This document shows, one piece after another, positions 1-40,601 of a stretch of 40,601 bases of DNA (positions are counted from its first letter, which is position 1; the number at the start of each line of letters is the position of its first letter). This stretch comes from an uncultured Clostridia bacterium (lineage in GTDB: Bacteria; Bacillota; Dehalobacteriia; UBA4068), in contig CALYAP010000045.1 in NCBI GenBank assembly GCA_944393575.1, positions 1-40,601 of the forward strand, written 5' to 3'. A program made the translations under genes and the position numbers. The notes below the pieces were generated by a model, which ran no database searches, was not told the origin of the DNA, and saw only the letters and a program-made list of their open reading frames with translations.

Positions 1-2
1 GC

Positions 3-31
3 TTGACTTCAACCGCCATTTTTGGCATAAT
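3..31 (+). promoter_or_regulatory. Promoter of tRNA-Glu
   Basis: A TTGACT -35 element (3-8) and a CATAAT -10 element (26-31) are separated by exactly 17 bases. The expected start is near 38, about nine bases before the tRNA. This is a housekeeping sigma-A type promoter seen directly in the sequence. Nothing upstream is available, so I cannot say whether other tRNA genes precede it. Confidence 0.75.
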
Positions 32-46
32 AAAAAAGCTGATTGT

Positions 47-123
47 GGCACGTTGGAGAAGCGGCTTAACTCACCAGCCTCTCACGCTGGCATTCATGGG
101 TTCGAATCCCATACGTGTCACCA
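47..123 (+). tRNA. tRNA-Glu (anticodon CTC)
   Basis: A full cloverleaf folds by eye. The 7-bp acceptor stem is 47-53 with 113-119, the discriminator is A120, and CCA is encoded at 121-123. The D-arm is 56-72 with a 3-bp stem. The anticodon stem is 74-78 with 86-90, and the loop carries CTC at 81-83, which reads GAG. The T-arm is 96-112 with a TTCGAAT loop. The overall form, including the D-loop, matches Firmicute tRNA-Glu. Identity follows from the anticodon and is secure. Confidence 0.96.
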
Positions 124-124
124 T

Positions 125-157
125 AAAAGACCACCTAAACGGTGGTCTTTTCCTTTT
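125..157 (+). terminator. Rho-independent terminator of tRNA-Glu
   Basis: An 11-bp stem (125-135 with 141-151) encloses a 5-base loop. The end of the stem and the following bases are T-rich (148-157, broken by two C). It begins two bases after the tRNA CCA, so the tRNA is a single-gene transcript. Confidence 0.88.
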
Positions 158-178
158 CGTGTAGAATTTCGTGTAGAA
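155..178. repeat. Perfect 12-bp tandem repeat beside tRNA 3' end
   Basis: The unit TTTCGTGTAGAA occurs twice in direct succession, at 155-166 and 167-178, with no mismatch. It begins in the tail of the tRNA terminator. Short direct repeats next to a tRNA 3' end are typical of integrase arm-binding sites at the edge of tRNA-targeting elements. No integrase gene or second tRNA 3' fragment lies in this window, so that origin is inference. Confidence 0.6.
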
Positions 179-277
179 AATATAAGCTTTAAAAATATTT
201 ATCTCATATTGTATTCTATACTATTTGGTTTAATCAGCTGCAAAACATGATAGGAGAGTAGTGTAATTTAGCTCTTC

Positions 278-808
278 TTAGACATGAAAGCGGTCATAAT
301 GCCGGTAGCAATCAATGCAGTATTTTTTATCACCATCGATACGGATCCAATTGGAGCCGGTGGTCTCGCCGCAGCAGTCGCAAACATAGGAAGTAAAGTG
401 ACGAGCCTCTTCCGGTAATGGTAGCTTGGTGGGCTTTAAATCAAACATTTGCTGCGGCTCCAGCTGTTGATAATAAGCGAATGATTCTCCTTTGCCTATA
501 TTGGCCGGTTTATCGCGCAATACTAGCCGTACTGATTGCCCGGTACTGCGGTTATAAAAAGAGAACGCTTGTTTGCCAGTCATATGGAAGAGCAAATTTC
601 CTTTGCCGACACTGCAGCCGAGAATAACCTGGATAGCATCGACTCCACAGGCGTCGTTTTCCGCAATGCAGACTACCTGTTCATCTTCAGAAAAGGTTAG
701 TTGCAATAGCTCTATCGCATATAAAGAGGCCTTATAGCCAATGGTAAGTCCGCCGCATTGATGGCCATGAAAGGCAACGCATTTTTGCCATAATTCTTGT
801 TGATTCAT
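278..808 (-). CDS. FmdE-family metal-binding protein
   Basis: This 176-residue soluble protein belongs to the FmdE family, named for subunit E of formylmethanofuran dehydrogenase and also found widely in non-methanogenic Clostridia with no settled role. The N-terminus shows the family metal site FHGHQCGG (residues 13-20, with H14, H16 and C18). The C-terminus has a small zinc-ribbon-like module with Cys143, 145, 146, 164 and 167. The start has a good AAGGAGAG ribosome site. It is the last gene of a four-gene minus-strand operon, 21 bases after an iron-siderophore/B12-type ABC ATPase, so it probably handles the metal or metallo-cofactor that the importer brings in. There is no formylmethanofuran pathway in the window, so a methanogenesis role is unlikely. 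Family assignment is firm; function is not known. Confidence 0.85.
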   Translation of the reverse strand: MNQQELWQKCVAFHGHQCGGLTIGYKASLYAIELLQLTFSEDEQVVCIAENDACGVDAIQVILGCSVGKGNLLFHMTGKQAFSFYNRSTGQSVRLVLRDKPANIGKGESFAYYQQLEPQQMFDLKPTKLPLPEEARHFTSYVCDCCGETTGSNWIRIDGDKKYCIDCYRHYDRFHV

Positions 809-829
809 TGATTTTCTCTCCTTGTTTAA

Positions 830-1600
830 TTAAATATTATATTTGGTGTCACAAGGTACAATAAGCTTAGTGTCCCGATGCTCGATTATTTCTACCTGCA
901 ATCCGTAGACCTCATTGATAGCAGCAGCGGTAATGATCTCTGCGCTACCATAAGCATAGACAGTAGAATTTTTCATAAGCAGAAATCTATCACAGTAGCG
1001 GAGTGCTAGATTGAGATCGTGAAGTACTATTGCTACACCAATTTGCTGTTTGTGCGCTAGTTCCTGCACATACTGTAATATTTCGTGCTGATTACGTGGA
1101 TCAAGATTATTGGTAGGTTCATCAAGCAGCAAAAATTGTGGCTGTTGTGCCATAGCCCGCGCCAGGACCACTTTTTGCATTTCTCCGCCGGATAGCTCGT
1201 TGAGATAGCGGGATGCATAGGCGGTAAGCGCAAATTTTTCCAGGAGATCAGTAACGATATTCTTATCTTGCTTACTGATATCCCATTGAATATATGGCTT
1301 GCGCCCCAGGAGCACAGCATCAAAAACCATGGTATGGGTGGCTAAACTGTTTTGTGGCACATAGGCAATTTGTTTCGCCAATTCTTTTTTGCTCAGTGTG
1401 TCGATATCGGTGTCATTAATAGTGATGGAACCTTGTTGCGCATGATAAATACGGTTAATGCATTTTAAGAGGGTGCTTTTACCTACTCCGTTATTACCCA
1501 GGATAGCTAGACAATGCTGGGGTTCGATCCGGCAGCTAACATTATCTAAAACAAGATGTGCATGGTCGAAAGAGAAACTTAGGGAATCGATGTTGATCAT
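830..1600 (-). CDS. ABC importer ATPase, FecE/BtuD type
   Basis: This is the cytoplasmic ATPase of a type II importer for iron-siderophores, heme, cobalamin or related chelates. Visible motifs are Walker A GNNGVGKST (35-43), the Q-loop region VPQN (81-84), signature LSGGE (136-140), Walker B FLLLDE (156-161) and switch His194. The 256-residue length is usual for the FecE/BtuD/FhuC group. Its ATG overlaps the permease stop by four bases (ATGA), which implies translational coupling. The substrate cannot be read from the ATPase. Confidence 0.92.
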   Translation of the reverse strand: MINIDSLSFSFDHAHLVLDNVSCRIEPQHCLAILGNNGVGKSTLLKCINRIYHAQQGSITINDTDIDTLSKKELAKQIAYVPQNSLATHTMVFDAVLLGRKPYIQWDISKQDKNIVTDLLEKFALTAYASRYLNELSGGEMQKVVLARAMAQQPQFLLLDEPTNNLDPRNQHEILQYVQELAHKQQIGVAIVLHDLNLALRYCDRFLLMKNSTVYAYGSAEIITAAAINEVYGLQVEIIEHRDTKLIVPCDTKYNI

Positions 1601-2673
1601 TCTCTGGCCGCCCCCTTTAATAGCAGGATCAGGAATACCGGTGCGCCTAGAAAGGCTGTGATCGCGCCAACAGGTAATACTACTGGCGAGATGACTAGCC
1701 TAGCAAAGGTATCAGCAATGATCAACAGTAAGGCGCCGCCAATAGCGGAGCAGGGGATAAGAAAGCGATAGTCATCGCCGACAAACTTGCGCATCATATG
1801 GGGCGCTACCAATCCCACAAAGCTGATGATGCCTACAAAGGAAACAGCTATTGCCGCTGTCAAAGAGCAGATAGTCATGCTTATCAGCAGTAAGGCTTTG
1901 GTATTAACTCCCAGGCTTTGAGCAGTATCGATACCACTCCTCATGGCATTATAGTTCCAGCGGTTGAGCATAAAATAGCAAAAGGATAAGGCAAAGACGA
2001 TTGCTAATATCAATATTTCGCCCCATCCAGCGCTGCCTAAATTACCAAATGTCCAAAAGACGACTGCACTGATTTTGGTCTCATCAGCGAAATACTGCAG
2101 TAGTGTGCTGCCTCCAGTGAAAAGCGAACTTAAGGCAACCCCTGCTAAAATTAGTCCGCTAGGCCCCAATGTTTTTTTTAGGCGTGTTAAAGCCAGGATA
2201 ATTAATGTAGAAAGAGATCCGAAGATAAAAGCACATAGAGTAACGATATAGGGATTATTGACCTCAACCGCTACATTGGCAGACCCGGAGCTGATAACCC
2301 CTCCGCCGAAGACGATGATGCCGAGAGCTGCTCCAAAAGCTGCGCCTTGGGAAACGCCTAGGGTAGATGCGGAGGCCAGCGGATTATTGAGTACACACTG
2401 CATGACTGCCCCAGAGGTAGCTAATATGGCGCCGACGAGGATCGCTGCAACGATACGGGGCAGACGGATATCCCAGATTACCGTATTGCTGGCGGCCTCA
2501 CCGCTTCCCAATAGCGTACGTAGAACTTCTCCCCAAGACAGGTTGATCGAACCTAAGCTAAGAGCGAATATCGCTGCCAAAAGGGTTAAAAGGAGCGTTA
2601 ACACGAACGCTGTTTTTTTCTTAGCGATGCGGCTGTCATATGTTTGTAGATAGTCATGAGAATCTCTCGCCAT
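1597..2673 (-). CDS. ABC importer permease, FecCD family
   Basis: This 358-residue integral membrane permease of the FecCD/BtuC family probably works as a homodimer with the neighbouring ATPase. About ten hydrophobic segments are visible after a short basic N-terminus. Family signatures include NNPLASASTLGVSQGAAFGA near residues 90-115 and the cytoplasmic coupling loop GLVAPHMMRKFVGDDYR before the penultimate helices. The C-terminus has the usual LPVGAITAFLGAPVFLILL pattern. Its ATG shares one base with the stop of the binding-protein gene (TAATG), so stoichiometric production is likely. Confidence 0.93.
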   Translation of the reverse strand: MARDSHDYLQTYDSRIAKKKTAFVLTLLLTLLAAIFALSLGSINLSWGEVLRTLLGSGEAASNTVIWDIRLPRIVAAILVGAILATSGAVMQCVLNNPLASASTLGVSQGAAFGAALGIIVFGGGVISSGSANVAVEVNNPYIVTLCAFIFGSLSTLIILALTRLKKTLGPSGLILAGVALSSLFTGGSTLLQYFADETKISAVVFWTFGNLGSAGWGEILILAIVFALSFCYFMLNRWNYNAMRSGIDTAQSLGVNTKALLLISMTICSLTAAIAVSFVGIISFVGLVAPHMMRKFVGDDYRFLIPCSAIGGALLLIIADTFARLVISPVVLPVGAITAFLGAPVFLILLLKGAARE

Positions 2674-3797
2674 TAGTTATCTCCAAACTCAACTGGGCCA
2701 TAATTGGCTCCATAATCATTAAGCACTGACATATAATCATCCACTCCTAAGAAGAAGGCACAGATTTCATTGGCCTTGGCTTCGATATCAATATCAGCGA
2801 ATTGTTCCGGATAGATGATAGACCCAACAAAATAGCAATTTGCCAGAGGAATCTCCACATTAGAGAAATAGCTGGTAGAGCTGGGATATTGATAAATATG
2901 ACCATTGTTATAAGCGCTAAGCTGAGCGTAGTAATCAGGGTTTTGTGCAGCATCCTGCTGTACTAAAGCAACACCGCCATAATCACAGAAAATATAGTCA
3001 GGATCCCAAAGCAGTATTTGTTCCCGGTCTATTTCAACTACAGTAGCATTGCCAAGTGTGCTATCTGCGGCAATATTATTAGCATTAATAGCATCTAACA
3101 CAGGGTCATTGATTCTGACTCCTTCGATGCCATGTGTGCCTTTGAAAGTGGCTGCAGCAGACAATACTGTCGGCCGGTCTTCCTCAGCAATATCAGCAGT
3201 GCGGGCGTTAAGATCGGCAAGAGTGGCGTTAATATACTCAATGAGCTCTTCTGCACGTTCTTCCACACCACATACCTCGCCGAGAATGCGCAGAGATTGC
3301 TCATAATCCTCGCCAAAAAGCGTTCCTTGACCTACCGCGATAACGGGTATATTGGTTTTTGTTTCAATATCCTTCACGATATCCTCTGTATAAGTACAAA
3401 GAATCACATCCGGGTCAACGCTGATGATTACTTCTGGATAATAGTCGGTATTGCCAAAGGAGTCTGTGCCAACTATAGGCAAATTAGTCCAGAGTTCTTT
3501 ATTGGCATAAGCATAGGCTGTTAGTGGTGAAACATCATTGGCATCGAAGCCGCTGATACCTACTACTTTGTCGGCTAATCCTAGATAGGCGATCATTCTT
3601 GGCGTATTGCCTAAGGGAACGATGGTATTAATTTCTGCTGGTATCTCAACCTCACGTCCTAGGGCATCAGTAATTACCCTGGTATAAGTTGATTTTTTGT
3701 CTAATGAGGTTTCTTCCTGGTTATTGTTAGCATCAGTGCATGCGCTCAGGCCCAGCATCAGCAAGAATACTAATGCGGATATCAATATTTTTTTCAT
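2673..3797 (-). CDS. ABC importer substrate-binding lipoprotein
   Basis: This 374-residue extracytoplasmic binding protein belongs to the Peripla_BP_2 (FepB/BtuF) family. A lipoprotein signal is clear: basic start, hydrophobic core and lipobox LSAC with Cys20. The mature part begins with the family pattern ITDALGREVEIP and contains a two-lobe layout typical of chelate binders, such as the DPDVILCTY segment. It is the first gene of the binding protein-permease-ATPase-FmdE operon and has an AGAGGAAAG ribosome site. The ligand could be ferric chelate, heme, cobalamin, molybdate or tungstate. The FmdE neighbour makes a metal or metallo-cofactor most likely, but that is inference. Confidence 0.92.
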   Translation of the reverse strand: MKKILISALVFLLMLGLSACTDANNNQEETSLDKKSTYTRVITDALGREVEIPAEINTIVPLGNTPRMIAYLGLADKVVGISGFDANDVSPLTAYAYANKELWTNLPIVGTDSFGNTDYYPEVIISVDPDVILCTYTEDIVKDIETKTNIPVIAVGQGTLFGEDYEQSLRILGEVCGVEERAEELIEYINATLADLNARTADIAEEDRPTVLSAAATFKGTHGIEGVRINDPVLDAINANNIAADSTLGNATVVEIDREQILLWDPDYIFCDYGGVALVQQDAAQNPDYYAQLSAYNNGHIYQYPSSTSYFSNVEIPLANCYFVGSIIYPEQFADIDIEAKANEICAFFLGVDDYMSVLNDYGANYGPVEFGDN

Positions 3798-3814
3798 AAC
3801 TTTCCTCTAAACTT

Positions 3815-3827
3815 ATCATTAAATGAT
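3815..3827. promoter_or_regulatory. Small palindrome upstream of importer operon
   Basis: ATCATT-A-AATGAT is a perfect 13-base palindrome. It ends 18 bases before the start codon of the binding-protein gene, just upstream of its ribosome site. It has the size and AT-rich character of a metalloregulator operator. It does not match the TTAG-N6-CTAA sites found near feoAB, so a different regulator would be needed. It could also be chance in AT-rich DNA. Confidence 0.3.
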
Positions 3828-4001
3828 GATCAGCATTTATCGGTTTTGTTCTTATCCATTTAAATTGAAGAAAAATAAAAGCATACCTTAATATAAATAT
3901 AAACTACTGGGAAAAATCTACAAGCCCGGCGGGGGGTTATTATTTTAGCGTAAATTTTGGGTAGACGAAGTAGTTGATCTAGGCCATTTTTTAGTTAATA
4001 G

Positions 4002-4030
4002 TTGACTAAATACTGCTAAAAGGCTATGAT
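4002..4030 (+). promoter_or_regulatory. Promoter of the 121-residue gene
   Basis: TTGACT (4002-4007) and TATGAT (4025-4030) are separated by 17 bases, close to the sigma-A consensus. Transcription should begin near 4037. That rules out the in-frame ATG at 4026, which lies inside the -10 element, and fixes the next gene's start at 4071. Confidence 0.75.
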
Positions 4031-4070
4031 AATGACAATAAAAGATTGTTTTATCGACAAGGGATATAAT

Positions 4071-4436
4071 ATGCATGACGGTAAAATTATCAAGTTTCCT
4101 GCACCTGGAACAGAGCGGATAAGGGTAAAGACCAAAAAATGTGTCTTCCAAAAAAACAGAACGCTGATTCCCAGATCATTTTTCTATCAATTAAAAAAGT
4201 ATGCTAATGATCTTTATATCAGTGGTGATAAAGCCAAGCTAATGCTTACTCCTGGAACTGGTGATAGTTTAGCTTTGATTCAACGTGAGGATAATTTTAT
4301 TTATTTGGTTATTCCCCCAGACCTTCAGGATGAATTAGCACTTTTTGATGGAGATATGTTGGAAGTATCCTTGGTGAAATATCGTTATCAGCCTCCGGAG
4401 ATCCAGTTGCGTTTATCAATAGATGATAGAGATTGA
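4071..4436 (+). CDS. Conserved hypothetical protein, possibly AbrB-like
   Basis: This 121-residue soluble protein is not recognised with confidence. It has no signal or membrane segment. The C-terminal half contains IPPDLQDELALFDGDMLEVSLV, which resembles the swapped-hairpin beta pattern of SpoVT/AbrB transition regulators (normally IPKELR..LGL..GDxVEI). The N-terminal half is basic, with KTKKCVFQKNRTLIPRSFF. The start at 4071 has an AAGGGA ribosome site six bases upstream. An upstream in-frame ATG (4026) lies within the promoter -10 box and is rejected. A DNA-binding regulator is a guess from the fold-like pattern. Confidence 0.65.
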   Translation: MHDGKIIKFPAPGTERIRVKTKKCVFQKNRTLIPRSFFYQLKKYANDLYISGDKAKLMLTPGTGDSLALIQREDNFIYLVIPPDLQDELALFDGDMLEVSLVKYRYQPPEIQLRLSIDDRD

Positions 4437-4473
4437 TATTCTATTAATAGGGCTATACCTAATAATCTTGACC

Positions 4474-4503
4474 TTGTCAAAAAGTCTTAGCAAATGGTAC
4501 AAT
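4474..4503 (+). promoter_or_regulatory. Promoter of the DUF6472-like gene
   Basis: TTGTCA (4474-4479) and TACAAT (4498-4503) are 18 bases apart. The predicted start is about 30 bases before the ATG at 4542. It is a reasonable sigma-A promoter in an intergenic gap of 105 bases. Confidence 0.6.
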
Positions 4504-4541
4504 AAAATAAATAGGTTAAAAAGCAACAAGAAGGGTTAACT

Positions 4542-4727
4542 ATGGACGGATTTATTAATTGTGAGTCATGCAGCAACTATATTTACGATGAGCTATACGA
4601 TGATTATCAATGTGCTGTTGCTATGGATATGGATGAGGACGAGATGGCTCATTTTTTACAGGGAACCTTGCGTACTTGCCCGTATTATCAATTTAATGAC
4701 GAATATGTCTTGGCTTCTAAGCAGTAA
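4542..4727 (+). CDS. DUF6472-like small Cys protein
   Basis: This 61-residue acidic protein has four cysteines arranged as CESC near the start, one Cys in the middle, and CPYY near the end. The pattern (CESCSNY, then DEDEMA, then CPYYQ) is that of a small family common in Clostridia, which I recall as DUF6472. Such proteins may bind a metal through the cysteines; no function is established. It has an AGAAGGG ribosome site and its own promoter and terminator, so it is a single-gene unit. Confidence 0.8.
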   Translation: MDGFINCESCSNYIYDELYDDYQCAVAMDMDEDEMAHFLQGTLRTCPYYQFNDEYVLASKQ

Positions 4728-4758
4728 ATAAAGCTATCTGCTGAGACGTTAACTTATT

Positions 4759-4790
4759 ATAGCCCACAGTCTAATGGCTGGGGCTATTTT
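4759..4790 (+). terminator. Terminator after the DUF6472-like gene
   Basis: A 7-bp stem (4759-4765 with 4781-4787) is extended by an inner CAG/CTG pairing and followed by TTTT, one G, then AATTTT. It lies 32 bases after the stop codon. Confidence 0.7.
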
Positions 4791-4890
4791 GAATTTTAAG
4801 TGAATTTGTTGTACAGAAACTAAAAAGCTTAAATATAAAGAAAAAATATGTTATAATGGACAAAATTGTGATAAAAAGGGGATACTGATA

Positions 4891-6426
4891 ATGACTAAAA
4901 GACTATTTGCCGGTGCTATTTTAGCTATAGTAATGCTGTTTGGGGTTTCAGCCTCTGCTTTAGCAGCAAATACATATGCCGATACCATTGGCCATTGGGC
5001 GGAAGAAGCCATAATTGAATGGAGTGGAGAAAATGTCCTCAATGGTTATAATGGCAATTTCCGTCCCGATGATAGTATTACCAGAGGTGAAATGGCGGCT
5101 ATCTTGAACCGCATTATGCAGTATAGTGAGATATCTAGCAATACTTTTGCTGACCTAGATAATAATGCTTGGTATACCGATGCTATTTTGCGGGCTAATG
5201 CTGCTGGCGTTATGCTAGGTGATGAAACTGGAATGCGTCCCCAGGATCCTATTATTCGTCAAGAGGCTCTTGTGATGATTGCCCGTGCTTTGGGATTAGA
5301 AAATTTATCTTCTAGTACCCCTTTGCCTTTTAATGATAGCAGCTCTATCTCCTCATGGGCTGTTAATGCTATTTCTGTTATGTATGAAAAAGGGTATATC
5401 GATTGGGCCGGAACTGATTCCTTCAATCCCGATACCCCTATTACCAGGGCAGAGGTTGTAGCTACCTTGGATAATATCATTGACAATATGTGGCGGAGTA
5501 ATGGTCTTTATTGCGATTATATTGATGGCAGCGCTTTGATCAGCGGTACTAAGGTTTACCTACACAATTCGTATATCAATGGCGATGTTATTATTGGTGG
5601 CGGCGCTCAAAGGGTAGTTATTGATAATTGCATCGTCACTGGCAGCATTATCAATGTTGGCAATGCTGAGGTAACAGTGCTCGATCAAGACAGCGCTCCA
5701 GTAAGTACCTTCTATTTTGGCGATTATGATATCACTGTTCTTCCTGGGGTTGCTGAGAACAATCTTTCCGCTTTCTACTTTGCTCAAGAAAATGGACGTA
5801 CTATTTATACTGATCCGGCTATAGAAACACGTAGCGGCATTGATATCTCGGAGTGGCAGGGAGATATTGATTGGGCAAGAGTAGCCGATGATGATATCGA
5901 TTTTGCTATTATCCGTTTAGGATATCGTGGTTATACTGAAGGTAAGTTGAATCTGGATGTCAACTTTATCGATAATATTGAAGAAGCTCTTGATAGTGGC
6001 TTAGATGTTGGCGTCTATTTCTTCTCCCAGGCTATAACAGAACAAGAAGCTATTGAAGAAGCCCAGATGTGTATTGAGTATTTGCGTAATTATGATATTA
6101 CTTATCCGGTAGTATTTGACTGGGAGACAGTTAATAGCGCTAGCGCTCGGACGAATAACATCGATGGCACGGTACTGACTAATTGCGCAATTGCTTTTTG
6201 TGAAACGATCGAAGCTGCCGGTTATGATGCCATGATCTATGCTAATAAAGAGTTATCGCTCCTAACTTTGGATTTAAGCCGTTTGACTGATTATCCTTTC
6301 TGGTTTGCTGGTTACACTACTTATCCTGAATTTTACTATGGTTTTGATATGTGGCAATATACTTCTGATGGTTCTGTTGCCGGTATTGAAGAACGTGTTG
6401 ATATGAATATTGAGTTTATTTATTAG
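4891..6426 (+). CDS. S-layer-anchored GH25 cell-wall hydrolase
   Basis: This 511-residue secreted muramidase is predicted. A signal peptide covers about residues 1-25 (AFA/ALA-type end at ASALAA). Three SLH domains follow at about 27-75, 87-135 and 146-200, each with the HWA..AI..W and TRGE-like motifs that bind secondary cell-wall polymer. A linker rich in I/V/G/N repeats (about 205-290) may form a small beta-helix. A GH25 lysozyme domain fills about 315-511, with the entry motif GIDISEWQG and the catalytic FDWE pair. It would sit on the cell surface and cleave the peptidoglycan glycan chain, probably during wall turnover. A TATAAT -10 box lies at 4852-4857 but its -35 is poor. The ribosome site is AGGGG at 4876-4880. 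Confidence 0.93.
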   Translation: MTKRLFAGAILAIVMLFGVSASALAANTYADTIGHWAEEAIIEWSGENVLNGYNGNFRPDDSITRGEMAAILNRIMQYSEISSNTFADLDNNAWYTDAILRANAAGVMLGDETGMRPQDPIIRQEALVMIARALGLENLSSSTPLPFNDSSSISSWAVNAISVMYEKGYIDWAGTDSFNPDTPITRAEVVATLDNIIDNMWRSNGLYCDYIDGSALISGTKVYLHNSYINGDVIIGGGAQRVVIDNCIVTGSIINVGNAEVTVLDQDSAPVSTFYFGDYDITVLPGVAENNLSAFYFAQENGRTIYTDPAIETRSGIDISEWQGDIDWARVADDDIDFAIIRLGYRGYTEGKLNLDVNFIDNIEEALDSGLDVGVYFFSQAITEQEAIEEAQMCIEYLRNYDITYPVVFDWETVNSASARTNNIDGTVLTNCAIAFCETIEAAGYDAMIYANKELSLLTLDLSRLTDYPFWFAGYTTYPEFYYGFDMWQYTSDGSVAGIEERVDMNIEFIY

Positions 6427-6468
6427 GTATATTAATAGCAATCATGTGCTATTAATTTGGAGGTCAAA

Positions 6469-6615
6469 ATGAAAAGTTTAAAAGTGATGCTACTAGGTAT
6501 TGCTGTTGCTGCCTGTGGTGCGGCATTTTCCTCAATGGGTGTCATCTCTTGGATTTTTGGCATTGTCGGTATTTTACTAGCTTTGTTTGGATTCTTTATG
6601 CGTGGCGATAGTTAA
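6469..6615 (+). CDS. 48-residue membrane peptide
   Basis: A short gene begins at ATG 6469 with a near-perfect GGAGG ribosome site (6459-6463) and ends at TAA 6615. The product begins MKSLKVMLLGIAVAACG and has two hydrophobic stretches, about residues 6-19 and 24-43, then a short charged tail (MRGDS). It lies 42 bases after the GH25 gene and before a strong terminator, so it is probably co-transcribed. No family is recognised. The coding call rests on the ribosome site, membrane pattern and terminator placement. Confidence 0.7.
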   Translation: MKSLKVMLLGIAVAACGAAFSSMGVISWIFGIVGILLALFGFFMRGDS

Positions 6616-6650
6616 TATCTGTTTTCATTGATGCTTTAAAAAGTGGCTTT

Positions 6651-6680
6651 AAAAAACGCTCCCAGAGGGGAGCGTTTTTT
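6651..6680 (+). terminator. Strong rho-independent terminator
   Basis: A 13-bp stem (6651-6663 with 6668-6680) has a GC-rich core (CGCTCCC/GGGAGCG) and a run of six T in its 3' arm. It ends the SLH-GH25/membrane-peptide transcript. Confidence 0.93.
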
Positions 6681-6930
6681 ATGCCCGGATATTGACTAAT
6701 TGAACAAGTAGTATTAATCAGGCATATAGTTGGGTATCAGTTTTTTGGCTGATCTTTATCTAAATAATTTTGTTTTAACTACTTACTGCCTGTCTAAAAG
6801 GCACCTCTGTTGCATTTTTATGGATAGATTATATAAAAATAGCAGCTTATTCCTTAGTATGATTATTGTACGGAATTACTTACTGGGATAAAAAATTTAT
6901 AAGTGCTTTATTGATAGATTGAATTTGGCT
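6681..6930. other. Non-coding gap, nothing identified
   Basis: These AT-rich bases separate two convergent transcription units. I looked for short genes with a ribosome site, tRNAs, repeats and riboswitch-like folds and found none. A 23-codon frame beginning at an ATG near 6820 has no ribosome site and is not credible. Confidence 0.5.
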
Positions 6931-6974
6931 ACAAACAAAAACAATGCTTGCCAATTTTATTTGGCAGCATTGTT
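6931..6974 (-). terminator. Terminator of the M50-trpS-scpAB operon
   Basis: Bases 6941-6954 pair with 6961-6973, giving 13 bp with a single bulged T at 6948 and a 6-base loop. On the minus strand the stem is followed by TTTTTGTTTGT. It lies about 30 bases after the scpB stop. Confidence 0.88.
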
Positions 6975-7003
6975 TGCGTAACTAAGATTCGTAAAAATTT
7001 TAT

Positions 7004-7564
7004 TTATTCTTTAATGTTTTCTTGTTGGGACGGGAGTTCTTCGTTTACTTCTAGGGGAGGCAGATCATTGAGACTGTTGATGCCAAAGAAGTTTAAAAAT
7101 TGTTCAGATGTCCCATAGAGGATTGGCCGCCCGGGAATATCTAGCCGTCCTACTTCACAGATCAAACGCTTGTCTAGAAGAGTAGAGATGACGCTATCCG
7201 CATCCACCTGTCTGATTTCGCTTATTTCTGCCCTGGTGATTGGTTGGCGGTAAGCGATGATAGCCAGAGTCTCCATGGCCGGTAAGGATAGTTGATGAAA
7301 TTTCGGCCGGTACAGCCGCTCAATTACCGGAGCATAGTCTTCATCAGTCATAAATTGCCAGCCGCCAGCTATTGCCCTTAGGTGAAAACCCCGTTCAAGA
7401 TATTCGGCTGCAAGTTCCTTGATGGTATCTTCTATCTCCTGCTCTGGATATTCACAGATCGTAGCAAGCTGTTTGGTGCTCAGTGGCTCGGAGGCTACAA
7501 AAAAGAGACATTCGAGGATGTTTTTTAGCTTTAGCCCCTTGAGGCCCTGCTCATTGCTGTTCAT
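7004..7564 (-). CDS. scpB: Segregation and condensation protein B
   Basis: ScpB (186 residues) is the winged-helix kleisin partner that dimerises and binds ScpA in the SMC-ScpAB condensin, which compacts and separates newly replicated origins. Family features are the N-terminal ILECLFFVASEPLS segment, the central METLAIIAYRQPITRAEISEIRQVD helix-turn-helix stretch around residues 93-120, and DSVISTLLDKRLI with GRPILYGTS after it. It overlaps scpA by 14 bases, the usual coupling. It closes the operon. Confidence 0.97.
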   Translation of the reverse strand: MNSNEQGLKGLKLKNILECLFFVASEPLSTKQLATICEYPEQEIEDTIKELAAEYLERGFHLRAIAGGWQFMTDEDYAPVIERLYRPKFHQLSLPAMETLAIIAYRQPITRAEISEIRQVDADSVISTLLDKRLICEVGRLDIPGRPILYGTSEQFLNFFGINSLNDLPPLEVNEELPSQQENIKE

Positions 7565-8294
7565 ATTTGCTTAGGTCTCCCGGATAAAGATATATTTCCG
7601 CATAAGCATTGTGCTGGGATATTTTGATAATAGACTGCCGCATCAATTCAAGAAGCGCTAGAAAAGTGACTATTAATGCCATCTTGCTCCGGCATTCATC
7701 AAACGCAGCTGAGAAGGCGATTCCTTGGGGATGATACTGAATTAGTTGATAAAGATGCTCTAACCGATCTTTAAGAGTAATCTGCTCCTTATCGATACGC
7801 ATTACCATACCGGTTTCTTCAGCTTTTTTGAGCACTACGGAAAAAGCAGCGCGCAGATCATCAAGAGTTTTACCGGTCAGCGGGTTTTCGTCAGAAAATA
7901 GATTAAGAAATTCTTCTTCACGGTTAGGGCGTTGAAAGCTGGTATGGCGTTTTTCCGCCATGCTTTCCATTACTTTTGCCATATCTTTAAATTTGATATA
8001 TTCTACCAGATCACGCACTAAGGATTCTCTGGCGTCTTCTGGTTCCTCATCATCTTCTGATGGGGGAGTCGGGAGGAGCATTTTGGCCTTGATAGCCAAT
8101 AGGGTAGAGGCCATAACGAGGAAGGAAGAAGCTATCTCCAGATCCATCTGCTTCATTTGTTCCAGGTAATCCAGATATTGATCCGTGATCAGTGAGATAG
8201 GGATATCATAAATATCAACTTGATTTTGCCTGATCAAGTGCAGCAGGAGGTCGAACGGCCCCTCAAAGACCGGCAAATGGATGTTATATTCCAT
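7551..8294 (-). CDS. scpA: Segregation and condensation protein A (kleisin)
   Basis: ScpA (247 residues) bridges the two SMC heads. The opening EGPFDLLLHLIRQNQVDIYDIP is the family hallmark, and the LLAIKAKMLLP motif follows at about residues 65-76. An acidic linker (SEDDEEPED) precedes the central part, and a C-terminal winged-helix region ends in IYLYP. It begins 18 bases after trpS with only a weak ribosome site, so translation may be coupled to trpS. No smc gene is in the window. Confidence 0.97.
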   Translation of the reverse strand: MEYNIHLPVFEGPFDLLLHLIRQNQVDIYDIPISLITDQYLDYLEQMKQMDLEIASSFLVMASTLLAIKAKMLLPTPPSEDDEEPEDARESLVRDLVEYIKFKDMAKVMESMAEKRHTSFQRPNREEEFLNLFSDENPLTGKTLDDLRAAFSVVLKKAEETGMVMRIDKEQITLKDRLEHLYQLIQYHPQGIAFSAAFDECRSKMALIVTFLALLELMRQSIIKISQHNAYAEIYLYPGDLSKYEQQ

Positions 8295-8312
8295 AGAACA
8301 AAAGCCCCAGCG

Positions 8313-9302
8313 CTAGATTTTCATCGCCTCGCGTACCATTTCCATAGTTTCACAGGCTACCTTGCGTGCAGCCCGATTGCCATCATCGATGATTTCGTCA
8401 AGGATTTGCGGATTGTTTTCATAATAGGCACGTTTTTCCCGGATCGGATCCAGAAAAGCATTGATCTTGTCGGTGAGCATTTTTTTGCACTCGCCACAGC
8501 CGATGGTGCCTTTAGTACAGTTAGCACAGATCTCAGCCTGTTTCTCTTTATTATAGAAGCCTTGATAAGCATAAACAGCACAAACTTCCGGGTGTCCCGG
8601 ATCCGTTTTTCTGATTCTGGCTGGGTCTGTCACCATGCCCCAAACTTTTTGTTTGATCACTTCCGGCGGATCAGAAAGATTGATATAGTTATTATAGCTT
8701 TTACTCATCTTACGGTTATCAGTACCAGGCAAGATAGCTATTTGCGAGAAAATTGGTGCCGGCTCTGGGAAAATATTGACGTCATAAAGGTGATGGAAGC
8801 GGCGGACTAGTTCTCGGCAGAATTCTACATGCGGTAGCTGATCCTGGCCTACCGGTACCCCTACTGGCCGGTACATAAGGATATCAGCAGCCATTAGTAG
8901 CGGATAGCCTAAAAAGCCATAAGTAGCAATATCCTTGCCCTTTTCAGCAAAAGCTGCCAGCTGTCCTTTGTATGTCGGTACTCTCTCCAGCCAGGAAAGC
9001 GGAGTGATCATCGAAAAGAGCAGATGCAGCTCTGCATGCTCTTTGATATCTGATTGGTGGAAGATATGGCATTTTTCCGGGTCAAGACCTGAGGAGAGCC
9101 AGTCAATAACGATTTCTCTTTTATTATCCCGTAAATGCCCGGTGTCATCAAACTGGGTAGTGATAGCGTGCCAGTCAGCTGTGAAGTAGAACGAATCATA
9201 GGTATCGCATAATGTAGACCAATACTCAATAACCCGCTGATGTCCTAGATGGAGCCTGCCGGTAGGACGCATACCACTCAACATTCTTTGTTTCTCTGCC
9301 AT
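8313..9302 (-). CDS. trpS: Tryptophan-tRNA ligase with Cys4 motif
   Basis: This class I synthetase charges tRNA-Trp. The HIGH-type motif is HLGH (residues 18-21) and the ATP-site loop is KMSKS (198-202). The 329-residue length is normal. Cys241, Cys262, Cys269 and Cys272 form C-x20-C-x6-C-x2-C next to the anticodon-binding region. This resembles the [4Fe-4S] ligand set described in Thermotoga maritima TrpRS (C-x22-C-x6-C-x2-C as I recall it), so this enzyme may carry an iron-sulfur cluster. The ribosome site is AGAGGAG. Only 66 bases separate it from the upstream gene, too few for a T-box leader. Confidence 0.97.
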   Translation of the reverse strand: MAEKQRMLSGMRPTGRLHLGHQRVIEYWSTLCDTYDSFYFTADWHAITTQFDDTGHLRDNKREIVIDWLSSGLDPEKCHIFHQSDIKEHAELHLLFSMITPLSWLERVPTYKGQLAAFAEKGKDIATYGFLGYPLLMAADILMYRPVGVPVGQDQLPHVEFCRELVRRFHHLYDVNIFPEPAPIFSQIAILPGTDNRKMSKSYNNYINLSDPPEVIKQKVWGMVTDPARIRKTDPGHPEVCAVYAYQGFYNKEKQAEICANCTKGTIGCGECKKMLTDKINAFLDPIREKRAYYENNPQILDEIIDDGNRAARKVACETMEMVREAMKI

Positions 9303-9368
9303 TGTTTCTCCTCTTTTCTTAAGTTAATAAAATATTATCTATTTAGTCTCGTTAATACAAGTTGTTTT

Positions 9369-10004
9369 TTAAAAAATAAATGTTATTTGTAGCAGCAAAT
9401 TCACCAGGAAATTGACTGGCGGCATCAATATTTTTTCGGTCAGGCCGAAAAGTACTAATACTAAAAGAATTAAAAAACCGTACCTTTCGATGCTAAGAAT
9501 GAATTTAAAGCATTTATCCGGCAAGAGTGCTCCCAATATTTTAGAGCCGTCTAGTGGCGGTATCGGCAGTATATTGAAAACAGCCAGCACGACATTGATT
9601 TGTAAAAAATAAAAGAAAAAGTTAAGAAAATAGATAGTAACATTATTATATGGAGCAAAGTTGTAAATCAAGGCAAAACAAATAGCGCCTGCGATCGCTT
9701 CCAGCAAATTCATTGCTGGACCTCCTAGGGAGACTAAAAGCATTTTGCGCTTGCGGTTGCCCTGAAAATAGAAGGGGTTGACAGGAACTGGTTTGGCCCA
9801 GCCAAAACCAGCGAATATTAACAGCAATGTCCCTATCGGATCTAGATGTTTCAGTGGGTTGAGCGTCATTCGGCCCTCGTTTTTAGCTGTAGGATCACCA
9901 AAAGCATAGGCGATTCTCGCGTGGGCATATTCGTGAAATGTTAAAGCGATAATAATCGCTGGAATAACATAAATCAATCTTTCTAAATCAAAATTAAGAA
10001 ACAT
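9369..10004 (-). CDS. M50-family (site-2 protease-like) membrane peptidase
   Basis: This 211-residue intramembrane metalloprotease has zinc motif HEYAH (24-28) in the first helix and a third ligand in PPLDGSKI (Asp152), as in the short YwhC-like M50B group. Four to five further hydrophobic segments are visible. Conserved [12 protein letters not shown] and [12 protein letters not shown] follow the zinc helix. These short forms are widespread housekeeping proteins in Clostridia with unknown substrate. It has an AGGAGG ribosome site and its own promoter (10033-10061), and it heads the operon with trpS and scpAB. Confidence 0.93.
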
Positions 10005-10032
10005 ATAACCTCCTGAGCTGTCTTATCTTTTA

Positions 10033-10061
10033 ATTATACCAGACTCGCTTTATCTTGACAA
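10033..10061 (-). promoter_or_regulatory. Promoter of the M50-trpS-scpAB operon
   Basis: On the minus strand TTGTCA (10061-10056) and TATAAT (10038-10033) are exactly 17 bases apart. The predicted start is around 10026, about 20 bases before the M50 start codon. No second comparable promoter was seen before trpS. Confidence 0.82.
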
Positions 10062-10115
10062 CAAAGCCAAGCTGGGGAAATATCCTGATTTTGGCTTTTA
10101 TGCCGCTAACATGCT

Positions 10116-10148
10116 TATAATAAAAGGTCGGCATCATTAGCCGACCTT
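10116..10148 (-). terminator. Terminator of the spoIIA operon
   Basis: A perfect 9-bp GC-rich stem (10124-10132 with 10140-10148) has a 7-base loop. On the minus strand it is followed by TTTTATTAT. It lies 16 bases after the sigF stop and insulates the operon from the M50 promoter. Confidence 0.87.
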
Positions 10149-10163
10149 GAGGAAATACTATTG

Positions 10164-10919
10164 TTAGGAGGTCATTTTTTCTTTGATGATTGCTAGGGCC
10201 TTTTTCTCTAGCCGTGATATTTGCACCTGAGATATAGAAAGCTCTTTAGCTAAGACAGCTTGGGTTTTTTCTTCAAAATAGCGGCCGCGAATAATATAGG
10301 CCAGCCGATCTGGCAGCTCTTCCAGCATCTTGGCCATATTAAGACGTTCCACCATCTGTTCGTTATCATCTACTGATAGGGCTTGAAGAGTGTCTTCTTT
10401 ACGATCACTATCACCGTTATTATTAGCCAATAGATCAGTGATCGAGATGATCGGCCGCATGGCTTCTGTGGCAGCCAACACTTGTTCAGAGGAGATATGG
10501 CATTCTTTGACCAGTGTCTGTAGGTCTGGCTCTTGTCCTAATTGCTGTCTAAGCTCACGTCTTCGCCTTTCGATCATTAACGCCTGTTCTTTGAGCGTTC
10601 TGCTAATTCCAATTGGCCGGTCATCCCGTAAATAACGCTTGATTTCGCCCATGATTAAAGGGACTGCGTAAGTTGAAAAACAGACGCCATAGGAAAAATC
10701 AAATTTATCAATGGCTTTGAGCAGACCAATACAGCCAACTTGGAAGAGATCTTCACGGTCATGTCCCAGTTCGGTAAAGCGGCGCACAATGCTATGTACT
10801 AAGGCCAGATTATTGGTAACTAATTGCTCTTTTGCTGAAAAATCGCCATTTTGGGCTGCTTTAATCAGGCAGTAGACTTCGTCTTCCGCCATCGGTTGGT
10901 AAGCATGTTCGCTACTCAT
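10164..10919 (-). CDS. sigF: Sporulation sigma factor F
   Basis: Sigma-F (251 residues) directs early forespore transcription. Region 2 shows EDLFQVGCIGLLKAIDKFD and FSTYAVPLIMGEIKRYLRDD. Region 3 has EPDLQTLVKECHIS. Region 4 ends with the helix-turn-helix KTQAVLAKELSISQVQISRLEKKAL. The order spoIIAA-spoIIAB-sigF identifies it among the sporulation sigma factors. It starts six bases after spoIIAB with no clear ribosome site, so it probably depends on coupling from spoIIAB. That would tie sigma-F level to its inhibitor. Confidence 0.96.
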   Translation of the reverse strand: MSSEHAYQPMAEDEVYCLIKAAQNGDFSAKEQLVTNNLALVHSIVRRFTELGHDREDLFQVGCIGLLKAIDKFDFSYGVCFSTYAVPLIMGEIKRYLRDDRPIGISRTLKEQALMIERRRRELRQQLGQEPDLQTLVKECHISSEQVLAATEAMRPIISITDLLANNNGDSDRKEDTLQALSVDDNEQMVERLNMAKMLEELPDRLAYIIRGRYFEEKTQAVLAKELSISQVQISRLEKKALAIIKEKMTS

Positions 10920-10925
10920 AGCAGT

Positions 10926-11411
10926 TTAAGACAGCTTTTTGGTTAAGGTAACGGTGGTACCGCATTTGGGAATGCTAGCCACTTCCACCTTATCCATAAA
11001 AGAGTGCATGAAGGCAAAACCCAGCCCCATTCGGTCTTGATCTTGGGAGAAATGAGGCTTCATCGCCTCTTCAATGTCTTCGATGCCCACTCCATCGTCA
11101 TGAATGGTGATAATCAGCTCATTGTCAGTTAATTCCATTGACATCTCAACCCAGCATTCCCGGTCATTTTGATATCCATGAATGATAGCATTAGAGACAG
11201 CCTCTGAGACCGCTACCTTTATCTCATCTAGTTCTGCCAGAGTCATATCACGTTCCGAGACGATAGCTGAAGCCAATAGGCGTGCTAAAGCTACGTTTTC
11301 ACTGCGGCTTTTAAAAGTAAGTTTGATTTGATTATTTTTGTTTTCTGCATTTGGTAAATTTATTTTTTTAGCTTGACTGCTGTCTAGCGTGCATTGCTCT
11401 TTATCGCTCAT
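10926..11411 (-). CDS. spoIIAB: Anti-sigma F factor / SpoIIAA kinase
   Basis: SpoIIAB is a GHKL-fold serine kinase that holds sigma-F inactive and phosphorylates SpoIIAA. The N-box SEAVSNAIIHGY and the G1 box DDGVGI are evident; the ATP lid is DRMGLGF, and the end is CGTTVTLTK. At 161 residues it is about 15-20 longer than usual because of a polar N-terminal extension of about 28 residues before the conserved start of the fold. I place the start at ATG 11411, six bases after a GGAGG site and overlapping the spoIIAA stop as TGATG. A GTG three bases upstream is also possible. Confidence 0.96.
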   Translation of the reverse strand: MSDKEQCTLDSSQAKKINLPNAENKNNQIKLTFKSRSENVALARLLASAIVSERDMTLAELDEIKVAVSEAVSNAIIHGYQNDRECWVEMSMELTDNELIITIHDDGVGIEDIEEAMKPHFSQDQDRMGLGFAFMHSFMDKVEVASIPKCGTTVTLTKKLS

Positions 11412-11764
11412 CACATTCCCTCCTTGGTATATTTGACTGAAACAGGCTTATCTATATCAATTATTCGGTGTAGCCCAGATGCGGTCAGCAAACGGTAGAC
11501 CTGTTCATGGGGATGGGTAATGATGATTTTGCCACCCATGGGTTCTAATTCCCGATACCGGCCCAAGATAACGCCTAGCCCCGAACTATCAATAAAAGTG
11601 ATTTGCGAAAAATCCAGCCAGAGCATCCTGCTGCCGCTTTTATGTAATCCTTCTATAATAGTTTCCTTAAATTCATCGGCACATGCCATGTCTAACTCTC
11701 CCTTGGGCTGGAGATAAAGCCATTCTTTATTTTGATATTTTTTTAGTTTGCTTATTATTTCCAT
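11411..11764 (-). CDS. spoIIAA: Anti-sigma F factor antagonist
   Basis: SpoIIAA is a 117-residue STAS-domain protein. When dephosphorylated it strips SpoIIAB from sigma-F. The phospho-site region FIDSSGLGVILGRY is conserved with Bacillus, and the first Ser of DSSG is the expected SpoIIAB target. The start is ATG 11764, placed by an AAGAGG site. A TTG further upstream in frame has no support. It is the first gene of the operon. The SpoIIE phosphatase that would complete the switch is not in this window. Confidence 0.97.
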   Translation of the reverse strand: MEIISKLKKYQNKEWLYLQPKGELDMACADEFKETIIEGLHKSGSRMLWLDFSQITFIDSSGLGVILGRYRELEPMGGKIIITHPHEQVYRLLTASGLHRIIDIDKPVSVKYTKEGM

Positions 11765-11796
11765 TTTTATCCTCTTTATCAAAAGGCTTTGACAGG

Positions 11797-11826
11797 AATT
11801 TCTGGTTTAGCCAATTTCTTTCCTGC
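11797..11826 (-). promoter_or_regulatory. Sigma-H-like promoter of spoIIA
   Basis: On the minus strand GCAGGAAAG (11826-11818) and CCAGAAATT (11805-11797) are 12 bases apart. The sigma-H consensus is RNAGGAWWW, 11-12 bases, RNNGAATWW. The match is strong in the AGGAAA core and GAA of the -10, with mismatches at three outer positions. spoIIA is sigma-H dependent in Bacillus, which agrees. The expected start is near 11790, about 25 bases before spoIIAA. Confidence 0.55.
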
Positions 11827-11901
11827 CGCGAAAATTGGGAAATAAACGCACTATAAGACATACGATACTAATTTGCGCCAAAAAAATGTCCGTCATTTCC
11901 C

Positions 11902-13254
11902 ATGAGAAATCAGCTAACTTTTGCGAATGCTATATTTGCGGATGCAGTGAAAGAGAACAAGAAGGGAGGGAAAAAAATTAATAAAGCTAAGCATTTTGAA
12001 CGCATTATCGGACTTGCTCTAGCGGTAGTGATTTGTGCTTTATCGGCTTTTAATATTCTGTTTTATGATATTATGTCGATGGACAAAAAACAGACTGTTC
12101 GGGCAGGTGCAGATATCAGCATTCCCGAAACGATTTTTGGTGATAGGGTAACTGCGGTCATTAGTGATGGTATGGAAATTGGCAGCATAACAGCAACCGC
12201 TGATTATAGCGACCAGTCCCTTGATAGTGATACCAATAGCTATGATGCAGTTATCAATTTAGACGGTCTGCCACTAAAAGAAATTGTTGTCGAAGAAACT
12301 GAGACTATCATGGTGCAGCCAGGTGGTCAGTCCATTGGTATCCTGCTGCAAACTGATGGCGTTAGCATCGTCGGTTTCTCACCAGTGATAACTGAAGATG
12401 GCAGTACCGTTAACCCTGCTTCTGATGCTGGATTAGTTACTGGCGATTTTATCACTAGTATTAATGGGCAAAAGATCGATACCAATGCCCAAATCGCAGC
12501 TATCATTGATGAGGCAGGGCAGGCAGGAGAGAGCTGCGAAATTGTCTATCTGCGCAACGGCATCCGTCATACGCTTAATATTGAACCTCTTTTCTGCACA
12601 GACAGTCAAACCTGGCGCATTGGACTCTATGTCCGTGATAATACTGCAGGTATCGGTACTTTAAGCTTTTATGAGCCTGAGTCTGGAGTTTATGGCGCTT
12701 TAGGCCATGAGGTGCCAGATCTGCAATATGGCGTCAGTGGGGAGAAAAAAGGTACCATTGTCAGGGCTGCTGTCCAAGGCATCAAGATTGGCGCTTCCGG
12801 CGACCCCGGTGAAAAATTAGGCGTCTTTTTGGACGAAGACTGGACAGGTGATATCCGTACCAACAGCACCTTTGGTATCTACGGTGTGCTTGATAGTCCT
12901 CCGGAAGTCCAGTATACGGACGAATTGGTTCCGGTAGCTATGATCGATGAAGTACAGACCGGACCGGCAGAGATTTATACTGTTTTAGATGGTGAGACTA
13001 TCCAGTCTTTTGATATTGAAATCGTTAAACTAATGCCTGGATATAAGCTCACTGGTAAAGGTATGATTATCAAAGTAACTGATCCAGAGTTACTAGAGAA
13101 AACTGGTGGTATTGTCCAGGGTATGAGTGGTAGCCCCATTATCCAAAACGGCATGTTTGTGGGTGCGGTTACTCATGTTTTCATCAACGATCCAACTCAG
13201 GGCTATGGCTGTTTTGGTGAGTGGATGATGGAGGATGCAGGCCTTTGTGATTAA
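11902..13254 (+). CDS. spoIVB: SpoIVB signalling serine protease
   Basis: SpoIVB is made in the forespore and secreted across its membrane to trigger pro-sigma-K processing. A membrane anchor lies at about residues 37-57. A PDZ domain (about 130-215) includes SPASDAGLVTGDFITSINGQ-like residues. The S55 peptidase domain has GALGHEV (His) and the active-site Ser motif GMSGSP (407-412), ending in GYGCFGEWM. The open frame from ATG 11902 gives 450 residues but has no ribosome site. A perfect GGGAGGG lies inside the frame at 11964-11970, six bases before ATT 11977. Starting there gives 425 residues, about the usual SpoIVB length. I see no convincing sigma-F or sigma-G promoter, only a GATACTA at 11864-11870 that resembles their -10. 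Confidence 0.95.
   Translation: MRNQLTFANAIFADAVKENKKGGKKINKAKHFERIIGLALAVVICALSAFNILFYDIMSMDKKQTVRAGADISIPETIFGDRVTAVISDGMEIGSITATADYSDQSLDSDTNSYDAVINLDGLPLKEIVVEETETIMVQPGGQSIGILLQTDGVSIVGFSPVITEDGSTVNPASDAGLVTGDFITSINGQKIDTNAQIAAIIDEAGQAGESCEIVYLRNGIRHTLNIEPLFCTDSQTWRIGLYVRDNTAGIGTLSFYEPESGVYGALGHEVPDLQYGVSGEKKGTIVRAAVQGIKIGASGDPGEKLGVFLDEDWTGDIRTNSTFGIYGVLDSPPEVQYTDELVPVAMIDEVQTGPAEIYTVLDGETIQSFDIEIVKLMPGYKLTGKGMIIKVTDPELLEKTGGIVQGMSGSPIIQNGMFVGAVTHVFINDPTQGYGCFGEWMMEDAGLCD
11964..11970 (+). promoter_or_regulatory. Internal Shine-Dalgarno before ATT codon in spoIVB
   Basis: GGGAGGG is the strongest ribosome site in the spoIVB frame. Six bases later the in-frame codon is ATT (11977-11979). 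There is no ATG, GTG or TTG at any workable distance downstream. The upstream ATG 11902 and in-frame GTG 11947 lack ribosome sites. ATT is a rare but known initiator (infC in enteric bacteria). A base error changing ATG or TTG to ATT is the alternative. Confidence 0.55.
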
Positions 13255-13287
13255 TCAGCTATATTATAAGCTGAATTAACACTACAA

Positions 13288-13330
13288 ATTCCGACAATAA
13301 TACCCGAATTTTCGGGTATTATGTCGGAAT
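13288..13330. other. Long hairpin with 0A-box-like arms, spoIVB-spo0A gap
   Basis: Bases 13288-13296 and 13298-13308 pair with 13322-13330 and 13311-13321, giving a 20-bp stem with one bulged A and a 2-base loop. No T run follows on the plus strand (AAAAAGG instead), so it is not a classic terminator for spoIVB, though it may still slow polymerase. The two outer arms read TTCCGACA and TGTCGGAA, each one base from the Spo0A box TGTCGAA in inverted orientation. It lies about 28 bases upstream of the sigma-H-like -35 of spo0A, so an autoregulatory site is possible. Confidence 0.6.
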
Positions 13331-13357
13331 AAAAAGGTATATTACTGGGGTTTTACG

Positions 13358-13386
13358 GAAGGATTTGGAAAAAGTGAAGCGAAAAC
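13358..13386 (+). promoter_or_regulatory. Sigma-H-like promoter of spo0A
   Basis: GAAGGATTT (13358-13366) matches the sigma-H -35 RNAGGAWWW at every position. After 11 bases, AGCGAAAAC (13378-13386) matches RNNGAATWW at seven of nine positions. Bacillus spo0A has a sigma-H promoter used at sporulation onset, so this fits. The leader to the start codon would be about 70 bases. Confidence 0.6.
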
Positions 13387-13464
13387 TTAAAAACATAAGG
13401 CCTTAGAAAAACAAAACTCATAAATTAAGCAAATACTAAAAAATAAAGAGAAAGCGGGATGCAT

Positions 13465-14226
13465 ATGGAACAGACCAAGAAGATTCTCATAGCTGATGAT
13501 GACAAACTTTTCTCCGAAGCTTTGGAGGAATATTTTTCTGAATTGGATAGTTATCAGGTATGCGGAGTAGCCGATAATGGACAAAAGACCCTAGAAATGA
13601 TTGAAAAACATAATCCTGATGTAGTGATTTTGGATTTAGTGATGCCGAATCTAGATGGTATTGGTGTTTTAGAAAAAATTAAAAATATGGAATTGCCAAC
13701 AACGCCGCAAATACTTTTTATTACTTCTTTTGCTCAGCCTAATGTTACTAAAAAAGCGATGGAGCTGGGAGCGGCTTATTATATGATGAAGCCCTTTGAT
13801 TTAGATACCCTGGAAGCTAGGATCAGGCAGATCAGTGAATTTGATGATGAGATCACCAGCCTACCCAAAGCATCTACCTTGGAGCTTGATATTACCCGTA
13901 TTCTTCATCAGATGGGTGTACCTGCCCATGTTAAGGGCTATCAATATCTGCGCGATGCTATTGTAATGGTTACCGAGGAAGCCAATCTGATGGGAGCAGT
14001 CACCAAAGAATTATACCCAATGATTGCTGAAAAATATAATACCACTGCTTCCAGAGTAGAACGGGCTATTCGTCATGCCATTGAGTTAGCTTGGGATCGG
14101 GGTAATGTGGATTTGATGAACCGTTATTTTGGGTATACGATTAATATTGAGCGGGGAAAGCCGACTAATTCTGAGTTTATCGCTATGATTGCTGATAAAT
14201 TGAGAATGGGGGAAAAAATGGCTTAA
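13465..14226 (+). CDS. spo0A: Sporulation master regulator Spo0A
   Basis: Spo0A is the phosphorylated response regulator that commits the cell to sporulation. The receiver domain has the acidic triad ADDD (11-13), phospho-acceptor Asp57 in [12 protein letters not shown], and the ITSF and KPFD switch residues. A linker leads to the Spo0A-specific DNA-binding domain (about 145-253) with the recognition stretch [24 protein letters not shown] choose ATG 13465 because AAAGCGGG ends six bases before it. ATG 13459 would add two residues but abuts the ribosome site. The gene follows spoIVB, as in most spore formers. Confidence 0.98.
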
Positions 14227-14289
14227 CTACGTGGTCAATGGCATCAACATTGCCGGATAGGACATTTTATGATAATAATATCTTACCGC

Positions 14290-14330
14290 AACTCTCCTTT
14301 TATTTATCCCAGATAAATAAGAGGAGAGTT
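14290..14330. terminator. Long hairpin between convergent spo0A and MATE genes
   Basis: Bases 14290-14308 pair with 14312-14330 for 19 bp with one G-T wobble and a 3-base loop. The next bases on the plus strand are TGCTATCTTT. It lies 63 bases after spo0A and 9 bases before the end of the convergent MATE gene, so it probably ends both transcripts. The T tract is weak on both sides. Confidence 0.65.
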
Positions 14331-14338
14331 TGCTATCT

Positions 14339-15691
14339 TTAAAAATTATTTTTTTGATTGCTAAATGGCCCAAATTTACGGATAATAAACCACTCGCAGA
14401 TAGCTAAGGATAACAATGATGCTGTGGGTGCTGCTAACCCTATTTGAAACATTGATGCATTGGCAGCTTGGCTAAGCAGATAGGATAGTGGTATCCTCAC
14501 TGCTATGGTGGTCAATAAGCTGTGAATTAGTGTAAATAGTGGGTATCCACCACCATTGAGAAAACCATTCATGCAAAAGACAAAACAGACGATAATGCTA
14601 TCTAGACTATATGAACGTAAGTATTCCGCACCGGCAGCTATTACTGGGGCATCTTTGGTGAAAATGCTTACCAGGAATGCTGCATCATTTTGCGCTGCTA
14701 AGAAAAAAATGATACCAAATACCAGGGAAAGACCGATCGATATGTGGAGACATTGCCTGGCTCTGGTCATCATGTCGGCGCCATGATGTTGGGCAGTGAT
14801 CGCGGAAAGCGCTGCTGCAAAAGCTGTAGTTGGTAGCATACTAAAAACGATCAGCTTTTCTACCACACCTACGGCTGCCGAGGCAATTAACCCTAAACTA
14901 TTGACAATAGCAGTAATAATCAGGAAGGAGATATTGACCAGCCCTTCCTGGAGGGCAATAGGTAGCCCAGTCATCAGTACTTGCCTGGCTGCCGATAAGC
15001 TGAAGTGCGGGGCATAATTGTTATATTTGTACCAAAAGCCTTTGGCTGATAAATAGAGTGCTGCTAGTAGTAAACTGATTGCTTGAGCTAAAACTGTAGA
15101 AAGAGCCGCTCCAACTGCTCCCATGCGGAATAAGCCGACAAAAAGCAGGTCAGTGCTGATATTAATTAAACAGGCAATAGTGATTAATAGCAGGGGAGTA
15201 CGCGAATCCCCTAAGCCGCGCAGGATACCGCTGATGGCATTATAGCCAACAATAAAAATAATACCGCAGGAGCAGATAAGCAGGTATTGCCGAGTAGTGC
15301 TGACAGCCGCTAACGGTACCTGCATCAGGGTGATTAAGGGCTCTAAAAATAGTATGGTGAGAGCTGTCATTACCAGAGAGAGCACAGAGAAAACAACAAT
15401 TATGGTTTTGACTATATTGCTAACCTCAGCTATTTTGCGTGCCCCAAAGTATTGTCCGATGAGCACTGTGCCGCCAGTAGCTAGTCCAATCGCCAAACCG
15501 GTAATAGTCTGCATGATCTGTCCGCCAGTGGCTACTGCTGAGACGCTGATAGAGTCAGCAAATCTCCCAACCATAAAAAGATCTGATGCCCCATAACAGG
15601 CCTGAAGAATGTTGGATAAGAGAAAGGGCAAAGAAAAACGCAGCAGAGTAGAGAATGCCTTTCCTTCGGTTAGCAACTGTTGCTGTAGCAT
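14339..15691 (-). CDS. MATE-family efflux transporter
   Basis: This 450-residue membrane antiporter has about twelve hydrophobic helices in two similar halves. Recognisable elements are ASDLFMVGRFADSISVSAVATGGQI in helices 1-2 and RGLGDSRTPL after helix 5. The sequence is of the DinF/NorM-like group that exports cationic drugs or metabolites with Na+ or H+. The start is ATG 15691, which follows an AGGAG site. An upstream in-frame TTG (15724) would add eleven unlikely residues. The substrate is unknown. Confidence 0.93.
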   Translation of the reverse strand: MLQQQLLTEGKAFSTLLRFSLPFLLSNILQACYGASDLFMVGRFADSISVSAVATGGQIMQTITGLAIGLATGGTVLIGQYFGARKIAEVSNIVKTIIVVFSVLSLVMTALTILFLEPLITLMQVPLAAVSTTRQYLLICSCGIIFIVGYNAISGILRGLGDSRTPLLLITIACLINISTDLLFVGLFRMGAVGAALSTVLAQAISLLLAALYLSAKGFWYKYNNYAPHFSLSAARQVLMTGLPIALQEGLVNISFLIITAIVNSLGLIASAAVGVVEKLIVFSMLPTTAFAAALSAITAQHHGADMMTRARQCLHISIGLSLVFGIIFFLAAQNDAAFLVSIFTKDAPVIAAGAEYLRSYSLDSIIVCFVFCMNGFLNGGGYPLFTLIHSLLTTIAVRIPLSYLLSQAANASMFQIGLAAPTASLLSLAICEWFIIRKFGPFSNQKNNF

Positions 15692-15773
15692 CCGTATTGC
15701 TCCTAGCTCCGCTGGTGGCGGCAAGAGAGGTTTGTATATACATATGTTGTTGTCTTTTTTAATATACGGTAGA

Positions 15774-17252
15774 TTATAATAATAAAGTGAGGTTGAGAAT
15801 GATAGTAATTAACACAGCAATAGTGACGATGGTCACCCAGCGACGATATTCCCGGTCCATTTTTTGACGTTCCTGCGGTAGTGGGGGCTCTGGAAGATGC
15901 AGATTGAAGAGAATTTCGCTTGTATCTAGCGGCGGCTGTTCTTCATAACTGATGACAAAAATGATAACGCCGATGGCGCACCAAATGATGCCCGAAAGGA
16001 TCGCTTTGCTATCCAGTTGGGTTATCATTAAAATGTAGATAATGATATTCAATGGCGCCAATATTTTGATGGCTGGAGCGCGATAAGGGCGTTCTAATCT
16101 AGGATAGCGCTTTCTCAATCCATAGGCTGCAGCCATACCGATGATGTAATAGATAATGGTGGAGAACAGGGAAAGAGATGCTATATAATTGATGGAATTA
16201 GTGCTAACCAGCAAGATCATTACTACTCCCAGGAGGAGTATGGCGCGAACGGGTGTTTTCCATTGGGGATGCAGCTTGCCTAAGCAGCGAGGTAAAATTC
16301 CGTCACAGGCCATAGTATACAGATAGCGTGCCGGAGCTGCTATACTGGCATTGAGGGTGGAAAAATCACCACCAAAGGCAATGCCCAGACAAAGTAAGAT
16401 CAGGGGAAACCCGATGATCCCCGCTTGCCTCATTCCTTCGGCATAGGGCGCAGCGGCATCTGCTAAGGCCGATAGTGATTCTGCTGGAATAATGCTGGTT
16501 AATGCCCATTGGAAAAGGCCATTAACTGCAAAAACGATAAATGGTGCTAAAAAAAGTGCCCGGGGCAGATTGATTTGCGGATGACATATTTCTTCTCCCA
16601 TAGCACAACAGGTTTCAAAACCGGCAAAACACCACCATATCATGGCCACACAGGGCAGAAATCCGCTGATTGTTAAGCTATTTGTATTAGGTATAGTTGT
16701 TATTCCCCAATGCATATGGGGCAGCATGGATAGAATCCAGACGATGGCTACGCCCCAAAAGAAAAAAAGAAAGCCATTTTGCAGTTTACCGGTAAATTGT
16801 ATTCCGCGTATAGCTGGAATCAGAAAGCAAAAGAGGGCTAGGCAAGCTAATAGACTATCACTGATAGGCAATGTGACGCCAATAGCTTCGAAAATAACTT
16901 TTATATAGAAACTGAACGCTAGAGCCTCGCCACTGGCTAACGCTACCATAGAGATGATGAAATTCCAGCCAGCCAGCATACCAAATGATTTTCCTAAGCC
17001 TAATGATGCATATTGATATGTTCCGCCTGATAGTGGCAGCGCAGCACTCATTTCCGCATAGAGTAATGATGGATAAATGCTGATTAACAAGGCTGCCAGG
17101 GTGGCTAAGATAACTGCTGAACCCATAATGCCGATAATGTTAGCGCCGATGGTAAAGAGACCGACACCGATAACGGTTCCTGTAGTGATAGTGATAGCCT
17201 CTCTAAGACCAAGGTATCTGTTCATCGTTTCTGGAGGAGTTTTGAGGATCAT
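15774..17252 (-). CDS. APC-superfamily amino acid permease
   Basis: This 492-residue transporter is of the amino acid-polyamine-organocation type. The first helix carries the unwound substrate-site motif ITTGTVIGVGLFTIGA, and SGGTYQYASLGLGKSFGMLAGW follows as the conserved loop. Helix 6 contains WWCFAGFETCCAMGEE, a family signature. About 12 helices precede a hydrophilic C-terminal stretch (EEQPPLDTSEILF...) and then one more helix at the extreme end, which is unusual. It lies 82 bases upstream of the MATE gene in the same direction and may share its transcript. The substrate cannot be assigned. Confidence 0.9.
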   Translation of the reverse strand: MILKTPPETMNRYLGLREAITITTGTVIGVGLFTIGANIIGIMGSAVILATLAALLISIYPSLLYAEMSAALPLSGGTYQYASLGLGKSFGMLAGWNFIISMVALASGEALAFSFYIKVIFEAIGVTLPISDSLLACLALFCFLIPAIRGIQFTGKLQNGFLFFFWGVAIVWILSMLPHMHWGITTIPNTNSLTISGFLPCVAMIWWCFAGFETCCAMGEEICHPQINLPRALFLAPFIVFAVNGLFQWALTSIIPAESLSALADAAAPYAEGMRQAGIIGFPLILLCLGIAFGGDFSTLNASIAAPARYLYTMACDGILPRCLGKLHPQWKTPVRAILLLGVVMILLVSTNSINYIASLSLFSTIIYYIIGMAAAYGLRKRYPRLERPYRAPAIKILAPLNIIIYILMITQLDSKAILSGIIWCAIGVIIFVISYEEQPPLDTSEILFNLHLPEPPLPQERQKMDREYRRWVTIVTIAVLITIILNLTLLL

Positions 17253-17362
17253 GTAGGCATCATCTCCGGAGCATTACTATTTTTCCATTTTATTCAGCCT
17301 GACATTGTCCAGTGAGAGTGGAATAGATAGAAATTTTCCTCTCATTTCCTTACCCGATGATA

Positions 17363-17391
17363 TTGACAAAATTGTTATTACATAGTAAGAT
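17363..17391 (+). promoter_or_regulatory. Promoter of the uvr operon
   Basis: A perfect TTGACA (17363-17368) and TAAGAT (17386-17391) are 17 bases apart. The predicted start (about 17398) falls at the LexA-like box directly after it. The leader to uvrB is about 115 bases. Confidence 0.8.
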
Positions 17392-17396
17392 GAAAT

Positions 17397-17410
17397 CAAA
17401 CATTTGTTCT
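17397..17410 (+). promoter_or_regulatory. LexA-like SOS box
   Basis: CAAACATTTGTTCT resembles the Gram-positive LexA site CGAACRNRYGTTYG. It keeps the AAC-N4-GTT core and ten of thirteen specified positions. It lies over the predicted transcription start of uvrB, a standard SOS gene, so a bound repressor would block initiation. The match is imperfect and no lexA gene is present here to compare. Confidence 0.5.
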
Positions 17411-17451
17411 GTTTGTCGATGTGGTAAATCGGTAAAAACAGTCTAATTTCA

Positions 17452-17480
17452 GGGCCTGTTTTTCAGCTGAAAACAGGCCC
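17452..17480 (+). other. Hairpin in uvrB leader
   Basis: Bases 17452-17462 pair perfectly with 17470-17480 (11 bp, six G-C pairs), with a further T-G pair inside and a 5-base loop. No T run follows, so it is not a terminator as it stands. It begins about 55 bases after the predicted start and ends 31 bases before the uvrB ATG, leaving the ribosome site free. It could stabilise the mRNA or be a protein site. Confidence 0.6.
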
Positions 17481-17511
17481 ATAATTGGTTCTAGTGAAGA
17501 AGGTAAAAACT

Positions 17512-19542
17512 ATGAATGAAGATAGTTTATTTCATTTGGTTGCACCCTATCAACCTACAGGTGACCAACCCACAGCTATTGATTCCTTATGTAATGGAGT
17601 GGAACGCGGTTGTGAGCATCAGGTATTGTTGGGCGTGACTGGTTCTGGTAAGACTTTTACGATGGCCAATGTGATCGCCCGGCTGAATCGGCCCACTTTG
17701 GTTATCGCCCACAATAAGACTCTGGCTGCCCAGTTATGTGGTGAGTTTAAGGAATTTTTCCCTGATAATGCTGTGGAGTATTTTGTCTCCTATTATGATT
17801 ATTATCAGCCAGAAGCCTATATTGCCTCATCGGATACGTATATTGCTAAAGATAGCTCTATTAATGATGAAATAGAAAAATTGCGTCATGCTGCCACTGA
17901 GTCTCTCCTGACTCGCCGTGATGTGATCATTGTGGCCTCAGTGTCGGCCATTTATGGCTTGGGTGACCCAGCGGATTATCTGGATCTTTCCTTGATCCTG
18001 TATCCTAACCAGGTCATCGAGCGGGAGGATATCCTGCGCAAATTGGTTAATATGCAATACACCCGTAATGAGATGGATTTTCACCGCGGTACTTTCCGGG
18101 CCCGTGGCGATGTCATTGAAATTTTTACTGCCGGCGCTACTGATAAGGCGATGCGCATCGAGCTTTTTGGTGATACAGTAGAAAGGCTATCAGTGATTGA
18201 TACCTTAACTGGAGAAATCACTGAAAACTTGCCAAAGCTGGCGGTTTTTCCTGCCAATCATTATGTTACTAAAGAAGAAAAGTTGCAGAATGCTTTAGGG
18301 ATGATACGTGATGAACTAGCTGAGCAGTTACAGATTTTACGTAGCCAGGATAAACTGCTGGAAGCTCAGCGGTTAGAGCAGCGGACTAATTTTGATTTGG
18401 AGATGCTAGAGGAAATAGGTCATTGCAGCGGTATTGAGAATTATAGCCGCCATTTGACTAACCGTAAGGAAGGGGAACCTCCGTATACTTTACTGGATTA
18501 TTTTCCTAAGGACTATTTAATCATGATTGACGAATCTCATGTGACCATACCACAGATACGTGGGATGTATGAAGGGGATCGCTCCCGCAAAGAGGAGCTG
18601 ATTAAATATGGTTTTAGGTTGCCTTCCGCTAAAGATAACCGTCCGCTGCGCTTTGATGAATTTGAGGAAAAAGCTGGTCAGCGTATCTATGTTTCCGCTA
18701 CCCCTGGTCCGTATGAGCTGGAGCATCAGCAGAATATGGTTGAACAGGTCTTGCGTCCTACCGGCTTACTGGATCCAGAGGTGGAAGTGCGGCCAATCAA
18801 GGGGCAAATAGACGACTTGCTGGATGAGATTAAAGAGCGTACTGCCAAGAATCAGCGTGTTTTGGTGACTACTTTGACTAAAAGGATGGCAGAGGACCTG
18901 ACCAAATATTTGGATGAGGCCGGTGTTAAGGTGCGGTATCTTCATTCTGATGTTAAGACTCTGGAGAGAATGGCTATCGTCCGTGATTTGCGCTTAGGCG
19001 TATTTGATGTCTTAGTCGGCATCAATTTGCTCCGCGAGGGGCTTGATTTGCCGGAAGTAACTCTAGTTGCTATTCTTGATGCTGATAAAGAAGGATTTTT
19101 ACGTTCTGAACGCAGCCTGATCCAGACTATTGGTAGAGCTGCTCGTAATGCTGAAGGTAAGGTCATCATGTATGCAGATCAGATCACTGATAGTATGGCG
19201 GCAGCTATCAATGAAACAGAGCGCCGCCGACAGAAGCAGATGGCCTATAATCAGGAACATGGTATCGTCCCTAAAACCATTGTCAAAGAAGTCAAGGACG
19301 TTATTGCTGCGGTTCTGCCCAATGGACAGGCCTTTGAAGCTAAGCATGGCAAGGGGGTAGCAGCCTTTGGCCTAGGCTCGGGTGCAATATCTCCTGATAA
19401 GATGAAAAAAAGCGAAAGAGAGCGGTTATTGCGCTCTTTGGAAAAAGAAATGCGCGAGGCAGCACGCAAACTGGAATTTGAGGAGGCTGCTCAGCTGCGT
19501 GATGCCATCATGGAAATACGCGCGAACGGAGCTAAAAAATAG
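17512..19542 (+). CDS. uvrB: Excinuclease ABC subunit B
   Basis: UvrB (676 residues) is the damage-verifying helicase of nucleotide excision repair. It shows Walker A GVTGSGKT (41-48), the beta-hairpin [11 protein letters not shown] that probes the strand, helicase motifs DESH and VSATPGPYE, motif [11 protein letters not shown], and the C-terminal UVR motif ([14 protein letters not shown]) that binds UvrC. I choose ATG 17512 after an AGAAGG site; a TTG 27 bases upstream is unsupported. It is first in uvrB-MFS-uvrA-uvrC. Confidence 0.98.
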
Positions 19543-20766
19543 ATGCAAAATTGGTTAAAGAAGATTATTGTTTTCCTGGTCTCTCAGACTATAACCCTTA
19601 TCGGTTCTCTGGTAGTAGGTTATGCAGTTGTTTGGTATATTACTATTGAAACCAGTTCTGGCTTGATGATGACTATTGCCGTTTTGTGTAACTGTTTGCC
19701 GCAGATTATTATTTCCTTATTCGCCGGAGTTTGGGCAGATCGCTATAACCGCAAATTATTAATCATTATTGCAGATGCCTTCACCGCGTTATCCACTTTA
19801 GTTTTGGCTATTACTTGGCTTAATGGTAATACTAGTATGGCTTTTATCTTTATTGTCATGGCAGCGCGTTCCTTTGGTGCTGGTGTTCAGCAACCTGCTG
19901 TTAATGCCTTGATTCCGCAGATTGTTCCTATAAAGCAGTTGACCAGGATTAATGCGATCAATACTACAATCATGAATACCCTAACTTTGTTGGCTCCAGC
20001 CTTGGGTGGGGCTTTGCTTGCCAGTAGCTTTGTCAATGCCCTTTTCTTTGATGTTATCACTGCAGCTATCGGTATTCTCGTACTTTGTTTTCTAGCTGTA
20101 GGTAAGAGGGAAAAGAACGAAATGCCTGTTGATACTTCGATGGTAAGTGAGCTGAAAGAAGGACTAAGTTATGTTAGGCGTACCGATTGGCTGCGTTTTA
20201 TGTTGGTTGTATATGCTGTAGGCTTTTTCCTGATATCGCCAGCAAGCTATCTTTCGCCTATTTTTGTCGAACGTATTTTTGGTTCGGAAATTTGGCGTTT
20301 AACTGCCAATGAGATTTTTTGGTCCGTAGGAGCAATTATCGGCGGTATCATTATCGCTGCCTGGGGTGGATTTAAAAATAGGATTTTTTCCATGGCCTTT
20401 TCATTTCTCTTTTTTGGCATTACTTTTACCCTGATGGCTATGGCGAATAATTTTTGGTTCTACTTAGCTATAATGGGGATAGCTGGTTTGTTTTTGCCTA
20501 TGTTTACTACTGCTGAGATGACTTTTATACAGGAAAAAACAGATGAGCAGATGATGGGTAGAGTTTTTTCGTTGATCAATATTATTGTTGCTGCAGCGAT
20601 GCCCCTGGCGATGATTATTTTTGGCCCTTTGTCCGATGCCATCAATATTCGTTATGTTATGATCGGCAGCGGGCTGCTAATAGCCATTTTAGCAATATGT
20701 TTGTTGACTAATAAACGGTTGTTGGCTTTTGATAGTACCGGTAGGCCAAATCTTAAGAAAAAATAA
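19543..20766 (+). CDS. MFS exporter within the uvr operon
   Basis: This 407-residue major facilitator has about twelve helices, of the drug-H+ antiporter group that includes macrolide pumps such as MefA. The motif A equivalent, GVWADRYNRK, follows helix 2, and ARSFGAGVQQPAVNALIPQIV in helices 4-5 is typical of this group. Its ATG follows the uvrB TAG with no gap, and uvrA starts 41 bases later. It is therefore transcribed with the repair genes and, if the LexA-like site works, induced with them. The substrate is unknown. Confidence 0.92.
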   Translation: MQNWLKKIIVFLVSQTITLIGSLVVGYAVVWYITIETSSGLMMTIAVLCNCLPQIIISLFAGVWADRYNRKLLIIIADAFTALSTLVLAITWLNGNTSMAFIFIVMAARSFGAGVQQPAVNALIPQIVPIKQLTRINAINTTIMNTLTLLAPALGGALLASSFVNALFFDVITAAIGILVLCFLAVGKREKNEMPVDTSMVSELKEGLSYVRRTDWLRFMLVVYAVGFFLISPASYLSPIFVERIFGSEIWRLTANEIFWSVGAIIGGIIIAAWGGFKNRIFSMAFSFLFFGITFTLMAMANNFWFYLAIMGIAGLFLPMFTTAEMTFIQEKTDEQMMGRVFSLINIIVAAAMPLAMIIFGPLSDAINIRYVMIGSGLLIAILAICLLTNKRLLAFDSTGRPNLKKK

Positions 20767-20807
20767 GCATTACTTGATATTGACAAGATTTAGGAGATAA
20801 AGAAAGC

Positions 20808-23639
20808 ATGACTCAGGATAATATTATTATTAGAGGAGCAAGACAACATAATCTGAAAAATATCAATGTGGAAATACCTAGGGATAAGTTAGTAGTTATT
20901 ACCGGCCTATCCGGCAGTGGTAAGAGCTCTTTAGCTTTTGACACCATCTATGCAGAAGGACAGCGTAGATATGTAGAATCCCTTTCTTCTTATGCCCGCC
21001 AGTTTTTGGGACAGATGAGCAAGCCAGATGTGGATCAAATAGATGGCCTATCGCCAGCTATTTCTATCGATCAGAAATCCACCAGCCATAATCCTCGTTC
21101 TACAGTCGGAACAGTTACCGAGATCCATGATTATCTGCGTTTGCTATACGCACGGGTCGGGCACCCGCATTGCCCAAAATGCGGCAGGCCGATCAGCCGC
21201 CAGAGCATTGACCAAATGATCGATACCATAAAGCTGTGGCCTGAAGGGAGCAAGCTGCAACTAATGGCTCCCTTGGTACGCGGACGCAAGGGGGAATATC
21301 AGAAACTTTTTGCCGAGATGAAAGGTAAAGGGTTTGTCCGCATTCGTGTGGATGGGCAGCTACATGAGTTGGCAGAGGAAATAACGCTTAAAAAACAGGT
21401 CAAGCATGATATCGAACTGGTAGTAGACCGCATTATCTTACGTCCAAATGGAGAGAAACGGCTGGCAGATTCGCTAGAACTCTGTCTTAATATGGCTGAT
21501 GGTCTGGCTTTAGTCGTAGCGGATTTACCGGATGGTCAGCATGAGGAAAGCCTTTTCTCGCAGAATTTTGCCTGCCCTGATTGTGGCATCAGCATGGAAG
21601 AATTAACTCCGCGGATGTTTTCTTTCAATAATCCTTTTGGTGCTTGTCCGGACTGTTTAGGGCTGGGATTTTCCCAACATATTGATGAGAACCTGATGAT
21701 TAATGATGAGAACCTCTCTCTGCGCGAGGGTGCCTTGGTGCCGGTGCATAGCAATAGCTGGTATTTTCGTAATATCGAAGCTGTAGCAGCTGCCCATGGT
21801 TTTTCTATGGATGTGCCGCTAAAGGATTTGCCGCGCACCGCTCTGGATGAAATTTTTTATGGCTGCGGACGGGAGAAGTTTGCCGTACGCTATCTCGATG
21901 ATAAGGGCGTGACGCGTACTTGGATGCATCATTGGGAGGGGCTGGTAAAAAATTTCGAGCGCCGTTACCAGGAGACCAAGTCCGAGTTTATGAAAGAGGA
22001 GTTCGAAAAATATATCACCATTCAGCCTTGTGAAACATGCCACGGAGCTCGCTTGAAACCGGAATCCTTGGCGGTGACGGTGGGTGGTAAGAATATCCAT
22101 GAGCTAAGCATGATGACCATTGCTGATGCCAAAGATTTCTTGAATTCTTTGCAATTAACTGAACGTGAAACGATGATTGCCAGCCGTATTCTCAAAGAGA
22201 TTGATGAAAGGTTGAGTTTTTTAATCCAAGTAGGCTTGGATTATTTGACATTAGCTAGGGGAGCTGCAACCCTTTCTGGGGGAGAGGCTCAGCGTATCCG
22301 CTTGGCTACGCAGATCGGTTCTCATTTGATGGGCGTTCTTTATATTTTGGACGAGCCTAGCATTGGTCTGCACCAACGTGATAATACCCGCTTGATCGAA
22401 GCGCTTAAGAATCTACGTGATTTGGGTAATACCGTTTTGGTCGTCGAGCACGATGAGGAGATGATGGAGAGCGCTGATTATATCATTGATATTGGGCCTA
22501 GAGCTGGGGAACATGGCGGCGAAGTGGTTGCTCATGGCACTTTGGCAGATATTATTGCTACTCCTGAGTCAATCACCGGCCAATATCTTTCCGGCGCTAA
22601 AAAAATTCCTATGCCAGAGAAACGACGTCAGAGCGATGGCCGTAAACTGATAGTGCGCGGCGCCCGGGCTAATAATCTGAAAAATATCGATGTGGAATTT
22701 CCTTTAGGCCAATTTATTTGTGTAACCGGGGTGTCAGGCAGCGGTAAGAGTTCACTGATCAATGAGATACTCTATAAAAGTTGTGCCCGTAAACTCAACC
22801 GCGCCCATACTGTACCAGGAGCACATACAGATATCGAAGGCTTGGAGTATCTGGAAAAGGTGATTATGATTGACCAATCGCCGATCGGCCGTACTCCTCG
22901 TTCCAATCCGGCTACCTATACCGGTGTTTTTGATCTGATTCGCGATTTATATGCGATGACTCCAGATGCCAAAGCTATGGGTTATAATAAGGGGCGCTTT
23001 AGTTTCAACGTCAAAGGCGGACGCTGTGAAGCTTGCCAGGGTGATGGTATTATCAAGATTGAGATGCATTTTCTGCCGGATATTTATGTGCCTTGTGAAG
23101 TATGCCGGGGCAAGCGTTATAACCGGGAAACCTTAGAGGTACACTATAAGGGGAAAAATATTGCTGATATCCTCGATATGACTGTTGATGAGGCGGTAGA
23201 GTTTTTTGCCAATATCCCGCGGATCAAAAGAAAAATGACCACACTTCAGGACGTTGGTTTGGGATATATCCGTTTGGGACAGAGTGCGACCACCCTTTCA
23301 GGAGGGGAAGCTCAGCGAGTCAAGCTAGCCACTGAGTTATCCCGTCGCTCCAACGGCCGGAGTATCTATATCCTTGATGAACCGACCACTGGGCTGCATA
23401 CTGATGATATCCGTTCTTTGTTAGATGTACTGCAACGTCTGGTGGATGCTGGTGATACTGTGGTGGTTATCGAGCATAATCTAGATGTGATCAAAACCGC
23501 TGATTATATTATTGACTTAGGTCCTGAGGGCGGAGACCGGGGCGGCCAGATAGTAGCATGCGGCACCCCGGAAGAGGTTGCTGCTTGTCCGCAAAGTTAT
23601 ACCGGTCAGTATTTGCAAAAGGTATTGGAGAATGAATGA
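20808..23639 (+). CDS. uvrA: Excinuclease ABC subunit A
   Basis: UvrA (943 residues) is the dimeric ABC-type ATPase that finds DNA lesions and loads UvrB. Two nucleotide sites are clear: Walker [10 protein letters not shown] near residue 32 and GVSGSGKSS near 642, signatures LSGGEAQRI and LSGGEAQRV, and Walker [11 protein letters not shown] and [10 protein letters not shown]. Zinc modules CPKCG, CPDCG with CPDCLG, and CEACQGDG with CEVCRGKRY are complete. The ribosome site AGGAG lies rather far (about 12 bases) from the ATG. No UvrA2-type deletion is seen. Confidence 0.99.
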
Positions 23640-25482
23640 GAAAATCCGCCAAAAATTAAAACAGCTTCCTGATTTGCCGGGTTGCTATTTGATGAAAGAT
23701 AGCAGTGGGAAAATCATTTATGTCGGTAAGGCGGTTAACCTCAAAAATCGGGTCCGCTCCTATTTTCGTGGCAATCATGATTCTAAAACAGAGCGCCTAG
23801 TGGAAAAAATAGCTGATTTTGAAACAGTAATCGTTAAGAATGAGGCAGAAGCACTCATTTTGGAAGCCAATCTGATCAAAGAGCATGATCCTCACTATAA
23901 TATCCTGATGCGTGACGATAAGCATTACCCTTATCTGCGTTTGACTTTAGATGAGGAGTTCCCCCGTTTATTGGTGGCTAGGTGTGCTAAGTCAGATGGC
24001 AGTAAATATTTTGGTCCTTATCCTTCTGGTTCTATTGGTAGAGCACGTGAGATAGTGCACGATATTTTCCCGCTGCGCACCTGTTCTGGTCATACTTTTA
24101 AAAAAGGGCAGCGCGCTTGTCTTAATTCACATATCGGACGCTGTTGTGCCCCCTGTGAAGGGAAAATCAGTGCTGAGGAATATGCCAAGATCGTAGAACA
24201 GGTCTCTTTGTTTTTGCAGGGAAAAATGCCTGCACTGATCAAGGAGCGAGAGAGAGAAATGGAAGAGGCCGCTGCGGAGCTGCGTTTTGAAGATGCCGCA
24301 CATCACCGTGATGTTTTACAGGTGTTAAAGAATTTAGCTGACCAGCAGGAGATCGATAATAGCAGCGGTAAGGGTGATTATGACCTGATCGCTATTGCGG
24401 CAGCAGAAGAGTTAGCGGTTGTGCAGCTCTTTTTCGTCCGCAATGGTACTGTGATCAGCAGAGCTAACTACCGTCTTAGCCGTGGTATGGGCGAAGATGA
24501 AAGTATTTTGCTCCGCCATTTTTTACAGGAATACTATGGTGGAGGCGACCGTATCCCGTCAAAGCTTTTGGTTGATCGTCTGCCTGAGGATGCGCCCCTA
24601 TTAGCGGAGGCCTTTTCGGCTCAGACAGGGCACAAGGTGCAGATTATTGTTCCACAGCGCGGGGATAAGCTGAGGTTATTGAAGCTGGTTAAAGAGAATG
24701 CTAGGGCGATCTTGACTAATTATCTTAATGCTAAAGACCGCCAGGAGGAAAGAAATGCTGCTGCGTTAGAAAAATTGCGCCATATCTTAGGACTTGATGT
24801 TACTCCGGCGCGGATCGAATGCTATGATATCAGCCATATTCAAGGGACTGATATGGTAGGATCAATGGTCGTTTTTATCAATGGGGTCTCTTCGCCTAAG
24901 AATTACCGCCATTTTCGTATCAAGACCTTAGATGGTTCCAATGACTTTGCTGCCCTCCAGGAGGTTTTGGAGCGGCGGTGGCGTAGGGGACTTGATGAGC
25001 GTGCTAAGGGAAAAACACCGCTTGATTTTGGAGATTTTCCTGATCTGATCGTTATTGACGGGGGCAAAGGACAGCTTTCCTCAGTTGTTACCAGACTGAA
25101 TGAATTGCCAGGCAAAAAGCCATATATTATTTCTTTGGCTAAGCGTCTGGAAGAAATTTATTTGCCAGATCAAGAGCAACCATTGCGGTTGCCATATGAA
25201 GATCCTGCCTTGCAGCTTTTACAAAGGTTGCGTGATGAGGCCCACCGCTTTGCTATTACCTATCACCGCCGACTGCGTAAAAAGCGGCAGACCAGGTCAC
25301 TTTTAGACGATGCCCCAGGCATTGGGCCACAGCGCCAAAAAAGCCTGCGTCAATGCTTTGGTTCTCTCAAGGCAATCAAAGCAGCCTCTGTTGAAGAACT
25401 GGCTGCTACACCTGGCATGACGAAAGCAGCTGCTGCTAGCCTCTATCAATTTTTGCATCAAGATGATGAAGGAAAAGATTAA
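23632..25482 (+). CDS. uvrC: Excinuclease ABC subunit C
   Basis: UvrC (616 residues) makes both incisions around the lesion. The N-terminal GIY-YIG nuclease has GCYLM (17-21), YVG (30-32) and Arg40, the first motif reading GCY where GVY is usual. A Cys cluster (CLN...CCAPC) follows at about 155-175. The UVR motif [11 protein letters not shown] is at about 218-228. The RNase H-like nuclease domain includes CYDISH and VIDGGKGQL, and tandem helix-hairpin-helix motifs close the protein ([10 protein letters not shown]..., [10 protein letters not shown]). The start ATG 23632 overlaps uvrA by eight bases. Confidence 0.98.
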
Positions 25483-25557
25483 TGCCAGGCGAAACTTGTT
25501 AAGTAGATACTAATAATGGTATGTAGTAAGGTGTTATCAGCATAAGGAGATGGAGAT

Positions 25558-26484
25558 ATGTCGGAAAAACGCAATGACTCCTCAAAAAATGCTCACGTTA
25601 AGCCAAAAGGGAAAATTCTTATTATCACTGGCATGAGCGGTGCTGGTAAATCTCAGGTGATTATGGCCTTAGAAGATATGGGCTTTTTCTGTGTTGATAA
25701 TTTGCCGCCAGCCCTTTTCTCTAAGATTATCGAAGGCATGACTTTGGCCAATAATAATAATCTGCCTAAAATGGCTATAGTCGCTGATGTGCGGGCGGGA
25801 GTTGAAGTGATTCCGCAGATAGAGGAAGCTCTCAGTGAATTGCGGGCAGCAGGCGTTGATTTTCAGGTTATCTTTATGGAGGCGTCGGATAAGATTATTT
25901 TGGACCGCTATAAAGAAAACCGCCGCCCCCATCCCTTAAGCCGCCAGGGGCAAAGTACTCTGCAATGCGTACAGGAAGAGCGTCACCTGATGGAGGGTCT
26001 GCGTGGTTGTGCGGATATTATTATTGATACTACTGAGTTCACCAATCAAATGCTAACCAAACATTTGGAACAGCTTTTTATCGATGATAATACGGTTGGA
26101 ATCACGGTTTCTGTCACTAGCTTTGGCTTCAAATATGGCATACCTATTGATGCAGACCTGGTGATGGATGTTCGCTTTTTGCCCAATCCATATTATATCA
26201 GCGAGTTAAAAAGCCTTAGCGGTCTGGAAAAGCCGGTTGCTGACTATGTGATCAAAAACGATACTACCCGGGAATTTCTTCGTTTATACATGAAGCTATT
26301 GCGGTATCTCCTGCCTCATTACCAAACAGAAGGGAAAAAACATATTTCCATTGCTATTGGTTGTACGGGCGGAAGACATCGTAGTGTGGCTTTGGCTGAG
26401 CATATTGGCAAAAGATTACGCTCCTTAGGATATAGCACCTCAGTATCGCATCGTGATATGGAACGAAAAAGGGAGAGAGTATGA
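25558..26484 (+). CDS. rapZ: RNase adapter / nucleotide-binding protein RapZ
   Basis: RapZ (YvcJ, 308 residues) is a P-loop protein. Walker A is GMSGAGKS near residue 24, followed by ALEDMGFFCVDNLPPAL. The C-terminal domain has FGFKYGIP, DVRFLPNPYY and the near-terminal GCTGGRHRSV phosphate-binding motif. In E. coli it guides RNase E to GlmZ small RNA; in Firmicutes its role is less clear. It starts 75 bases after uvrC with AAGGAG and overlaps whiA by four bases (ATGA). The gene yvcK, which normally lies between rapZ and whiA in Firmicutes, is absent here. Confidence 0.97.
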   Translation: MSEKRNDSSKNAHVKPKGKILIITGMSGAGKSQVIMALEDMGFFCVDNLPPALFSKIIEGMTLANNNNLPKMAIVADVRAGVEVIPQIEEALSELRAAGVDFQVIFMEASDKIILDRYKENRRPHPLSRQGQSTLQCVQEERHLMEGLRGCADIIIDTTEFTNQMLTKHLEQLFIDDNTVGITVSVTSFGFKYGIPIDADLVMDVRFLPNPYYISELKSLSGLEKPVADYVIKNDTTREFLRLYMKLLRYLLPHYQTEGKKHISIAIGCTGGRHRSVALAEHIGKRLRSLGYSTSVSHRDMERKRERV

Positions 26485-27449
26485 GCTTTTCAACACAGGT
26501 GAAAGATGACCTGACACGCGTCATCTCCTCTAAACCGTGCTGTCGCAGGGCAGAGTTTATCGCTTTTTTTCTCATCAATGTCAATATTCGCATCGGCAAT
26601 GGACGGCGGCTCTCCTTTTTTATGCAAACTGAACACTCTGCATCAGTACGCAAGATGTTTACCTTGGCCCGTGAGTTTTCTCTGGAGCGGGAGATTACGG
26701 TCCATCGCCGGGCGCAATTACATAAAAACCAGGTGTTTACTTTGAATGTTCCGCCGCAAGAACAGCTAACGCATTTTCTGCAGCAACTCGGTATGGTAGA
26801 TGAAAATGGAGCACTACGGCTCGTTTTTCCGGAACAGATTCATGAACAGTTTTTGGCTTCCTCCTGCTGCCGTCGCGCTTATCTACGAGGAGCTTTTTTA
26901 GCTAGTGGATCTATTAGCGAGCCAGAGGGAGCTTACCATTTGGAATTTAGTTCTTTAGAAAGTCCTCAGGCTGATTTGCTGATAGAATTATTGGCTGATT
27001 TTGACCTCAGGGGGAAAATTGTACGCCGCAAGGATCTGGAGACTGTTTATCTCAAAGGAGCAGAGGAAATCAGCCAGCTGCTCAATATTATGGGCAGTCA
27101 TCGTTCTTTGTTGGAGTTTGAGAGTATTCGGGTAACCAAGGAGGTCCGCAACCAGGTTAATCGACAGCGTAACTGTGATACCGCCAATATTAATAAGGTA
27201 GTCAATGCTGGAATGCGGCAGGTCAAGGATATTAATTATATTGAGTCTACTATTGGTTTAGATAAACTACCCCGTAATTTACGCGTTGCCGCTGAGCTGC
27301 GTTTAGATTATCCGGATTATTCTTTGGCTGATTTAAGTGAGATTTCTGCTTTGGGCCGCTCTGCGCTTAACCATCGTTTGCGTAGGTTAGCGCAGATTGC
27401 TGAGAATATTCGTGAATACGGCGTAGAAGAATGGGACAGACAGGAGTAG
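26481..27449 (+). CDS. whiA: Sporulation/division regulator WhiA
   Basis: WhiA (322 residues) has an N-terminal homing-endonuclease-like (LAGLIDADG) fold without catalytic residues and a C-terminal helix-turn-helix. Typical segments are KPCCRRAEF near residue 15, CCRRAYLRGAFLASGSIS near 130, QRNCDTANINKVV near 233, and the final LSALGRSALNHRLRRL-type helix. In Firmicutes it affects division and chromosome segregation, and in Streptomyces sporulation septation. It is coupled to rapZ by a 4-base overlap and followed after three bases by the nuclease gene. Confidence 0.97.
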   Translation: MSFSTQVKDDLTRVISSKPCCRRAEFIAFFLINVNIRIGNGRRLSFFMQTEHSASVRKMFTLAREFSLEREITVHRRAQLHKNQVFTLNVPPQEQLTHFLQQLGMVDENGALRLVFPEQIHEQFLASSCCRRAYLRGAFLASGSISEPEGAYHLEFSSLESPQADLLIELLADFDLRGKIVRRKDLETVYLKGAEEISQLLNIMGSHRSLLEFESIRVTKEVRNQVNRQRNCDTANINKVVNAGMRQVKDINYIESTIGLDKLPRNLRVAAELRLDYPDYSLADLSEISALGRSALNHRLRRLAQIAENIREYGVEEWDRQE

Positions 27450-27452
27450 CAG

Positions 27453-28172
27453 ATGAAAAAACTAGTATTAACTTTGTTAATGATAGCAGTGGTCTTAGGC
27501 GGGTGCTCTTCACTCGCCGTTCTTGGTGAGGAAACACCTACATCTACTGCTAGCGATGAAAACAGTGTTAACGATGAGAGTAATGTTGATAGCAATATCG
27601 CCACACAGGATGAGGGACTTTATGAAGTGTTACGGGTGGTAGATGGCGATACTATAGAAATCGATTATAACGGTGAAAAAGAGAAAGTACGTTTGATCGG
27701 TGTAGATACGCCTGAATCTGTTCACCCTGATGCAGAAAAAAATACTGACTATGGCAAGACCGCCGCTGAGTTTACCACGGAAAAGCTCGAAGGCCAATTG
27801 GTCTCTTTAGAATTTGATGTTGAACAGCGGGATAAGTACGGGCGCCTTTTGGCTTATGTTTATCTTGACGGACAGATGTTTAATTCTTTGTTGTTAGAAG
27901 AAGGACATGCCATGGTTTCTACCTATCCGCCTAATGTCAAATACGCTGATTTGTTCCTGGAGCAGCAGCAAGAGGCACGTGAAGCTGGGGTAGGATTGTG
28001 GGCAGATATCCTGACTAGCGGAGAATATGTAGCTAGCTTGAATGGCAGTAAATATCATCTATCTTCATGTTCTAGCGCTCAAAAAATCAAAGAAGAAAAC
28101 CGGATCTGGTTTAAGGACTCAGATTCCGCCGAGGCAGCTGGTTACGAACCATGCAGTATTTGTAATCCATAA
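27453..28172 (+). CDS. Thermonuclease-family lipoprotein
   Basis: This 239-residue exported nuclease has a lipoprotein signal with lipobox LGGC (Cys18). A Ser/Asp/Asn-rich spacer (about 25-55) precedes a staphylococcal nuclease domain with the expected catalytic residues in RLIGVDTPE and DKYGRLLAYV. A C-terminal module of about 45 residues (YVASLNGSKYHLSSC...CSICNP) has three Cys and one His in the pattern of an Ada-type zinc motif. It would sit on the outer membrane face and degrade extracellular nucleic acid. The gene follows whiA by three bases and is closed by a terminator. Confidence 0.93.
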   Translation: MKKLVLTLLMIAVVLGGCSSLAVLGEETPTSTASDENSVNDESNVDSNIATQDEGLYEVLRVVDGDTIEIDYNGEKEKVRLIGVDTPESVHPDAEKNTDYGKTAAEFTTEKLEGQLVSLEFDVEQRDKYGRLLAYVYLDGQMFNSLLLEEGHAMVSTYPPNVKYADLFLEQQQEAREAGVGLWADILTSGEYVASLNGSKYHLSSCSSAQKIKEENRIWFKDSDSAEAAGYEPCSICNP

Positions 28173-28195
28173 TCGATTATCAATTTTAGCTAAAT

Positions 28196-28228
28196 AAAAG
28201 CGGGATAGCTAAAGCTATCCCGCTTTTT
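28196..28228. terminator. Bidirectional terminator
   Basis: A perfect 15-bp stem (28196-28210 with 28213-28227) has a 2-base loop, T4-T5 at its 3' side and A-rich bases at its 5' side. It serves the nuclease gene on the plus strand and, read the other way, the convergent aminotransferase operon. Confidence 0.93.
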
Positions 28229-28247
28229 GATTGAAAATTTTTATCGC

Positions 28248-29522
28248 TTATTTATGCAAAAGTTTTTCCAAGGTGGCTATTTTTACTGCTACGCAGAAAA
28301 TATCCATCGTTTTTTGCAGCTCTTCCAGTGAAGGGAAGGTAGGGGCAATACGGATATTGCTGTCATGGGGGTCGTTACCATAGGGATAAGTAGCTCCGGC
28401 AGCTGTCAATTCCACTCCGGCCTCTTTGCAAAGGGCAACCACACGCTTGGCACAACCGTCCATGGTGAAAAAGGAGATGAAATAGCCTCCTTTGGGATTA
28501 TGCCAATGGGCAATACCATAAGGCTTAATCTTTTCTGCCAGTGCATTGAGCACTACTTGGAATTTAGGTTTGATGAAATAAGCATGTTTTGCCATCAGCT
28601 GCTCTATGGCTGCAAGATTAGGCAGATATCTGCTATGCCGCAATTGGTTAACATTATCATGACAGATAGTTTGGATCGACAGTTGTTTAATGGTCCAATC
28701 ATAATTGGCCTGGCTCATAGCCATGGCACAGATGCCAGAACCAGCCATGGTTATTTTGGAAGTAGAGGCGAAGGTATAAAATTTATCTTCAGTACCGTGT
28801 TTCAAACATTCATTATAAAGATTAAGTAGATAGTCCCGATCATTAAGATCAAGATGGTGAACACAGTAAGCATTATCCCAGAAGATACGGAAATCATCAG
28901 CCGCTGTTTTTAACGCAGCAAAACGTCTCACTGTTTCATCGCTATAAGTAATGCCATCAGGATTACTATACATCGGTACACACCAGATGCCTTTGATTTT
29001 TTCATCATCAGCCACCAGCCGCTCAATGATATCCATATCCGGACCATCTTCAGTCATCGGTACTGGTATCATTTCAATGCCAAAGCTTTGAGTAATCAGA
29101 AAATGACGGTCATAGCCGGGAGTAGGGCAAAGAAATTTGATTTTTCCTTGCTGGCTCCATGGTTTGCTGTCTGGGAGCACACCATGAAGATAGGCGCGGC
29201 AAACAGTGTCATACATCATATTAAGGCTGGAACTACCGCCGACAATAACATTGCTGGCCGGCATACCGAAAATTTCCCCAAATAGCCGCTTGGCCTCGGG
29301 GATACCATCTAATACACCATAGTTGCGGACATCAGTCCCATCTTCACAGATAAAATCAGTAGGGCATTCGTTGACCCCAGCGCATAAATCCAACTGCTCT
29401 GGAGCAGGCTTACCGCGGCTCATATTCAGTTGTAAGCCTTGCTGTTTATAACCTACATACTCAGTCATTAAAGAATCATAAAGTGATTGTAGTTCTTCCT
29501 TTCCCATTTCAGCAAATCTCAT
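28248..29522 (-). CDS. Type Ic aminotransferase (aspartate-type)
   Basis: This 424-residue PLP enzyme matches the class that includes the Corynebacterium type Ic aspartate aminotransferase (PF12897 group). Marks include NMSRGKPAPEQLDL near residue 33, DVRNYGVLDGIPEA near 64, PTPGYDRH, and CVPMYSNPDG. The PLP lysine is Lys256 in STSKITMAGSG, and the cofactor-binding Asp/Tyr pair lies in FWDNAY (Asp216, Tyr219). It should interconvert aspartate or a related amino acid with its oxo acid. It follows pyrD by 44 bases; aspartate supply for pyrimidine synthesis would fit the context, but that is inference. Confidence 0.9.
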   Translation of the reverse strand: MRFAEMGKEELQSLYDSLMTEYVGYKQQGLQLNMSRGKPAPEQLDLCAGVNECPTDFICEDGTDVRNYGVLDGIPEAKRLFGEIFGMPASNVIVGGSSSLNMMYDTVCRAYLHGVLPDSKPWSQQGKIKFLCPTPGYDRHFLITQSFGIEMIPVPMTEDGPDMDIIERLVADDEKIKGIWCVPMYSNPDGITYSDETVRRFAALKTAADDFRIFWDNAYCVHHLDLNDRDYLLNLYNECLKHGTEDKFYTFASTSKITMAGSGICAMAMSQANYDWTIKQLSIQTICHDNVNQLRHSRYLPNLAAIEQLMAKHAYFIKPKFQVVLNALAEKIKPYGIAHWHNPKGGYFISFFTMDGCAKRVVALCKEAGVELTAAGATYPYGNDPHDSNIRIAPTFPSLEELQKTMDIFCVAVKIATLEKLLHK

Positions 29523-29566
29523 GAAATCATCTCCTATGAAAATGCCCTTGGCATAATATTGCTATA

Positions 29567-30475
29567 TTATTGTGCTGCGCCTACCAGCTCTTGAATGTCT
29601 TTAACTCCATGCTTCTCGCACCATTGTTCCAGGCCGGCTAGGATCTGCGGAGCTGCGTAGGGATTATGAAAATTAGCCGAACCTATTTGAAAAGCGCTGG
29701 CTCCAGCTAGTAAAAACTCGATAGCATCTTCAGCTGTAGTGATGCCTCCCATACCAATAACGGGGATAGAAACAGCCTGTGCTGTTTGCCAGACCATCCG
29801 CACAGCCAGCGGTTTGATGGCCGGACCGCTTAATCCGCCAAAGCCGTTAGCTAATAGAGGCTTCCGAGTCTCAATATCAATAACCATGCTCAGAACAGTA
29901 TTGATCAAGGCTAATATATCCGCGCCCGCTGCTTCACAGGCCTTGGCTATTTCCGTAATATCAGTAACATTAGGCGTGAGTTTAGCTATAACCGGCAGTT
30001 TGGTTTTACTTTTTACTAATGAAACCACTTGCGCTGCTACTTGCGGATCAACGCCAAAAGCCATGCCACCGGCTTTGACATTAGGACAGCTGATATTAAT
30101 TTCTACTGCTGCCAGGTTGGGCACTTCGTCTAATCTTTCTGCGATTAAGCCATATTCTTCTATACTGTGCCCAGCGATATTGAGAATGACTGCAGTATCG
30201 AATTGGCTTAAGAAAGGCAGTTCTTTTTTTATTACCATCTCAATTCCAGGATTTTGTAACCCGACACTATTGAGCATACCGCTAGGCGTCTCAGCGATCC
30301 GCGGCGGCTTATTGCCTAGCCGTGGTTCTAGAGTTGTGCCCTTGACCGAAATGCCACCCAGAATAGACAGATCAAAAAGCTCTGCCATTTCCCGGCCATA
30401 TCCGCATGTGCCAGAGGCAGTAATAAGAGGGTTTTTCATCGATATGCCACCGATGTTGGTTATCATTCTAGTCAT
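29567..30475 (-). CDS. pyrD: Dihydroorotate dehydrogenase B, catalytic subunit
   Basis: PyrD oxidises dihydroorotate to orotate in pyrimidine synthesis and, in the type 1B form, passes electrons to NAD through PyrK. The 302-residue protein shows [13 protein letters not shown] near the start, the catalytic cysteine in [23 protein letters not shown], and the FMN-phosphate loop [21 protein letters not shown] place the start at ATG 30475, which overlaps the pyrK stop by eight bases and follows AGAGGTG. A longer frame extending 40 codons into pyrK is not plausible. Confidence 0.97.
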
Positions 30476-31259
30476 TGAAAAACACCTCTTCCGCTGCGAA
30501 GACAGGACCTTCTTTACAGACCCGTTTGTAACAGATATGTCCAGAGTTGTTGTCTTTGGTTTCACAAACGCAGCCCATGCAGACGCCATAGCCACAACCC
30601 ATACGTTCCTCTAAGGATACTTGGCATTTCAATCCATGGCTGAGCGCCCATTGGGCAGCTTTACGCATCATCGGTGTCGGGCCGCAACTAAAAACCATAT
30701 CATAATTAGGGTTATCCCTAAAATAGATATCTACCATCCCTTGCTGTCCTAAAGAACCATCCTCAGTAGCGATCATAGTATTACCGCCATGGGAAAATTC
30801 TTCTAAGCAAATAATATGTTCAGCACTTTTGCCGCCGAGGATGATATCGATGTTTGCCACACCCTTTTGTTGCAGTTCAACGGCCAATGGCAGCAGGGTC
30901 GCTATTCCTGACCCGCCACCCACTAGACAAACGCTTTTCATATCGTCTTTGATCTTCCAGCCATTGCCTAATGGTCCTAATACTTCGATATGTTCGCCGG
31001 CACGCAGATGGCTCATCGCCTTGGTACCTTTACCTTTAAGCTGATAGATAATACGCAGGCTGCCAGCTTGTTTATTGATAGCATTGATGCCCATCGGTCG
31101 TTTGAGAAAAGGAGAGTCATTGGCTAGCGCAGTAAGCATCATGAATTGGCCGGCGCGAGCTTCTTGGGCGATCTCTGGGGCTGCCAATTCCATCAGGAAG
31201 AAATCAGCCTTGATGCGGATGCGTTCATTTATTAAGATTTTAGCATTGGTTAATATCAT
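30468..31259 (-). CDS. pyrK: Dihydroorotate dehydrogenase B, electron-transfer subunit
   Basis: PyrK (263 residues) carries FAD and a [2Fe-2S] cluster. The FAD motif RPMGINAI is near residue 55. The NAD-site glycine-rich stretch [16 protein letters not shown] is near 110. The cluster ligands sit in the C-terminal [13 protein letters not shown] plus a later Cys (HICYKRVC). It pairs with the overlapping pyrD. No other pyr genes are in the window. Confidence 0.96.
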
Positions 31260-31302
31260 CGCGATCCCTTCAAATGCAATAATATTTTAGCGTATTTATT
31301 TA

Positions 31303-32172
31303 TTATAACATATCTGCTACAGCTCCGTCTAGAATTCCGCCGCCACAAACGAGAATTTTGTCAAAACCCAGCAGATCTGCCAGTCCTAACCAGATTTGCA
31401 GCCCTTGTTCAATAATTTCTCCTCTTTTACTCAGTAGCGGAGAATAGTTGCACCGTTGGATAATTGATAAAGGAAGCAGCTTATTTAGCAAGCCCAGGAT
31501 TTGCTCCTTAGTAATTATAGCTCCTTCGATAGCAGTACGGTCGTAGGACTTGAGTCCAGCCAAGACTCCAGTTGTAGCGGTGATAGTACCACCAATCCCT
31601 ACAGCAAGTTGCGAATTACCCTGACGAATAAATCCATTAGCTAAAATCTGCCGCATTTCCGCTTCTGACCAATTGTTTTGTTTCATTCTGACTGAGCCAA
31701 TATTAACGCTGGTACAATTGATATCATTGTCGGAGAAACCATAAATTAATTCTGTGGAAGAGCCGCCAACGTCTAAGACTGGCGTTCCCGGAGCAAAGGA
31801 TAATAGAGAAACAGCTCCACGATAAGACATTAATGCCTCTTCCTGTCCACTGAGGATTTCCACTGGTTGAGATGTTACCTGGGCGATAGCTGCTAAAAAG
31901 TCGTCTTTATTGCTAGCGTCTCTTACTGCGGAAGTTGCTACTATTCGCATGTGGGTAGCGCCGGCTTGTTGTGCTAAGGCTGCAAACTCGTTAATTACTG
32001 TTGCTGTGCGGGAGATGGCCTCTGGTGAGAGAAGGTTAGCTTTTGGTCCGGCGCCTAGGCGTGTCGTTTTAATATAGTTGTCTCTAGAGATGATTTGGCT
32101 ATTGACAGTTTTAGCTATTAATAACTGAACCGTATTGGAGCCAATATCAATGGCAGCTAGGGTATTATTCAT
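31303..32172 (-). CDS. Ppx/GppA-family phosphatase
   Basis: This 289-residue exopolyphosphatase or guanosine pentaphosphatase belongs to the sugar-kinase/actin fold. The opening LAAIDIGSNTVQLLIAK and the phosphate-site DVGGSSTELIYG are clear, as are ATSAVRDASN and the GIGGTITATTG loop. It is the short single-domain form common in Clostridia, without the HD-type second domain. I choose ATG 32172, six bases after AAGGTG. ATG 32175 directly before it is possible. The gene follows the S1-domain gene by 13 bases. Confidence 0.92.
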   Translation of the reverse strand: MNNTLAAIDIGSNTVQLLIAKTVNSQIISRDNYIKTTRLGAGPKANLLSPEAISRTATVINEFAALAQQAGATHMRIVATSAVRDASNKDDFLAAIAQVTSQPVEILSGQEEALMSYRGAVSLLSFAPGTPVLDVGGSSTELIYGFSDNDINCTSVNIGSVRMKQNNWSEAEMRQILANGFIRQGNSQLAVGIGGTITATTGVLAGLKSYDRTAIEGAIITKEQILGLLNKLLPLSIIQRCNYSPLLSKRGEIIEQGLQIWLGLADLLGFDKILVCGGGILDGAVADML

Positions 32173-32185
32173 CATTGACACCTTA

Positions 32186-32569
32186 TTATCTGAATTTTTT
32201 ATGATCAAAACGTTTTTTGACCGCATTTTGTTTAGCTTCGCTGTCTTTGAGAAATTTAGCTAGCTTATCCTCAAAGCTATCATTAATAATTTCTTGAGGT
32301 TTGGTGATAACCGGCGGTGGCGCAGCTTTCTTAGGTGGTTGCGCCTGCTTAAGGGAAAGTCCTATTTTGCCAGCTTGGTCATTGGTAATAATTTTGACTT
32401 TGACCGTATCTGCTACTTGCAGAAAGTCATTAATATCTTTGACAAAAGTATCGGTGATTTCCGAGATATGGATCAAGCCACTGATACCTTTATCTAGCTC
32501 AACAAAAGCGCCAAAAGATGTGATACGGGTAACTTTACCTTCAAGAATGTTGCCAACAGTTAAATCCAT
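32186..32569 (-). CDS. S1-domain RNA-binding protein (YabR/GSP13-like)
   Basis: This 127-residue protein has one S1 OB-fold domain over residues 1-75 (GNILEGKVTRITSFGAFVELD...GLIHISEI). A Pro/Ala/Lys-rich linker and a basic C-terminal tail (KNAVKKRFDHKKF) follow. Similar proteins associate with the ribosome in Firmicutes. The same gene often precedes a ppx-like gene in Clostridia, as it does here. It heads the operon and has a clear promoter at 32614-32642. The ribosome site is weak (AAGGATAAG, about 8-10 bases away). Confidence 0.9.
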   Translation of the reverse strand: MDLTVGNILEGKVTRITSFGAFVELDKGISGLIHISEITDTFVKDINDFLQVADTVKVKIITNDQAGKIGLSLKQAQPPKKAAPPPVITKPQEIINDSFEDKLAKFLKDSEAKQNAVKKRFDHKKFR

Positions 32570-32613
32570 GTAATGTCTTATCCTTATATTCTGCCAAAAA
32601 TTATATAAACCAA

Positions 32614-32642
32614 ATTATATAATTAATGAAACGATTTATCAA
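32614..32642 (-). promoter_or_regulatory. Promoter of the S1-ppx-pyrKD-aminotransferase unit
   Basis: On the minus strand TTGATA (32642-32637) and a perfect TATAAT (32619-32614) are separated by 17 bases. The gaps between the five genes downstream are all at most 44 bases and hold no visible terminator, so all five may be on one transcript ending at 28196-28228. Confidence 0.8.
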
Positions 32643-32676
32643 TATTAAAGTTGGTTAATTTTCCTTTAATTTTAAG

Positions 32677-32710
32677 AAAAACAGCGGCTTATTAATAACC
32701 GCTGTTTTTT
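32677..32710 (-). terminator. Terminator of purA
   Basis: A 14-bp stem (32677-32690 with 32697-32710, GC core ACAGCGG/CCGCTGT) has a 6-base loop. On the minus strand it ends in TTTTTCTT. It lies 22 bases after the purA stop and separates purA from the S1-ppx promoter. Confidence 0.9.
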
Positions 32711-32732
32711 ATCAGTATTTCTTTTTTGAGTC

Positions 32733-34004
32733 TTAGCGAATGATGATCGCTTCTCTTTGGGCTCCTACTGAGATATAGGTAATGGGACAATCCATAGCTT
32801 TTTCGATGTTGTCAATATAATTACGTGCTTCCTGCGGCAGGTCTGCCAAAGTGCGGCAGCCGCTAATATCGCATTTCCAACCGGGCAGATACTCGATAAC
32901 CGGTTTAGCTTTATTGAGTTTATCGCCGATAGGAAAATAATCAATTTTTTCGCCCTCTACATCATAGGCTACACATACCGGGATTTGGTCCAGATAAGAG
33001 AGGACATCCATCTTAGTAAGCGCCAGTTCACTAGCTCCCTGCATTAATACTCCATAGCGAGAGGCCACAATATCAAAAGGCCCCACTCTTCTGGGACGTC
33101 CAGTTGCCGCACCATATTCATTGCCAGCTGCACGCAAGGCCTCGGCTTCTTCGCCAAATAGCTCTACTGTGAATGGTCCCTCACCAACACAGGAAGAATA
33201 GGCCTTGATGACGCCAATAACACGGTCCAATTTAAGATTGGGAACTCCAGCTCCTACAGGAGCATAGGCAGCAATAGTTGAGGAGCTACTGGTAAAGGGA
33301 TAAATGCCGAAATCTATATCACGCAGAGCTCCTAGCTGTGCTTCAAACATGATGCGTTTACCAGCAGCTTCTGCTTGACGGAGATAGTTGCCAGTATCAC
33401 CAATATAGGGAATCAAGGGAGCCCCATAAGTGTCGAGCCATTGCATCATTTCTTCGAACTCAAAAGGCTGGCTATGATAGACGTTTTCTATAGTGAGATT
33501 CTTCCACTCCAAGATTCCCTGCAGCCGCTGCTGCAGATAATCCCGTTGTAGCAAATCTCCCATCCGCAAGGCCTTTTTGAGATATTTATCACCATAAATA
33601 GGGCCAATGCCTCTTCGGGTAGAACCAAATTTAGCATCAGCCAGCCGGTCTTCCTCTAAGCAATCCTGAGCTACATTATAGGGCATGCAGATAATAGCTT
33701 TATCGCTTATTTTAAGATTTTCAGGACTGATTTTGACTCCGGCCTGACGGAGGCGTTCCATTTCACCCGCTAGATGAGCCAGGTCAATGGCCATTCCATT
33801 GCCCAATACATTGACGACATCAGGACGAAGAATGCCAGAGGGAAGAATATTGAGGATTACTTTTCCTATATCAGTGACAACAGTGTGTCCTGCGTTATTG
33901 CCCCCTTGATATCTGACTACGATATCCTGATTCTCGGAAAGCAAGTCGACCATTCTTCCTTTGCCTTCATCACCCCAGTTGATTCCAGTTACAGCGGTTA
34001 GCAT
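32733..34004 (-). CDS. purA: Adenylosuccinate synthetase
   Basis: PurA condenses IMP and aspartate with GTP, the first committed step to AMP. The 423-residue enzyme has the GTP loop GDEGKGR (11-17), YQGGNNAGHTV, the active-site GSTRRGIGP stretch, and GRPRRVGPFD. I place the start at ATG 34004, eight bases after AAGGAGG. An in-frame ATG two codons upstream (34010) is only two bases from that site. It is a single-gene unit; no purB or purine riboswitch is seen nearby. Confidence 0.98.
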   Translation of the reverse strand: MLTAVTGINWGDEGKGRMVDLLSENQDIVVRYQGGNNAGHTVVTDIGKVILNILPSGILRPDVVNVLGNGMAIDLAHLAGEMERLRQAGVKISPENLKISDKAIICMPYNVAQDCLEEDRLADAKFGSTRRGIGPIYGDKYLKKALRMGDLLQRDYLQQRLQGILEWKNLTIENVYHSQPFEFEEMMQWLDTYGAPLIPYIGDTGNYLRQAEAAGKRIMFEAQLGALRDIDFGIYPFTSSSSTIAAYAPVGAGVPNLKLDRVIGVIKAYSSCVGEGPFTVELFGEEAEALRAAGNEYGAATGRPRRVGPFDIVASRYGVLMQGASELALTKMDVLSYLDQIPVCVAYDVEGEKIDYFPIGDKLNKAKPVIEYLPGWKCDISGCRTLADLPQEARNYIDNIEKAMDCPITYISVGAQREAIIIR

Positions 34005-34117
34005 GGACATATCCTCCTTGAATTTACTACAAGTACTAAAAACATATATATATTATAGGTTGAGATCATTATTTCCTTTGTCTGGTTCTTTTTTTCTCCG
34101 ATTATCTGATGTGGGTG

Positions 34118-34147
34118 GCATATTTAGCCTTTCTTAACGCATAGTTT
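34118..34147 (+). promoter_or_regulatory. Sigma-E-like promoter of the cortex-lysin pair
   Basis: GCATATT (34118-34124) matches the sigma-E -35 KMATATT at all seven positions. After 15 bases, CATAGTTT (34140-34147) matches six of eight positions of CATACAHT. Sigma-E works in the mother cell, where cortex-lytic SleC is made, which supports both the promoter and the gene assignment. The predicted start is about 30 bases before ATG 34184. Confidence 0.6.
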
Positions 34148-34183
34148 GAGTTATGACGTAGAATGTAAGATAGGTGTGTGCCG

Positions 34184-34570
34184 ATGACTACATACTATAA
34201 TGAAGAAGAGTATCAAGATTTTTTAAATGAATATACCGGTAGAGGCGATTTGAAAATTCACTGCTTCCAAGTAGGAGGTGCCTTACCGGTTGAAGGAGCT
34301 ACTGTCACGGTTCATAAGTTGATTGGGAATGACATGGTGAAAATAGGCGAAGGAATAACGGATATCAGCGGAATTGTCGAATTCGAAGATTTGCCTTGTC
34401 GGGCAGTGGAGTATTCTTTGGTTCCTAATGCAGTTCCTTACGCTGGGGTTTTTTATGAGATAATTCTTAGACATTCGGATTTTGGCGTTATTTTTGATCG
34501 GGTAGCTGTGTTTGATGATGTCACCACAGTTTACCGCGAGGTTTATGAACCGCCAGCAGCTATTAATTAA
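34184..34570 (+). CDS. SleC pro-domain-like protein (separate gene)
   Basis: This 128-residue protein has a predicted all-beta fold and no signal peptide. Segments such as LPVEGATVTVHKL, GEGITDISGIVEFEDLP and YSLVPNAVPYAGVFYEI resemble a transthyretin/Cna-B-like domain. From memory they match the N-terminal region of clostridial SleC (pattern: beta-rich repeat, SDSSGQ turn, P.P...Y.V.V...GY). In SleC that region is joined to the lytic domain and is removed by Csp proteases. Here it is a separate gene, 44 bases before the lytic partner. The start is ATG 34184, seven bases after AGGTG; a GTG at 34178 is possible. Confidence 0.72.
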   Translation: MTTYYNEEEYQDFLNEYTGRGDLKIHCFQVGGALPVEGATVTVHKLIGNDMVKIGEGITDISGIVEFEDLPCRAVEYSLVPNAVPYAGVFYEIILRHSDFGVIFDRVAVFDDVTTVYREVYEPPAAIN

Positions 34571-34614
34571 AGCAGCATGAAAGATTCAATATTGCCGGCA
34601 GGAGGAATCAGTAT

Positions 34615-35970
34615 ATGGTTGTTATTATCCCAGAATCAATAACGGTTCATCTTGGCGCTCCTAGTGAGGACGCTCCGAACGTAACCGTGCCGTTTATCGA
34701 CTACATCAAAAATGTCGCCTCAGGAGAAATTTATCCTACTTGGCCGGAAGCTGCTATCAGAGCTAATATTTATGCACAGATAACTTTTGCCCTTAACCGT
34801 ATTTATAATGAATGGTATCCCAGCCAGGGATATGATTTTGATATTACTTCTGTTACCCAGTATGATCAGACGTATTCGCCAGACCGGGAAATTTTTGCTA
34901 ATATTTCTGCTATTGTCGATGAGATCTTTAATAGTTATGTGGTTTTGGAAGGGAGTGTTGCACCATATTTTACAGCTTATTGCAATGGTACTACTACAGT
35001 TTGCGCCGGTCTTTCGCAATGGGGTACGGTAGAGCTTGCCGAACAGGGATTGGGAGCCTTGGATATCCTGAAGTATTATTATGGCTCTAATATTGAATTG
35101 GTGGAAGATGCTCCCACCGGGGAGAATCTGCCATCTTTCCCTGGTTTTAATATTGAGATGGGCAGCATCAGTGAAGAAGTACATATTATCCAGCGGCAAT
35201 TGAATAGGATTAGGGAGAATTTCCCGGCTATCCCAGTCATTTCAGAAGAGGATGGTATTTTTGATGCTGAGACTGAGGCGGCAGTTATGGCTTTTCAAGA
35301 AATTTTCGATCTGCCTGTTACTGGTATAATAGATCGAGCAACTTGGTATTCTATTAAAAGGCGTTATGTCGCAGTTAAACGTTTATGCGAACTGATTAGC
35401 GAAGGCTTAACTATTTCTGAAGCACAAAGAATTTTCCCTGCTGTCTTGCAGGAGGGAGATACTAGTAGCGGAGTGCGGGCCTTGCAATATTTTTTAGCTT
35501 TTATTGCTTATTTCGATAATAATATTCCTCAAATATCGATTACCGGAACTTTTGATGCTAATACTGCTAATGCAGTAAGGCAATTTCAGAGTCAGCAAGG
35601 CCTCACTGTAGATGGGGTTGTCGACCGTGTTGATTGGCAGGAATTGTTGAATACCTATAATTCGATCTTGGCTGATTTGCCAAGCGAATACCAGGAGTAT
35701 GCCTCGCTCATTTACCCGGGATACTTTTTAACATCAGGAGAGGAATCACCAGATGTAATAACATTACAAAATGCTATCAACAGGATTGCTGCTACCGACA
35801 GCAGTGTGCCGACCTTAGAAGTAACTGGAATTTACGATGAAGCTACTGAGAATGCAGTAAGGACATTGCAGTGGCAGTCAGGGTTGCCAGTTAATGGTGC
35901 GGTGGGGCCGATTTTATGGCAAACAATTATGGACCGTAGTGTGGGAGAGTCATCCGCAGCGGGTGCTTAA
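34615..35970 (+). CDS. sleC: SleC-like spore cortex lytic enzyme, three PG-binding repeats
   Basis: This 451-residue protein begins with the stretch IPESITVHLGAP, then VPFIDYIKNVASGEIYPTWP. These are hallmarks, as I recall them, of the SpoIID/LytB-type lytic transglycosylase domain of clostridial SleC. Glu38 in ASGEIYP is the likely catalytic acid. YCNGTTTVCAGLSQWGT (122-138) and ILKYYYGSNI (151-160) complete that domain. Three peptidoglycan-binding_1 repeats follow at about 184-250, 281-347 and 376-440, where known SleC usually has one. There is no signal peptide and no pro-domain. The gene has its own AGGAGG site. It should degrade spore cortex at germination. How it stays inactive before then is unclear, since the pro-part is on another gene. 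Confidence 0.85.
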   Translation: MVVIIPESITVHLGAPSEDAPNVTVPFIDYIKNVASGEIYPTWPEAAIRANIYAQITFALNRIYNEWYPSQGYDFDITSVTQYDQTYSPDREIFANISAIVDEIFNSYVVLEGSVAPYFTAYCNGTTTVCAGLSQWGTVELAEQGLGALDILKYYYGSNIELVEDAPTGENLPSFPGFNIEMGSISEEVHIIQRQLNRIRENFPAIPVISEEDGIFDAETEAAVMAFQEIFDLPVTGIIDRATWYSIKRRYVAVKRLCELISEGLTISEAQRIFPAVLQEGDTSSGVRALQYFLAFIAYFDNNIPQISITGTFDANTANAVRQFQSQQGLTVDGVVDRVDWQELLNTYNSILADLPSEYQEYASLIYPGYFLTSGEESPDVITLQNAINRIAATDSSVPTLEVTGIYDEATENAVRTLQWQSGLPVNGAVGPILWQTIMDRSVGESSAAGA

Positions 35971-36028
35971 AATAATGTTATTTGAAAAATAATTTGTGTT
36001 AAGCTGAGAAAGCCTTATATGACAAAAC

Positions 36029-36070
36029 AAAAACCAGGCCAGCAATGATGCTTCAACCTGGTTTTATTTT
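36029..36070. terminator. Bidirectional terminator, sleC / dtxR-like
   Basis: A 9-bp stem (36030-36038 with 36057-36065) encloses an 18-base loop that itself has an AGCA/TGCT pairing. TTTTATTTTTT follows on the plus strand, and on the minus strand TTTTTGTTTTG follows. It ends the cortex-lysin unit and the convergent repressor gene. Confidence 0.82.
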
Positions 36071-36161
36071 TTATAATAGCGCTAGCAAGTATTTAATGTT
36101 GGATAGGTTTTATTAAATCATACTGTGATAGATGATAAATCATGATATATAGAATGGCTCG

Positions 36162-36545
36162 TTAATCATTGTTATTCCGGGGAGGATTGTTGACATGGTC
36201 TTTGATCGCTTGGAAGCTTTCAGCGCTAATTACATGTTCAATCCGGCAAGCATCCTCGGCCGCAATTTTGGGGTCGACTCCTAAAGTAATCAACCAATCC
36301 TGAAGAAGAGTGTGGCGTTCATAGATCATTTCCGCTATTTGGCGTCCTTTTTCTAGGAGAGTAATGTTGCCGCTATCATCGACAGCAATATAACCGTTTT
36401 CGCGCAGGTTCTTCATCGCGATACTGACACTAGGTTTAGAAAAGCCGAGTTCGGTAGCAATATCGATAGAGCGTACTGAGCCTTTTCTATTGCGCAGAAC
36501 AAGGATAGTCTCCAGATAGTTTTCGGCTGATTCATGAATCTGCAT
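36162..36545 (-). CDS. DtxR/MntR-family metal-dependent repressor
   Basis: This 127-residue repressor has an N-terminal winged helix (SAENYLETILVLRN, then VRSIDIATELGFSKPSVSIAMKNL as recognition region, residues 22-46) and the metal-binding dimerisation helices (YERHTLLQDWL and DACRIEHVIS). It lacks the C-terminal SH3-like domain, as in MntR. It lies divergent from feoA-feoA-feoB, with DtxR-box-like repeats between. It is therefore most likely the Fe(II)-responsive repressor of that operon, and perhaps of itself. Mn(II) sensing cannot be excluded. The ribosome site is AAAGGAGAG. Confidence 0.93.
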   Translation of the reverse strand: MQIHESAENYLETILVLRNRKGSVRSIDIATELGFSKPSVSIAMKNLRENGYIAVDDSGNITLLEKGRQIAEMIYERHTLLQDWLITLGVDPKIAAEDACRIEHVISAESFQAIKDHVNNPPRNNND

Positions 36546-36581
36546 TTTTTTGCTCTCCTTTTTGAAAATCTAGTTAGCAAA

Positions 36582-36609
36582 ATTATATCATAAAAAAGAA
36601 AAAAAACAA
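36582..36609 (-). promoter_or_regulatory. Probable promoter of the dtxR-like gene
   Basis: On the minus strand TTGTTT (36609-36604) and TATAAT (36587-36582) are 16 bases apart. A GCTAAC half-site lies at 36573-36578 on the minus strand, near the expected start, so weak autoregulation is possible. Confidence 0.5.
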
Positions 36610-36620
36610 GCTAAATCCTA

Positions 36621-36649
36621 TTGACAAATAAGTTAGGTTGTGCTAACCT
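36621..36649 (+). promoter_or_regulatory. feo promoter with DtxR-box-like operator
   Basis: TTGACA (36621-36626) is a perfect -35. At 17 bases spacing the -10 is TAACCT (36644-36649), which is weak. Overlapping the spacer and the -10 is TTAGGTTGTGCTAACCT (36633-36649). This matches the DtxR/IdeR box TTAGGTTAGSCTAACCTAA in both 7-base arms and differs only in the three central bases and the outer end. Repressor bound here would cover the -10. The position between the repressor gene and feoA supports the assignment. Confidence 0.78.
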
Positions 36650-36655
36650 GTTAAT

Positions 36656-36674
36656 GGTTATATGAGGCTAACTT
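36656..36674 (+). promoter_or_regulatory. Second, imperfect DtxR-like operator
   Basis: GGTTAT-ATGAGG-CTAACTT differs from the TTAG-N6-CTAA pattern by one base in the left arm. It is centred 25 bases after the first operator, just downstream of the expected transcription start. Tandem sites would strengthen repression. Confidence 0.5.
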
Positions 36675-36724
36675 GTGGCGTATTGTATTTAGTAGTGTTT
36701 GGAGTTGATCGGAGGATGATGGCT

Positions 36725-36934
36725 ATGCCTTTAACCATGGCGAGAACAGGTGATACTAATTCTATTAAAAAAGTTGGCGGCAAAGATGATGTTCGTAGAT
36801 TTTTAGAGTCTTTAGGATTTGTTGCTGGCTGCCCTGTTACTCTCATTTCCTCTAATCAGGGGAACCTTATCGTGGGTATTAAAGATTCACGTATTGCGAT
36901 AAGTAAAGAGATGGCAAATAAAATTATTATATAG
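36725..36934 (+). CDS. feoA: FeoA-family protein (first copy)
   Basis: This 69-residue SH3-like cytoplasmic protein accompanies FeoB in ferrous iron uptake. It opens PLTMARTGDTNSIKKVGGKDDVRRFLESLGF and has the core GNLIVGIKDSRIAISKEMANKI. I choose ATG 36725, nine bases after GGAGG. In-frame ATGs at 36716 and 36719 sit too close to that site, and ATG 36662 lies within the second operator. It ends 16 bases before the second feoA. Confidence 0.93.
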   Translation: MPLTMARTGDTNSIKKVGGKDDVRRFLESLGFVAGCPVTLISSNQGNLIVGIKDSRIAISKEMANKIII

Positions 36935-36950
36935 AAGGAGTATGCTGAGA

Positions 36951-37172
36951 ATGAAGACATTGAAAAATATTGCCTGTGGCAAAACAGTCAATGTGGTCAA
37001 GCTGCATGGTGATGGATCTGTGCGGCGAAGGATTATGGATATGGGTCTGACCAAGGGTACCGAGGTTTATGTCCGCAAGGTGGCACCTTTAGGTGATCCT
37101 ATCGAGATAAAGGTTCGCGGCTATGAATTGTCGATCAGGAAAGCTGACGCGGAAATGATCGAGGTTGAGTAA
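36951..37172 (+). CDS. feoA: FeoA-family protein (second copy)
   Basis: This 73-residue FeoA paralogue begins MKTLKNIACGKTVNVVKLHGDG and has RRRIMDMGLTKGTEVYVRKVAPLGDPIEIKVRGYELSIRK, the most typical FeoA core. ATG 36951 follows AAGGAG by ten bases; an in-frame ATG at 36942 is only one base away from it and is rejected. Two different FeoA proteins before FeoB are common in Clostridia, and they may bind the FeoB G-domain in different ways. Confidence 0.95.
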   Translation: MKTLKNIACGKTVNVVKLHGDGSVRRRIMDMGLTKGTEVYVRKVAPLGDPIEIKVRGYELSIRKADAEMIEVE

Positions 37173-37208
37173 ATCTAAGCATGTAATGAATTTGGCCCAA
37201 TAGTTAAA

Positions 37209-37233
37209 ATGAGCTAATAGCTCATAATTTTTT
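37209..37233 (+). terminator. Weak hairpin with T run between feoA and feoB
   Basis: ATGAGCT and AGCTCAT (37209-37215 with 37219-37225) form a 7-bp stem with a 3-base loop, followed by AATTTTTT. It could act as a partial terminator that lowers feoB relative to feoA. The stem is short and AT-rich, so termination is probably incomplete. Confidence 0.5.
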
Positions 37234-37240
37234 GGCAGTC

Positions 37241-37258
37241 AGTTAGCTATTGCTAACT
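37241..37258 (+). promoter_or_regulatory. Third DtxR-like operator, before feoB
   Basis: AGTTAGC-TATT-GCTAACT is a perfect 7-bp inverted repeat and fits TTAG-N6-CTAA exactly (37243-37256). It ends 22 bases before the feoB ATG. A TAGAAT at 37258-37263 could be a -10, but no -35 at normal spacing is seen (TTGGCA is 20 bases away). It suggests that feoB has its own regulated start or a roadblock site. Confidence 0.65.
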
Positions 37259-37280
37259 AGAATATTCGGGAGGAAAAGTT

Positions 37281-39419
37281 ATGACTGTGACAATAGCTTT
37301 AGCCGGTAACCCTAATAGTGGTAAAACAACGCTTTTTAACGCTTTAACCGGTGCTAACCAGCGTGTTGGCAACTGGCCTGGGGTGACGGTTGAGAAAAAA
37401 GAAGGACATGTAAAAAAACATAAAGATACTCTTGTTATTGACTTGCCGGGTATTTATTCTTTATCTCCTTATACTTTAGAGGAGGTTATCGCTAGAAATT
37501 ATTTGATTAACGAAAAACCGGACGTCATACTTAATATTGTCGATGGTAGTAACATCGAGAGAAACCTTTATTTAACCACTCAGCTATTGGAGATAGGTAT
37601 TCCGGTAGTTGTTGCCGTTAATATGATGGATATTGTTAAAAAGAATGGCGACAAAATTGATTTGGCTAAATTAGAAAAAGAATTGTCCTGTCCGGTGGTT
37701 CCGATTTCTGCACTCAAAGGTACTGGTGTGGATACCTTGGCGAAAACAGCAGTCTCTTTAGCTGGTCAAAAACCACCGGTTCCCCAGCATAAGTTCTCTG
37801 CTGATGTAGAGCAAGCTTTATCGGAGATAGAAAAGCTTTTGCCGACAGAGATAGCACCAGAGCAACGTCGGTTTTATGCTATTAAATTCTTTGAGCGTGA
37901 TGAGAAGGTTCTCGCTCAGTTTAAGCCAGCGGCGGCCGTAGAAGATATTATTAAAAAACTTGAAGAAAAGATGGATGATGATGCGGAAAGCATTATTACC
38001 AATGAGCGTTATAACTATATTTCTTCAATAATCAAGTCTTTCTATTCCCGCCACTCCAGTGGACTGACTCTTTCCGATAAAATCGACCGCATTGTCACCA
38101 ATAGATGGGCGGCATTGCCGATCTTTGTCGCCATTATGGCCATTGTCTATTATGTCTCTGTTACCACAGTTGGCACTTGGGTTACTGACTGGACCAATGA
38201 TGTTTTGTTCGGCGAGATAGTTCCGGGTGCTGTCAGTAGCGTTCTGGAGGCAGCATCAGCTCCGGCGTGGCTTAGCGGTTTGATCCTTGATGGTATCGTG
38301 GCCGGTGTCGGCGCAGTGCTCGGCTTTGTGCCGCAGATTTTGGTGCTGTTTATTTTCCTCGGTTTCTTAGAAGGCTGCGGTTATATGGCCAGGGTAGCTT
38401 TTATTATGGACCGTATCTTCAGACGGTTCGGGCTTTCTGGTAAATCCTTTATCCCGATGTTGGTTGCTACTGGCTGCGGTATTCCGGGGGTTATGGCGTC
38501 CCGTACTATTGAGAGTGAGCGCGACCGCAGAATGACGGTAATGACCACCACCTTTATGCCTTGTGGAGCTAAATTGCCAATCATCGCGATGATCTCCGGT
38601 GCCCTCTTTGACAATGCTTGGTGGGTTGCTGTCAGCGCTTACTTCATCGGTATTGCCGCTGTTATCGTCTCTGGTATCATTCTCAAGAAGACCAAACGCT
38701 TTGCTGGCGATCCGGCACCATTCGTTATGGAACTCCCTGCATATCATTTGCCGCCAGTCGGCCATGTTCTGCGCAGCATGTGGGAACGTGGTTGGTCCTT
38801 TATCAAACGTGCCGGAACGATTATTCTTCTCGCAACTATCGTAATTTGGTTCTTGCAGTCTTTCGGTGTCGAAGGCGGCGTCTTCACTATGGTTGGCGAT
38901 TTGAACAATAGCTTGCTGGCTGTTATCGGTACTGCACTGGCTTGGATTTTTATCCCGCTAGGCTTTGGTACCTGGCAGGCTACTGTGGCCACTTTCACGG
39001 GTCTGGTTGCCAAAGAAACTGTTGTTGCTACATTAGGTGTTCTGTATGGCTTTGCAGCAGTGGCAGAGGATGGTGCAGAGTTCTGGGGGCTGTTTGCGGC
39101 GGACTTCACCGGTTTGGCAGCGTACTCCTTCTTGATCTTCAACCTGCTGTGCGCTCCATGCTTTGCCGCTATCGGCGCTATCCGCAGAGAGATGAACAAT
39201 CCTCGTTGGACCTGGTTCGCCATCGGATATCAGACGGTCTTTGCTTATGTGATCGCACTATGCGTTTACCAATGGGGTTCACTCTTTACCACTGGTGTGT
39301 TCACCATCGGCACTGCAGTAGCCTTTATCCTTACTGCACTCATCATTTATCTGCTCTTTAGACCTAGCTATGAAAAACGAATGCTGAAGAGCAATGCTAA
39401 AGCCCAGTCGGTTGCTTAA
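37281..39419 (+). CDS. feoB: Ferrous iron transporter FeoB
   Basis: FeoB (712 residues) imports Fe(II). The N-terminal G-protein domain has G1 GNPNSGKT (9-16), G3 DLPG (54-57) and G4 NMMD (114-117), then SALKGTG as G5. A helical GDI region follows to about 265. The membrane part has about eight to ten helices and both Gate motifs: GCGYMAR...FGLSGKSFIPML with GCGIPGVMASRTIES, and the later LLCAPCFAAIGAIRRE. The length is typical of clostridial FeoB. Ribosome site GGGAGGA. It lies in a DtxR-type regulon by its operators. Confidence 0.98.
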   Translation: MTVTIALAGNPNSGKTTLFNALTGANQRVGNWPGVTVEKKEGHVKKHKDTLVIDLPGIYSLSPYTLEEVIARNYLINEKPDVILNIVDGSNIERNLYLTTQLLEIGIPVVVAVNMMDIVKKNGDKIDLAKLEKELSCPVVPISALKGTGVDTLAKTAVSLAGQKPPVPQHKFSADVEQALSEIEKLLPTEIAPEQRRFYAIKFFERDEKVLAQFKPAAAVEDIIKKLEEKMDDDAESIITNERYNYISSIIKSFYSRHSSGLTLSDKIDRIVTNRWAALPIFVAIMAIVYYVSVTTVGTWVTDWTNDVLFGEIVPGAVSSVLEAASAPAWLSGLILDGIVAGVGAVLGFVPQILVLFIFLGFLEGCGYMARVAFIMDRIFRRFGLSGKSFIPMLVATGCGIPGVMASRTIESERDRRMTVMTTTFMPCGAKLPIIAMISGALFDNAWWVAVSAYFIGIAAVIVSGIILKKTKRFAGDPAPFVMELPAYHLPPVGHVLRSMWERGWSFIKRAGTIILLATIVIWFLQSFGVEGGVFTMVGDLNNSLLAVIGTALAWIFIPLGFGTWQATVATFTGLVAKETVVATLGVLYGFAAVAEDGAEFWGLFAADFTGLAAYSFLIFNLLCAPCFAAIGAIRREMNNPRWTWFAIGYQTVFAYVIALCVYQWGSLFTTGVFTIGTAVAFILTALIIYLLFRPSYEKRMLKSNAKAQSVA

Positions 39420-39441
39420 CTGATTTGGAGGTGGGAATGCT

Positions 39442-39633
39442 ATGCTGGCCTTTTTAAGTGAAAATTGGGCAACTATTTTGATCTGCTTGGCCCTGGCAGC
39501 CATTATCTTTCTGGCTATCCGTAAAATTGTTCGTGATAGACGGAAGGGAAGTAGTTGCAGCTGTGGTTGCGAAGGATGCCCCAATTCAGCGTACTGCCAC
39601 CCAGCAGCTCATAAGGGGAAACAAAACGATTAA
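39442..39633 (+). CDS. FeoB-associated Cys-rich membrane protein
   Basis: This 63-residue protein has one membrane helix (about residues 9-26), a basic stop-transfer segment (RKIVRDRRKG), and a tail with five Cys (CSCGCEGCPNSAYC) plus His. It matches the small FeoB-associated Cys-rich family (PF12669) that lies after feoB in Clostridia and may fill the place of FeoC. Iron handling at the membrane is inferred. It begins 22 bases after feoB with GGAGGTGGG. Confidence 0.92.
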   Translation: MLAFLSENWATILICLALAAIIFLAIRKIVRDRRKGSSCSCGCEGCPNSAYCHPAAHKGKQND

Positions 39634-39684
39634 CCGTTAATAATGTTTATGATTGGCATATAAATATGCTCCTTTGATTTCTCT

Positions 39685-39718
39685 AGAAACACGCTTGTCG
39701 CTAGATAGGCGTGTTTCT
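39685..39718 (+). terminator. Hairpin after the feo operon
   Basis: AGAAACACGC (39685-39694) pairs perfectly with 39709-39718 over 10 bp around a 14-base loop. Only a poor T tract follows (GCTTATCG), so termination may be weak. Its position 52 bases after the last feo gene makes it the likely operon end. Confidence 0.55.
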
Positions 39719-39813
39719 GCTTATCGAAAAAGTCTCCGGTAGAGGGAACAAATAAGCCTTTTATCCGTCTAATAAAATGGTAAAAAGAAATACACAAGAA
39801 AGGGGACTGTAAA

Positions 39814-40601
39814 ATGAAGCGTTATTGGGCCATGGTGTTATTGATATTGGCAATGGTGTTTGCTTTAACTGCCTGTAACGATATACCAGCGCAAAATGGG
39901 GAGGGCGATCCTACCGGTGGCGAGGATGATACTGCTGGAGCTATTTATTATGGAAAAATCGTTGCCTTAGACGGCGATACGATGATGTTGGTAGCTACCG
40001 GTGAATCAGCTAATTCTGCTGATGTTTGCCGTAATTCTTTAAGCGGATTGACCATCACTGATAATGACGGCAATGCTATGGAAACAACGGAGTTATCGCC
40101 AGGCATGTTGGTGGAAGTCGCCTTTAGCGGGCAGATTATGGAGACCTATCCTGCGCAGCTAGATAACCCTACCACAGTAAAAGTTGTTGGACAGGAGGCT
40201 GATCTGGTTGGTTTTTATTTAGGGGTGTTAAATGATCTTTATGAAGTAGACCCTGGCCTCAATAGCGATATCAGTATCTTAGGATTTGATTTATCTGAGG
40301 TGGAAAATTTAAGTGCTGCTGAAAAATCTGCCTTGGTATGGCTAATGGGTGAAGAAAAAGGGCTGGAAACTGTTACCGGTACTTTTGACGAATTAGCTGA
40401 GAATGGATATATTGATAAAGAGAATCTCTATTTTGCCAATGGTATTTTGTTGAGTATTGATACTGGCGATATCAGCGAGAATAGTTTTAAGTTTGATGCA
40501 GAAAAATGGCGGGGAGGCTTAGGCGCTTATTTCTTCACTGATTGCACTGCCACCAATAATAATGGAACCTGGAGCTATAGTGTTGGTGCTGAAGCCATTT
40601 C
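39814..40601 (+). CDS. Lipoprotein of unknown function (runs off window end)
   Basis: A gene begins at ATG 39814 after AAAGGGG (about eight bases away) and stays open for 262 codons to the window edge. A lipoprotein signal is clear: MKRYWAMVLLILAMVFALTAC with lipobox LTAC, Cys21. A Gly/Asp-rich spacer follows. Residues about 43-125 read as a small beta domain (YYGKIVALDGDTMMLVA...LSPGMLVEVAFSGQIMETYPAQ), similar to the DUF3221-type OB-like domains of clostridial lipoproteins. The rest is not recognised. It is separated from feo by a hairpin and is probably not part of that operon. Confidence 0.85.
   Translation, partial: MKRYWAMVLLILAMVFALTACNDIPAQNGEGDPTGGEDDTAGAIYYGKIVALDGDTMMLVATGESANSADVCRNSLSGLTITDNDGNAMETTELSPGMLVEVAFSGQIMETYPAQLDNPTTVKVVGQEADLVGFYLGVLNDLYEVDPGLNSDISILGFDLSEVENLSAAEKSALVWLMGEEKGLETVTGTFDELAENGYIDKENLYFANGILLSIDTGDISENSFKFDAEKWRGGLGAYFFTDCTATNNNGTWSYSVGAEAI

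Follow-up and report, generated by a model that had tools for sequence, protein, structure and literature searches.

The gene for initiation factor IF3, infC, starts at AUU or another near-cognate codon and is autoregulated; it regulates itself because IF3 discriminates against infC's own start codon. E. coli pcnB also has an AUU start, which is reportedly inefficient and limits the gene product. Experimentally characterized natural near-cognate starts in bacteria are described as few (PMC5472188), and in Staphylococcus aureus grown in poor medium, noncanonical starts with an extended Shine-Dalgarno (SD) are reported to yield about 10% of the output obtained with AUG (PMC13009471). According to PMC3789822, the B. 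subtilis sporulation protease SpoIVB is produced under the control of sigma-F and sigma-G; it governs the processing of pro-sigma-K and has a second function, probably the cleavage of SpoIIQ. SpoIVB is also reported to auto-activate and to be toxic in E. coli (PMC6581720). Among the papers listed by literature searches restricted to openly licensed PMC papers, we saw no description of a non-AUG spoIVB start.

We analyzed a 40,601-nucleotide stretch of DNA (the window) from a draft genome of an uncultured Clostridia bacterium (G000; 1.67 Mb, 78 contigs, 96.89% complete), whose spoIVB gene very probably begins translation at an ATT codon, judging from the sequence around its 5′ end and from its relatives. 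Near-cognate starts are a known phenomenon, which spoIVB joins; it is their recurrence in this gene that is unusual. Like infC, which has an ATT start in the same genome, spoIVB combines a near-cognate start with a strong SD, although the infC autoregulatory loop has no counterpart for SpoIVB. AUU is common to spoIVB and pcnB, but function and lineage differ. Streptomyces sigR, as presented in PMC5472188, is similar in that a rare start and an extended ribosome site cap a regulator and in that gene finders misplace the start, but its codon is GTC, it is cotranscribed and coupled with an anti-sigma factor, and its repression by IF3 is experimental. Precedents within Bacillota are S. aureus cvfC1 (AUU) and ccpN (AUA), described in PMC13009471 as having extended SDs and conserved among relatives; unlike spoIVB they are nonsporulation genes, and they were studied by ribosome profiling and reporters. 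The features of the locus are as follows (G002 is a genome of the same genus; G003 and G015 are two species of a sister genus).

11902..11904, + strand: ATG, rejected as a start; without SD, in an upstream frame not conserved as protein
11923..11932, + strand: putative forespore promoter −10 block GCGAATGCTA; kept in G002, with similar blocks in G003 and G015; weak and assigned by eye
11947..11949, + strand: GTG, rejected as a start; weak SD, AAG in G002
11960..11970, + strand: extended SD AGAAGGGAGGG; potential pairing over ten bases (11960-11969, one of the pairs G-U) to a B. subtilis-type 16S tail
11977..11979, + strand: ATT, proposed spoIVB initiation codon, from SD pairing, spacing, and near-cognate counterparts in relatives
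11977..13254, + strand: spoIVB coding sequence, 425 residues plus stop from ATT; matches to TIGR02860, Peptidase_S55, and PDZ
12004..12066, + strand: N-terminal membrane anchor, spanning roughly residues 10-30 of the ATT form; hydrophobic stretch in the translation and in a hydropathy window
13459..14226, + strand: spo0A, the next gene after spoIVB and our control for start-codon counts

The reading frame runs from ATT to an in-frame stop codon at 13252-13254. In a profile search the product scores 410.6 bits against TIGR02860 (cut-off 305.25), with residues 13-423 of the ATT form aligned to profile positions 10-401 of 402; since the profile is covered from position 10 by residue 13, the ATT start yields nearly the modeled length. 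A PDZ_6 domain (residues 147-191) precedes the Peptidase_S55 domain (254.5 bits, residues 212-418), which is the expected SpoIVB order. On these matches the gene is a SpoIVB peptidase, with protease activity and sigma-K signaling as predicted properties, and it resembles the B. subtilis protein, as described in PMC6581720, in its PDZ and S55 protease domains, N-terminal anchor, and similar length. The spoIVB-spo0A pair lies divergent to spoIIAA-spoIIAB-sigF (window 10164-14226), and several family members have spoIIAA on the spoIVB contig, on the opposite strand and within ~1 kb. Downstream from spoIVB there is a long inverted repeat (13283-13335, with CCCGAATTTTCGGG at its center) that is probably a terminator; similar repeats follow spoIVB in genomes G003 and G008, and a simple scan did not report this one.

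The ten bases AGAAGGGAGG (11960-11969) pair with the 16S tail at −16.5 kcal/mol for ATT 11977, and ATT follows after a spacer of six bases when counted from the end of the G-run (11970), or of seven from GGAGG. The gene thus has an in-frame near-cognate codon properly spaced from a strong SD. The canonical candidates pair far less well: ATG 11902 at +0.7, GTG 11947 at −3.3, and GTG 12028, the next in-frame GTG and already inside the membrane anchor, at −3.3 kcal/mol. No usable canonical start therefore precedes the anchor, the best reaching −3.3 kcal/mol. Because we found no 16S rRNA gene in the 78-contig draft, these energies assume a B. subtilis-type tail. These values, the profile alignment, and the position of the anchor agree with an earlier note on this DNA, which had placed the strongest SD six bases before ATT, seen no ribosome sites at ATG 11902 or GTG 11947, and observed that an ATT start gives a protein close to the usual SpoIVB length with its anchor near the N terminus. 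The DNA motif by itself is not above chance, since GGAGG-N4-9-ATT shows no enrichment in the window (four found, 9.75 expected); what is unusual is its position at the sole SD-backed start of a real gene. For the putative −10 block we found no good −35, and a sigma-70 promoter scan gave nothing usable at spoIVB; if the block is real, transcription would begin downstream of ATG 11902.

We searched for spoIVB in all 20 genomes available for the family and all 35 available for the order; 30 of the latter matched at E ≤ 1e-20. The 5′ end is readable in 29 of these, whose SD-anchored starts comprise 14 TTG, 12 ATG, and three near-cognate codons: ATT in G000 and G003, and ATC in G015. In all three the near-cognate codon lies seven bases past GGAGG (in G015 this is the third of three consecutive ATC codons), and no canonical codon ahead of the anchor scores better than −3.4 kcal/mol. 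The 12 ATG genes indicate that a weak start is not obligatory. At the same 29 loci, 25 spo0A genes were found, with 24 ATG starts (eight of them with a weak SD) and one GTG. One further candidate for an ATT start, G006, was rejected: an upstream TTG has an SD (−10.2), and the gene was scored TTG, as was that of G008 despite its long spacing. Four spoIVB genes (L048, L049, L050, and L052, in G030, G028, G031, and G026, respectively) have their TTG start immediately after an in-frame ATT or ATC lying closer to the SD, and dual starts are conceivable there.

Weak spoIVB starts extend well beyond the order. A phylum sample of 199 genomes gave spoIVB matches in 169, and we examined the 5′ ends in 80 genomes outside the order, chosen among the matches listed for spread over families: 33 use TTG, 27 GTG, and only 18 ATG, and two (G068 and G229) have no backed canonical start. 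In the first 40 of these genomes ATG starts 10 spoIVB genes, whereas in the 38 in which spo0A was found it starts 29 (GTG six, TTG three; P = 1.1e-5, Fisher's exact test on the matched sets of 40 genomes). The same start-choice rule was applied to both genes, with a small ATG bonus and with spoIVB candidates limited to codons before the anchor. The contrast between 18 of 80 and 29 of 38 marks spoIVB as a broadly weak-start gene, of which ATT is the extreme.

Both genomes without a backed canonical start belong to one other family of the phylum (f33), which we then sampled. SpoIVB scores above the cut-off in 19 of 20 f33 genomes, and 12 of the 19 genes have near-cognate starts by reading: seven ATT (G238-G241 and G246-G248), two ATC (G108 and G229), and three ATA (G068, G242, and G243), beside three ATG, three TTG, and one GTG. 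In each of the nine ATT/ATC genes, AGGAGT(T)GA is separated by two codons from the ATT or ATC, and no ATG, GTG, or TTG precedes the anchor. The TGA within this motif is an in-frame stop, so a start farther upstream is impossible; in G246 and G229 the preceding codon is also ATT or ATA, which makes the exact start codon ambiguous. Among the ATA genes, that of G243 has a stop in frame five codons ahead of its ATA. Those of G068 and G242 have 17 and 24 open codons, respectively, ahead of the ATA, none of them a canonical start. The near-cognate start is kept throughout three f33 genera (ATT/ATC, nine of nine genomes) and throughout another (ATA, three of three). Conservation in relatives thus amounts to three of 29 order genes and 12 of 19 f33 genes. 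The spo0A genes of f33 (loci L241-L259) all have a canonical start behind an SD, with 12 TTG, six GTG, and only one ATG among the 19; the weak-start signal of f33 is therefore partly genome-wide. Of the 243 ORFs with an SD-backed start in the f33 genome G108, only 126 begin with ATG.

Mapped onto a tree of 48 SpoIVB proteins, the start codons must have switched between the near-cognate and canonical classes at least four times; if all six start-codon states are distinguished, the count is 14 changes. These counts do not separate gains from losses. The near-cognate rows fall into an f33 ATA clade, an f33 ATT/ATC clade, G003 with G015, and G000. The tree was built quickly and leaves 14 of its 45 inner branches open, and the start labels of three difficult rows were assigned by judgment; the N terminus was removed at a motif before alignment (G014 remained uncut, and the G011 sequence is partial).

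We propose that the strong extended SD would set ATT 11977 in the P site, where the initiator tRNA would pair with a third-position mismatch normally disfavored by IF3. The strong SD is likely to rescue this low, IF3-limited initiation, as in infC, pcnB, and sigR, and the forespore would then produce this self-activating, secreted signaling protease in small, capped amounts. Taken as a whole, this account of ATT initiation, a strong SD, and capped output appears probable to us. A capped dose, the reason also put forward in the earlier note, would be the simplest reason for weak spoIVB starts, and it fits both the toxicity of SpoIVB reported for E. coli (PMC6581720) and the phylum sample, where the weak starts of distant relatives suggest that cells keep a potentially harmful SpoIVB low. 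As the specific reason for the weak start, we lean toward low dose.

Its main competitor is neutral drift, in which the near-cognate start is used but merely tolerated, with the strong SD compensating and low dose unselected. The frequency of change on the tree, the presence of ATG, GTG, TTG, ATA, ATC, and ATT together in f33 spoIVB, and the weak spo0A starts of the same family are all as drift would have them, but the retention of near-cognate codons across whole f33 genera and the dominance of non-ATG starts in spoIVB but not in spo0A over the phylum sample are harder to reconcile with it, and we rate drift as possible but unlikely. If the low-dose account is correct, low SpoIVB dose may be a design rule, one addressable by a single codon change. 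A core sporulation protease is here added to the near-cognate-start genes, within a phylum sample that favors TTG and GTG over ATG, and gene finders restricted to ATG, GTG, and TTG would misplace the starts of these spoIVB genes. A more elaborate version, which we consider doubtful, would make spoIVB a translational checkpoint: AUU, AUC, or AUA initiation would track the forespore's IF3 level relative to its ribosomal subunits, the protease signal would be released only at a given translational state, and IF3-disfavored starts would have been repeatedly reinvented.

Much less probable is translation from ATG 11902 or GTG 11947 without an SD, giving an N-terminal extension (25 residues from ATG). 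Each codon is in frame with no intervening stop, and the frame stays open across the 17 readable codons of G002, whose contig C80 has the upstream region at its end. From ATG 11902, however, 10 of these 17 codons are identical to the window and seven are changed, all seven nonsynonymously, whereas 174 of 313 codons compared in the gene body are changed, 134 synonymously and 40 nonsynonymously (P = 5.6e-5, Fisher's exact test). The upstream frame thus shows no protein selection and looks noncoding, and the conserved upstream protein whose discovery would have counted against an ATT start is absent in this comparison. GTG 11947 is moreover AAG in G002, the pairing energies favor ATT by a wide measure (−16.5 against +0.7 and −3.3 kcal/mol), and the SpoIVB model aligns only from residue 13 of the ATT form. 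The comparison rests on the only same-genus spoIVB copy, which is split exactly at the start codon between contigs C80 (L054) and C82 (L002), so that the contig ends before the equivalent of ATT 11977. A public database scan returned one locus, the same incomplete G002 copy; a short match in G001 (E = 7.3e-8) was rejected as a second same-genus copy, not being a SpoIVB. The weakest reading, offered by the earlier note as the other simple explanation, is an assembly or base error for a true ATG at 11977: the genome is a draft and ATG followed by AATAAA would make an ordinary start, but separate errors would have to have struck the corresponding position in both G003 (ATT) and G015 (ATC), and the f33 near-cognate codons (12 of 19 genes) are common to up to eight genomes and occur in the single-contig genome G108, so that an error is scarcely credible.

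Initiation at ATT can also be set against the genomic background. In a survey based on GGAGG that covered 384 ORFs (the window's 34, 155 of G003, and 195 from 20 further contigs of the window's genome), 19 were flagged for a near-cognate codon; by reading, this codon lies at the true N terminus of only spoIVB and infC in either genome, with trmFO of G003 as a possible further case. The infC gene of the window's genome (L086, G000:C4, 22994-23491, − strand) has ATT behind GGAGGTGA, as expected for IF3, and serves as a positive control. Of 18 infC loci in the family, 12 were parsed and 11 have a visible start, by reading ATT in seven, ATC in two, and ATA in two. A second survey with pairing energies (209, 132, and 298 ORFs) was noisy, flagging many internal codons and missing infC of G000 and spoIVB of G108; we therefore used it only as start-codon background and not as a count of near-cognate genes. 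In its G000 sample, SD-backed starts comprise 147 ATG, 15 TTG, and 12 GTG, and 35 of 209 ORFs have no backed start. Other possible near-cognate starts were seen in G000:C15 (L105), in frames opening near 14070 and 19334, and in G003:C60 (L113), in a frame near 2880; from their sequences we take the ORFs at these two loci to be macrodomain-like (ATC), shikimate-kinase-like (ATT), and trmFO-like (ATC).

Follow-up and report, generated by a model that had tools for sequence, protein, structure and literature searches.

SleC is commonly presented as a zymogen that Csp proteases cut. The classical enzymes of C. difficile and C. perfringens are single chains that carry a pro segment and one peptidoglycan-binding repeat. 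In C. difficile, YabG cuts off the pre-sequence at an SRQS site, after R119, during sporulation (PMC6464247), and the PRO segment is the part removed by CspB at germination (PMC3567191). In Bacillus, SleB, a cortex lytic enzyme, has a separate partner encoded in the same operon, YpeB; the two need each other for stable incorporation, and YpeB may keep SleB inactive (PMC13393411). We found no description of a split SleC in the literature searched, the coverage of which excluded most subscription papers.

The stretch of DNA analyzed here (the window; 40,601 nt from an uncultured Clostridia bacterium) holds a locus in which SleC-like parts are distributed over two genes. The pair shares with classical SleC the pre-domain (in fold and in sequence), the SpoIID-like lytic domain and the order of these parts, and its second protein shares the first peptidoglycan-binding repeat; it differs in consisting of two chains rather than one, in having no pro segment and in having three binding repeats rather than one. 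A broad definition of SleC-like systems (pre-domain, lytic domain and binding repeat, in that order) thus describes the split pair.

Both genes are intact, distinct and on the same strand. ORF1 (34184..34570, plus strand, 128 aa; ATG at 34184, TAA at 34568–34570, with an alternative GTG start at 34178) encodes a stand-alone SleC pre-domain, and ORF2 (34615..35970, plus strand, 451 aa; ATG at 34615) a SleC-like lytic enzyme. The 44-nt gap between them (34571..34614, plus strand) contains an SD motif, AGGAGG, at 34600–34605, 9 nt before the ORF2 start. An earlier, sequence-only reading of this DNA had described two separate genes 44 bases apart with a ribosome site before the lytic gene, and the coordinates, sizes and motif that we re-read from the sequence agree with it; its argument that a lysin so divided cannot be activated by a single cut of one chain likewise stands, given two separate genes. 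It had also placed the genes behind a sigma-E-like promoter. A candidate motif is indeed present (34118..34147, plus strand; GCATATT-N15-CATAGTTT, elements at 34118 and 34140) but is suggestive only, in that its score against the consensus is matched by 1% of shuffles, and the motif is weakly enriched 5′ of the pairs of relatives, not consistently (at least 13 of 15 positions matching in 15 of 123). The locus is flanked by a divergent purA upstream and by a DtxR-type regulator, then feoA-feoA-feoB, downstream (named by eye). Elsewhere in the window, and also by eye, positions 10164–14226 carry an apparent spoIIAA-spoIIAB-sigF on the minus strand, then spoIVB and spo0A on the plus strand, which supports sporulation of the organism; positions 4891–6426 encode S-layer homology repeats fused to an apparent GH25 lysozyme-type domain.

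ORF2 aligns with residues 218–476 of the C. difficile SleC precursor (PDB 9h68, E 3.7e-68). Its N-terminus (MVVIIPESITVHLG...) lies near the catalytic domain, the pro segment being absent, and no signal peptide is apparent by eye. The lytic domain (34615..35142, plus strand) shares its catalytic core fold with SpoIID/LytB lytic transglycosylases, with partial matches to PF08486 and TIGR02669, yet falls below the curated cut-offs (PF08486, E 2.9e-4, 21.8 bits against 23; TIGR02870, 29.2 against 234.75), and ORF2 was rejected as a SpoIID ortholog. An assignment to SleB/CwlJ was likewise rejected, there being no PF07486 (Hydrolase_2) match and only the binding repeats matching TIGR02869, below cut-off. 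Residues E38, C123 and C130 and a QWG motif are invariant across the ORF2 family, from which the active site appears intact. The three peptidoglycan-binding repeats noticed at first reading were recovered as three stretches of PG_binding_1 (Pfam E 1.1e-43), all on the plus strand: 35173..35349 (residues 187–245; PF01471), 35440..35646 (about residues 276–344; Pfam, NCBIfam and comparison with 9h68) and 35725..35931 (about residues 371–439; Pfam and comparison with 9h68). Also close to the pair is a set of long-fused SleC-like paralogs (600–840 aa; for example, at loci L149, L166, L168, L012, L013) that belong to the same clade, carry several repeats and lack the pro motif, and that differ from the pair in that their pre-domain is still fused and in lying mostly in genomes that also have classical SleC and Csp. 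The PRO motif (YPPKIPE or close) is present in 24/24 classical SleC proteins, in 0/9 long-fused proteins and in neither gene of 126 split pairs.

ORF1 is too diverged to be searched as a single sequence (phmmer returned nothing in the PDB, and nothing scored above cut-off in NCBIfam or Pfam), and a family profile was therefore used. This profile, which included two fused relatives, matched 9h68 residues 55–170 (E 2.8e-19), and a profile from split members only recovered the same domain inside fused proteins (E about 1e-15). An AlphaFold model of ORF1 (78 sequences, pLDDT 91.4) predicts a transthyretin/CnaB-like β-sandwich of seven strands with a short N-terminal helix; the top four Foldseek matches in the PDB were 9h68 chains C, B, A, and D, and transthyretin-like and CnaB folds are among the next. 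The suggested kinship of the first protein with the SleC N-terminus is thus borne out by profile and by fold. No membrane segment is apparent in ORF1 by eye.

Which part of that N-terminus ORF1 represents follows when 9h68 is aligned to a fused relative: the alignment shows ...SFSRQSELIFDI... and contains the SRQS site in 9h68; as SRQS is the cut site of C. difficile SleC, R176 of the 9h68 chain is native R119. ORF1 then maps to native residues about 1–113, the PRO segment starts at about residue 120 and ORF2 begins at about residue 161 (extents by alignment in this analysis). As judged from these alignments, ORF1 corresponds to the PRE-peptide of SleC and not to the short PRO segment cut by CspB. 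The separated part had been taken for the Csp-cut pro-region; that identification is rejected, ORF1 lying before the PRO segment, at the YabG-cut PRE-peptide, and the PRO motif being absent.

The split is not confined to this genome and is instead the rule in a large clade. A scan of GTDB species genomes, from which the best 80 loci ranked by similarity to the window were kept (a ranking that over-represents split forms), gave a separate upstream pre-domain ORF in 78 of the 80, the other two ending at a contig edge; one of the 78 is a congener already counted, and all 77 other scorable loci are split. The pair is contiguous in every locus except those interrupted by a contig end. Most of these loci come from Oscillospiraceae and other gut Clostridia; among the named carriers are Ructibacterium gallinarum (DSM 107454; locus L103), an Agathobaculum and Candidatus Avimonas, besides many Oscillospiraceae and several metagenome-assembled genomes (MAGs) labeled Bacilli or Erysipelotrichaceae. 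A class-wide draw of 391 genomes, the less biased sample, yielded the lytic domain in 63, of which 38 have the split form only. The two-gene order, proposed earlier as something to look for in related genomes, was recovered at 126 distinct loci, with all pairs adjacent, a median stop-to-start distance of 11 nt and an SD-like motif ahead of the second gene in 122. That a sequencing frameshift or a point mutation had divided one gene might be suspected from the existence of fused relatives (L012, L013) in the same family, but the same split recurs in independent assemblies of many species, with SD motifs of its own, and the pro segment itself is missing; we regard an artefact as refuted.

Both genes of the pair are under purifying selection: between congeners ORF1 has a pN of 0.18 against a pS of 0.76, and in two other pairs the pre-domain gene has a dN/dS of 0.06–0.14. 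ORF1 does diverge the faster (67% identity between congeners versus 88% for the lytic domain), as might be expected were it a remnant, or a separate structural protein of the spore, functionally unlinked to ORF2; with selection acting on it and 126/126 pairs adjacent in the same order, we consider such a disconnection very improbable. In one related family (L006, L008, L009, L010, L011), a third gene with apparent extra peptidoglycan-binding repeats lies downstream of the pair.

In trees built from the lytic domain and first binding repeat, classical SleC forms a single clade (99 SH-aLRT in one tree, 100/100 in another), and the split and long-fused proteins together occupy the opposite side. 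Membership in SleC, as claimed from sequence patterns, is accordingly half right: the enzyme is SleC-like by its match to 9h68 but belongs, at 100/100, to a sister subfamily and not to SleC proper. The variant of the SleC system seen here is genuine and conserved, and it is not classical SleC. The split proteins group together (80/97), and one origin of the split is likely. Split sequences from different lineages interleave, and the window's own family contains both split and fused forms (the latter L012 and L013), which suggests horizontal transfer. In the tree, pairs from MAGs labeled Bacilli/Erysipelotrichaceae (L085, L090, L094, L096, L101, L107) are neighbors of the window's pair, a position that points to horizontal transfer or to mislabeled bins.

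Genomes with classical SleC carry Csp, and often YabG; the split-only genomes sampled carry neither. Csp was detected using PF00082 and a profile built from G010, a fused relative in the window's own family with tandem Csp genes, whose Csp has CspB (4i0w) as its best PDB match; PF18425 (the CspB prodomain) was dropped as a detector, its control matches lying in Csp-less organisms and none exceeding the cut-off. The window genome (completeness 96.9%) has no subtilisin-family (S8, PF00082) protein, no PF18425 or Csp-profile match and no YabG (PF05582). Within the class sample (E 1e-30, three candidates scored per genome, MAGs being incomplete), Csp was found in 22/23 genomes with classical SleC, in 0/38 split-only genomes and in none without classical SleC; the corresponding counts for YabG are 14/23 and 0/38, its absence from 9/23 classical genomes meaning that it does not strictly define classical SleC. 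No Csp was found among the window's split-form relatives or in 49 named split genomes (one, Ructibacterium, shared with the class sample), where a single weak profile match (E 5.7e-9) is a 2587-aa generic subtilase. The search for cspBA that the sequence-only reading had recommended was therefore negative in the window genome and in all split-only genomes tested. As classical SleC is one clade, the association with Csp rests on few independent events.

One complete-looking genome of 1.5 Mb (G340; L192, L210) has classical SleC and YabG and no Csp match, its only subtilase being a distant 401-aa S8 protein (E 1.7e-12). Another (G238) carries split and classical SleC together, with Csp beside the classical copy. 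In two loci (L191 in G358 and L197 in G277), Csp and a complete pre-pro-SleC occupy one ORF, of 1067 and 1080 aa, respectively, joining the protease to its own zymogen substrate. Across the classical loci L186–L209, an R-Q/R-A site in the pre/pro linker is present in 13/14 YabG-positive and 0/9 YabG-negative genomes (Fisher 1.2e-5, kinship not corrected for), in agreement with the SRQS cut of C. difficile.

We consider it probable that this two-gene locus encodes a Csp-independent form of the SleC family that is split by nature, with ORF1 as a dedicated trans partner. Judged by sequence and gene content, neither protease is present here, the YabG cut of classical SleC being replaced by the gene boundary and the CspB cut dispensed with in the absence of the PRO segment. 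The mother cell probably produces both proteins together, and they would meet in trans; there ORF1 would most likely fold, deliver and/or restrain ORF2 until germination, much as YpeB does with SleB. That likeness would be one of working, a cortex lytic enzyme with a separate same-operon partner, the domains themselves being unrelated (PF07486 in SleB; PepSY with a membrane anchor in YpeB). The trigger would probably lie downstream of a GerA-type receptor and loss of dormancy rather than in a Csp cascade. Against this reading, other proteases could substitute, and the absence of the PRO motif need not follow from that of Csp, since motif-less long-fused paralogs often sit beside classical SleC and Csp.

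The restraint might instead be the whole of the matter, with ORF1 a removable inhibitor, as the sequence-only reading suggested first: it would occupy the lytic site in trans while the spore is dormant, and germination would degrade or displace it. The strict pairing of ORF1 with ORF2 favors such a role, as does the behavior of YpeB, which undergoes degradation at germination and has been proposed to keep SleB inactive (PMC13393411). In classical SleC, however, the pre-domain is already gone during sporulation while proSleC is still inactive, and a preproSleC with the YabG site deleted left germination unchanged (PMC6464247), both of which argue against the pre-domain as the inhibitory element in that enzyme. 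On these same grounds, the silence of classical SleC after pre-domain loss and unaltered germination when the YabG cut was blocked (PMC6464247), we favor chaperoning or delivery with possible restraint, and consider pure inhibition unlikely. When a long-fused relative was modeled as a full chain, the model matched 9h68 along its entire length with one displaced domain (TM about 0.70, rmsd 14 Å); as the pre-domain placement seen in 9h68 was not reproduced, this model does not position the docked pre-domain.

Whether the lysin acts at germination bears on a further alternative, in which ORF2 is a sporulation or cortex-remodeling hydrolase, ORF1 its chaperone, and another enzyme serves germination. 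Long-fused paralogs of the same clade do lie beside classical SleC and Csp in five genomes (G177, G311, G476, G481, G498), and SleB/CwlJ-type enzymes occur in 16/38 split-only genomes. Against this, the other 22/38 and the window genome have no SleB/CwlJ-type hydrolase (PF07486), which leaves these genomes with no SleC/SleB/CwlJ-type candidate for cortex lysis other than the pair (SleL-type enzymes lying outside the search), and we judge a remodeling role doubtful. The window genome has one gerA-gerC-gerB operon. Its sole GerC-type protein (L211:4064–4696, on contig C53), encoded between intact gerA and gerB, is 211 aa long and matches the N-terminal domain only, with no match to the usual GerC C-terminal domain.

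Returning to the split, Csp-independent form with ORF1 as trans partner, we tentatively extend it to gut spore-formers at large: Oscillospiraceae and relatives, and the window's lineage, may possess a non-zymogen cortex lysin that is silenced or installed by a pre-domain protein with no Csp/YabG step. The split is a natural experiment on the role of the SleC pre-domain, which is retained as a gene of its own without a protease needing to remove it. Should the split form be the cortex lysin at work in the many Oscillospiraceae and related gut spore-formers that have it, the rules of cortex lysis derived from C. difficile would not be transferable to them. With enzyme and pre-domain made as two proteins and both processing proteases missing, germination control in the window's organism and many of its gut relatives must differ from that of C. 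difficile.
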